DNA of 64,000 nucleotides from Epinephelus fuscoguttatus (Eukaryota > Chordata > Actinopteri > Perciformes > Serranidae): the NCBI RefSeq assembly GCF_011397635.1, contig NC_064758.1, positions 19,713,013 to 19,777,012 of the forward strand, in the 5' to 3' direction. Below are positions 1 through 64,000 of this stretch, one piece after another. A program made the position numbers and the translations under genes. The notes beneath the pieces are model-generated. The model did not search any database. It saw nothing but the letters and a program-made list of their open reading frames with translations, and was not told the DNA's origin. The first letter of the stretch is position 1, and each line of letters opens with the position of its first letter.

Positions 1-1378
1 CCCTGGGCAAAGATACTTGAGTATGCCTGTGCTGTGAGGAAAAGCTGTGTTTTAGTGTCGACCAAAGGGGACAGATCAACACTGCCATACTAGCGAGACT
101 GAAAATATAGCTGTTTGGCATGGGTCCACTGACTAAAGGGTTGGTTTGTGTTCTCTATGACCCCTTGTATCAGTTTGCTTTCATTTGCCCAGGTTTTGAA
201 ATTTCAGTCTCTGAGATTTCTGCCTCCACCCCAATGCAATAGAGCTGAATGGGATTTTGTTTGTGGTGTTTGAAACATCGAAAACTTTACATTTTAAAAA
301 TTCAACAGCAACGTGCCTTCCAGAAACAGTGTCCCAGTTACTTTTAATAATCCACAGAACACACTCTCAACAGTTTTTATAAGGACTATGTCCTCTGTAG
401 AGAAAAGTTTCTGGAAAGACATATTGCTTAAATCTAGACACATAAATCTCAAACTGTCTGCATGGCTAGATATGGGTTAGTGAGAAAATACACTTTTCTA
501 TGTAATTTGAGAGACCTGACCCTTAAAAAAAATTCAATTATTGTTTGTCTTTTCCATATATCCTGTTATTTTCAAAACAAAACAAGTTTTATTAATTGTT
601 TTAGGCAAACAATTAAGTCTTTTCCTGCTTTGCTGATAGACAGAAATTCTCCATAACAGGTTTTATCTGTACTCATATTTTGGATTAAAATGTGTTTGAT
701 CAGCAAACCAAAGACTTTTTACAAATCCACAGGTGACATATCTTCCATCAGTTGCAGGGATAATCTGGCTCACTGCAAAATCATTTCCTCGTTTCAGGTG
801 AACCAGAGAATCTGACGGAGGAAGAGACAAGCTGTTGATGTGTTCTGGCAGGTGGTGGAGGATGAGGTCTTGTGATGTTCCTGACCTAATATGGCCAGGT
901 CTGGACTATCAGCTGAGAATCAGGTGCTTGCTAAATATTTAGGAGGATGAAGACTTCCTGCTGGGCAGAGGCACTCATCATAAGGCTCGGCTCAGGGCTT
1001 CTTTTCTATTTCTTAATAGTGGAATGTAAGTGAGTAAATTTACTAAAGTGCTGTAGGCTACATGTAGAAGTGTTTAACTGCTGGAAAGATGGTCTTTACA
1101 TAAATCATGGCTGTCTACACAGTTGAAAGATGCAAATATTTTTGAAACCGGTACATGACCAGAGGAAACAAGGTAAAGGACTGTAGTATTTGCTTTTGCT
1201 CAAGTGGTAGAAAACCTACAACTGCCAGAATGCACATATTTAATCTTTGCTGCTTAGATATAGTTTGACCTCAGTATTTTCATCCTAAGTAGGCCTATCC
1301 CTTTACTGTCCAGGCGGCCAAAAAAAATAGCAGAAAAACACACACCTTTCAAACTGGAGAACAAGTGCTGCTCTGAGG
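1..1378. other. Gene-free flank, nothing recognised
   Basis: No coding exon, RNA gene or clear repeat was recognised here. The sequence is AT-rich with only short random open frames and no protein similarity that I can see. Confidence 0.6.
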
Positions 1379-2075
1379 CGACAGTCTCATTAGCAGCTAA
1401 CTTTAGCACAAAGCAGGCACAATCTCTGAGCATACGAATGAGCGGCTGTGAAGCAACAAACTTTTGTCAGCAGCTAACTCAGTATCACAAAACACACACA
1501 TACACCAAGCTGAAGAGCTAACCACTGCACAGCTACAGATGCTCGTTAGCAGCTAAGCCAATAGAAAACGGGTCCATGTCATTGGTCCGACAGCCCATTG
1601 GTCCAACATCCCATTAGTCCGTGGTGCTGAACAGCTCCCGGTGGGCGTATTTCTGCCTTGATGGTGCGCCGCGACTGGCTCTGGGTCAGCTGGGAAAGGC
1701 TTGAGGCGAAGCAGGCTCACGGCTTATGTGTTTGTCACTTTCTTTTTCATTTTAACCCACACCATGATCTTTTCCTGACGCTAACCAAGTGGTTTTTGTG
1801 CCTAAACCTAACCAGACCTTAACCACAGGGCATCATGATGATTTCGGAACTGACTTCGGAACAATGGGTTTAATATGGTTGGACCAATGGTCTGTCGGAC
1901 CAATGGGCAGTTCCCATAGAAAACACAGGCAACAGTCTCATTAGCAGCTAATGTTAGCACAAAGCACACACACACCTGAGCCGAAGAATAAGCAGCTGTG
2001 AAGCAACCAACTCTTTTTGGCAGCTAAAATGGCTCCAAGGTGACAGACTCTTGTTAGCGGCTAACATTAAACGTG
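1379..2075. repeat. Diverged direct repeat of TTAGCAGCTAA-type sequence
   Basis: Two stretches (about 1380-1560 and 1928-2070) share the phrases CTCATTAGCAGCTAA, TTAGCACAAAGCA and GCTGTGAAGCAACAAAC in the same order. They look like diverged tandem copies now separated by the 346-bp inverted-repeat element at 1570-1915. No coding potential is seen. Confidence 0.5.
1570..1915. mobile_element. Non-autonomous inverted-repeat DNA transposon (MITE) with 9-bp target duplication
   Basis: The nine bases ATAGAAAAC flank the element at 1561-1569 and 1916-1924. The ends are imperfect inverted repeats of about 38 bp. The left end carries CATTGGTCCGACAGCCCATT and the right end has the same sequence inverted with one change. 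No open frame lies inside. A 9-bp duplication is in the range of Mutator-like elements, with hAT (8 bp) as an alternative. The superfamily is inferred. Confidence 0.7.
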
Positions 2076-2480
2076 CAATATGTAATTTTCTGCCGCTAGG
2101 GGTCTCAAACCAAAACAATAACAGAAGATGGAGTTGGATGACGTCACAAAGTAGCGTGGGATCATGGGAGTTGTAGTCATATAATAGATACAGCTCTTAC
2201 TTAGCTTTACAGTTAGCGATGGCTTCTCCCTCTCTGCTGCTCTCTTTTGCTCAGTGCGTCTTATGTTTAGCTATTCCTCTGCCTCTTTTATAAATGCAGT
2301 TCATTCACCGGCATCAGCTCAGCATTATAGAAACCTATCGTTACATGTTGTGGTTAGCCAGGGTTGCCCGCCGGGGGCACCACCGCTCCTCAGCAGAGGC
2401 CGCTGGCCTGGCAGCAGTGCTTGCAATACACTGGTCGAAATGATTATTATTTCGATAACATCAGCCAGATGTTTGCTTAC

Positions 2481-2716
2481 CTGTCTAGTAGAACACACGC
2501 GAGGTCGGCGTCGAATTGTAGTCCTAGATTTTCACGAAGCTCTTTCCATCTCGGAAAGGCCACACCAATATTTATCCTGGATTTAGCTCTCTTCTTATCC
2601 CAAATTCTTCTGGGATCGCTTGGTTGACCCGTACGTTTCCGTTTTACCGGCTTGTTTACCGGGACATCTTCAGTGTCAGAAGGTGCAGCAACCGTCAGTG
2701 CATAATCATGATCCAT
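2481..2716 (-). pseudogene. Transposon-type first exon with a basic domain of unknown function
   Basis: An ATG at 2716 (minus strand) opens a frame of 78 codons that ends exactly at a splice-donor sequence (GTAAGC, plus 2475-2480). The peptide is rich in Lys/Arg (VKRKRTGQPSDPRRIWDKKR) and continues RINIGVAFPRWKELRENLGL, ending in VLLDR. Similar R-x-N-x-G-x-A-F-x-R-W peptides recur in first exons of repetitive genes in fish genomes (recalled, not searched). No downstream exon was found on the minus strand, so this looks like a stranded fragment of a captured or transposon gene. Its function is unknown. Confidence 0.4.
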
Positions 2717-2871
2717 GACGAGTTAGCTTAGCCTAGCAACAGTAACATTCATTCTCTGACGTCTCATCCGGTCTGCTTCTTCTTCTTCTCCTTCATTTAA
2801 TGGCTATGGTAACTGGAGTTACGTCGCCATTGACATGCGACCTAATGACACGGTCCGTAACTTTTATTAAT

Positions 2872-5775
2872 ATTTCATATTTATCTGGGTTTGAAAAATT
2901 GTTGGAAACATTTCTGATAATCAAAGTACACAACTAAACAAAATATATAATATTGGTTTAATGGTATATTGGTTAGCAACAGTTAGTTAGCTCGTTTGTT
3001 TTGTGGCATTTAACAGAGGTGTTTATTATATTTATTAGACTGTAAGAGCTTAGAGAGCTTGCTGAACATAGTGGACTCAATGGGCACTGAATGAAATGGC
3101 ACTGATGAACGTTATTAGTTACTTTGTTTTTGTACGGTGGAGGTGGGGTGGGGGGTTATATCAAATTTGGCTCCAATGTATCATTAAGCCATAATTTCAG
3201 GCTCACCCAAAAAAATCCTGGACACAGAAATACTGAAAAACAAACAAAACAATACAGTACACATGTCTAATGTGTGTGGAAAGAAATCATTGATTTGCTT
3301 TACCTGGACTTTAAGTACACTTTTGATACCCACTGAACTTCAGTATTCTCATTCTACTTTACCTTTTCAAATGAAGACTTTCAATGTAAAACACAACATT
3401 ATCTAAAGAAATATAATGGTTGTATTAGATTAAATACCCAACAGTATATTAATGTTTCTTACATGTGAATGCATCATTAAAAATAGTCAGTAATTTGTGT
3501 ATGAAATGTACAACACCCTGAGTAGTGCCTTCTGCACAAAAACAGTACTTTTATTTTTGATTCACAACATTTTCCTGTACTTTAACTGAAATTTTAAATG
3601 TTACTGTTACTTGTAAAATATTAGTATTTTCATACTGTGTTATTGTCTATCTTAATACTTCTTCCTCTACATTTTTCAGTTCATAACTCGCTCCTTCTCT
3701 CTTTCCTCAAACCCACTCATGCTCACGCTCTGTCTTCTTTGTGTCTTTGTATTTCGCCGCTGTTGTCCTCTTCCCTGCAAACGATCACATCTACAGTACA
3801 GTAGGCATCCTAGAGATTTTGTGTAGGAAGAAAGTATTTCATGTGGGAAGAAATAGTTTTTAAAAACAAAGGGTTTCAGTTCTCCAAAAGGATTTCAAGT
3901 GTCTTTCAAACCCTTTAAAATATTAGCGCTGACAGGCATGTTGTTGACTTCCAGTGCTTCAATGTTCACTGTTAATAACCAAAGATTTTTTTCATTCAGT
4001 AATTTGGTGCTGACATGTGTTTATTATACAGTTGTTTGTCCACTTACTGAGCTGATGGCTTTGACCTGCATGTACGAAGTCTAAAAATGTTGAATTAAGT
4101 GGTACAAACCTAATTAAACACCGACATATTAAATTAAACCTAATGATGAGACTGTCTGAAACCTCTCATACTTTAATTGAACGTATTCTGCTGTCTGTTT
4201 GCCTTTTCTGAGTCCACACAGTGTGTTGCTGAATCCCCACTGATTAAATTCCTCCATAAATGATTATACTTAATGAAATGCAAGCAATTAAAGTAAAAGC
4301 CTGATCAAATGGTGGCTGACAGTCAGTCAAATATGCTGACATGTAATTGAAAAAGTCCCCTTTCTCTTGCTCTCTCCACTGTCCCTGTAATATGAATCCG
4401 TTTAAAAACAGATCAGGTTTCAGGCGGCAACAGGGGAGTAGATGATACTTAATCAACTAATTGACAGAACAAAGACCTTTTCAAATGTGTGTTCAATAAC
4501 ATCTGGCCCCTCTCATGTTTAACGCTAAATTATTCACCAGGACGACTTTTTGCATCCAAACTAGCAGCAGCTTAACGTTTCAGTGGCTGATGAACGTGTC
4601 AGGCAGCAAAGGTTAAAGGTTAAACTAAAAGTAAACTTAGCAACTTTGTGGCAATTTAACCGGTGTAAACCACAATCTCTCTTTGTGAATATAATAATAA
4701 ACAAGCTGGCACCTTCTGACAAACTGTCTCATCGGACATAAAAAAACACGGAGCCTCACTTTCATTGATCAGCTATAGCATTAAATGTTATTACTCGTCA
4801 GGCTTTCTGGATCAAAGGCAATTATTCATAATTCACCTTTCCAAAATCCTGTGGTGTCGCTCTGTACTACAAAAGCAACAGAGAACACTGAGTACAATTT
4901 AATGGATTACCATTTTTCCCTGTGCCTTATGACACAATGACACAATTACCTTAAAGCTTATTTTCGAGGCGGGAAAAAGAGGATTGGGTGACAGAAAAAT
5001 AAGGCGGATAATATGCTCTCTTGTATTTAACTTTGACAAACTTGCAGGCTCAAGGCGTAACCGTTTCCTAGTCCTTTCCGTCATGCTTCAGAGAGTGGGA
5101 AGGGCCCTGTATACTGTAGCTACAGGTCATTGTTGCCGTACAGATGAACTAAGTGACAATAATTGAGTTAAGAGGGGAAACAAATGATGTCATGAGTGCA
5201 TGAAGTGGAAAGAGTCGACTGATTTATTTTCCAAAACAATACATGCCAGAGCAAATCAGTTTTATTGGGAGGTGGTGGGGGGGCGGGAGGGGGGTTCAAA
5301 CTGTGGCTTTGGTTCACTAGGCTTCACGGCAGTCGCCACACAGAATGTGCGCCAAAGATCCCCAACAAGACAATAAGTCACTTTAATCTGTGATTACAGT
5401 GGCAGAATGACAGTCGGAAAATCAGGAAGTGATCGGCTATTTAGATGTTTTACTTACAGTAATTAAAATAATACAGTACATTGCCTACTTTAACGATAAA
5501 AATACCACAATCCATGTAGAGGTAGATGTAATGTTTTTGTAGCACTAAAGTATTTATTATGCAAAGCCCTTTCATAGATTATATAATATGTTCTGTTATT
5601 GTATTATTGCTGATGCTTGAACATGAAGCAGCTTTTGAATGCTGTCACTGGTCAAGGTGGAGCCAATTTATTCATGATATGTTTATTTAATTTAGCTAAT
5701 TTGACCAACTCTCTATATAGTAGGGTAATACAAACTTTAACAATGCATATTTTCTATAACAGTCAATAGATTTTA
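2872..5775. other. Gene-free stretch with one enhancer-like patch
   Basis: No exon was recognised. About 4150-4620 is AT-rich with several TAATTA/ATTAAA homeodomain-type words and little low-complexity sequence, as in developmental noncoding elements. That is only an impression without alignment. A G-rich run (GGTGGGGGGGCGGGAGGGGGG) lies at 5274-5294. Confidence 0.4.
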
Positions 5776-5783
5776 ACACACAT

Positions 5784-5839
<56 letters not shown>
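5776..5839. repeat. Compound (CA)n(TA)n microsatellite
   Basis: About 15 CA units run directly into about 17 TA units. This is a simple compound dinucleotide repeat. The peptides of repeated Tyr-Ile or Val-Cys that it would encode are spurious. Confidence 0.95.
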
Positions 5840-5843
<4 letters not shown>

Positions 5844-5901
5844 GTGGCTGTCAAACATACAATGCAGTGAATATAAGGAGAGGTATAAAGTGGTAATACC
5901 A

Positions 5902-6195
5902 CGGCAGCAGTAGCTCAGTCCATAGGGACTTGGGTTGGTAACTGGAGGGTCACTTGTTCAAATCCCCCATCAAGAACAAATACAGAGCGTGGACTGGTGG
6001 CTGGAGAGGTGCCAGTTCACCTCCTGGGCACTGCTGAGGTGCCCCTGAGCAAGGCACCGAACCCCCCGACCGGGACGCCTGTCCATGGCAGCCCCCTCAC
6101 TCTGACATGTCTCCACTTGTGCCTGTATAGGTCCTGTTTGTGCATGTGTGTGTATTTCAGACCTGTGCGTAACTGTTAACAGAGTGAAAAAATTA
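5902..6195 (+). mobile_element. tRNA-headed SINE, family B, copy 1
   Basis: The head GCAGTAGCTCAGTCCATAGG resembles a tRNA A box. CTTGTTCAAATCC about 45 bases later resembles a B box. The body (CTGGAGAGGTGCCAGTTC, GAGCAAGGCACCGAACCCCC) is shared with the copy at 43,102-43,425. The A-rich 3' end is degraded. This is a dispersed repeat, not a tRNA gene. Confidence 0.8.
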
Positions 6196-6393
6196 AATTT
6201 AAAATTTAAACAAACAACAACAATTGAAATACTAGTAATACTTTCTTTATTGTATTTATGAATGTGAGTAAATGCACTTTGTTACTTTACACCAGTGAGG
6301 TCATTGTGTATCATGAGGTATGTTACAGCACTACATGAAACACCAACTTGTCGTCAACAAAACAAGAACAAGACAAAACCTTTGAAAGCAACC

Positions 6394-6395
6394 AG

Positions 6396-6426
<31 letters not shown>

Positions 6427-6446
6427 TGTGTGTGTGTGTGTGCGCG
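6394..6446. repeat. (GT)n microsatellite
   Basis: About 24 GT units with one GTATGT interruption, ending in GCGCGC. Confidence 0.95.
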
Positions 6447-6649
6447 CAAAAAAAGGCGGTGAAACTGAATATATTGTGTTAATTACCACATTTCAGCTAG
6501 AATTGTCACTCAGCTTCCTTTATTTATTTTGTTTTTTCGTTTATTTTTATTTTATTTTTAAATATATTTCTTGTAGTGTATTCTTTGCTTGACATTATGT
6601 TTGTTTATATTAAAAGAAGCATGCCAATACTATATTTTATCTTTGAAAA

Positions 6650-6728
6650 TCATTAATTCATTCATTCATTCATTATCCAGAACCACTTATCCTAGTCACA
6701 GGGCTATCCTGGTCCTGTCACAGGGCTT
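6650..6728 (-). mobile_element. 3' fragment of SINE family A
   Basis: On the minus strand this reads as a GGATAAG...GGTTCTGG end followed by (ATGA)n, matching the tail of the full SINE at 20,018-20,386. Only the last 70-80 bases are left. Confidence 0.55.
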
Positions 6729-9690
6729 GAAAATGATGCTTCACAATAAAAAACATTGAAACTGATTTGTCTTTCAGTCTGTATTCAGTCACAGTATCAA
6801 TGAAAAAAAAAACCAAATACTTAAAAGTACTTCTGTTTATCTGAGCATTTTTATGATTTTCTATGTGACAAAAAAAAAAAAAAAAAACCCTCTCTTTAAC
6901 TGATGGGTTTTGGATGCATTCTACAATACATTAATAAATGTACTAGATCTGTATTTTAAAACCACAGATTAATCTGTCATTTACAGAAAAAACAACTTTG
7001 TAGGCAACAACCTTGTGGTGACTGATGTAACTATAATAACTGCTTCCACTTGTGTGTATGCTAATAGTTGTATAATTTGACACATGATCTTTTTTGCATT
7101 TTGTGTTGAAACGTTACGAGCAAGATCTGTGCAGGAAATAACATAAACGTAGTACACACTGCTCCTAACGCCCCGAGACATACAGCACAGGTTGGTGGTG
7201 TCACCGTATCAGCACAAAGAAGAGCACTAATGATGCGAGATAGGCCTGAAGGACATACTGAGTTGTTGACATTCAACTGTAGGGAAGTCATTCCAATCCA
7301 GTGTGGAAAAAAAAGAAACATAGGAATGATTAAAGTGACAAAGGTTCTGTCTGCTCTTGTCCTTTGCCTGACTGACGACTTCACAGAGAGAGAGACTAAT
7401 TGCGCGGGGGATGAAAGTGGCCACAATTATTTCCCTATAATGGCATAGATGCATCCATTTCAAAGAGAGTTTGCAACTTCAGATGAAGTTTACTTAATTA
7501 AGCCCGAGTCGAGGGTCTTTGTTCCTGCGTGTTTATGTTTGAGTGTTTGTGCATTTGTGATTCTGCGTGCAACATTTTAGATTTAATTAAGTTATAGGCT
7601 GTTTAGAGCAATTCCATTCAGGCTATTCATTCCCTCTTTCTTTATTTCTGTCCTTCTTTCTTACTTTATTTCTTGCTTTTTCCATTTATCTATCTGTAAA
7701 AGGCTGATCACTAAAAATGTGAGGTTTTGAATCTTATTCTATCACAAAGCCAGATCTAGCAGATTTGAATGCAATAAAAATAGATAATGATAATAATACA
7801 AAATAAAATTTAAAAGCAATGCAAAGTTTCAAAGGTCAAACACTTCCTTTCAGCCACCATTTCCTCACTGCTGGTACATTGTTTACCCTCTAAAGCCATC
7901 TTAAACTTGATCTAGTCACATCTGTTGAACATTTGGGCTGCACTACAAAAGAAGAAGAAGAAGAAGAAGAAGAAGAAGAAAAGAGAGACTGTCCCAGTTT
8001 TAGTATAGTCGACAGTCGCAGGCATGCTGAGGTGGTAACTTCAGTCTGTGAAAAGTTTCCCTGTCTGTAGGTGTGTGGTAAAGCCGGGGCTCTTGTTGTA
8101 TTGAGGTAGAATATGACTCATAATCCCAGATGACTCATGCGGTGCATTGAAGTCACACTGAGGCTCTCAATATAAACTGATTTTCATGACGATATGGGAT
8201 GGGTACAGTGTTGACAAGGTTGGAGCTTCCTCTTTTTGTTCCACTTTTTAACTTTTTTGAGGGTTGGAGTTCTTAAACTGCACTCAGAGACTGGTTTATC
8301 TCTGCAAAGCTTGATATGAATAACTATGTGGAAGAAACTAGAAAGTCTGTTAAATATGCACTTAACTGCAACAAGAAATACACTTGGTGAAACTAGCTTA
8401 AAGGGATATGGTTGCTTTAGATATCACAGCAAATGATGCGCTGTGAACACAGTCCTTGCCTCGGGGCAACACGGTGACTAATGCATTTAACTGCGATTAA
8501 ACAGCCTATATATTTAATGTGAAAACTGGTCGTGTTTTACAAGAAAGAAAAGGGTGAGCATAAAACTTGTGTTGGCCGAGAACCTGCTTATATAACATTA
8601 TTTCAGCAGATCCCAGCTATAAAAAAATCTTTAAAAGTTTATTAAATAACTCATTTAAATTAGCTTTTTTTTCTGTTTTCAGTAAAAGGATGATGCACTT
8701 ATTTACTGTTTACTTGTTTTTGTGAGCTAAGCTTTTTCCATTGTTTGCTTCAATCCAATCAGTAGAACAAAAGGATGCCTTCGAAAAGAGGTTTGAGCTC
8801 AGGAAAATGTATGACCACGACGAAATATACCAATAATGTGCGCTCAGTCCCACACAAACACACACTCACACACATATGCACTCACCACAACATAAATAAA
8901 TATAACTGCATAGTGTGTTTCTTTGCACTTTTCAAATACCACTGGGAAAATGCAAGTTTCTGGGTCATAGCATGGGAAAAAAGTCTCAGAGAAATGCATT
9001 TAATACATTTGACTTTCCAGTGCAGAATGTACACATGCATACTATACTGTATATGATGCATGATATTGAAAACGCTCTTTCCATGGACGACACTCTTTGA
9101 TGTCCTCTCACTTAGAAAACAGCCCAGCATGTGGTCTTTAGTCTAATTTTGCTGGATTATTAAAGCATTTGATCACATCTCAGAGATTAATAATTGTGCA
9201 TCTTGACATAAAACAGCCAATTACACTCTAAAGGTCCTTTTAATACGCAGTATAAATGTGTATTATATTTAGGATGATGTTACAGTGCTTCTTTCAAATA
9301 TCAGACATCAGTATGGAAACCTGGTCAGTGTCGTATTCCCATGTGGATGAATAGAAACAGCATCAGATCCCGGTGTTGACGCTGGACTCATTTAATGATG
9401 TTTGCTGGCAACATGTACAGGACGGACACAGACAGAGTTAACGCCACACATGAAGGCGCTCATTCCCTCTGCATTTTCAGGTCAGTGGCTTTCATCAGAT
9501 GTAATGGGGGGTGGGTTGTAAATTATGAATGAAGAACCACTCTGTGGACGATGAGGATGATGCAGATTATTCATCCCTGCTTCCTTCGGAGCCACTTTTC
9601 GCAGAGGGATTTCACACCAGAGGGATGAGGACTGTATTTCTCACAAGTAAGTAGATTACAGGCCGCAGCCGGCGACTGCTATCGCCATCT
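6729..9690. other. Gene-free stretch
   Basis: No exon was recognised. It contains an A18 run at 6871-6888 and a (GAA)n tract. Around 7390-7620 the complexity is high, with TTAATTAAG and TTTAATTAAG words that could mark a noncoding regulatory element. This was not tested by alignment. Confidence 0.4.
7947..7981. repeat. (GAA)n microsatellite
   Basis: Eleven consecutive GAA units on the plus strand. The all-purine strand could form triplex DNA. Confidence 0.95.
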
Positions 9691-11869
9691 GGATTATGGT
9701 CTGGATCAAGGGTTCCCAAACTTTTTAATGTCAAAGACTTCAGCATCGATATACATTCAGCCCCAGGCTCCTGTATGATAAGATTTGTATCTGAAGTAGC
9801 TTAGAGGAGACTTTTTTGCAGTATGTGTTGAATTTGTATCACTGAGGCTTTATGTCATTTAAATTTAACCTTTATTTTACCTAGATAGCCACTAAGATCA
9901 GGCCCTGGACAAATTTATAGTACAGTTTACATGAAAAAATAAAAATTAAGCAGTATCATGTAACCAGACTGTGTGGCTTAACAAAACAAGAGACAAAGCA
10001 TAACAGATGATAAGAGGTAAATACTGTCAGTGGGCCAGTGACAATTTTGTTTAGTGGTAGAAACTCCCAGAAAGGAAAAAAAACAAAAAAACAAAACTAA
10101 GCTATTCCTCATTTCTGGGGGGGACCTTGCTGAGGTATTTGTGGTAGCTATTCAGATCGTAGCATAATATCACTGTCACTGAATCTCTCATCTAAAAAAT
10201 CTTCTTTTAATGTAACATTTATTTTAACAGGATAATCAGGGTATGCTGAGAGAGTCCTGGCAGGAGAGGCTACAGAAAAAATCAGTTTATTGGAATCTAA
10301 AGATCAACCTAGAAAGATACAATATCATCTAACTTCTCTTGATTAACACGAAATGAAGACCGAAAGCAACGGCAGATGATGCAGGTCAGTACTGTCAGTG
10401 GATTGAATGCAACAACTTAGCTATGAAAACCTCCAGAAAGTTAAAGCTGGGGTAGGTAAAAATCTGGTAAAATGCCCTTATCCTTCAAACACATTCTCAC
10501 TCCAACCTTGTCACATATGGATGTTTGGTCATGGACCTTCCATGTCCTTCTTTCAAAATGCCCTTCTGTTTCTTATAGGAAATGTACCATTTGCATACAG
10601 TCTCTTTCAAAATAAATGCTCTACGTCAGAACAACAACGCAAATTGACATTTTTTTCCCTGCAGCAACTAACGCACGTGGTTGGGTTTAGGCAACAAAAA
10701 CAACAGCGTTTATCTTTATAATCTTATGGGATGCAAACACCGCTCTCCTGGATGAAGGTGACTGTTTGTTGGACTGATCTGCCAAACTTTCCCCCCATCC
10801 CTACATGGACTTATACAGCCCCCCTGACGCCGCTGAGCACCGTTAAACTATTACGGTAAACTGGCCGCATACAATGCCGATGTTAAAGGACGGCATTTTT
10901 CATCAGTGTCTGACACCTCAAGTCACTGCCCAAGCTCTGGAGTTTGATGACTTCGGAATGGGACTAGGTTAGTCCTGCAGCTCTCTCTGCAACCCTTTGT
11001 GTCCTAAGCCCCTCCCACCATTAGTCCACCGGCAAATGCACTTCATGCATTTATCATACATCAGTTTATTTAATCTTATTTAATTTTACAGTTGTGTGCA
11101 GCCTATGCGCTCAGCCCCTCCTTACTCTGCTGTTCATCAGACCACAAGTGAATAAATTAGCTAGCTAGCCACCACACGGTCTCTCCGCTTTGCTTCTCTC
11201 TGCTGTGGACTGCTTTTCCATGAGAAGAGCTAGCAGCTACTCAAGAGATGGAGCATCGATTGGTGGCTGTAGCAGCTCAAATTCTTCCAGTGCAAAACCC
11301 ACAGCGCTCGGTGCCATAATGGGCTAATGGCCAGCCTCAGTGCTGGGTCTAACCTGTGTAACAGCAGCAACAGAAAGTTTCCTGATTTGGCAGTGAATCA
11401 TCCTCTGAGCTGGGGTTTGTGTTGGCTGGATTCAGGCTTCTGCAGCAGTTGTGTGGTGTAGTGTAGACAGTTGTTGCCAATGCTGGAAAAGCAACTTTCT
11501 GCAGAATTTTCCACCACTGAATCAGGCTTTCACAGAAGGGTCATGCTAGCAAACAGAAACACTCTCTCTCTGAAATGACCTGTGATTGGCCAAAGTCTTG
11601 CATCACTGGCTTAATCCTGAAAACAGAGCAAAGGGGAGGTGCAGAAGACCTGTTTTATCTCAGTGCACTTAAATTACAATTATATTATATTAATATTATG
11701 TTTATATTATGGTCCAATAATGTCAAAATTAAACTGGCTCCCAAAGCTTATAAAAAAATTATAAAATCATTCTGAGGACCTTTTTGAACACAGGAGAAAG
11801 CATGGATCCTGGTATTGGAAAACACGTGGCCTGAAGATGATGACAACACTGATAGGTGGAGGAGCAGAA
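9691..11869. other. Gene-free stretch with old repeats
   Basis: GGGTTCCCAAACTTTTTAATG at 9709-9729 resembles the end of a hAT-type element. About 10,440-10,970 (TCACATATGGATGTTTGG, CGTGGTTGGGTTTAGGCAAC) reads like an interspersed fish repeat, but I cannot name its family or limits. No coding exon was seen. Confidence 0.4.
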
Positions 11870-12260
11870 GCATCATGAAAATAATAACAGAGATGATGAC
11901 GAGATGGTTGGAGCGCCCTGAACTTGTTCCTCATTTCCTCTCTTTGTCATGACTACAATCGAGCTATTTAGCAGCAGAATAAATGCTTTTAATTTACTTC
12001 AGAAACACAGCTGTGTCTGGCTTGTGGTTCGTGGGCCCGGGGCCAAACATCAGCGATGTGGCAGGGAAGAATGATTGCTGCTGATCATGCAGTGTGCCGG
12101 CTGCTGATGACTTTATCGGAACACATCAAGTTATTGATGATTAATTTAGACAGTGAATCAATGCGTGCCGTTGGCTTCATCAGGGTCTCGCTGACCTTAG
12201 AGGCCTTCATTAGGTGGAGTAAAACGACATATGCAAAAGGTTTCCCTGCTTTTGAAATGG
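11870..12260. promoter_or_regulatory. Possible conserved noncoding (enhancer-like) element
   Basis: A 390-base high-complexity stretch without repeats or coding frame, containing GATTAATTTAGAC, repeated CTGCTGAT words and TTATTGATGATTAATTT. Such homeodomain-rich unique islands in a gene desert are typical of developmental enhancers. This is inference from texture only. Confidence 0.25.
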
Positions 12261-12589
12261 TTGATTACTTTAAAAATTGAAATGTTACTCGTAACATCTT
12301 GTCCTTTAAATCAAGTTTAAACAAGGCTTCATTCTTCTGTTTTTTTTTTTACTTCACCTTATTTCAGACCACTGGCTCGTCGCAAAAGTAAGCAAGTAAG
12401 TCAATCTTTGTCCTCAACTTTTGCAAAAATACCTCGCCTGTGTCTGTCCCAATTCCTATCTCATGATTATAAAAATGTGTCAGTGAGCAGCCACCTGAGC
12501 AAGACCTGGATAATAAACACTGATACAGTAGATCTTCACTTCTGAAAAGCTCGAGTCTCATCCTGTTCCGTTTCCTCTCTGCTGTCTGA

Positions 12590-12836
12590 TGGAGGTGTAG
12601 GAGGAAGGAGGAGGAGGAGGAGGAGGAGGAAGAGGAGAAAAAGGAGGGAGGGGCAAGTAGAGGAGAAATGAGCTTGAGCTCTGATGAGGATGAATAGTGA
12701 AGAGAGGAAGAGGGAAAAGAGGAGGAGGGTGGGGTGAAGAGGAATTGGAGGTCGGGACTGAGAGGAGGGGAGAAAAGGGGGGAAACCGAGGGGAGAAGAA
12801 GGAGAGATGGGGAGGGAGCGAAAGGGTGCTGAGAGG
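12590..12836. repeat. Polypurine tract (GGA/GAA-rich)
   Basis: About 245 bases that are almost entirely A and G on the plus strand, including (GGA)n at 12,603-12,630 and GGGAGGGG blocks. The Ser/Pro-rich minus-strand frame (12,364-12,894) is a by-product of this composition. Confidence 0.85.
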
Positions 12837-13540
12837 GGTCTAACTCCAGCATAAAAGTAAATTCAAATGCATTATTCATGGATCTCTGTGTCAAAATATC
12901 ATTTACGTGTGCTGTGTTGACTCATGGCTCGTAAAATGAGAAGGACATGAAAAGAAAGAACGAAGGGAGGAAATAAACAACTCAGGAGGCTTTCTCTATT
13001 CTTGGCCCGAAAATAAAAAAAGGAGCCCTGGTGCGCTCTCCCTCAACTTATTAGGCATCAATTATTTATTGTATTTTCTGTTTACTATTCTTTATCTGTG
13101 TAATAAGCAGCCACCTTGTCAGAGAAAGTCTCAAACCCGTCTTTAAAGTTTGCAGGGACTGAAGGAGACGTTTAAAAAAAAAAAAAAAACTAACCTCTTG
13201 TTATTGACCCTACAACCTAACACACCACAAGTACATGAGGGTGACAATTTTCAAATCAACCCCAATTCCCTCGTCAATGAATCTTTGAGTCTTGCTGCAA
13301 ATCTGGGCCAAGATAACCAGCTGTTTGTGAGAATTTTTCTTCCCCATTTTAATTTTTTTTGGGGGGGGGGGATTTTCAGTATAATGAGTGCTGCCACTAC
13401 TGTACCATCACCAAGCCTCCAGTCTCTCTGTTTGGGACTACTGGCTTCATACAGTGAAGTACACTGACACCACAGCAGCCCCTACAGGTGGACGGCAGCA
13501 CTACAGCTGCCATTAGCTTCAATCCTGTTTAATTACAGTA

Positions 13541-13640
13541 TTGGTGGTTTTCAAACTGTGGGTCGACACCGCCCAAGGGGCCTGTTAGATAAATCTGAGG
13601 GGTCATGAGATAATTAAGAGGGTGGGAGAGCTTAGATAAA
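13541..13640. mobile_element. hAT-like transposon remnant
   Basis: GGTGGTTTTCAAACTGTGGG followed by CAAGGGGCC, GAGGGGTCATGAGATAATT resembles the conserved end of non-autonomous hAT elements (GTGGTTTTCAAACTGGGG... GGGGTC...AGATGATT). Only one end is visible. Confidence 0.4.
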
Positions 13641-14742
13641 AACCCTTAAACTGCAGAAATTATTATTTTTTCAGATGTTCTTGTAATTCCTGCTTACTGT
13701 TGTGAATTGATAGATAATTTTCAGGCATCTAGAAATATTTAAATAGAACAGGAACTATGTGGTTGACCTGGTTAGATGTATGCAACTGTGATAATGGATT
13801 CCACGTCATCATTTAAAGGGGTTACAAAGTAAAAAGGTCAGCAAATTATCTATTGTCTAACCTGCAAAAACAGAAAATCAGAATACGAGTATGCTTAAGT
13901 TTAAGTCCAAGATATCGATTACAACAATATCAAAACTGGGCTAAATCAGTTTTTTTTTTTAGGATTTTTTTAAAACACAGAAGTCTAAATGACTGGCAAC
14001 AACATGAACTAATCATCTACTTGAGGGGATAAAATGTATTATTTTGGCTTCTTCTTCTTCTCTCAAAAGGTCTGCATTCATATGTGACTGCATGTGTATA
14101 TACATATGCACATATACATGTATATACGTATGTGTGTGTATCTAGTGAGGGTGGGGACACATATGACCTGCTCCACTTTTATTTTGATTTATAAGGCTGG
14201 TAGAGAGCATCATCACAGAATCGCTTCATCTTCTCTCCTTTATTACACCACATTTGTTTTCATTTTACTCCCAAGGCCTGGCTGAATACATTACAGATTT
14301 CCCATGGGGCTGCGGGGGCCAGCTCCTCCGCCACGGGAGACAATGGGATGACGGGGAGGGATTTCTGAGCATGCTTCATCATTAGAGGCATTAGCATTAT
14401 TTTGACTTCAAAACATTATCACGGGATTATCATTACTCTCTGTATTAGCGGGATAAGTGGACACATTTGTGGGAGCATTGGTCAAGCGTATTGGTCGTAA
14501 ATGACAGAAGCTAATAATTGATCAAGCCAGTATGTGATAATTAGTTATTACAAGTGTCAGGTACCAGAAGAGACTTTTTAAAATGGTTACATATAAAAAA
14601 TCCATGAATTTTCATAGGGGAAAAAAATGAGTCCAGCTTCAAACTCTCCTTTCTAGCAGCGAAAAAAAAAAAAAAATCCTCTCCCCTCTTTACTGATGCA
14701 GCTTCTACCTCAGATCCCATTTTTGGTGATTTAGATGACACA

Positions 14743-14760
14743 ACCCCCCCCCCCCCCCCC
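14743..14760. repeat. Poly-C tract
   Basis: Eighteen consecutive C bases. The length is likely uncertain in any assembly. Confidence 0.9.
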
Positions 14761-17700
14761 ACATCCCTCCATAGCAGTCATTTGAGACATTTTTTTTTAA
14801 TGCCTGGGGGTAAAGTGGGACACAAAATCTGATTCAGTACGAGGAAGATAACTAAGAGTAGAACATTACGGTGGAGATAATATGGCAATTGGGTTTAGCA
14901 TACAAAGGTCAATGGCAGGTTAATGCACAATGTAATACATGATTGACAATGGGAGCCCAGGGGGGAGGGGCCGTGAGGTCAAGGGGTGGCGTTGAGACTT
15001 GTTTTGGGTCAGTCTGGAAACAATATGAGCACGAGGTGGGGAATTATGCCCATTTATCATGTTTGTCATATGACTTTGGCCCACAAGATTTCTGCTCTAA
15101 CTGTGCAGGAATCCAACACAGACTATAATTTGTTTCCAAGACACTATACCTATTTTCTTTAATGATCTTTTACATCAGAATCTCTGAAATATATGTGGCC
15201 ATTTTTCCATATCCTCAAAAGAATAATTTGCTTTAATATTTGCAGTTTGATCTTTAAGGTGACACACAGTCAATCAGTCATGCTGCAGTCAACTATTAAT
15301 ACTTGCTGACACGTCTTCATTTTACTTCTTGTCAGCCATATTTTCCCTTTCCTTGGTCCCATTATGCAAGCATATCAATTTGCTATTGTTCATCTCCGTC
15401 TTCCGTCTACGAGCCTGTCTTTGGTGACAATAGAAAAGCCACAAGGAGGCCATAAAAATGGGCAGATTTCCCACTACACCTGTCATCACCACACCTGCTC
15501 CAACTTTCACTTACAGTCACACCGAACCATCTTTTTTTTCCCTCTCCACCTCATTCACGTGTTCAGCATTCACAGCCAGCAGTGAAACTGATAGCATCTA
15601 CATCATTTCAAGGACATACAATAACACCCACTAGCCAAGCCTTGTTACATGAATACATAGAGGAAAGGTTTCCAGCAACATTATTCCATGATTGAATTCC
15701 CAAGGACAAGAGGAAAAAAGGAAAAATGGGGAAGTGGAAAGGGAGGGTAGGGAGCAGAAACAAGCTGTTTTTACGGTTTGCTGAGAATGCTACATAAAAT
15801 ATATATATTCAAAAACACCAAATTAGAGAAAAAATATGATGTGGTCTGAGCATATATGTGTATGCAAACACATGTACGTAAACCTTCGCAAATGTGAGAT
15901 ATGTCAAATAGTATGTGAAAGTAAATGAGAATAACAACAGATACTCCATCTTGAAAAGCTCACAGCTAAGATCCCATTGGCTACTGAGCACGCTGTAAGC
16001 AATGCAGTTGAACATGTAAATTGCATGGTGTCTTCACTCCTGGGGGTAAAATTGCTCCTCACTGCTCACTGCACCCTGTATAATAACCCTCTGGATTCTC
16101 CCTGTTTCAGGGTTTGGGGGATACCTGTCAATCAAATCAAAGCCAGACAGAATACATTTACATAGTTACACTACATTGCAACATCTGAGAGACAGTGAAA
16201 AGAGATATTCCACAGAAAGGATCAGATTTTGACCAAAAATATGTGATATTATCAGATTTTATCATTTGGACTGATGCACACACATAATCACCCTGATATT
16301 TCACTATGTCTATTGTCAGGAAGTGTTGATCAGCTGTAACCACGATTCATTAGAGAACTTATTTGACTTAAGTAATAATGTAGAGATTGGTGGAAGATTT
16401 AAAAAAAACAGGCCCAAGTTGATGAGATCTTCAAGTGGAGACACCCACCCAGAGGCCATAAATGGTACTGCACCTTATTGAACACTTCTTATTAAGAGAA
16501 AAATGTATATGATGACGACGATGGTATATTTAGGTTACAATATAAAGAGAATAAGAAGCACACACACACACATAACACCACAGAGCCCCTATATCCAAAC
16601 TAATAATAAATTCCTGACCTAAGAGGACACAGCTCAGACAATTAAACAAAAATGACCAGTAATAAATAACAGAGAGAATAATAGAGATCATCTTGTGACG
16701 AGATCACACCAGACATGATGCCAATTTGTGACTTGAAACAAATGTGGGTCAGGGGCGTAAATGGCACATTCCCTACTTCCTACCCCTCTACCTCTGGGGT
16801 CCTTGCTCAGACCACACACATCTCCAAACGTGGCCTTCATTATGATCTCAGCTACACACCTGTAAAATGTTGTGATTGCATTTTGCATGGTGTTGACAAA
16901 ATTTGTCCACAGACAGACAGATAAATAAACATTTGGTAAGGGTTAACTGCCCCTGCGATAGTTCCTGCTACCCTAGGTGTCTCCAGGACCACGTTATGCC
17001 ATGACACAAACAGACTCACATGGTGAAAACAATACCAGCTCTGCTGTTGTGGCTGGTAATTAAACAGCCTGACAGTAAACTGCAGAATAAAACCACCAAG
17101 GCAAAAAAACAAGAGCATCTATAAACAATAAAATGTGACAGCAGCTGCAGCCACAAACTCACAAATTAAAGCTGAAACAGAGCACCACAGTTTTTGCACA
17201 AAGTAGTGCACACTCACAGAAAACCCTATATTGAGGCCCTCCTCTACAGTTAAGAATTTGTTATTATATTCACCTGTCTGGATGTCTTTTTGTGAATCTT
17301 GTGCACTGTGAAGTCCTCCACAATCTGCTACAGATTCAACATCTCTGCTCAGTCATTTTCAAAGCATACAACTAGTATTTTCCCAGTATAACCAGTCCCA
17401 CTGCATTCTTCAAAGCATTCCAACACATTTACCTGAATAAGGCTCTGCAGTCACAAACAGTAGAAAGGCCTCAATAAACACAGAAGTCACCTGCAGGATT
17501 CACAATGTTAGCATTTAGCATGTTAGCCACACCCAGAATGCACCTGCTGGTTACAACATGAGTGTGTTTGATTCGCATCACTTAGCATGATGTTCGCTGA
17601 GTGGTGCGTTAAAGTAGTGATCAAATATGGTAGCTGCAACCTTCTATACCGAGATATAATAATGCTAATGCTAATGCTAACCATAAATCATAGTGATGTC

Positions 17701-18423
17701 ATTCTTAATTTTATTGCCCGTATTACTGTAGGCTACTGCTCATTAACTGTTAGTCCTGGCCCAGGTGTGACCTTAACCCTACACCTATCAACCTGATACT
17801 TGGCCAGTGAATGTACACACTATGTTTTGCGTAACGCCAGCTAAGCGCAGAGTGTCTCCTCTCTGCCATCGTGCAGCCACAGACACACTTCTCTGCTGCA
17901 GCTGCTGGTATCTCCTTTTTCATCAGGACCTGTTTCATGACTGTAGCCTACAGCAGAGACTCCATAATGCACTGAAAAGCACAAATCTAATTAATACCAC
18001 TTTAAAGGTAGGATCTAAGTTAGGCTACACCCTGCAGCGTACTTACATGTTAACTTACACGTCATTTCTTTATATGGTGAGATGATGTCAATGTCAAATT
18101 TATGGAACCACATTAAAGGCAGTTTGAATGACAGCAAAAGTGTTTGAAGACAAAACAGAATAGGCTGTCTGCATTTAGGCACGTACTACCAGAGAGCACA
18201 GCCACTGTTTTCTGCCCACCTGTTCCTGTTTTGTCATGTTTGCAACAAAATTGTTTGCAGCACATCATCATGCATTTTTAGGTAAAAAGAGAACACTAAT
18301 GTTATTACTGGGTCATTGTGCTCTAGATAAGAGTATGTTTTGGGGTTGAATGTGTCATAATATTAATAAATCATGCTTCAAAACTTCCTTTACAGGTGAC
18401 CAGGACAGCTGTTCTCACCTAAC

Positions 18424-19238
18424 ATGGATAAAGGGTGGTTCATTGGACATCAGAGGATTTCCCTTGCAAAGGAGGAGGCGTCCAGCTCATGCAGCAGTGT
18501 CTCAAGACCCCGTATGATTATTAACCTGACTCAAATGCTTCAAGCTGACAATCCGAATGCAGTCAAGAAGCCAATTCCAAGAGTCTCTGTGCCAAAGGAA
18601 CAATTGCAGTCTCTCTGTGAACCAATAAACCCATCGTCCGACAGTAGTCACACTCTCTGCCTTCCACCACACACAAGAAGAAGCAATGCAGAGTACAATT
18701 TGTCGACTCTTTGGGGCTCGACCTGGAAGATGTCAAGCTTTTTAAACCTGGAGAGGATCCGTTTATACCACATCATGTTGCCTTCATACTGCTGATGGAT
18801 GCAGAGTTGGCAGATGGAAAGCATCTGGAGATATCTTTGCCATACTTGAAGCCGGTTTTTAATCAACAACCTGGTGACCAGGAAGGATTCCTGCATCGGT
18901 TGTGTTTTCATGAATTTGGACTTTGAGAAAGATGTCACAGCCCGCTATTCGTTTACAGACTGGAAGAGCTGCTCAGAAACTAAAGCTTCTTGGGTGTCCA
19001 CCATCACCAAGACCTGGGAAGGAGGAGGGGGCCAGTTCAGTTGTGATACATTTCGTTTCCACCTGCCTGTTCCTCCATTCCTACAGCCAGGGGCAGTGTT
19101 GCAGTTTGCCATCCGATACACAGTCTGTGGGGCTGAATACTGGGACAACAATGATGGAGAGAATTATAAGTTAGTCTGCCATAACTACAAGCTCGCTGTG
19201 CCCAAAGAATGCGAGGACAGCATGTGCACTTCATCTAA
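18424..19238 (+). pseudogene. ppp1r3d: ppp1r3d, glycogen-targeting PP1 regulatory subunit, disrupted by three lesions
   Basis: The family tethers protein phosphatase 1 to glycogen, activating glycogen synthase. The first frame (ATG 18,424) runs to about 18,650-18,670. A second frame carries the PP1-docking motif RVQF (18,690-18,701) and LGLDLEDVKLF. A third frame from about 18,900 carries most of the CBM21 glycogen-binding domain (NLDFEKDVTARYSFTDWK, LPVPPFLQPG, EYWDNNDGENYKL). The three pieces lie in frames 1, 3 and 1. The second junction lacks about 18 residues expected between EGFLHRL and the VFMNLDFEK strand. Near the end, one missing base at about 19,224 replaces the family C-terminus SMVHFI-stop (ancestral TAA at 19,236-19,238) with a read-through to 19,311. 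Adjacency to sycp2 matches human PPP1R3D-SYCP2. A pseudogene is likeliest, with clustered assembly errors as the alternative. Confidence 0.75.
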
Positions 19239-19311
19239 GATGTTGACTAAAAAAAGGGTAGAAGAAACCAATTTAGAGCACTTTATGACCATTGACAGCA
19301 AGACCTATTAA

Positions 19312-20003
19312 ATATGCATAACTGCATTGTGACATAAAATGTGGATTTTGTTAGACTAACAAAGGATTTCTTTGACTCAAGTAAGATTCAAGACAAACTG
19401 TCAACTCTAGACAGACAGCGCCAGTGTGAACACTAATGCACTTCTAATATACGCCAGCTTCAGTGCCACTGTTTGACTTTTGTGTTTTCTTCTTTAAAAT
19501 TGCACTCTAATTGATTTTCCTGGTTATTTAAACAAATACTTTAAAGTGGGCACATCAAATGGAAGTGACACCAACTGAGTGTTACATGTTCAGCTTGTAT
19601 TATAAAGTGTAACTTATATTCTTATTGAAAGCCAAAGTCCCACCTAATAGCTTGGCATCTTCTACTAGCTTTTTGTGACTCAATGGGTTTTCTTGTAGCT
19701 TTCTTTTTAATTAGGGACTGTTCTTTACTTACGATAGAGAGGGTGTGGTGCAAAATAAGGGAGGCACGTCAAATAATTTTTCTAGCCCTAGGGAGGGATG
19801 GATGTTTTTCTACTCTGGCTTGGCCAAGGGACATACCACTTTAAATGGTTGTATTTTGTATTTGAAATACTCTCTGAACCTGCCAGCATATGTATCATAG
19901 CAAGAAACCTCCAAAAACTTCCAACAGTTCTTGAATACATCATGTGCGATAAATACCACTGTCATCAAATCTGAATTTAAAATAGAGATATTTTATCAAA
20001 ATC
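19312..20003. other. 3' flank of ppp1r3d
   Basis: AT-rich, no exon recognised. It probably includes the former 3' untranslated region. I see no convincing polyadenylation signal. Confidence 0.4.
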
Positions 20004-20017
20004 ATTTTATCTGCATG

Positions 20018-20386
20018 GGCGGCGTGGTGGTGTGGTGGTTAGCACTCTCGCCTCACAGCAAGAGGGTTGCCGGTTCGATCCCGGGCGTGGGAGCCCTTCT
20101 GTGTGGAGTTTGCATGTTCTCCCCGTGTCAGCGTGGGTTCTCTCCGGGCACTCCGGCTTCCTCCCACAGTCCAAAGACATGCAGATTGGGGACTAGGTTA
20201 ATTGGTGCCTCTAAATTGTCCGTAGGTGTGTCTCTATGTTGTTTGTCTCTATGTGTCAGCCCTGCGATAGTCTGGCGACCTGTCCAGGGTGTACCCTGCC
20301 TCTCGCCCGATGTCAGCTGGGATAGGCTCCAGCCCCCCCACGACCCTCAAGAGGATGAAGCGGTTAGAAGATGAATGAATGAATGA
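20018..20386 (+). mobile_element. Full-length tRNA-headed SINE, family A
   Basis: A perfect 14-bp duplication, ATTTTATCTGCATG, flanks it (20,004-20,017 and 20,387-20,400). An A-box-like TGGTGGTTAGCAC and a B-box GGTTCGATCCC (20,072-20,082) form the tRNA-like head. The body contains GTGTGGAGTTTGCATGTTCT and GGGATAGGCTCCAGCCCCCC, and the tail is (ATGA)n. The intact duplication shows a recent retrotransposition by LINE machinery. Related copies lie at 26,392-26,728, 52,995-53,250 and 6650-6728. Confidence 0.9.
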
Positions 20387-20739
20387 ATTTTATCTGCATG
20401 TCGCATTTAAATTTTCACCAAAATAAACTATTTGCAACAGATCCTGGAAAAAGAATTTAATTCTGTGCTCCTGCATGCATGACAATAGTGAAACAAACAA
20501 AAAACAAGGCTTTTTACAGCTCATCAAAGAGTAAGTTTTTAAAATCTAATGATATGCCTACTTTCCGATATTACTGTGGCTGCTGCAGCTTGTGTGATAA
20601 TGTGATTTGGAGATTTGCATTTTGCTTGAGTAATTAGCTGCTTGTTTTGGGGATAACTCTCCCTCCCTCTGTGCTATTCAATCATTACATTGGCTCCAAG
20701 TGGCAACTTCGAGGGCTGAAAAATGAAGTCAACACAGAA

Positions 20740-20978
20740 ATGCCCAAAACTGCAATTCATTGAATGGCCACTTGGGGGCGGCTCCGATACAGAGTAACCC
20801 TCTCCATAGACCCCCATGTTAAAAAGCTCAACTTTACAGCAGAAATAAACATGTTTACAGTCTGGTACAAAAAATAGTTTTGGTTTTTGTAGCTTAAGCC
20901 TATTTCCCCCTCCATGACATCTATAAGGGGAGTGATTTTTTTTTTTACAACTCATTTACATTTTATTGAGGTTTAAAG
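20740..20978. repeat. Interspersed repeat of unknown family
   Basis: The phrases GGCCACTTGGGGGCGGCTCC, AACTTTACAGCAGAAATAAA and CATGTTTACAGTCTGGTAC followed by TTTTGGTTTTTGTAGCT are, from memory, a recurrent combination in fish genomes. It abuts the Tc1 remnant. Confidence 0.45.
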
Positions 20979-21480
20979 TTACTTAATTGGTACTAGGGGG
21001 CCTAAAGTGTGCCAAGAAAATATCCCCCACACCATTACACCACCAGCACCAGCCTGAACTGTTGATACAAGGCAGGATGGATTCATGCTTTCATGTTGTT
21101 TATGCCAAATTCTGACCCATCCCACCAAGGTTGGATGTGTTGTTGGTTCAGCGATGGTCTTCTGCAGACCTAGGTTGTAACAAGTGGTTATTGGAGTTAC
21201 TGTTGCCTTTCTATCATCTTGAACCAGTCTGGTCATTTTCCTCTGACCTCTGGCATCAACAAGGCATTTTTACCCAGAGAACTGCTGCTCACTGGACATT
21301 TTCTCTTTTTCAGACCATCCTCTGTAAACCCTAGAGATGGTGCTGTCTGAAATTCCCAGTAGATCGGCAGTTTCTGAAATACTCAGACCAGCCTGTCTGG
21401 CACCAACAACCATGCCACATTCAAAGTCACTTAAATCACCTTTCTTCCCCATTCTGGTGCTTGAACTTCAGCAGGTTGTC
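20979..21480 (-). mobile_element. Tc1/mariner transposase remnant (dead)
   Basis: On the minus strand 21,452-21,270 encodes MGKKGDLSDFECGMVVGARQ followed by SISETADLLGISDSTISRVY, the N-terminal helix-turn-helix of Tc1 transposases. A second frame (21,236-20,979) encodes a middle part ending GGVMVWGIFSWHTLGPLVPI. The frames are disconnected, and the second and third catalytic acidic residues are absent because the 3' half is missing. This is a non-functional fossil. Confidence 0.8.
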
Positions 21481-21859
21481 TTGACCATGTGTACGAGCCT
21501 AAATGGGTGAGAGAAAAAGGAAGTCATACCCCAGCCAGTTTTACAAAACATTGTAAAACATAGTATTTTGTCTGTATTGTCAGCTAAATGGGAATAAAAT
21601 ATTGTTACCACCACATGTTAAGTTGGCCACTATAACAAGAACAGCTCCCAGGGGTTGTCAGTGCTCCTGGGAAATGTAGTTGTTGATTACTGACAATAAT
21701 TGTTGTGTCATAATTCTGAACATTGGGACTTTCTCTAATGTACTTTCCAGCAAAGGAGCAGCTGTCTGCTTAAGATAAAAGACGGACAGAAACCCTGAGA
21801 GACAACTTTCCTGTGACAGACAGAGTAAGTTTTACGACTGACGTTTAAAATAGTGGAGC

Positions 21860-21992
21860 AGAGAAGAGACTGGCGGCCATTGGGGGGGGCGGCATCGCGC
21901 GCATGCGTAATGAATGAAAATACTTCGCGCGTTTGACGTTGGACCTGTCAAACAGTTTATTGTCATGTTTCTGCGCAACATTTGACATCACG
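21860..21992 (+). promoter_or_regulatory. Probable sycp2 promoter and non-coding first exon
   Basis: A short CpG-rich island has an inverted CCAAT box (CCATTGG, 21,878-21,884) and CGCGCGCATGCG (21,896-21,907), close to the NRF1 palindrome GCGCATGCGC. It ends in a strong donor (ACG|GTAAGT at 21,992|21,993). A matching acceptor (CCTAACAG, exon start 22,456) lies just before the ATG exon, giving a 5'-untranslated intron. The start site itself is inferred. Confidence 0.45.
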
Positions 21993-22413
21993 GTAAGTAA
22001 GTCAGCGTTATAAAAATAATAACTTACAGTCGACTTTAGTAATGTAGTGCCTGGTAAACGCAAAGGTCGAAATAAGCATTAGCTAAGAGAAGGAACGTTA
22101 GCGAGCGTCAGCAGTAACGTTAGTTATGTTAAGCTAATGTTTTTCTCCGGAAGCCAAATATAGAGTGGTGAAACCATTAACGTGACTGGGTTAATATGTT
22201 AAACGCTAGTTAGCTATTAGTTGTTAAGCTTGTGTTAAACTTAGTTTACAGCCATAGTTTCATAAAGCGACAGACAAATGTGATAAGGTTAGCTATTCAC
22301 TTGTTAGCTAACCTTAGCTAACAGTCAGTTAATGTTACAAATCAGCTCATTAAAGTTCACTCCGACTGAGCCAGTCAAAGTGTAACGTCAATTGTTCATA
22401 GGGATAACGTTAT

Positions 22414-22445
22414 TTATATTATTATTATTATTATTATTATTATTA
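22414..22445. repeat. (TTA)n microsatellite in the sycp2 5' intron
   Basis: About ten ATT/TTA units directly upstream of the branch/acceptor region of the second exon. Confidence 0.9.
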
Positions 22446-22510
22446 GACCTAACAGCCTTTTGAAGACAGCTGAAGCGAAGTTGAAGTAAAGCTGTTCCTC
22501 TAAATGGAAA

Positions 22511-25500
22511 ATGGCCCCGGGACAGGACACTCAGGTGGGAATGCACATCTTTACCCAAGTTTATCAGGATTCCATTGTTGCTGAAAAGCAAACTTATTAG
22601 CCATTTTTCATGTGCAGTTGGAGAAAGTCATTGATGAGGTGTTAAAGAGTGGGGCTGTCCAACCACTGGATGTTTTCTTGCAAAGCAACATACATGAAGG
22701 GACTGTCATCAAATGTTCCCAACAGTTTCTCACCAAATTGGATAAACTTGTCAGCAGGGTAAGATGTAGCCCAGCAGACTTATAATGCCACAATGCTCTA
22801 TTGTTTGTAATTCTAATGAAACCATAGCTATATTTTTTTTTACTTAGAATTTGGATAAAAAAGATGCAAAGTCAGCCAGTTTGGCTTTTGCCATCCTCTA
22901 CAAGTGTGGGAAAAACCTGAAACTACCTGGTGGTTCCCAAGGACTGTCAGGAATAATAGCTCAAGGCCTGCTCAAAAAGATGAGTATACATCTCAATAAA
23001 CAGGCACACAGTGTGTGAGTGCTGCATCAGTAAATGTACTTAGTCAGTTGTTGATTGAACCTGGTTTTGTGCACATGGTGCAGTGGTTTGAGAAATGCAG
23101 GCGACTGTGGATCGAGTGTGGCCCGCAGTGGGATGAGACCTTGTTCAACCTCTCTGAGGATTTCTTTGATGTCTTAATGGTGAGTTGATTTCTAATAATA
23201 AAATAATGCAGCACTCATGTTAATGTCTATATTATAAAGTGTTTTCTTTCCTCCCTGTTACAGGTGGTTCATGAAGCCTGCAAAGAGGGTTTGTTTTACA
23301 TTTCTATTATTTATTTGTTTTTCATCCTCAGTGTGTGCATTATATCTCCAGTGACCCCTTTTTAGGACCCAAATGAAGTTTATTCCACAGTATTACTTGG
23401 GTCTGAAACACTTAAGATTGACACCAGCAACATACAGCAACATTTCTTCAGTGTTAGGGTGTTATCTTTGTATTAATGGTGTAACAGAACAGTACATGTA
23501 GAGACTGACGAACAAGAAGTGAAGTTATGGAATAACTTAGTACAAAAGATTACGCTGAAACTCTGAAGTAATTACATTTCACTATCAAATCAGATACTTT
23601 TTACTGACTAAACTATTGTTGGAACAGATTTAGGTGGAACATAATGAGCATTTATCATACAAAACTAGCTTCTTAAAACAACATCAACTTTCATGATGAA
23701 TCTTATCAAAAAAGACTTTCACTATTGCAGCAACATATGTTTTTTTGCAGGAACTTACAAAATCACAGACTCCTTCCTGTACCCTGTTGGTCAGTTGGCA
23801 GTAGACCCCAGTATCTACATCCTGATCCAAAAAGAGGTTTGAAATGTTTTTAATAACCACTTTTAACTTCTACTTTGGAGCCGCATTAAAAACTGTGATT
23901 TGAGTGTTTGCTCATAAATTCACTTGCTAATAATGTTCTAACAGGCAATTCGCAAATTTAACTTACTTCTGGACAAAATCCCAGTGGAGCTCAAGAAAGA
24001 GAGGAAGATCCTATCATCACAGGAGGCCTCAGATATCATGTATGTCCTGGTAGTTTCCTCATAGTAAGGATTATTGTTACTCATTTTGTTCTGGATCCAC
24101 ACACTATAAACTTTTCTTGTTCATTACATTTATACAGGATCAAGCTAGCTGGTCTGATAATGAAGGGTGGTGGTAAGTATCTTTTATGAATAGTATCATC
24201 TCATTTCACCAAGAATCATACATACCATAGACACAGAAATGTACAACACACTTTGTTTGTGTCAGATTACGACTTGCAGACAGCCCTGGTGGAGGCATTG
24301 TGCAGAATGGCAGCTCCTGACCAGAGGAAGGAGCTGGCCTATCGGTGGTTCAGCATGGAGCATGTGGCCAGCGCCTTTGTCAAGATCAGTGATTCTGAGT
24401 TTGAGACGGTAAAAATGTCTGATTTGTACAAGTGCACCACCTTTGCCTCTCATTTACATGTACATGATTTGCACTACAGTGGTAATGTAGTGTAAAAACA
24501 TTACAAGAGGAGTTCAGCTACATGGAATTTAATATAAATGTGTGTGATTTCAGGACTGTCGCAAATTTCTGAACTTGGTGAATGGGATGCAGGGAGACAG
24601 GAGCAGGTACACAAATACCGTAACTCAGTGCCTCCCAAGACATGGTTTGGAGAACTCAAGGGGTCATTAGGGTTGCCACCCAAAAGAGGAATATTTTAGT
24701 GTAACTTTTACTGAAACTATTATTTCACACCTTTGACTCTATAGCACAATGAGAAAACGAATTATTTTTTCATTAAATTTTATAAATGTGATAGAGACAC
24801 ATAATTTAATAACAATGTTCTCTCTGTAATATAGAGTGTACTCCTATCCTTGTTTGGAGGCTTATCTGGACAAGCATGAGGTCAGTATCGACAGGGTTTC
24901 TGTGGTTTAAAGAATAGGAGAAAATGTCAAATGATACAAAATAATAAATGCAGCTGTTGTCTGTCTCGAGTCTGACAGCACATTAGAGGCAATAATTTCA
25001 AGATGCTTCTGCCTTTTTGGTACAATTAACTGTTCATTAAAGTGTTAGGATAGTTAATGTGAGCTAAAATGTCACAATTCATAATGTACTGCTATGTGTA
25101 TCAAGGATTATGTGTGCTCAAAGGATTTTGGTTTTGTTGTTAGCTGCTGATGCCTGCTGATGAGAACCTGGAAGAATTTTGGATCGACTTTAACCTTGAC
25201 AGCCGCAGCATCTCCTTTTACTTCTCTTTTTCTGATGATGAGGCACAGGTACCTCACAGTCATTCATGAAAGTGAAATTCAAGAAGTGCAATAACTTATG
25301 TAATAAACTGTAGATTTGTATTTGTTATAGCCTAATTTAGACTGATATTCTCGTCATGTAGGAGGCCCAGTGGGAAACAGTATGTTTCAATGACAATGAA
25401 GTCCAAAGCTACACTGTAACAGGTAATTAGAGTACAAAGAGTACTGTATTTGTGTCTAGCATCTGAATCTGCAGATGAAAAAAATAGCACTTGTCCATTA

Positions 25501-28500
25501 AACAAAAGGCATTTTGACGCATACATGACATTGACAGATTTAAGTTTCTGTAAAGACATTTGTTATAGTGAGGAAACAAGGATAACAGATTAATCAAAAA
25601 CAATACATTTCAGGGAGATAATACGTTCTTTTGATGTGCATGTGACTGGCTATGTCTTTTCTAAATATTTTTTATTGTGGCTTTTTGCCTTAATGAGATA
25701 GGACAGTCTAAGTGTTAAGGGTTGAGAGACAGGGGATGACATGCAGTGAGGGGCCGCTGCAGCAAGAACATTACCTTTGTTGATGGGATGCCTGCTCTAC
25801 CCATTAAGCCAGCAGACACTCCCTATGTCCTTTAAGTAATTGCTTGTGTGTTTGTTTGTGTGTGTAACTATAATACATGATGGTTTTTTTTTCTCCAGAG
25901 GAGGGCAAGAGGAAAGTCTTGCAGATAAAGTTGTCACAGGTTGTGATTGTGGGTGCGGTGGAAGGAACGAGTGTTACCATCCACTTCAGCTCCTCCCTGG
26001 ACATCCTGCAGGCTGCTCGTAAAGTCTATGGACACAGCAAAAACAAAGTCCTATGTCCTTATTCACTCAATTCAGCCGTGTGTTTGCAGGAATATTTGTT
26101 TTAAACATTTTACATGATGGGTTTTTGCTCGTCAGAGTCTAAAGTGTGTTCATAATAAAGTGGCAGTTTGCAGATAAAGTTGTCACAGGTTGTGATTGTG
26201 GGTGCGGTGGAAGGAACGAGTGTTACCATCCACTTAGTTAAAATTGTAGGGGAAGATCATCTGCAGGCTGCAAATAAAGTCTATGGACACAGCAAAATGT
26301 GACAAAGTGGTCATGACTTATTCACTCAAACCTATTAGCCACAGTGTTTGCAGGAATATTTTTGAGATTAGTTAAACATTTTGAATTGTCAAATGCATGG
26401 TGTGGTGGTTAGCACTCTTGTCACAGCAAGAGTGTGTTCATAATAAATGTGGCAGTTTGCATTAATAAGCATCTCTTTCTGTCAGGGCTTTGTGGGAAGG
26501 CTTCCTCATCAGTCCAAAGACTATAGTTAAAATTGGGGACTAGGTTAATTGATAACTCTAAATTGTCCATAGGTGTGAATGTGAGCGTGAATGGTTGTCT
26601 GTCTCAAAAGACAGCTGTGATGTGATAAAGGTGGTCATTACTAATGCCAAAATGTGTAAAACTAGACGGTTAGGGCAGCTGCCCTCAAGAGGATGAAGCG
26701 GTTAGAAGATGAATGAATGAATGAATGAATTGTCAGGATACAGAGTTTAAGTTACGTGCAGTAAATGAGATATGGCTGCAGACAAAAGAAAAATGGTGCG
26801 GCTGGTGTTTGGCTTACATTGATGTGACATTGTATCAGTGCTTTTAACATTTTGAAAAAGCAGTAAAATAGATCAAATTAGCATGACAGCTTCGAAACAT
26901 TTGTGTGTGTTTCTCTCCATGCAGGTTGTTCCAGAGAGTCAGATGTCCCGCGGTGAAAGTGAGAAAAACACTGCACCTTACCTTCTACCTGCCCCGTCTG
27001 CACCTGCACAGGTGAAAGAGATTTGTACTTGCATTTATTGTATATTAGATGTGTAACAGTTAAGTGTACTTAAAAATGCATAGGTTTGTCAGTGACGGCC
27101 ATGTTTGACAGTTCAGTGAGCTCATTAACATACTAACCAGGCTCTCCTGGTTTGTTATCACCCAAAAAGTGTAACTGTTTGTTGCTGTGTTGTGAAAATA
27201 TTCACCTGATACTTGGATCTTGAACTAAAATGCCTTAAAAACTCGCAGCCATGGCCAGTAGGGGGTGTAGAGAGCAAGGGAACCAATCATGTCAGGGTCA
27301 AGCCTTTTGATGATCTGTTGACATTGAAGACAATAGAATTGGCAGTATAATTTCTATATCCTGTAACCCCCAAAACTTTTGCACAGTGCAGTATCACATT
27401 TAAATTAACCATTTACAGAGGCGACAGAAGGATTCACAGAAATACTCATTTCAATTTTCCATCCAGATGGTGACCCCAACCAGGATGAGGATTTCAGAGT
27501 CCACCACCTTCATCAGCAGCAGTGGAGGAGGAAGTGTGCATTGTGCCAGTTCCCTCGCTGCTGTTATGTCATCAAGTAGGAAGAAGTTATCAGAATTTAA
27601 ATCCTTAAAAGATATAAAATGTACTCAAAACAGTTTAAAGATTTAGCTTATTTTCAGTGGTATCACAGATGTGTTTGTGCTGCATTTTTATTGTTTATTT
27701 GTTTACGTATTTCCATATTTGATGAATGTAGGGTTAAAAGTACAACATGCATATACCTATTATGACTGTTTTGTATTTAATTATCTTTAAAAATCTCTTT
27801 TGTTCTATGTTTCTTAATGCAGGGCTTCCTGAACCTTTTAATGTCAAGGACAGATTAGCGGTGTGAAACCTGTAGTTGGGAAGGACATAGGATAGACTCT
27901 ATTAGGTCACGTAGTGAGAGAAAAAAAATTAGTTTGATGTCAATAAATGAAACTAAAATAGATTTTACTTGTTCTTTCTTACATTCTTATTGTTCACAGA
28001 GATTCATGGAGTAAAGCAAGGCATGTTGATTGAGCTCTCAGCTGTAATGTATTCTCTTCTTTCCCCTTTAGACACTTCAGCCAAGGGTAAGGGGAAGCCG
28101 TCTCTGGAGATGGTTCGTTCAAGTGACAGGCAAGGTGAACATCACTTGGGAGAGCTAAGGACAACTGCAAAGACCTGCAGTAATGCCACAACACCTCACA
28201 GCACAATAGCAGGTGACATGACAAAACAGGTATGACACATACTGAATATACTTAATATAAAGTCAGCAAGCCCAGAATATGACATCACAGTATGTAAAAT
28301 GTGATTTTGATTAATTTTATGGTGTGTGTATCAGAGTGCTACATCTCTACAAAGCACAGCTTCCAAACTGTCCAATAAGAATAAGGTCGGCAAACACAAA
28401 AAGGTATAATGCCCAAATTATTATGTTTATATACAAAACCCAAAACCAGTGAAGTTGGCACGTTGTGTAAACCGTAAATAAAAACAGAATACAATGATTT

Positions 28501-31500
28501 GCAAATCCTTTTCAACTTATATTCAATTGAATACACTGCAAAGACAAGTTACTTAATGTTCGAACAGGTAAACTTTGTAATTTTTTGCAAATATTAGCTC
28601 ATTTGGAATTTGATGCCTGCAACATGTTTCAAAAAAGCTGGCACAAGTGGCAAAAAAGACTGAGAAAGTTGAGGAATGCTCATCAAACACTTATTTGGAA
28701 CATCCCACAGGTGAACGGGCTAATTGGGAACAGGTGGGTGCCATGATTGGGTATAAAAGCAACTTCCCTGAAATGCTCAGTCATTCACAAACAAAGATGG
28801 GGCGAGGGTCACCACTTAGTGAACAAATGCGTGAGCTGAGTGTCGAACAGTTTAAGAACAACATTCCTCAACGAGCTATTGCAAGAAATTTAGGGATTTC
28901 ATCATCTACGGTCTGTAATATCATCAAAAGGTTCAGAGAATCTGGAGAAATCACTGCACGTAAGCGACAAGGCCGAAAACCAAAATTGAATGCCCGTGAC
29001 CTTCGATCCCTCAGGCGGTACTGCATCAAAAACCGACATCAGTGTGTAAAGGACATCACCACATAGAAAACCACTGTCAGTAACTACAGTTATCACATCT
29101 GCAAGTGTTAAAACTCTACAATGCAAAGCCATTTATCAACAGCACTCAGAAACGCTGGGCCCGAGCTCATCTAAGATGGACTGATGCAAAGTGGAAAAGT
29201 GTTCTGTGGTCTGAGTCCACATTTCAAATTGTTTTTGGAAACTGTGGACGTCGTGTCCTCCGGACCAAAGAGGAAAAGAACCATCCGGACTGTTATAGGC
29301 GCAAAGTTCAAAAGCCAGCATCTGTGATGGAATGGGGGTGTATTAGTGCCCAAGGCATGGGCAACTTACACATATGTGAAGGCACCATTAATGCTGAAAG
29401 GTACATACAGGTTTTGGAGCAACATATGTTGCCATCCAAGCAACGTCTTTTTCATGGACGCCCCTGCTTATTTCAGCAAGACAATGCCAAGCCACATTCT
29501 GCACGTGTTACAACAGCATGGCTCCATAGTAAAAGAGTGCGGGTACTAGACTGGCTTGCCTGTAGTCCAGACCTGTCTCCCATTGAAAATGTGTGGCGCA
29601 TTATGAAGCGTAAAATACGACAACGGAGACCCCGGACTGTTGAACAACTTAAGCTGTACATCAAGCAAGAATGGGAAAGAGTTCCACCTGAAAAGCTTCA
29701 AAAATTCTTCTCAGTTCCCAAACGTTTACTGAGTGTCGTTAAAAGGAAAGGCGATGTAACACAGTGGTAAAAAGGCCCCTGTGCCAACTTTTTTGCAATG
29801 TGTTGCTGCCTTTAAATTCTAAGTTAATGATTATTTGCAAAAAAAAAAATAAAGTTTCTCAGTTTGAACATTAAACATCTTGTCTTTGCAGTGTATTCAA
29901 TTGAATATAAGTTGAAAAGGATTTGCAAATCATTGTATTCTGTTTTTATCTACGATTTACATAACGTGCCAACTTCACTGGTTTTGGGTTTTGTATAAAG
30001 TTAAGCCATGTGTTTTCTACCTTTGCACATACAGGTATGAGGGTGTAATGCAAATTTTGAATCTGCTTCAAAGTCGTAGTTACACAACACGTATCATTCT
30101 GTTGCACCTGTCGTCTCTGCTTGTCGTACAGAATGTACCACTGGCAAAAGCAGCAGATGTGGTTCCAGCTGGACAGGGAGAGGAACAGTCTCTGGGTATT
30201 TTATCACTATAGTGACTCACTGTACACTTAAGCTCAAGCTGAAAGTACAGCTACATTGTAATTCTTAAGACTCTTGAACCCACCACTGATATTTTTACTT
30301 ACAGAGTCCAGTTTTGTGCCTGACACCCAACCCAAAACTGGGAGAAACATGTAAGCACTGTGAAGAATCTGCTGCCATTAGAGCAGCCAATGCTCTGATT
30401 GTTAATGCTGTGAGTTTGTGTTGATACAGTATGTGTGTATATCTTTGTTCAAACTGCAGATCTATGAACTGGAGCAAACTGTCAGTTTCTGAAATGCTAA
30501 TGATGCCCACACAGAAAATCAGTTCTCTGCCAAGACCTGGTGAGCAAAGAAGTCATCAAATATTGTTACTATCTTTCAGACATCACTAAATGTTTTGTAT
30601 ATTAAAGACTAGTAACACAGACAGAGCCTGGCTAGTGAAAAAAACTGTCATCAAACTTGTATTTTGTTTCTACATTAAATTACTTCTTCTCTTTAGAGTC
30701 TCAGTCAAGTTTGGCAGGACAACAGGAGAGCCTGTCCTCAGCACAGACATCGTCAGTTGCAGGCTCGAGCTCAATCAGCCAAAAGCAACTTCACATACAG
30801 CTCACCCAGCGCCTGCAGCAGGTCCTCAGAGAGAGGAACCAAGATCCGGCACATCAGGAGCCATCTGCACCCCACAGAAACATGTCTGACATCAGAGAGG
30901 ACTCTAAAGGCAGAAGCTCTATGGAGCAGTGTGCTGCAAAACTGTGTTCTCCCAAAAAGCAGCAGGCCCAGAGGAATGGCCTGACCAAAGGGAAGAGTAA
31001 ACGGCAGATGTCACTGGAGACAGATGCAGATGCAGTCAAAGCTCCAGCCAAGGCCTCCACAGCTAAAGCTCCGCAGAAGGGAACACCACAGAAAGGGAAG
31101 GCTGACACTAACAGGAACCTTTCAAGCAAAGAGAAGGTATGAAATCTGCGAGCTTAAGGCATGTTACTAATTTAAGGTTAGAAATGTTGTATATTGTGAT
31201 TCTCACACCTTCTATTGTTTCTGTGCAGAGAGATGCAGAGGTTGCAGGCAGCATGGTGAAGCTCATCTCTAGCCGCTATGACAGTAACACCAAATCCACA
31301 GCAAAAGATACTGCAGACACAATCCCTCAGAGCTGGATTCCTCCTCTTGTCAACAGGTATACACACAGATGACTGTAGGGCTACATTGTGTTGTACTGTA
31401 GTAAAGGAACTAATGTCATCGCTAACATACTGTAGCTGTGCAGCTTATTGACCGTGTTTTTGTTTTAGGCCAGTCTTCAATATGGGCTGGTTATCAACCT

Positions 31501-32255
31501 CTAAAGTAAGTCATTGTTACTATGTGGTGAGGAGCAAGTTTAAGTTACTTTTCTTCTGCTTGATTTTCTAAATAACATCTTTATCTGCTGTAGAGAGAAG
31601 TATCTGGAGCTGTAGGCGTCATGAAATCTTACAGTAAAACCACAACAAACTCTACGAGGCAGAGGTGATATAATCAAGTTAAAACATTTGAGGTCCATTT
31701 TGATATTTCAGTGGCTTTCAGTGCATTTTAGGAAGCATTTATTGTCTTTTTTTCTGTTGTACAGAAAAGATGTTTTTGCATTTAACTTTGATGCATCATT
31801 GAGTGCTGGGGTAAATATTTCTAATTACTAATAACTAATGTTATTTTATATCTCAACACCTTACACATGGATACTCAGTATGCCATAATAGTATTTTAAG
31901 TCTGTTTAATTGCTCTTTAGGGAAAGAACAAAACCTTCACTAACACTTCTGCCACATCAATCAGGTTGGTCTGACAGCTGAAAATCGCCTGTGTACTGTT
32001 GAGAAATGTAACCTTTGAAACAGTAACATTTTATTAAGGTTTATATTAAAAACTAGTTTCATATCTCCTGTATTGTTTTACAGCGCCATCCACGACTCCT
32101 CAGCACTCAGCACAACCAAGAAAGGACAACCTGTGGCAAAAGTATGCCTTCATTGCACTGCATATGTCTGGAAAAAATAATGAAAGCCTGCTTTTCAAAA
32201 GTCATGGTTTGCACTTAACTGGGAAGGAATTATGTAGCCCAGCCAATAAACAACC

Positions 32256-32291
<36 letters not shown>

Positions 32292-35200
32292 TCACCTCGT
32301 GTGTTGCAGGAGAAGCGGTATGTGAAGAGGCATCTGTTCAGTGACACAGACACAGACTGTGTCACGACAGATGTCAGCTGGTTGAGGGAATCAAGCAGGA
32401 AACCCAAACCCAAAGTTACCAAATACTCCAGGCAGGCGCCCGTCAAGTCCAAAGCTGTGTCACCTCATACTTCATGTAGGCCATTAAAGCCACACATTCA
32501 TGCTGCTCACAATCTGGAATTCATTACATGAGGACTGAATGTCGATACAGTCATCTGACATTATATTTCCATAAACATGCTGGGCTTTCTTTTATTACAG
32601 ATGAGTTTCCAGGTGTACCCCCACCCTCTCAAAAACCTGTAAAGGACAATACCAAACCCAGTAAGGTAAGGCAGTAATGTGCTTCTAGCCTACGATGCAC
32701 TATCCCAGTCGGCCACAGTGTGTCATTGTTGTTAAATCTGTAGAAGCCTGATGTGAAGAAGAGAATGGAGCAGCCGAATAAGACAGTGAAGCCAGCAGTA
32801 GAGCCAAAGAGACCACATGCAGCAGGCAGGAGGCCCCAGAGAACTGCAGCCACCTTTATCAAAAGCTACAGGGAGACAGACACTGATGACAGCCAGTCAG
32901 AACCAGAGGAGCCTCCTGTTTCCAAGGCAAAATACTTTCCTATATCTTACGTCGCATTGTCCTCCAGTTATTGCTCTTATTGTGTATGCAAATGTATATA
33001 CAACAATGTGTGTCCTAATGGCAATATTTTATCTCCAATATCCATTTGAATTTGAAAAATGGCAGTCAATTATTGTGCTGTTGGAAATAGACTAAAATCA
33101 CACTGTGTTTGTCTGCATAATAATAGCACTCCTCCACTCATCATCTGGAGAAAGCTGAGAAACCTCACGAGGCTGCTCAAGTGACAAAGAAAAACACTGC
33201 CAGCAAACAACCAACCAGAAGTTATCTGGAGATAGACAGCAACTGTCATAGCAGCGGGGCAGAGTTGGAGTCAGAGCAGCCACGTTTCTCCAAGGTAGAG
33301 GTCACTCTGTTTACATCTCATGTATCCATATCTCCACATGCTAACAATTTATGTGACTTTGGTACTGACATTTTAATGAGGTAACAAGCTGGTAAGTGGG
33401 TGGGTATGTATTAGTTAGCATCAAATAAAAAAATGTGAATACAACTACATTAGAGCTCACAGTGAACTCCACAGACGGATGCAGTTGTTGTGCAAGCATC
33501 ATACAGTGTTTTTAGAGCTACTGTTTTTGAAACAAAATTACACTTAGCTCATTGACAGTCTGTTACAGAAATGTTGTAGCCTGTTACAGAAATATTTAAG
33601 TCCTTTTCGGTTTGTCTGCCAACAGACATATTTTGTAGGCCAGCAGGGGAAGAGTGAGAAGACCAGTTTGGAGGTGCCAGAGGTAAAGAAGGGAAAGAAC
33701 ACCTCCTCTGAGCAATCCACAGATCTGAGAAAGCCATCTGGTCTCAAGGTGGGAGCCCAGTCCTCTATTCAGGTCATTCCAGCTTACCTTTTGAACAGTG
33801 TTAGGCTTTGTGAGGTAACATTTAAGATAACATACCTAGATACAGCCTACTGTATATTATTCAAAATAAAGAGGCGAAAAAATGTCAAGATGTTTCTTTT
33901 TAGCTGTATTAAGCTGCGATTGGCCCATGGCCTTGAATGTGAATATTCACATTGTGGTACAGACTGTTGATCATCAAGAAGCACTGTGTTTCAGCAGCAG
34001 AGGCCTGAGAATGTTCTCCCAGAAACTTCCAGAAAGTTGAGTAAGAAACATGTCGTCCCTGCTCGAGAACAGATGAATGGATTGAAGGATTCCCGGGCTG
34101 CCCGCCAGACCTCTTTCTGTCCGTCCCCTCCTTTGATCGAGAGGATGAGATGTAAGACTGGAAATCCACTCACCAGCTCTTAGATAACAGTCACATGACT
34201 TTTTTTGACATCAGTTAATGTTTCACAGTTGGTGAAATGGTTTGTTAATTCAATTACAGTGGCCACACGGTATGTTACCTAAGAGCCTTTTGACACAGTT
34301 GAAATTTGTTTTCCCAACACTGAAAAGATTGTTAAGTAAGATAATGTTTGATTTTCACTTACTGTAGAGACACTGCAGGTTTATTTAACTAGCTCAAAAG
34401 CACATCAAAGATCTGCCTTTTGAGATTATTATTATGCAAAGTGTCACTTATGAGATATTTTGTACAAACCCTTGTGAAACTATAAAAAGTGTGTATTAAT
34501 CCATGTTTGCATTAGATACATTTTCACTTTCACCTTCATGCAAAAAGTTTTAAAAGTGTTGACCCTATTGCTCCCCAACCTGTTAACTGTAAACTGATAT
34601 GTAGAAAAGCATGTATATATTGACCTTCTGCTCTCTGTGCAACTTTTGAAGCCAGTTGTTTTAACACCTGTATTTATTCTGGACCCTCACAGCTGCCCCG
34701 ATGTCACCTCCAACCTTGGGTTTGACCTGCTCCCCTCTCCTCACTCCGCGGGGATCCCCACTCCCTGCCTCTCCCGACCCTCCCAGCGCAGACACCCCCT
34801 CGCCAATCCCACTGCTATCCAAACCTCACTCTACAGTCAGCAGTAAAGGAAACTGCAGGCCCTCCTCTTTCTACAGTGCAGACAAGAAGCGCAGCAAATC
34901 CAAGACTCAGTCCGTCCACTCTGGCCCCTCTCTGCCTTCACTGACCCCCATTGGTCGAACCTCTGCAGCAGGGGCTCCCATTGGACGTAGTGCAGCAAAG
35001 GTAAAACAGCATCTCTCTGACACTGTATGTACATCTCATGGATTCTGTTACAGGTTACAGTCACATTAACATACCACATTGCCTTCACCCCACTAATTCA
35101 TACAGTATCTGGGCAGTGTATCTCGGAATATGTTAAAGTAGTCACTTTATTATCTTTAAGATGTTTAAGTACTCACCTCAGACTCTGTAGGGAGTTCTCT

Positions 35201-37962
35201 GGCATTTAACATCTTCCAGTGATTCAAACACCTTTACACTACATGGAAGTCATTGATGTCACTCAACAGTCACGTGAGAATCACTAGAGTGTCATGGAGG
35301 TGCGAATTATTAGATGACCGAAGGACTTCATAATGAGTAACCTAGAATTTAAGGTAGTAGGTCTGTGACCTAAACATGGCTGGTTGAAATTCTTAGACCA
35401 GCTGAGAAAATGTGGGCTGAGACAGTAAAGAAGCAGCATCTCCCTCTGTAAACAATCATCTTTGAGTTTTGAGGTTCTCTCTTTAAGCACTTTGGTTACA
35501 CTGAATCTCAAAGTGCCAAACCCTCAACTGCTAACAGAGGACTGAGATTATCCCAAGCCTTTCTCAGGGGTAAATGTGTGTAACCATGAGTCTGAAGTGG
35601 CCATTTGAGATTCAACTTTTCCTGATAAATACATCTCATACTTACACAGAAAATGTTGGAATAGCACACCATGATCTGAAGGATTAAACAGCATGATTGA
35701 AATGACCTATTTAAGTCCAAGCAGAGCAGTTAATAGCACTGCAACACTTCATCTGTGCCTCTTAATGCATTGTTGAAAATGTCTATCTCTCCACTGTCCC
35801 TGATCCATGACAGACATGGTGAATAGATAACCACTAAAAGAGGAGCCATATTTCTTCTTGCCCATCATTTTCTCATCACTTTCTGTCCCTCTCCATTCCT
35901 TTATTTGTGTCCAGATAAGTCCAGTCCAGCAGGGTCTACCCTCCACACCTCAATCTCCTTTGTCTCTGTCCACTCGGCACCTGTTGACATCCACACTTCT
36001 CGAGCTGGACAAGCCTTCCATGCCCTCTCCTCCTCAGTCTCCTATCCCTGAAGACACCACCAACTATGGGAACTGCCATGACTTTAGTAAGGTGTCTTCA
36101 GTGTCCTGGGTTTCACAGAGCCAGTCGTCTTCTAAGTCGTCAGTGCTCAGTAGCAGAGTGAAGGACAGCCACACTGCTGCCCTGGCTGTGCCTCATAAAA
36201 CAGAGGTAGGGCTTCACCACACTTTATCTTTTATGAGAAACTGACTATAATTGGATGGGTAGATGCACTGACAAAACATCAACTGAATTGTTGTGGTTTT
36301 AAAACAGCCGTTGCAATCAAACAAGTGACTAATGCATTACTGTCCATCCTGACAGAAAACACCATCTTTAGACCAAAACTCGAAGTCTGATCAGCTTCAT
36401 ATCTCAGGTAAAAGATCTTCTGTGTTCAGCTTGGTTGTTGACAAGTGCTACAATCTCACCCTGTAGCTAGGCCCCATTTACAACATTTCATCTATTGTAA
36501 TTCCCTCAGATGGTGGTCAAACCCCTGATCTGTTTTAGAGGAAGTCCCTGTGTTAAGAAACAGTTGTATGCTGGGTAATGTATTGTAACTGCTGGTTGTT
36601 CTTACAGGACCCAGTCGCAAGCGCCACATCTCATCCAGTAATTCTGAGAAAGATGAGAAGGAAGAGAGGAAGAAAAGCAAGATGAGAGGACAGCGTTCTC
36701 CTCGGTTGAAACCAAGAAAGTTGTTCAAGTCCTGTAAGTTTTCATCACTGCTAAGTAAACTAGTTGTCACTTCGATCTGGAAAAACATCTATTGAGAAAT
36801 CAGTGTCTCTCTTGTAGAGAAATGCACATGGCACCCTGAAAAACATCCACATAAATCACGCACAAGTATGATGAATGTCACCATGTTTTTGACAACACGA
36901 GGAATGTGTACCGTCATTTCATTAACCAACCAAACTCTTTGGTTTGATTTTATTTTTGAGATACTCTATAATTAAGTTCAGTTACTTACATATTATATGC
37001 TACGCAGTTAACACAACACTTAGACAAAGTGTTAGGTTCTAAAACTTGACCACCTTTACTAGTTTTACCTTGAATATCAGCTATGACTCCTACGTGAGAT
37101 AAGTTGGGGTAAAAAAAAGGGATGAGTTTTGGGCAAAAAAACTATTTGCAGCCTGTATAATTTATATAAATGTTTTTGGGATGTTAATGGATCAGTGAGA
37201 TTATCTGTTACCCTCAGTTGCTGAGGTGTCTGCTGAGGGTGAGCTAAGTCAAGTGATATCTTCGTCCCACACGATGAGCTCCAGTCACTGGGAGGCTGAA
37301 GTGGGGGATGGAGACATGGACGCGGATGAAGATTTTGAGGTGCCAAAAATTGCCGTAAACCCGAGTAATCTGTGCCAGCAATTCAGCTCTGAGCTGAAGA
37401 AGAAGTTCCAGGTTGGACACACACACACACACACAGACACATATGCAGCAACACACATTTATATAGTCAACAGGGAGAGAGAATGAGCGGCAGTTATTTT
37501 ATTACTGACACACCACTTTATGTAGTTTCCTTCATTTGCAGAATGAAAATAATGTGCATTTTTTACAGACCCTTTTAGGGCCGACGTCAAAATGCCGTCA
37601 GTTTGTTAGCTGGAGGCAAAACACAACTCATCACCACAGGTCTGTAGGCTACATAGGAGTCTTAAAATGTTGTCTTGTTGTGTTACTGGGTGCTAGAAGA
37701 GGAGTCACAGCTCAAAATATAAATTTGAGGGGCGTAAGTAGCTTAGTAGATAGCGCCAGCGCCCCATGTATAGAGGCAATTCCTCACTGCAGCGGTCGCA
37801 AGCTCGACTCCGGCTTGCAACCCTTTGCTGCATGTCGTCCCCCCACTATCTCTCTCTCCCCACTTCACACTCTTCACTCTGTTCTGTCCATTAAAGGTGA
37901 AAAAGCCCCAAAAAATAATCTTAAAAAATATTTATACATATGTATGTATGTATGTATGTATG

Positions 37963-38011
<49 letters not shown>

Positions 38012-40543
38012 GTATAAATATTTTTTTTCATTTTTTCATCATCCACTGAGTGACAGCATATTTACTTATTCAAGTCACACTCGCGGTCCCGGACAGTGAG
38101 TGACCTGACATGGTGACACGTAAATTCAGTCTGACGCTCTACACTAAAATGAGAGCCCTGAAACTCAGCTTTATATTTCTATATGAATGTGAACAAGCGG
38201 TTAAAATAATCACAAATGAACTCCACTCAGCACTGCTCCGTCTCCCCAGACAGAATGCAGTGAGTGCTCTCTGTCCCTCTGAGAGAGCGGTGCTCTGGAT
38301 AACTGAATGGTACATACTGACAGTGCTCTGAATTTACAAACAGTCCAGTTTGTGCCAGAGTGCACTCCGGCACCTGGAATGTGTATTTCTGAATGCACCA
38401 CTTGTATCATCTTCCTCCGTTGTCTAAAACAAGCCTCAAGAACTTGCTAGCTAGCGCTGACTGTCTGTGGAGAATTGTTTTGCCTCCAGCTAAGCCCCGC
38501 CCACCAAAAAACTTTATATTGTTTACTAACAGTAAAAGGGTCTATTAAGTATTATGACCATGTGTGTTTGAGAAAGCTGTGACTAAGTTTTGAATCATAC
38601 AGCTTTTATTGCGATTCTCGTCAGCTCTCTTTCCATAGTTTTTAAATGTTGTTAAATGATAGTCAAACTAACTGAACCATTATTTGTTAAATGTGTTTGT
38701 TGTCAGAGCCGTCATAACATGGTGGAGGTTTACAACAAGCAGTCTTTGAAGACTGTCCAGCAACATGTCTCCTCCTTCAACGTGCAAGTAACCAAATACA
38801 GGTGTGTGTAGTTAGTGTTGTAAACAACCAGTGCTTTGAGATGGCTTTCAGAGGTGATAGATATAATATCACATTATCCCATCTGAGGTGTAACAGGTGG
38901 TGTGTGTCACATGTTTCATTTCCAAATCGTCTAGAAAAGAGGATTAGCATACCTGTTACCACTGGTTCCGGTTGGGCGCAAGAAGTCGTGCCTATAGTTC
39001 ATGCAACAGATCATGGGAGCTAGGAATAAAGTGGATAAAGTAAACAAGCCTTCCAAGGGCAATTGGGCAGTCCTTACTGTTGCCATTGTCTTCATGTTAG
39101 ATTTCCAGAACACTCGTTAATTCTCTCTCTGTTCAGGACTCAGAAGCTTGGACAGGTTCAGAAGGTCCTCTTGGAAGAGATCCGCAAACTGGAGCAGGGC
39201 GACACAGTGCTGAAAAACATGGAGAAAGACCTGAGTGTATGCTACGACTCTCTCAAACTAATGTCAGATGAGACGTCACTTAATATGATGTGTTCTTGAT
39301 ACTGATTTGACCAGTTTCTGATCAGTGTTCGGTCTCTGTTCTCCTCTCTTACAGATGTACTGGAAAAAGCAGATTGTGGCTTTCCATTCTTACAAGGAAC
39401 AGGAAACCATGAGGTGAACTTCAGGCCTGTCTGTGTGTTAGTACTGAAAGAGACATATTGTTAGTCTGATGCTGATTTCCTGCCGCACTCTGATCAGTGC
39501 AGCTCCCACAGGCTTTAAGCCCAAATACTGTGCAAAAGGTTGAATAACACACTTGTTTATTTGGTGGAACATGGATTACAAAGCTCTGGAAATAAGTTCC
39601 TCCTCAGGCTTATCATCATAAGCTAGATATGCACCCTGAGCTGTTCTTTGGGAGGATGTGTTTTTTAAAGAACCAATACATTTAATGTTTATCAGTGTTC
39701 CTCTTTAACCAGCAGTATATTCACAGTTGTCCTTTACCTTGAGAATGTGTCCTCGGCTCTCCGTCCTTTGGCTGTGTGACTGTCTGGTTTTCTTCCTTCC
39801 AGAAATGAGAGCCTGAAGAAAGCCCTCCAGAGTAACATGTGTCACAGCTTGGAGCATGAGGAGAGATTATTCACTTCCCAGGTGTGATCCTCAGGCCTAA
39901 ACTTTACAGCTGATATCTGATATGTGCTCCACTGTGTTGCCCAAGTTTTAGACCTGTAATTATTGTGTAAATCCAGAGCTCAGGTGGCTTTAGATGAAGA
40001 TTATTCATTCACAGTTTGTTTATTTAAATAGAACCTGTCACCTCTGCCTGTCAACCTGTCTGTCCAGTGATTTTTTGCTGAGTGGCCACAGTAGCATTTT
40101 GGTTATCTCATTGTCTCATGTGTCAACTCATCCCGCGCTCGTCCTAACTCTGTCATACTCTGTGTTACCGCCCCTACAACCCCGTTGCTCTGCCTGCTGC
40201 TCTCAGATGTGCCTGATGAGAAAAGACATGAAGTCAGTTCAGGACAGACTCCTCAGTGAGATGGTGAGTAGACGCCACACAGGTGGCCCTTCAGTGTGGG
40301 TCAGAGCACAACAACTAGGCCGGCTTTCATTGTGTGTCCTTCACTCTGTCAGCACAACAGGGCTCGTTTGAAAATTTGTACATAACATTCAGTCCTTGCA
40401 GAGTTTATGACTCAGATGATGGTGGTGATGGTTTTTAATGAAGTGTCTTTCATGAATGTTTCTTTGTGCTTGTGTACCTTTTGTAGCAAGAGGGGGAGAT
40501 CCAGAGTGTGAAGAGAGGCCTGCACGCCTTGTTTTTCCCCTGA
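22511..40543 (+). CDS. sycp2: Synaptonemal complex protein 2 (lateral-element protein), 45 coding exons
   Basis: SYCP2 is a meiotic chromosome-axis protein that forms lateral elements with SYCP3 and is needed for synapsis. I joined 45 coding exons, all phase-compatible, to 1,638 codons plus stop; human SYCP2 has about 1,530. The start ATG (22,511) gives MAPGQDTQ before LEKVIDEVL, matching the human N-terminus (MPIRPDLQQLEKC). Landmarks shared with human include GLLKKMVQWFEK, GDYDLQTALVEALCRM, LEEFWIDFNLDSRSISFY, LFSDTDTDC...SWLRE and MCLMRKDMKSVQDRLLSEM. Details are in the three block entries below. Most introns are GT-AG, with one AT-AC (intron 3) and one GC-AG (intron 31) apparent exception. 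A Tc1 copy sits in intron 18. Expression is expected in gonads. An exon could be missing between 26,048 and 26,924 or 28,404 and 30,131. Confidence 0.93.
22980..23074 (+). other. Apparent AT-AC intron in sycp2
   Basis: The exon preceding ends ...CTGCTCAAAAAG. The intron would start ATGAGTATAC and end TTTTGTGCAC, and the next exon starts ATG GTG CAG TGG TTT GAG. This gives KK|MVQWFEK, aligned with human QKMVAWFEK. A GT donor three bases further (A|GTATAC) with the AG before TGG puts TGA stops in frame. The 5' end resembles a U2-type site (GTGAGT with G1 to A), not the U12 consensus ATATCCTT. Confidence 0.75.
25665..25824 (-). mobile_element. SINE family C copy, in sycp2 intron 13
   Basis: On the plus strand GTGGCTTTTTGCCTTAATGA, AGATAGGACAG, GGGATGACATGCAG and CTGCTCTACCCATTAAGCCA are the inverse of the common fish SINE (tRNA-like head, ATGTCGTCCCCCC, AAAGGCAAAAAAGCC). 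The plus-strand copy at 37,729-37,925 is the same family. Confidence 0.65.
25921..26460. repeat. Tandem partial duplication of sycp2 exon 14 with a 249-bp period
   Basis: The 66 bases beginning GCAGATAAAGTTGTCACAGG at 25,921 recur without change at 26,170, then AAAGTCTATGGACACAGCAA, TTATTCACTCAA, TGTTTGCAGGAATATTT and TGTGTTCATAATAAA recur in order. Between these shared blocks the second copy carries unrelated bases of similar length. The second copy has an in-frame stop (AAAATGTGA) and cannot be an exon. Either replicative rearrangement or a consensus artefact could produce this. Confidence 0.8.
26392..26728 (+). mobile_element. Degenerate SINE family A copy mixed with other sequence
   Basis: The head GGTGTGGTGGTTAGCACTC, middle GGGGACTAGGTTAATTG, CTCTAAATTGTCCATAGGTG and tail CAAGAGGATGAAGCGGTTAG plus (ATGA)n match the SINE at 20,018. 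GAATTGTCA flanks both sides (about 26,383 and 26,727). Between the matched pieces lie fragments of the neighbouring duplication (TGTGTTCATAATAAATGTGG, TAGTTAAAATTG), so the copy is a patchwork. Confidence 0.75.
28430..29997 (+). mobile_element. Tc1-like transposon in sycp2 intron 18, inactive
   Basis: TA duplications bound long terminal inverted repeats: left ACAAAACCCAAAACCAGTGA at 28,434, with its reverse complement ending at 29,993, and both arms contain AATTGAATAC and GATTTGCAAATCC-type sequence (about 115 bp). The transposase lies in the sense of sycp2. Helix-turn-helix part: 28,797-29,066 (MGRGSPLSEQMRELSVEQFK...RAIARNLGISSSTVCNIIKR). DDE part: 29,105-29,770 (LFQQDNAKPHSA, SPDLSPIENVW). 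A stop at 29,064-29,066, a frame change and a missing segment separate the two. The first catalytic Asp is gone (LWSESTF where the family has LWSDES). It cannot move itself. Confidence 0.9.
32250..32293. repeat. (CTTT)n microsatellite in sycp2 intron 28
   Basis: About ten CTTT units lie 16 bases before the acceptor of exon 29. They may serve as an extended polypyrimidine tract. Confidence 0.9.
37415..37436. repeat. (AC)n microsatellite
   Basis: A short (AC)n run immediately after the donor of sycp2 exon 39. Confidence 0.8.
37729..37925 (+). mobile_element. SINE family C copy in sycp2 intron 39
   Basis: The tRNA-like head (GCGTAAGTAGCTTAGTAGAT, B-box-like AGCTCGACTCC) is followed by CAACCCTTTGCTGCATGTCG, a CT-rich body, and ATTAAAGGTGAAAAAGCCCC. 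This is the same family as the minus-strand copy at 25,665-25,824. It ends in an A-rich tail that runs into the microsatellite below. Confidence 0.75.
37938..38007. repeat. (TATG)n(TA)n microsatellite
   Basis: About six TATG units followed by about 18 TA units, continuous with the SINE tail. Confidence 0.9.
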
Positions 40544-40830
40544 TGGAGCCGGGTTTAGAGTTCAGCAGGTGCTGCCAGAGTTCTCCACACTATGATAAAG
40601 GTGTTCACCTCACCACATGATGCACACTGAGCTGTGGACTTCGGCTGTGCTGGTTTCATTTCAAAGTGTTGATTGTTCCAGGATCTTTTATTATATGTGG
40701 GTGTGTTTGGTTTATTCTCATGTGTTGTTGCTATTTATGTTTTTAATAGAAATATTTACTATTCTGATATTTGTTTGATGATATTTATAAATCCAATACT
40801 TTTTAGTGTTATTTGGAAGTAAGTTAATGT

Positions 40831-40969
40831 AATAAACTTTTTTGGTTCTGTGATATTTTTAATACAAATTTCTGATGAATTTTTGTAAGTTAATGGAAAA
40901 CTATTTAAAATGTTAAATTATCAATTGTTTTTAAATTCCTCTTTAACCTGATTCTTTATTGAAAATAAA
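40831..40969 (+). terminator. sycp2 polyadenylation signals
   Basis: AATAAA occurs at 40,831-40,836 and again at 40,964-40,969, about 290 and 420 bases after the stop codon. This gives a short 3' untranslated region. Confidence 0.55.
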
Positions 40970-42777
40970 ACAGTTTAAAAAATGAGAGATGCCATTCTTA
41001 AAAAAAGACCTTGTATTTTGAAGACAAGTAGTGCTTACAAAGGTATTTCTCTTCTCAGTGAAGACACTGACGGTCCCATTCAGATTGACATACTGTATGT
41101 ACAGTTAATATCATTGACGAGATTGTTTTTTTTCCTCCGCTCTCGACCTGAGAGTCAGAAGCTCCACCAGAGTCCTCTTCCAGCAGCCAGCTTCCATGTG
41201 GTGACGTTCAGTAGTCTCCAGGACACACTGCCGCAAACATTACCATCATCTTCTCTCCCGCACCCTGTGCCCTCACACAGATGATATGATAGTTGAGGGT
41301 GCTGGAAGAATGCTAAAGACACGCTGAAGACGAAAAGGCTCCAGGCTCTTTGAACTGTCCACCGCTGAGCAGCTTCAGAACATTTCCAAGCTCAGCAGTT
41401 CTTCACAGAAGAAACTCTCCGCTCTCATGGCCGGTGGAACCTGGAGAGACAAACATGTACAGACTGTGTGAGAAAGGGGAACCGTGAGAGTAGAAGGTGC
41501 CTTTGTCATCCAGCTATTATTGCAGCTATTACCTGTTAGCTGTTCTGTGGGGCTATTTTTAGCTCAGTGGTTACATGTGCTGAGGAGCTGGACATGTACT
41601 CACATCCAGTCCTCCCTCTGGGTCACTGTTACAGCTCACAACAAGGACCCCTGCTTTATAAACAAGCTTAGCCGAGGACACCATGGCGTTTTATCATTTC
41701 TCTCTGCTCGGCTGTACGAGCCCTTCAGAGGACGACCTCCCCTACCCCCCGTTTACAAGCACTCCCATCTATCTTTAGCTCCTCAGTGCTCTCTGGATGA
41801 GCAAGGGGAGCTAAATTTAGACCGCTGCTGCCCAGAATAGAGCATTCCCAAACACATACACGCAGACACACACACACACACACAAAACTCATTTCAATAC
41901 TGCTTTTATTAAGTTCGGGCAAAACTGAGAATTAAAAAAATAGGCAACTCATCGCAAACACCCAGCCTTTGTGCAGACAGACCAAATATGAAGACCTCAC
42001 ATTTTGGGTTTCCTGCACCTTATATTTCATTCTGCTGAACTTAGACCTGTTGTCCTCGTTCGTGGACACTTCTTTTGTGCCATCTAGTGGTAGTAAGAGC
42101 GTAATACACTAATCCATGAAAAAACAAGATGGCAGCCATCTCTGCCAAGTCAGTGTGGACAAGGTCCAAAACCTGATCACATGTTATGATTGACACTTGT
42201 TTATTTATGATAAATAAAGTTTGCAGTTTGATATGGCAACAAATTTGAGCTGTCCCTGTCCCTGTCCTCTGTAAACTGGCTGTAGCTTCTTCACTGTGCC
42301 TTCTCGAGAGGAATCCCCTACGTCTCCATCTCGCATCCAAACCGCAGCTGTGATGCTTGGCCAGAGGCGCTCCCCACATCTGGAATAGTCGCAGAAGCGC
42401 AATTCTCTCATTTGAGAATTCCCCACCGAATTATTTTGCGATGTCAATTTGCTGCATTTCAGGTGCAGCCGCCGTGTTGGATTTACTCTGCACCGCTCCT
42501 CTCTACTATGAGACAGACTACACTACAGGCGCTTTGCAACTGGTGGTGCGGCAACTCCTCTGGACCTACTTTTGAATCTTTAGTAAAGACTTTACTCTGT
42601 AACAGATGCCACTGCAAATGTGGCGAATTACAATACATGTGTTATTTATTTACAACTATGCAAATAAACCTTACTCTGGTTCTAGCTGCTCAAAAAAAGT
42701 ACAAACATACGCACACAAACAAAACAAAGTTAGTCTACAGTAACGAGAGTAAATGTAATTCGGCATCCCTCCTCAAG
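40970..42777. other. Intergenic, sycp2 to repeat cluster
   Basis: No exon was recognised. An (AC)n run lies at 41,860-41,884. TGCCATCTAGTGG (42,078-42,090) is a CTCF-like site. The open frames in this stretch have no recognisable domain. Confidence 0.4.
42078..42090 (-). promoter_or_regulatory. CTCF-like motif
   Basis: Read on the minus strand the sequence is CCACTAGATGGCA, which fits the CTCF core CCASYAGRKGGCR at every position. It lies between convergent genes (sycp2 plus, TOG gene minus). Occupancy cannot be judged from sequence. Confidence 0.45.
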
Positions 42778-43061
42778 CCAACATGTATGTAGGTCCCATG
42801 CGGTCAGTAAATGGGCTGAAAAATGGGCTCCCAATGGGACTGTCCACAGGGTACAAATTGACCCAATGCCATTTGCCCACATTGATGGTTTATCTATAAC
42901 ATGGCCATTGTGGACCTGTACCTTCTTGGTACCCATAGCACTAGCATAACCCATATGGGCAAATGGTAATGGGGCCAACATGGAACCCGTGGACAGTCCC
43001 ATTTGGGGCCCATATTTCAGCCCATTTACTACCCACGTGGGACCTACATACACATGTTGGC
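42778..43061. mobile_element. Palindromic (foldback) repeat, MITE-like
   Basis: The ends are inverted (GCCAACATG at 42,778 and CATGTTGGC at 43,061). The arms match over about 80 bases each: ATGTAGGTCCCA with TGGGACCTACAT, AAATGGGCTGAAA with TTTCAGCCCATTT, GGGACTGTCCAC with GTGGACAGTCCC. The centre repeats CCATTTGCCCA in inverted form. It would fold into one long hairpin. No clear target duplication was found. Confidence 0.75.
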
Positions 43062-43101
43062 GGGGTGCACGTTAGTTAGGCTGCTTTATATCAGACTGGC
43101 A

Positions 43102-43425
43102 TACTGGCAGTAGCTCAGTCCATAGGGACTTGGGTTGGGAACTGGAGGGTCGCCTGTTCGAGTCTCCGTCCGGACCAAAATATGGAGCGTGGACTGGTGG
43201 CTGGAGAGGTGCCAGTTCTCCTCCTGGGCACTGCAGAGGTGCCCTTGAGCAAGGCACTGAACCCCCCAACCACTCGGGGCGCCTCACCAAGGGCAGCCCC
43301 CTCACTCTGACATCTCTCCAATTTGTGCATGTGTGTGTCTTTCAGACCTGTGTGTAATTGACAAGCAAGAGTGAAAACATTGAATTTCCCCTCAGGGGGA
43401 TTAATAAAGGAAATAAACTTAAACT
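43102..43425 (+). mobile_element. tRNA-headed SINE, family B, copy 2
   Basis: The head GGCAGTAGCTCAGTCCATAG, B box CCTGTTCGAGTCTCC and body GGAGAGGTGCCAGTTCTCCT match the copy at 5902-6195. The 3' end CCCCTCAGGGGGATTAATAA with AAGGAAATAAA resembles the tail of L2-clade LINEs, the likely mobilising partner (inference). Confidence 0.85.
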
Positions 43426-44784
43426 TAAACATAGGATCATTTTTTTTATTTTGATATGATGCAGTGTTGGGGATTAAAGTCGTTTGAATCAGCTTTTAAT
43501 CAGCTACAAAATTTCAATGATGCACTTGTTATAATAATATAACAATAGAAAGTGTCCTTATATTTTATGGGGCATTCTTCACTTTAACTACAATTTGCTG
43601 CAAACATCTATTTCTATCTGTATTGCTACTTTTCACACAAGTAACAGAGGACGTTTTGCCTCCTCCCTGATACAATAGAGGTAAATGATTTATGTTGCTC
43701 ACAGCATTAAAGTATTACATCTAAAATGAGTCTCAGAGACTCTTTCCAGAACTAGCGTCCCTCACAGACATCACTGTCATCAGTTTTCATTGGAACTGTA
43801 TATTACTGAATTAATAGTTGTTATGAATAATGTTTGGGTGACCCTTTGATGGATCTGTTCTTTTATCCTGTAGGCTTAACCCACACATGTAATGCTGACA
43901 TATTGTAGGCTATACAGCTGGCACACCATGACCAGTGGTTGAAATGAGGGGGGATGCCATTCCCTTTGTTAGAAAATTGACCAAAAAGCATCCCCCTTGT
44001 TAATCTAGAATCTGTGTGTGCAGGCACGGATGTAATCTGGGGGGCAGGGGACATGTCCCCTGCACTTCCCGTATCTGTGCCCTCCGTTCCTCGCACTTTT
44101 TACAGCCGTTACAACTGTTCAGTTCGTTTTTAACATGTGGTAACGTGTCTTGTTTGCTATATTCTCTGAGCAGCTCAAATGCATATTTTGGTTTTCTTAT
44201 TCTCCCAGTTTAACTTCTTAACTTTTTATCTTCACAGGATTGTATCCTCCTCACTATTAATCAGCAACTATTTTTCACTAAAACTATCTGGATTTTCTGT
44301 ACATGGCAGCTCCTCTGGATGATGGATGACACTGGGTGAATTCCTGCATTCAATATAACATGTTTTTTATTTAAATTACCTTAAATGCCAAAATATCCTT
44401 TTTCCTGTCCACAGAAATGACTAGGTTTTTCTCCTAGACATCCTTAAATCCTTAAATGTTTACCACTTCTCTTTGTTAAATTGTTTTTCTATGTTTGCAT
44501 TTTTGTGTTTTCCCCCGTCTGTGCCTTTTTTTTTGTTGTTACTGTTGTGTGTTTTCTACATATGTTAGATTTTATTTTGTTAATCACACATAAAGGTTAT
44601 ACTGCAGCAATTTTGGCTTACTGCTGTTTTCTGCTGCAGGCTACACTCTAAAAAGTAAGATGACTAATTCATTTTTGCTGCAAAAAATGCACACATTCAA
44701 CATTCAACCACAATATACTGAGTGGTTTATGGTAAAATGACTCTAAATTATTAAAAAAAAAAACCCACTCGATTTCCTATTGTT
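43426..44784. other. Intergenic, nothing recognised
   Basis: AT-rich sequence without coding exons, RNA genes or repeats that I can name. Confidence 0.5.
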
Positions 44785-45264
44785 ACCTCCGCCAAGGAGG
44801 TCATGTTTTCGCCAGTGTTTGTCTGTCTGCAAAATAACTCAAAAAGTTATGAACGGATTTTGATGATGATTGATTTTGGTGGTGATCTGTTGAAGCAAAG
44901 TGGATAAAATAATAAATAAAGTCTATCATCTGACAGCCTCAGCAGCAATTCCAGTTTCTAAAGACGGTGACAATAGCGCTATCTGGTGGCCGGAAAGCAC
45001 ATCTTGTTCTACTTCCTAAATATTGTTGTAATTGTAAAGTCGAAATTAATGTTCTGTGTTGGAAAAAAAGAAAGTGAAAAATACAAAAAGAACATATTAT
45101 ATTCTGTGTTGGTACAAAATAAAAATGAAATAAATACACCACAGTGTCTCCATGGTGAAGGCATATATAACCTAATAATGATAGTGATGCAAATAACCTA
45201 ATTGTGATGCAGGCTGCAAAATCTGATGCAGAGGGGGAGGGAATATCACCTACTTGGCGGAGGT
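44785..45264. mobile_element. Inverted-end interspersed repeat (CCTCCGCCAAGGAGGT type)
   Basis: The ends ACCTCCGCCAAG (44,785-44,796) and CTTGGCGGAGGT (45,253-45,264) are perfect inverted repeats. The left part has AACTCAAAAAGTTATGAACG followed by GATTTTGATGATGAT, a combination I recall as a frequent non-autonomous repeat in fish. The interior (about 44,930-45,180) looks like unrelated inserted sequence. Confidence 0.6.
44976..44989 (-). promoter_or_regulatory. Weak CTCF-like motif
   Basis: Minus strand CCACCAGATAGCGC differs from the CTCF core at one position. It lies within an interspersed repeat, so repeat-borne copies elsewhere are likely. Confidence 0.25.
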
Positions 45265-45514
45265 CTGCACTCAGCGCTTTTCTAGTTTATTGTATGCAGG
45301 TAGTTTTGCAGGTAGTATTTTGATAGAGTCCATGTACATAGAGAAAGTTTTTTAATAATTTGAAATGTAGAGTTGGTATTTAATGGACGAAATGTGATTT
45401 TAAGCAGAAAATTGACGAATTGGCTAATTGTAAGAGAGGCAGGTAGAAAGGTAAAAAGTATCTTACGGAAAGTTTAGGTTAACACTTGTTAGCAATTGTA
45501 AAACTATTGATTTT

Positions 45515-45725
45515 ATATAGCAAATATCACAAATTTGCATCAAGAGGCTTCACAATCTGAACAGCATATGACACCCTCTGTCCTTAGACCCTATGTATGG
45601 ATGAGGAGAATCTCCACAGAGGTGGGATCCCTTTCCCAGGACGGACAGACAGGCAATAAATGTCAGTGTGAACAGAACAGACTAACAAGTAAAGTCACAG
45701 TACGGACATTAAGAATAACAAAGTA
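45515..45725. repeat. Interspersed repeat of unknown family
   Basis: CTGAACAGCATATGACACCC and GGGATCCCTTTCCCAGGACG followed by GACAGACAGGCAATAAATGTC are phrases I recall as recurrent in fish genomes. The open frame through it has no domain. Confidence 0.4.
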
Positions 45726-45835
45726 ATAGACACGGTGTAAATGATTATGAATGTGTATTTTAGACAGTGATTAGAATAATATAAAAATATATAACTATAC
45801 ATATTTACATTTATATATACATATATATGAACAGT

Positions 45836-45994
45836 ATAATAAATAAACAAATAAATAAATAGATAAATAAATGAATAAATAAATGAATAAATAGATAAAT
45901 AAATAAATAAATAGATAAATAGATAAATAAATAAATAGATAGCTGAATAATAAATAAATAAATAGATAGCTGAATAATAAATAAATAAATAAAT
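45836..45994. repeat. (AAAT)n-derived minisatellite just beyond the TOG gene
   Basis: About 155 bases of AATA/GATA units. A 28-29-base higher unit (ATAAATAGATAGCTGAATAATAA) appears twice near the end. It lies in the presumed 3' untranslated region or flank of the minus-strand TOG gene. Confidence 0.9.
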
Positions 45995-46011
45995 AATATT
46001 TCAGATGTCCT

Positions 46012-49000
46012 CTATTTCTTGGCCTTCTTTAAGATCTTGTCCAGTGATGATCTTTCGTTTACTGGAACAATCTTTGTCCACAGTTTGATGAAGTCCTTGT
46101 GGTCGGCCAATTTTAAGAGAACTATCTGTCCATGGTGCCTGTGGAGGAAGACATTTCTCATTTAGCTCAGTATTCAGAAAAATTAAACTATGACTGTGGA
46201 AACACTGGATGAAGAAACAGGAGCTGCAAGTTCACAAGATTGTGCAAAATGTTACACTAAATCTAAAGAACTTGATAACTCACCTCACTTCTGGTGCACC
46301 ATCGACACACATCTTGGAGACAGCAAGAAGGAAGCGCTCTGTGAGTGTCCTTCCTGCTGTCAAGATGCGAGCTGCTCCCAGGCTGTCAGCCAGCTGGTGC
46401 AGATGTTGAGCCATGCTGCCTCTGACTGCAGCACATCGGTGGCTGAGGAGGGACAAAGACAGGGGAATATGAGACACTATGTTTCATTATCCTATTTAAC
46501 TTTGTTTTAAGTTTTTTTGCTGATAAAATAAACCTCTTCTCTCCTCTTACCTCAGGCCTGCGTTCAAAAGAGCGCTCACAATGCGACCATGGCTGCAGTT
46601 GTCTACCAGGGCGTCGAGAGCAAGATTAGCCTGCTGGTGAATAAAGGCACTCGTTGTCTGTGCCAGTTTCAGCAGCAAGGCTCGGCCTGTTCCCTCTGCC
46701 TCTGGGTCCATGGCCTTTCGGAGGTGAACGTACAGCTCTGCCAAGGTGTCCATTGCTTCACAAGCAACGGCTGAGCGTAAGTTGTTCACCTGTATAGTGA
46801 GAATAAACATCATCAGTCAAAGCTGTAGTGTGCACACTCATAGACACATGTTGGCAAATGAAAATGCATAGAGGAAAGTGTGTACAATACCTCCTCGATG
46901 AGAACCAGACACACTTCATGCAGTTTTGTCCTCAGTGTGTCTGGGTGGTGCTGTGCAAGAGCCTGAATGATTTTCAAGCCGTCGATTTTCCTCTCCCTGT
47001 ATGTTAAAATGTAAAGTATAATTAACCTCATAAAAGTTACTGTTACCAACATGTGCTGGCTCCATACTGATGTGACACTGACAGGCTTCATGTCAAACTA
47101 GTTGCAACATGACTGACTTAAGATGAAACATTTGTTGAGCTGGTACAACAGACTGCTCTGTGTTGTCGGTGTCTTACCAGTCATCTAGGGAGAGCAGCTT
47201 GAAACAGGCAGACAGGCTCTGCAAAGGGTCGGTCAACGGCTGTAGCTCCGTCTTCTTGACCTTTTTGTCCATTGCAGCGTTAGGGCTGCAGTCGGTGGTT
47301 GTGTCCTTACCTGGTAAAAAAGCAAAACAGTCTTTACTCACATGTCCTGTCATTCATAGCACTGTACTCACAGTAGTTACTACAATTCTTTACAGAAAAC
47401 TATAAGAAACCCATGAGTACAGTTCACAGCTTCGACTACAATTATTCAGGATATCAGAACTTACCTGCCACGCTGACGGCTTTTGCGGGACGCAGGGCCA
47501 CCCCGGGTCGAGTCCCTCGTTTCCGGGCCTGGGGAACTCTTGGAGGGGTGGGAGCCAAAGGCGTCTCCACAGGGGTTGCTGTCGGAGCAGGTGCAGGGCG
47601 TGTCATGGTAGGTGGTGCAGGGACCCTTTTGGGTGCCGCTGCAGGGGTCGTCTTTGGAGCTGCTGGAGGTCGAGGTGAAGGGATGGAGGCGAGCTGGAGG
47701 CATTTCAGTCTCTCCACAAAAGCCTCGACTTTCCCTTTAGCCGATTGTAGCCTACATCCATCGGCTACCTCTTTCTCTGTTAGTGCAAAAAAAGGATCAC
47801 ATAAATTTCGACTGTTCCCATACCCAATGAGTAAGTTAGATGTAAGTGTTATACTTGTAATAAAGTGTTTTAATATTTGAGATGATGTCCAATGATTTAG
47901 CAAAAAATTCCCATGCTGTTTGAGTCTAACAGGAACATAAACAACCAGAAGAAACAGCAGGTGTTCCCACAAAAGCTAACCTGTCCCTAAAAGAGTTTGT
48001 CTTGAGGAACTGACCTGCTCCACTGTGTTTGGCTGAAAGTACAGGCAGACGAGACGTTCTTCTCCTGAACAGTGGGACTGCTCGACGAGGAGGAGGAGGA
48101 GTTGTTGGTTCCTCAATCAGAGCAATGGCCCTCAGCTCACTGGGTGTTTGACAATCAACCGAGCTGAGGGAGGAGGTTGAGCTCTGGTCCCGGTCTGCCA
48201 TTTGAGCCTCCTTGCATGTGAGGGCAGCCATCTGGCTGCCAAGAAGCACCTTCTCCCAGAAGGAGTCGTCCTCCTCATCAAGACTTCCAGGCCTCTGGTG
48301 TCTGTCGATGACCTCAGTGTTGAAACGAGGAACATCTGAACGAGGGGCGATCCTCCTTCTTCGTTGGGGGGATCTGATGCTTCTTTTTGGGAAAGGTGGC
48401 GGTCGAGGTGAAGGCAGGGTGACGTCCTGAACGGGGAGTCCCAGTCTCCCCAGAACAGCGTCATTTCGGGCTTTCGTCGCAGTGCACAGGTTTTCTGCCT
48501 GGCGAACTAACGTAGCCCTCCCTGCCCTCTGGGAGTCCAGGATGCTGGACTCACTGGTCGAGCCATCAGGATTTTGATGTCCACTGTGGCTCCCAGTTTG
48601 CTGTGGAAATAAAGCACAACACTATTGAGTAACTTGGTAATCATTACAGTTGAGATGATCCACTTCAGTTATGAACAGAAGGAAGATCAGAGATGACAGT
48701 TTTTCCTCAATTGTTTAAGCACATTTCCTGAAACTGTAGCTCAACTTCCCAAAACTCTAAACACAAAACTATTCTTTTGAAAACTCAATACATGTCTTGC
48801 AAAATGAAACACTGCACTTAAAACCACATTCCCACTTCTCAAAACCAATTCTTTCCACCAAAACAAAGCAAAACTTGCAAAACAGTTGATACTGCAACAC
48901 TGTCAGAGCTCTGAGAATACACAGATGTTACCTATTTTGACAAAACTCACAATAAATGAACTGATTCTACAGGTAACATGAGAAACAGCACGGTAAAATT

Positions 49001-49211
49001 ATGATTTAGAATTTCAATTGTAGTGATAACAATTAGAGTTTAGCAGTCTGGAGTCTTTTTGATGAAACATTAGCTTCAAGTTTTCAGAGCTGGGAGAATA
49101 TTTGTGTTTTTGTGTGCAAAAGAGTTGATTACTTACACCACCATCCTCGTTGTTCTTGTGGATCCACTTCCGAAATGGGAGGCAGATCTTTGACAAGTTG
49201 CAATTCTCCAT
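46012..49211 (-). CDS. TOG-domain microtubule-binding protein, TOGARAM/crescerin family
   Basis: Eight exons join in phase to 578 aa: 49137-49211, 48015-48600, 47465-47776, 47178-47310, 46891-46996, 46551-46789, 46284-46442, 46012-46138 (transcribed right to left; stop TAG 46,012-46,014). Residues about 26-350 are disordered, with a Pro/Ala/Thr-rich section in exon 3. Residues about 355-578 form one TOG domain of HEAT repeats: LSLDDWERKIDGLKIIQALA, NNLRSAVACEAMDTLAELY, FIHQQANLALDALVDNC, RHRCAAVRGSMAQHLHQLAD and VRHHGQIVLLKLADHKDF. The LSxDDWxxKxxGL start with its Trp is typical of the TOGARAM TOG domains that bind tubulin in cilia. Human TOGARAM1/2 are longer and have more TOG domains, so this is a short relative or a fish paralog. 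I cannot choose between TOGARAM1- and TOGARAM2-type. The ATG at 49,211 gives MENCNLSKICLPFRKWIHK. Confidence 0.85.
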
Positions 49212-49392
49212 TACTTTTTCGAAAACCAACTCAATTGTTCGAAAGACGAAACAACTGTGTGTGTACTCTTCTCTCAGTGAGATCAGTGTGAGACTGACAA
49301 GTGCAGGGGGTATTTGTAGAGATTCAGACAGTCAAAGAGATTCCGTGTTCCATTCTAAACTGTCATGTTCCATTCTGTTCTGTTCTCTGTGC

Positions 49393-49420
49393 CTGTGTGT
49401 GTGTGTGTGTGTGTGTGTTT
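49393..49420. repeat. (GT)n microsatellite upstream of the TOG gene
   Basis: About 13 GT units roughly 190 bases upstream of the TOG-gene ATG (its promoter side). Confidence 0.9.
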
Positions 49421-49784
49421 CTGTGTGTAATTTACACATATGCAACATAAATATTAGATTTGCATTGTACATACTATTTTTCATCTCAAAACATGGTTCA
49501 AGTTGAAGGACAGGAACAACCCTGATCCAGCTCACCTGCACGCCTCACCCTCACTTCTGCATATTTTCAGCTCTTTTACATTAATTTCCACTTTCTCTTC
49601 ATCTGATCCTTTTGTATATCCCTCAGTGTGTCATCTCCAATCATATTTTGACGACTGTTTACTATAACCATATCTAAATAGCTTTAATCAGACATTTATT
49701 GCCAAAAATTATTTTAATGGAAGAAAGAGAGAAAGGGTGTTCTGATTCCTAATATGAACTCTCTCTATCTCTGTATTGGGGCCT

Positions 49785-50045
49785 CAAAGGGTAACTTCGG
49801 TATTTCTCAACCTGGACGTTATTTTCCCATGTTTTTGTGTCTAAGTAACTAATGGAGACAAAACTAAGCACTCGAGGCATTTGTGCACAGTCAATGTACA
49901 TCCAAGTAAAGCTTGTTTTGGTCACTGACAGGCTCAGATTGTTACTATTAAGTGTCTGACAACATGGTAGAAAGGATCCCTACAGAGATAGAGCTTTGCA
50001 TTAATGACTAACATCCTTTTTGTTTAATCAGAAACAGCCCCGAAC
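49785..50045. repeat. Interspersed repeat, single arm of the inverted repeat seen in pigt
   Basis: GGTAACTTCGGTATTTCTCA, CCCATGTTTTTGTGTCTAAG, CACTGACAGGCTCAGATTGT and AAAGGATCCCTAC occur in the same order as in 62,720-62,980 and, inverted, in 63,215-63,482. Confidence 0.75.
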
Positions 50046-50104
50046 TCAACTCACCAAACACACCACGGGTAGTCCATTACTATGCAATGACACATCACTT
50101 ACTG

Positions 50105-50531
50105 TACAACAGCAGCTCCAAAAAAAAGTTGGGATGCTGTGTAAAACAGAAATAAAAACAGAATGCAAGGATTTGCAAAAACTGATGTTCACTGCTCAAA
50201 AAACACCTGTTCAAACATTTCACAGGTTAACTGGTTAACTGGCGGTGCAAGGTTCACTACTTTGTGAAAAACTGTGTGGGCAAACAAAAGTCCAACAAAA
50301 TGTTTCTCAATGCCCCTGTCCCAACTTTTATGGAACGTGTCCCAGGGATCAAATTCAGTGTGTTTATTTACATTAAACAATAAAGTTGATCAGTTTGAAC
50401 ATTAAATATCTCCTTTTTGGACTGTATTCAATTGAACATGGGTCAAAAATGATTTGCAAATCATTGCATTCTGTTTTTATTTACATTTTACACAGCCTCC
50501 CCACTTTTCTGGACTCAAGGTTGCTGCTGTA
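50105..50531. mobile_element. Non-autonomous Tc1-type MITE
   Basis: TA-bounded inverted ends: left CAACAGCAGCTCC..., right ...GGTTGCTGCTG. Both arms carry AATAAAAACAGAATGCAA and GATTTGCAAA, the same subterminal words as in the Tc1 copy at 28,430-29,997. The interior has no transposase. It is probably an internally deleted relative of that element. Confidence 0.8.
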
Positions 50532-50656
50532 AGTTTAACTTTGAGGCAGCTTTTGGGGCTTGTACTATTTCCCAATTCTGTCTCATGACAAATTTTCCTC
50601 GTTGCACTTTTAAAAACGTCACTACCTACACATTGAAATGGAAACTTTATAAAACA

Positions 50657-50682
50657 AACAAAAAAAAAAAAAAAAAAAAAAG
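50657..50682. repeat. Poly-A tract
   Basis: About 23 consecutive A bases after an AAACAAAC run. The length is likely imprecise. Confidence 0.85.
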
Positions 50683-52994
50683 ATTATTTTGTTCAGGTCC
50701 AGATCAGATTTGTCCTACCATGCTGCTGCATAAACAATAAGTAAATATTATTATTATCATTTCGTCAGGATAACATTAAGACACGGGGGAGCCTGTGTAA
50801 GAATGACCTACCAACACAATGTATGCATTTGCAATGTGTGTTAAGTGGCAATAAAATATATTTCAGAGGACATGTCTGTACTATTAACCACATTTATGAG
50901 ATGGTTGCACATTCTGTTGTAAATTTCATACCTGACAGAATGAGCTATACTGTACCTTTCACTGCAGTAACAAAGGTACACATTAGGGAATTCATTCTGT
51001 GGCTTTTCAACATACCTTTACTGGTGTGGTAATAAAAGGTATTAAGGTGAAAGCCATGCCCTATTGCCTTTATAAACTAATTATTATTTTGCTGAAAAAG
51101 TAACATGACCACTGTTCACTGAAGGTCAAAGTTTGGGACTATTTTCCCAATATACATACGGATAAAGAGAATTACACACAGTCTTTTTATTACAGTGGCG
51201 CACACATAAAACCAATGTTTCCATGGAGTGTTTCCCTGCGTCATCCCCCTCAATGTAACAGTTTACTACAACAAATACTCACCGCGCAGGTATTAAGACA
51301 GGAATATTTTCACACACAGTTTAGGTTCGTGTCTTGAGGCTCGTCCATGACACAGCACAGTTGAGTGCATGGATTGGCAGCACCTTATCAGTATCAGGGG
51401 ACTGGATCAGATGGACAGTCCAGTCTCATTGCAAAGACGGCCAGACTCATCTGAAACTGAATACGTGCAAAGCTGCATGCTGTCTCATGAGGGGACAAAA
51501 TGTAAATGTGCAGACCGTCTCATTGATGTGCTGTTGTCAGGGCTCAGAGACGAGACGCAGTGTTGTTTTTCAAGGACAGAAGTCGGATTTCATCCACAGA
51601 AAAACAACAAAAAACGTAAGCAAGAATACAGGGAGTAAAACAACCCATGGAAACACATCAAAATGAGACATGTGAATGCGAGGGAATTGAAAGTATAGGA
51701 GGGGAATGAGGAAAGTGTATAAAACACTAAGCCTTTGAATGAAATTTCTGTTCCCACAAATTTATATTTCAGGAGAGAAGCTCTTTATATAAATGTGTAA
51801 TCATCTCCCTCGCTTGAAAATGGCCAGCACATTTTAACTTCACTTTAGTTTAACTGGCATTAACCTTTATGATGAGTAGTCCCCATATCTCATCCCTAAA
51901 AGCCTGTTTTAACAAGTGTGGTGCAAATAAAACAGTTTGAGCTGCTTGTCCTTGATATTAGTGACAGAGAGTTAAATGAAAATTGTTAAGACACTGACAG
52001 TGTTTATGTTGTGCAACCTCAGTGTCAGTGAAACATGACTCAGACTTCACATGCAACAGCTTTCATGTAGCTCCTGATTCTGCCAGTAGATGGCACCACA
52101 GGGTCAGACTGAGAACAAAATACAAAGCACGTCCACTGTCAGATACATGACACTAAATTTTACACAGTGTAGTTCAAGTGGCAACTAAAGTCACAACACA
52201 AGTAAATAAGACAACACAGGCAGAAAACACATTATAAATATGAAATGCTGGTAGAGTGCACTCAAGCTAAATGTAACACAGGGTGTGTGCAGGTCTTTAA
52301 AATGTCTTATATTCTGTTGTATAAATAATTTTATAAACAGTAATCCATTAAAGTCATTAAGTAGTCTTAAATTTGATTAATTGCCACAAACATGATCTCA
52401 TTTAATTGATCTATCTTTTCATTTAAAACAACTTCAGCTCTTCTGAGTGAATTTAAGCACATAAATACTTTGTATTAACTTCACGGCAAAATGTAGATTA
52501 ACCTAACTCACTCCAATAACCGTATTTCTACATACAACCTACCTCTGCAGAGGATCATATATATTCCTTTACACTTACCTGCAATGCTTGACTACTTAAA
52601 TATGATTAAAAATGATCTTGCAAAGGTCTTCAATGAATTAAACTGTCGTCATTATCGACCCCACAACTTGCTCAAGAACACAATCCTGTTAAATTATACC
52701 TGAGCTGTCTACACCAGTGGTTCTCAACCTTTTTTGCATTAAGGACCCCTGAACTGATACACACTGATACATATGAGGTCATGGACTCCCGTTTGATAAG
52801 ATTTTGCTTCATGGACATCCATCTGAAAAGATTTTGGCTGTTAGTTTTCATACTCATATTCTATAGTCAAAGTCTGGCTAGGAGTGTGTGCAGTGTTTAA
52901 GTCATTCAGAGCCTTTTCTATGACAAAACTATTCTTCATGACATTTATTTCAGTTCTCTAGTATTCTTTAAACTCCACACAGACGTGTCCTAGG
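50683..52994. other. Intergenic, upstream of the WAP gene
   Basis: No exon was recognised. It holds a CTCF-like motif (52,083-52,095) and a hAT-type end, CAGTGGTTCTCAACCTTTTT (52,714-52,733). The open frame at 51,334-51,666 has no domain. Confidence 0.4.
52083..52095 (+). promoter_or_regulatory. CTCF-like motif
   Basis: CCAGTAGATGGCA fits the CTCF core at every position, on the plus strand. It lies between the divergent TOG and WAP genes. Function is not shown. Confidence 0.45.
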
Positions 52995-53250
52995 CGGTCT
53001 GTGTGGAGTTTGCATGTTCTCCCTGTGTCAGTGTGGGTGTTCTGTGGGTACACCAGCTTCCTCTGTGCAGGCTAGGTTAACTGGTGACTCTGAATTACCC
53101 ATAGGTGAACGCAAACATGAATAGTTGTGTGTCAGCCCTGTGATAGTCTGGTGACCTGTCCAGGGTGTACCCCGCCTCTCACTCAGTGACAGCTGGGATA
53201 GGCTCCAGCCCCCCCGGAACCCTGAACAGGATAAGCAGTTACAGAATAAA
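52995..53250 (+). mobile_element. 5'-truncated SINE family A copy
   Basis: It starts at GGTCTGTGTGGAGTTTGCAT, lacking the tRNA head, then GTGTCAGCCCTGTGATAGTC and GGGATAGGCTCCAGCCCCCC, ending GGATAAGCAGTTACAGAATA. Immediately upstream AACTCCACACAGAC is an inverted copy of its first bases. Confidence 0.8.
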
Positions 53251-53504
53251 ACAACTTTGACAAATACAAACTACAAAATTAACATTATGTACTAAAAAAA
53301 TAGAACACTCCATTATTACCTGCTGAACAGATTCAGTTAGAAGCAGCTGAGTCTGTTGTCACATCCCACCATAAAGCTCAGCTGTGGGACTTGAAGTCTA
53401 CAGGCACAAGGACCCAGCATCCTGTGCCTGGCTGCTCAGCCTGCAGGTTGTGTACTGGGATATTTGTCCAAACAGGAGTACATTCTTGAGAGAAAGAAGT
53501 TACC

Positions 53505-54453
53505 ATGGAGCCACACTGGTCGGCAGTTTGTGCACTGGTTTTAGCTCTCGGTGCATTTGTGCACTTTGACATAGTTTCTGCTGCAGGAGCTGATGGAAAT
53601 AAAACAGGTATGTTTTTTTTAACTTATGAGATGTGTTTAATGTGTAATCTACCAATACACTGTGTACTTCTTTAAAAAATAAGTGCATGTTTGTGTTTCA
53701 TTCCACCACTAAGCTGTTCAGCAGCCACACACCTTCATTAATGTTGTCCCAGTTACCACAGCTGATCTTTCTCCTCTTCTGCCTCACTGCCTCTTTCTCT
53801 CAGTGATTCTTCCCAAACCAGGCCACTGCCCACGTCGCCTTAATGTTGTCCCATCACATAAGGGCTGTGTGTGTGATGAAGACTGTCCTGCTGACCACAA
53901 ATGCTGTGTCTTTGACTGTGGAGCTGTCTGTGTCCCTCCTGCTTTCAGTACGAGCCACAATGTTTAACTCTATGAAGCTTTGGTTCTGAGTCTCCTCAGT
54001 GACTGAACTGATGTGGGAATCAAGCATGGACACAGACTTTTAAACTTCTCTTTTAGTTGTCTTTGTATTTAATTTATCTTTGTTCCATCAGCCAAGCCAG
54101 GAGTGTGTCCTCGCAGGAAATGGGGCTCAGGACCCTGTGCTGAATTTTGCTCCAACGACAGTGACTGCCCCAGTAATGAGAAGTGCTGTCACAATGGATG
54201 TGGACATGAGTGCATTGTACCATACACAGGTTAGAGGTGAACAACAGTGGCAAAAATCCCCCAGAATTCTCCTTCCTGTGATTGGATGAATGTGACACTG
54301 TATGTTTATGTGTCTTCAGTGAAGCGTGGTCGCTGCGCTCTCCCCCAGGGAACCCCCATGTGTGCTGAGTACTGCTACCATGATGGTCAGTGTCCAGGAG
54401 AGCAGAAGTGCTGCAAGACGACCTGCGGCCACGCCTGCAGCGAGCCCTGCTGA
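53505..54453 (+). CDS. Secreted protein with three WAP domains, WFDC2-like
   Basis: Four exons in phase (53505-53607, 53804-53947, 54092-54229, 54320-54453) encode 172 aa. Residues 1-28 are a signal peptide (MEPHWSAVCALVLALGAF...). Three WAP four-disulfide cores follow, one per exon with phase-1 introns. Each has the KPGxCPR or KRGRC opening, CxxDxDC or equivalent, and the Cys-Cys pair (HKCCVFDCG, EKCCHNGCG, QKCCKTTCG). All eight cysteines per domain are present. Such proteins are secreted protease inhibitors or antimicrobial factors. In human, WFDC2 lies next to PIGT and here pigt is the next gene, but human WFDC2 has two WAP domains, so orthology is inferred. No lesion was seen. Confidence 0.88.
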
Positions 54454-54878
54454 TTGGACGGCTCAGCGTCTCAGCTACACGTGTGGCACTTGTTTGGTTC
54501 CTTTGATGCAACACAGAAAATGTATCACTTTTTTTTTTTTACCTTTTCAACTCCATAGTTGCACAGTTTGGTACAATATGAGCGTTAGTTTGCACAAAGT
54601 TTGGGAGCGGAAGTATTTTGTTGTTTTCCTTTAATACAGTTAAGACGCCATTTTATGTGCCTTTACTTTGAGTACATTTGGAGAAACAAGAGCAGGAGGA
54701 AATGAGTTGGTAGGGCACCATTCACATTCTTGAAAAGACCTACAGTATTTTAATTAAGAGTATTGATAGTGTATCATCTAGTATATTTTAAATGGATTAA
54801 ATATGTACTGTACTTTTACATCTGTTGCTTGTAGAACTTGAAGGTTTGGAGCAATTTTCATTCCTTTGTATTTCAACC

Positions 54879-54884
54879 AATAAA
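54879..54884 (+). terminator. WAP-gene polyadenylation signal
   Basis: AATAAA about 426 bases after the stop, followed about 20 bases later by a likely cleavage region. Confidence 0.6.
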
Positions 54885-54899
54885 CATGTTTCCAGACCC

Positions 54900-57381
54900 C
54901 AGAAATGTCTTATATATTCATCACCTCGCAGGTTACAGGTCTCCAGTTGCACAGGTCTGTTTTAGGGGCCTATTAAACGAGAACTCAGCTGAGAAAACAA
55001 ATGATGAAATATGCTGAGAATGGAAAGTGCTTACTGGCAGAGAGCGAGTATTTAAAGAGGTGGCCAGGAACGCCTGCAGCTCGAAAGGTTTCGACACTGT
55101 TGCACCGCAACCTCACATATCTTAAAAAGCAGCTCGAATTAAAGTTAATGTACGCAGCCAGATTTAAAAAGTGTGACTAAGTGTACTTGTCTAGCCAATT
55201 ACAAACATGTGCAGAATGAAATGAAGGCTGAGTCACTTAAAAACACACCATGTTCTCTGGCTGTCTATTTACTTAGAGCGATAACATAGTTTGCAGCTGA
55301 CCACATATGAACATCACTTATGTGGAATGCTGCTTTTTCCTTTGTTTTCGTTCCACGCCGTTGCCAAACGTGCAGGGGTGAGACTCGCTGACCGGCCAAA
55401 CACAGAGACGTCTGTGTTTGTTCTCTCGCAGTCTGCCAGAAGTGGGGCCAAGTTTGTTTACACAAAAATGTGGGCACTCAGTGGGAAGTAATAGAGCTCC
55501 AGCCCCGCTGCAGTTTGGAACAGTGTGCTTTCTTTCACTGCTCAATGTTTGAATAAAACTTGGAGAAAAAAAGATGTTTGTTAGTTTATTGAAAAGGCGT
55601 TAAAGACACACAGGTTTTGCGACACACACACTGTACCGCTTCAAATATTCACATTCTGCAGAGTGGACTTTTAGGCAGACAAACATGACAAAGGATTGAT
55701 CTGGGTAAAAAGTTCAACAAACAAATGAATGGTAGTATTTACTGGTAGGGTGATGGTAATTCCATAATAACAGAATTTGCTATAAATAAGACACACTGAA
55801 ACTGCATTGAACTGATGAGTGAGTTTACAACCCAACAAACTGAAGGCAATTAGCTATGAAGAGACCTGCTGACAATCGCGTTTGAAAGAATAAGCCACCT
55901 GCAAAATGAGTTAGAATTTGTGTATCAATTACTCACTGTGCGTTTCGTTAAATTCGTGAAGCAAACTGTTTTTCTCTCGTGTTCACAGTGAACGGAGAAT
56001 CCAAAAAGACATTCTTCATAAATTGAAGTAAACAGAGAGCATGTTTAACAGAAGCAAAACTATATCACATCTGTTTACGAACTCTCACAAAACCCATGCA
56101 GTACAATTGCACCGTACTTCCCAAACACATGCACAGAGCTAAAACCTTATGACTTAAAACACGTCAGTAAAAACAGTCGCTTGCATGGCTGAGTAGTGTA
56201 TCTGGGCACACATGTGTCTTTGAACTTTGCTCAAGCAGAGCTCATTTGTATGAATGTGCTCAGGCACACTCAGGGTGCACTACTCGTAGGCAAAAGTGTT
56301 TTAAATCTTAAGGTTTTTCTAGGGGAAAATGCATGTGTTTGAGAAGTACTGAGAAAACGACTGGGAAAAAAATGAGACTTGGACTATATTGCACGAGTTA
56401 TGTGAGACTTTGTACACAGATATTTTTTGTATAGTTTTGCTGATGTTAAACGTAGTCCCCGTTCACTTCAATTCACGAAGAATGTTAGCTGTTCTTAAAT
56501 TCTCCGCTCGCTGTGGAGGCATGCAAAAAACAAAGTGTTGACCAGTTGAAATACAAATCATCAGTTTGTGGGTGAAGTCTGTTAACATTCGAGCGTGCAT
56601 CCAACCAACAAGTGCAAAATAAATTTTTGGTAAGAGGGCTTTTCCTTTTTATAGAACAAGCAGTTCCAGGCAAGAAATGCTGCCTAGAACAAATTTAAAA
56701 GAATGACGGATTTGTTTTTTGAGTTTTCTTTTCTCATATATTAAAACTACTACAGAGCATGAGTCAGATAAGACAAATAAATTAGGAACTGTATAAATAG
56801 AGGACATACCACTGGATGTCCCACAGTTAGACTTTGCTGCTGTGTTCTGGTTGGACATGGGAAACTCAGTATTTTTAGAGTTATTTGACAACCTGTCCTA
56901 ACCGATCAGGAGATTATCCTTTTGCTATCCTTTTGTAATGCTGTGTAAGACCATCAGTCTCATATCTGTAGAAACATCATTAACAAAGTAACAAAGTGTC
57001 TCAGAGACACTGTGGCTGCATCATGATGTTGTGGAGTTATGGCCTCAAATATAAAAAACAAAAACAATCAAAACTCTGATGCAGTTACCATAGCAACATG
57101 CTGCACAGATCTGGTCCTTTTCTTTACATCCAAGTAGAGACATTTCCATATTTCTCACCCTTCACCAGCAGGAGAGGAGCCTGAATACATTTGTGTTCAA
57201 AAGAACAATGTGTCTTCTTCCATCTGAAAACAAAACCTTCAAGTTGACCGTTTCAAAAAAAAAAACATTCATACCAGTGCTTGACTCAGTTCTTCCCTGA
57301 ATATCACATGTTTACCAGTGGTTTCACCAAAAGGAAAGCTTCCTTTCTATAAGTGGAGCCAGTTGGCGTGTGTGTCCAGCC
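54900..57381. other. Intergenic between the WAP gene and pigt
   Basis: No exon was recognised. TTTATT at 55,585-55,590 is an AATAAA on the minus strand and could end the pigt transcript, implying a 1.8-kb 3' untranslated region. This assignment is weak. The open frames here have no domain. Confidence 0.35.
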
Positions 57382-60300
57382 TCAGAGTGGTGGCACGCCC
57401 CTCATCTTGCGGATGATGTTGGCTATCCGCTTGGCCAGTCCCGGGCTGGGCTCTTCTATCTGGAAGCTGCGGGTCAGTAGGTTGTAGAGGGAGCCGTAGC
57501 CCACAGCCACCACAGTGCAGGTCAGGCAGATGACATTGTAAGGCATGCTGAAGTCTGGGGTTGGCAGGTTGACCAGCAGAGGCTCTGTGTAGACTCGCAC
57601 AAAGTAGGTGGATTCCTCTTTACAGGGAAAACTGCAGGGAGACAGGAAATCTGATCATTCAGATGTGTTTCTTTTTATTTTCCTTTTCCCCAACTTTAAA
57701 CACCAGTTAGTGCGTACATGTGTAGACAATATGGACATACTAATGGATTAAAAGAAGGCAGCAGCAGATGTACAGATGTTACTGATTTACAAAACATAAA
57801 AAGGACACAGACAAGTAAAGGAGGGTGTGATCTGTTTGGGTTTGGATGCATTTCAGACAAGCTCTGCAGGATGGGTTCAGTTTAGTATTGTTATATCTTT
57901 GTATTCATACATACACATGCCTACATACACATATACATATTGCCCCAGCTGCATGTCTACATTTACATTTGTACTTGAGTTTTGACATAAGCTCACTGGC
58001 AGTAGGAGAGATCTGAGAGTTATTGCATATATTACTGTCCAAATTGAATTTATTGTTGTTACGTTGGTATCTCCTGTCAGGGTTCATGGCGGGGATCCTT
58101 AAAAAATCTTAAAATAACATTCAATTCATCGAAGAATAAGGTTTTAATTGGTATATATATGTCTTAAGATCCTCAAGCCTACCCTCACTTGACGTCCCTA
58201 GGTCAAGGTTTCTTCAGAAGTGCAGTTAGTTACAGTGTGGGCACCATGCTTACTCCGACAGCTTGTTGGACCATCACAAAGGGGCGGGGCTTAGCGAAAG
58301 GTCAGTTCTGTGCCTGAGGAGATTAGGCTTGCTAGCACATTACCCATTTTTATATCATTGCTTAAAACATATTCTTATAGAAATGCTTTCCTTTTCAATG
58401 CCTGGTTTGTTCTTTTGTGATTTGTAACTTTTTGATTTCCTTTTGTTCTGTTTTTGCCTCTGTACACACTATTTTTCTTAGCTCTTAACATTTTTTTAAA
58501 TTATTGTAATGTTATTGTTGTCTTATTTTCGTGCACTTTGGAAGGCACTCTGTGACCTTGCTATACAAATAAAGTTATTATTATAATTTAAATCAATCTT
58601 TCAAAAGTCGTAAAAATGCTCTGATGTGAACAGTAGGATTTTATGATTTTTCTTGTCTGATGTTGCAATGTAAAATCTCAAAATTGGTAACTGTGTTTTG
58701 TTTTTTTAATTTACCAAATGCCTCTTACATTAACGTCATGCAGATCAAGACAGCAAAAGCAACAACACTCATATTTTGTTTTCTGCCTGGGATGCTCACT
58801 GTCTGCTAGCTAGCTGTTGCTGCACCCTGGACGACATGGGGGACTGTAAATTCAATTTAAAAGATGGTGTTTAACCAGGATTTCGCAGCATGGCTGATGT
58901 CAGTACAAAAAAATGCATATGAGGCTCAGCGTATTTTGTGCAAACAAGTTTTTCAAACTCAGAACGATGGGGATCAAGGCAGTGGAATCCAACATGCAGA
59001 GTCAGACACACAAAATTGCCAAGAAAACCTACCAACAAACAGTATTTCCCAAAAAACTCATGTTCTGTGTTAAAATAAATATTTGGGAAAAACTGTCTCT
59101 GATCCAAAATAATTTATGTCAGGTCATGTTTTTTCTCTCTTCAGTTTGGGTTATTTTAAAACTGGTCTTAAATTTCATTCTGAGTGGCTTTGAAAAAATC
59201 TAATTTGCCCTAAGCCGTAGGAACCTTGGTTGTGTTAGCAGAACCAAACATTGTGAGAATATTTTCCTACATTTCCAGTGTAGTCATGTTGTGTTCTTGG
59301 CGACGGCTCAGGCCACAAGTAGCGGTAATATGATTTGTGTTGTGAAATGTGTTTCTTCTACAACAACTCAAACAATATGTGAATAAGTGGCAACAACAGA
59401 CATTTTCCTCAGAAAACAAACAACTAGATACTCACAAGCTGCTGAAAAGTGGCCGTTCCTGAGTGCTGTTTGTATCCATGGCGACAATGCTTGGTACAAG
59501 AGAGCTGATTACTGAAGACCTAAATGTTGAAGAGACAGATTTGAGTCATTTTTAAACCAAAAACCATCCACTCTTCCGCATCTCAAAATAAAACAACACC
59601 TGCAGCTTTTAAAAGGTCGTTAAAGCAACATGTGTGCTGCATCTTCTTTCAGCAACCTCTGGAAATAATCATTTGAGAACAATTCCGTGTGCTTCATACC
59701 CAACATAGAAGCCGTGGTTGGGATCAGGGGTGTATTCGGTCCACTTGAGCAGAGCCCTCTCAAACTGCACTGTGACCTCGGTGACGGAGTTGGGAGGCAG
59801 CTGGACCAGCATCTCCAGCAGGTGGGGCCTCACACGGTCCTTAGATGGCTGGTAGTGGATGTAGCCTGGTGGAAGGGGAACAACATGAGCGACCACTTAT
59901 CCACTGTTCTAATGTTTATCCACAGTTCTTTGTAGTTTCACTAAGTTATTTAAGAAACTAATATTATATAAAATATTATGTTTGAGCAGGAACCAAACAC
60001 CAAAACAATCCTGGTCCATGAAAGCTTTCATGACAGAGAATACGACTCATGTTCTCCTCCTTCTGGTGAAAAGATGCACCTGCATGGAGTTACATGAAAC
60101 TGATTCCTGTAAGGAAACTAAGAACCTACAGTATGTGTAACTCATGTACCTAGTAAAAAAATGTAACCTATCTGTAGGAACAGGGTATCTACAGGTATCA
60201 GACAGTTAAATTTAAGGCTTTTTGAGACCTGTTCAAGACACCTTTTAACCAAATTAAGGACAGATTTTGGGACAAATCATGTTTTACTTGTTTTAGCATT

Positions 60301-63300
60301 GCAGGCAAGTAGTATATATGTGGTCATGTGCAGAAGTATTATGTAAGAATATGGTTATTAGAGTGAGTTAAGTCAATCTAAATTTTACCAACAGTATCAC
60401 ACTGACTATGGATCTATAAATGTGTTTAAACAGGACAGATGCAGTATTATGTAGAATCTTAAAGTGTCTTCACCTGGCTAAATAAAGGTCTGATGATAAT
60501 ACAATGACACCATGTTCCACCTCCAAGCTCAAATCTCAGAAGCTAACACTTTGCTCACTCTCTTTGCTTACGCTGTCTACAAACAGTGTGTGTTGAGAGT
60601 GCGTCACCACTCTTTGCTAACGGCTGAGTGGGAGTTTCCATTTGAAAAACACAGAAAATAATGCAGATGGACCCACACTTTAATTTAAGGTACATTAACA
60701 CAGAAATGTTACACCGCCTCACTTTACATTTGCTCTTTGTGTGAGGCCGATCTGATTTCTATAATCAGTTATAAGTGGCTTTTATTTATTTACCTCTCAT
60801 AATCAAATCCCTCCAGTGTTTGGCACATTGATAGTTGTTATTTTCAAACCCTGTTAGCACACGCCTTCTTCTCAGCTTTCTAAAGTGACTCACTGGGCTT
60901 GTTGTCCTTCGCCTTGCTGGTCACAGTGAGGGTGTGGATGTAGAGACGGAGGTACCAAGGCACTGAGTCCAGCAGCAGCACGGGGAAAGACCTGTAGGGG
61001 TGGTTGTTGTACATGAGCGTGTGAATCTCTCCTGTCTGCAGCCCGTAGCCAGCCACATAGCGCTCAGCGTGGAGCAGGGGACGCAGCATGTCACCTGCAG
61101 ACAGTATGACAAAATGAGGTTTAATGGTTGAACATGTGGGAAACATTGCAACAGAGACAAGAAATATGGCAATAAAACAACTTCAAGGGGAACGTATTAG
61201 TTGCCATTTGCACAAGGACATTATAAGTGTGTGACACAGCACATTATGTTACATTATTTCCTGATTAAATGGATGTGTTATTGGTGCTTTGATGTACTTT
61301 AAAAAGTTGAAAATGAGTTCTTGAATGGTTGGTTGTCAATTCTTTAATATTATTAAATAAAAACAAACATTTATATTGTGGTAACAGTGATAACACATGT
61401 TATAGAGGCTATTGTGCTCAGATATAAATACAGATGTGCCTTGAGGTTTTGGCTTGCCCTTTGGTGTGGCTTGGACACAATAAGTTTGAAAACCACTGCT
61501 CTATAGCATGAGATTCTATGTTGGGAAGGGCTGTAGCTCCCCCTGCTGGAATCTACTTGTGCTAGTTACAGTCACCAATAATTAACCCCAACTGTGTATG
61601 TTGTTTGTGAAAACTGCCAGAATACACACTGAAGAAGGATGTCTTGACAAAGCATCCGTGTGACAATATTAAAAGGTTAAATTAGAGTTTGACACATTAA
61701 CAGAGAGACCTCTGGGAGCAAACAGGAACTGCATCGCTTTGGTATAAATCTCAACAGTCTTGGACACAAATAGCATTTTCTTATTTGCTCTTGCTTTACA
61801 AAAAGTTAAAATGGTCAAATGTTGCAATCTGAAAGTGCAATCATCTGCTGCCTGCTGAGGACTTCCTGTTCCAACACAAAGAACAGGTTGCAACAGATCA
61901 GATTGCAGACTGTACATGAAATGATTACAGCACAAACACAGACTGAGAATAGAAGAAGAGGAGTTACAGAATGTAACCAGGAGAGATATGACAAACAGAT
62001 GCAGCTGACACATTGTATTATTGTTAACTCCTATGGTCTTTCTTGATGCACTGAATCATAAATAATTATGTCTAGCCTGCTCTCACTCACCCTCACTGGA
62101 TTTCCAGCGTATCAGCAGATTGAGCGAGCGCACGGTGCCAAAGGTGACTTGTTGGGTCAGATCGTAGACAGAGAAGGTTCGTCTGTCCCCGAGCACCACT
62201 GCCTGGCTCAGCAGGGGAGTGGCCGGGCTCAGCTCATACTGCTCCCCCTGCAAAATGACAGTACATTTCTCTTGTGCTGCACATCCGCATACATACTGTT
62301 CAAAGATTACACCTTCTGCCACTGGCAGGATTGTGTGAGCATGTGTGTCCTCACCAACATAGGGGCCTGCTCTAATAAACAGCTCCAAAGCACTACTACA
62401 GGTCAAAAACCCCTCAGGGAACCTTTAAATATCTCCACCTTGACAGTGCTTTGACTCTTTTGCCTTCTGTGAAGTTTACATCAAGGGAGATAACTAATCA
62501 TGTGATGCAGATGAGAGCATATTATGTAGGAGTCAAACCTGAGGGTTGTCTGTGATGTCGATGTAGATTTTACTGGAGGAGGCCAGTGGACAAGCTTCTG
62601 TCAGGGTCCGAGAGAACATCTTGAACAGAGACCACTCTGAGGGGACAAGCAGCTCAAGTTAACAGTTTTTTTTTAACAACCAAACACACAGAAACACTCA
62701 GAAATTTTGAACATAAAGGGAAGGCTTTGTGTTTCAGTGACTAATGGAGACAACAATTATTGGAATTGGTCCAGTAATGAGTGACAGACACGCTACAACG
62801 TAAATACTTAGGGTATCAATGCATCGCCCATTTACCTCCACTGAAAGTGCTTCTTTTCACCACTGACAGGCTCAGATTATTATTTTAAATGTTTAATAAG
62901 ATTATGAGAAGGATTCCTAAAGAGAAAGACATTTTTGTTAACAAGTAATATCCTTCTTGTTTCACTAGAAACAGCCCTTAAATTGCCATCACCAAAGCAA
63001 ACAAAACCCCATTAAAATAATCAATAATTTTATCACTGTAAAACAAGCTTCATTCAAAGTTGACAGAAACAAAATAAAACTCTCAAAAACCACCTTGGTT
63101 CATCTTTAAACTGTTTCAGCAATCATTAACTCTGCTTTGATTGAAATAAACTCTTAATTCACCCAGTAGGATGTGAAAATATACCAGCTCTATACACACT
63201 AAAATTACTGTTTATTTAAATGGAGTCTGGTGGGCTTTTCGATAGAGACTTCAGGGCTATTTCTAGTGAAACAAAATGGATCCTACTCTTTAACACAAAG

Positions 63301-64000
63301 GTCTGTCTTTGTAGGGATCCTTTCCATGATGTTGTCAAATACTAAGACAAATCATCTGAGTCCATCAGTGGCAAAAGTAAACACCTAAAAGTGCTCAAAT
63401 GCCCCTAATTTCAAAACTGTTGTTACTTAGACACAAAAACATGGGAAAGTAGTGTCCAAGTTGAACAATACCAAAGTTACTTTAAATTTGGGGTGAATGC
63501 ATTTAAATGTGCTTTTGCTCACCTCGTTTGCCCTGACCGGGGGTGTGCAGGTCAAAGACCACGTTCAGTGTCTGTCTCAGCTCCCACGATGTGGTTTTGC
63601 ACTGCCAGTCCTGACACACGGGTCTTATGTGCACTGCCTGAGAATGAAAACTACTGTGGAAGAGTTTCTCTGACTTCAACAGCACAGCGAGACCAGCCTG
63701 CAAATGCATCGTGACAACACAAAGAAACAGAAGAAGAAAGTGAGTTAGCTGCAGTCAGCGACATCTGAACACTGGAGAGTCAGTTTGAATATATCATCTT
63801 GAGAATGTCCTTGTATGTGGTGCTCAAGACGCAAGATCCTGGATGTTAATATGTGCATAATACAACGGAGCACACATGCTATTTAAGTGTTTTAAGAAAT
63901 ACATAAAGAGACACCTACACACACAGACACTCACCTTGGATCCACATGGCAAGAGTTTCTTCCAGGGTGTCAAATTCTCAGTGCAAACAATCTCTCGTGG
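57382..64000 (-). CDS. pigt: GPI transamidase component PIG-T, C-terminal eight exons (partial)
   Basis: PIG-T is the luminal scaffold of the endoplasmic-reticulum GPI transamidase (with PIGK, GPAA1, PIGS, PIGU), which attaches GPI anchors to proteins. Exons, right to left: 63935-64000 (cut by the window edge), 63523-63697, 62539-62636, 62091-62247, 60894-61094, 59700-59865, 59436-59519, 57382-57631 (stop TGA 57,382-57,384). All phases agree. Family landmarks: [120 protein letters not shown] and [20 protein letters not shown]. The final exon holds the single membrane segment ([20 protein letters not shown]) and the short cytosolic tail ending GVPPL. No lesion is seen; the N-terminal part lies beyond 64,000. 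Confidence 0.95.
58535..58580 (+). repeat. LINE-type 3' tail fragment
   Basis: GGAAGGCACTCTGTGACCTT followed by GCTATACAAATAAAGTTATT matches the tail shape of many fish LINE/SINE copies (GCTATATAAATAAA + TTATT repeats). It lies in a pigt intron. Confidence 0.4.
58835..59085 (+). pseudogene. Degenerate BED-like zinc-finger fragment of a hAT-type gene, in a pigt intron
   Basis: Starting at ATG 58,835, MGDCKFN is followed in shifted frames by [25 protein letters not shown] and [21 protein letters not shown]. This resembles, from memory, a repetitive fish module (CKFN..W......WL..V......A.C.LCKK.F.LGTMG.KALESH...KH). One zinc Cys and one His appear replaced (R/I before LCK; N for H), and stops and a frameshift interrupt it. 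It is dead, antisense to pigt. Confidence 0.5.
59866..60893. other. pigt intron, nothing recognised
   Basis: A 1,028-base intron between the exons at 60,894-61,094 and 59,700-59,865, with no coding or repeat signal that I could identify. Confidence 0.6.
61470..61505. mobile_element. hAT-like end fragment
   Basis: AAGTTTGAAAACCACTGCTC is the inverse of the CAGTGGTTTTCAAACTT end typical of non-autonomous hAT elements. The other end was not found. It lies in a pigt intron. Confidence 0.35.
61537..61549 (-). promoter_or_regulatory. CTCF-like motif in a pigt intron
   Basis: Minus strand CCAGCAGGGGGAG fits the core CCASYAGRKGGCR except for the final C. It sits just after a hAT-type end, so it may be repeat-borne. 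Confidence 0.3.
62720..63482. mobile_element. Long inverted repeat (foldback element) in a pigt intron
   Basis: The left arm (62,720-62,980: GTGACTAATGGAGACAA, CACTGACAGGCTCAGATTAT, GAAGGATTCCTAAAGAGA, TTTCACTAGAAACAGCCCTT) is repeated in inverse orientation at 63,215-63,482 (AGGGCTATTTCTAGTGAAAC, TAGGGATCCTTTCC, GACACAAAAACATGGGAAA). About 235 bases separate the arms. A single-arm relative lies at 49,785-50,045. It almost fills the intron between the exons at 63,523 and 62,636. Confidence 0.75.

Follow-up and report, generated by a model that had tools for sequence, protein, structure and literature searches.

The window, that is, the whole 64,000-nucleotide stretch of Epinephelus fuscoguttatus DNA analyzed here, contains the gene sycp2 on its forward strand. 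Coding exons 1–10 form one open frame once joined. The features are listed below in window coordinates, with a slash marking a splice junction.

22511..22534, + strand: coding exon 1 (MAPGQDTQ), an in-frame ATG and then a GT donor; joined translation
22618..22758, + strand: coding exon 2 (LEKV...LVSR); joined translation, aligned with mouse SYCP2 (5iwz)
22848..22979, + strand: coding exon 3 (NLDK...LLKK), 3' end AAAAAG; joined translation, aligned with mouse SYCP2 (5iwz)
22980..23074, + strand: coding intron 3, AT-AC, 95 nt, phase 0, predicted U2-type; sequence, junction scan and consensus scoring
22980..22985, + strand: 5' splice site of intron 3, ATGAGT (AAG/ATGAGT), 8/9 to MAG/GTRAGT; consensus scoring; two Nav genes in this genome have the same donor
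23051..23055, + strand: TTGAT, a candidate branch site of U2 type with 23054 as its branch A and a distance of 20 nt to the end of intron 3; pattern match only
23069..23074, + strand: 3' splice site of intron 3, GTGCAC/ATG; sequence and junction scan
23075..23179, + strand: coding exon 4 (MVQWFEK...DVLM); mouse alignment, joined translation
23264..24606, + strand: coding exons 5–10, the introns separating exons 4 to 10 being GT-AG; joined translation

The protein encoded by the first nine exons matches the Pfam domain SYCP2_ARLD (PF18581; 1.1e-46) and mouse SYCP2 (5iwz; 7.4e-62), in an alignment that spans the KMV.WFE junction without gaps there. Matches to SYCP2_SLD (PF18584) over the cut-off are located at C7:19738147 (read through one TAG) and C7:19738892, both within the window. 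Exons 8 and 9 measure 35 and 143 bp, compared with 34 and 143 bp for the exon 8/9 flanks in a zebrafish sycp2 minigene. A 251-base query spanning the intron 3 site finds one match in the assembly (1.05 Gb, 26 contigs).

An inverted partial copy of sycp2 lies outside the window, about 105 kb downstream on the minus strand of contig C7 (~19,838,100–19,844,000). Its stretch corresponding to exons 6–10 has 92% identity across 973 aligned bases and its other pieces 77–95%; its exon 10 is short of one codon, and exons 1–5 have no match in the fetched stretch of the copy. Pieces of a Tc1-like transposase (HTH and DDE_3 domains) occupy two separate open frames within the sycp2 gene region, at window positions 28614–29770. 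Upstream of sycp2, an open reading frame at 18850–19311 encodes a CBM21 domain that resembles PPP1R3 glycogen-targeting subunits. In human, PPP1R3D is a close neighbour of SYCP2, so that this upstream frame would fit orthology.

Boundaries and register of intron 3

Exon 3 ends with CTCAAAAAG at 22979 and is followed by ATGAGTATAC; after 95 nt, the coding sequence resumes with ATGGTGCAGTGG. The intron reads AAG/ATGAGTATAC...TTTTGTGCAC/ATG, with GTGCAC as its last bases, and the joining of 22979 to 23075 restores K/MVxWFE, which is common to fish sycp2 and mouse SYCP2. An earlier note on this DNA had placed an AT-AC intron at 22980..23074 in sycp2, and the sequence, the coordinates and the restored KMVxWFE junction are as it described.

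A junction scan combined donors at 22950–23009 with acceptors at 23020–23119 for introns of at least 40 nt. The frame is open in 1855 of the 5565 resulting pairs, and four registers of a single junction, running from 22980/23075 to 22983/23078 (AT-AC, TG-CA, GA-AT and AG-TG), tie for the top similarity to mouse SYCP2. The four registers are equivalent, since ATG stands at either end, and all give the same mRNA. AT-AC is the sole recognised intron class among them, and DNA alone leaves a four-way ambiguity. The claim of the earlier note that only these boundaries would serve holds for the junction, since one junction scores best, but not for its register, on which four tie. Its statement that GT-AG choices give stop codons applies to nearly all of them; the pair 22984–23030 stays open, and is the one open GT-AG pair among the 5565, with a length of 47 nt and 16 additional residues inside the conserved junction.

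A control grid of ±15 positions was placed around each of the nine introns between sycp2 coding exons 1–10. The final 18 residues of the mouse reference in this grid were supplied by hand and are located beyond intron 3. All eight other introns have an open GT-AG pair at most 5 score points below the best: GT-AG is tied for best in three, and a non-GT-AG pair scores 1–5 points higher in five. Homology therefore narrows the intron ends, but alone does not fix them. By contrast, GT-AG is absent among the 321 open pairs of intron 3 in this grid. As a rough estimate that assumes equal bases, the chance of AT...AC in one of four registers is about 1.6%, and with RAGT next it is about 1 in ten thousand. 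A chance occurrence is untenable because of the human SYCP2 data described below.

Splice signals and related AT-AC introns

The donor AAG/ATGAGT agrees with the U2 consensus MAG/GTRAGT at 8/9 positions, with the single mismatch at +1, and carries the G at +5 that marks a U2-like donor. The 5' end of the intron agrees with the U12 consensus ATATCCTTT at 3/9 positions, and ATATCC is absent. The best match to the U12 branch site scores 6/9 and is located 31 nt from the end, while the other eight introns score 5 to 7; the intron has neither an RTATCCTT 5' splice site nor an outstanding TTCCTTRAY branch site near its 3' end. The stretch before the 3' end has a modest share of pyrimidines (0.59; 0.47–0.88 in the other eight introns). 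These signals support a U2-type AT-AC intron as the best reading. The earlier note had proposed this class, and had described a donor like GTGAGT with its first G changed and without the U12 ATATCC; the donor scores, the ordinary branch-site score and the classification of intron 5 of human SYCP2 among the major AT-AC introns bear out both proposals.

The human intron has been assigned to both classes in print. In the available parts of the 2021 CENATAC paper (PMC8280824), intron 5 of human SYCP2 is a major (U2-type) AT-AC intron in the RT-PCR panel. The legend and text state that 0/85 major AT-AC introns or related subtypes respond to CENATAC loss, and cite SYCP2 intron 5 with this insensitive set. 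The available parts of a 2024 paper (PMC11353295) place Leu30 (c.89) of human SYCP2 in exon 4, position the variant c.298-3dup beside a splice site, and label the intron before c.298 as U12-type, without a test there. Codon 100 begins at nucleotide c.298, and the Met following fish intron 3 is residue 100 (8 + 47 + 44 codons precede); fish codon 30 falls in the exon preceding the one that is ended by intron 3. Because the exon and codon numbering agree, the simplest assignment makes human intron 5 the one before c.298, in the same place as fish intron 3. Fish intron 3 is thus most simply the orthologue of human SYCP2 intron 5, on the numbering given in the available parts of both papers. The two introns share the gene, the AT-AC ends, the place before codon 100 and phase 0; the fish intron is 95 nt long, and the comparison is one of exon and codon numbering. 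On the type of this intron PMC8280824 and PMC11353295 disagree, as far as their available parts go, and the fish sequence supports U2. The variant c.298-3dup, reported in one infertile man with its effect unproven, sits at the 3' end of the human intron that is the subject of this conflict (PMC11353295, in part).

Conservation was judged from the human papers, one mouse protein and one fish genome. SYCP2 is absent from the main texts of PMC4176328 and PMC12363858, as is TAF2 from the former, and no report of an AT-AC intron in fish sycp2 was found among the literature matches listed.

The same genome contains further introns of this kind. TAF2 intron 1 is the other major AT-AC intron named in the available parts of PMC8280824. 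In the fish (L026 505–724, on C8) it reads ATAAGTATCT...GCTTTAC, with AT-AC ends and the donor ATAAGT. A grid of 2601 pairs around it leaves 482 open, none of them GT-AG; AT-AC and one adjacent register share the top score. The intron resembles sycp2 intron 3 in its AT-AC ends (ATAAGT...TTTAC), but differs in phase (2) and length (220 nt). Among the Nav genes (L041–L056), the intron after QQK(K/R/A)K is AT-AC in all eight that were read, with A-T-R-A-G at +1 to +5. The donors that follow AAG are ATAAGT (four), ATAAGA (two) and ATGAGT (two), and the acceptors end in AC. A complement of eight Nav genes suits a teleost. The two ATGAGT cases, on C15 and C19, have a donor AAG/ATGAGT identical to that of sycp2 intron 3. 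Two further Nav-like genes on C4 (L057, L058) were left out of this count, and two Nav junctions further upstream look GT-AG in those genes for which both ends were printed. We take the junction after QQK(K/R/A)K to be the SCN4A intron 21 site, the U2-dependent AT-AC class. The A-T-R-A-G donor form is common to the Nav introns and sycp2 intron 3; the gene is a different one, and the register is unique by inspection in the eight Nav genes, whereas it is four-way ambiguous in sycp2. Because the Nav register is unique, an AT-AC intron with AAG/ATGAGT appears to be an established form in this genome.

Alternative readings and proposed mechanism

Very probably, the segment 22980–23074 corresponds by orthology to intron 5 of human SYCP2 and belongs to the rare AT-AC introns that the major (U2) spliceosome removes. 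Splicing from the same AT to the CAG whose last base is 23083, whether exclusively or in a minor isoform, would drop MVQ and is in frame and open, but it would remove residues of a stretch that aligns with mouse, M and V being identical, and an A at the start with a G at the end is disfavoured in U2 splicing; we regard it as exceedingly unlikely. Use of the canonical pair 22984–23030, with its 16 extra residues, draws on its being the only open GT-AG pair of the 5565. At 47 nt, the resulting intron would fall short of the minimum usual in vertebrates, and it would disrupt a junction aligned to mouse without gaps. With AT-AC at the same place in human as well (PMC8280824 and PMC11353295, available parts), the probability of such an intron is negligible. 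An assembly error or a non-functional gene copy might be suspected from the use of a single assembly and from the partial sycp2 copy about 105 kb away. Both ends would, however, have to err in such a way as to give AT-AC, as in human, exons 1–10 are open with SYCP2_SLD matches further on in the window, and exons 1–5 are unmatched in the partial copy, so that this explanation has next to no probability. Removal of a U12-type AT-AC intron by the minor spliceosome would agree with the frequency of AT-AC ends among U12 introns and with the label given in PMC11353295 (available parts), and is slightly less improbable than the foregoing, yet still very unlikely: the 5' end scores 3/9 against ATATCCTTT, ordinary introns of the same gene match the U12 branch site as well as this one does (6/9 at 31 nt), and the available parts of PMC8280824 class human intron 5 as major and cite it with the CENATAC-insensitive set. 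The U12 type, the short GT-AG intron, AT-AG splicing, an assembly error and a non-functional copy were all rejected on the evidence against each.

For a U2-type AT-AC intron, we infer that splicing occurs at these boundaries in this fish with the use of U1, U2 and U6, the candidate branch point, and a contact between A and C. U1, and later U6, would recognise AAG/AUGAGU as an ordinary donor save for the A at +1, via the exon end and positions +2 to +6. In step two, a pairing of the first intron base (A) with the last (C) would replace the usual G–G contact. The contact between the first and last nucleotides would be restored by the C at -1, and the A at +1 is most likely tolerated for this reason.

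The SYCP2-like paralog and the origin of the intron

A SYCP2-like gene is located on C21, with an SLD match over the cut-off, a protein match of 2.3e-5 and an ARLD match that on its own falls short of the cut-off (21 bits). It has an intron at the same codon boundary as sycp2 intron 3 (LTAK/VVLWFE). The paralogs share the intron position, but the C21 intron is GT-AG (GTAATC...TTTAG) and 529 nt long, as opposed to AT-AC and 95 nt in sycp2. Its donor scores 6/9 to both the U2 and the U12 consensus, and at least six registers tie at the junction, one of them GT-AG. A candidate on C1 was left out of the paralog comparison; its Pfam match is sub-threshold (25.8 bits, cut-off 27.8), and it aligns with mouse SYCP2 over a single notable stretch (E 0.002 in 8 kb), with no exon 3 or 4.

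The available parts of PMC2831892 give G at +5 as a feature of U2 AT-AC introns in sodium channel genes. They propose that U2 AT-AC introns arise from U12 AT-AC introns by a +5 C to G change, through 5' splice-site changes alone, and are then trapped, since switching needs a change at both ends. Matching changes at both ends, the compensating change of which the earlier note spoke, may be an alternative origin to this U12-derived route, and the GT-AG paralog on C21 fits both. We consider it likely that SYCP2 has retained its AT-AC intron from the shared ancestor of human and fish onwards, held in place because neither end can change alone, and that the SYCP2-like paralog either retained or reverted to GT-AG at that codon.

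The sycp2 AT-AC intron is real and of U2 type on its sequence; the comparison with human marks it as ancient, and the human intron was known before. Added here are its orthologue in fish, the paralog with GT-AG ends and the conflict over U2/U12 classification. Gene finders that allow GT-AG only may misread exons 3 and 4 of fish sycp2. The AT-AC/GT-AG paralog pair at one codon boundary offers a test case for the origin of U2 AT-AC introns: a U12 ancestor in outgroups would make it a worked case of the route from U12 AT-AC to U2 AT-AC, and GT-AG in outgroups would make it a case of matching changes at both intron ends.
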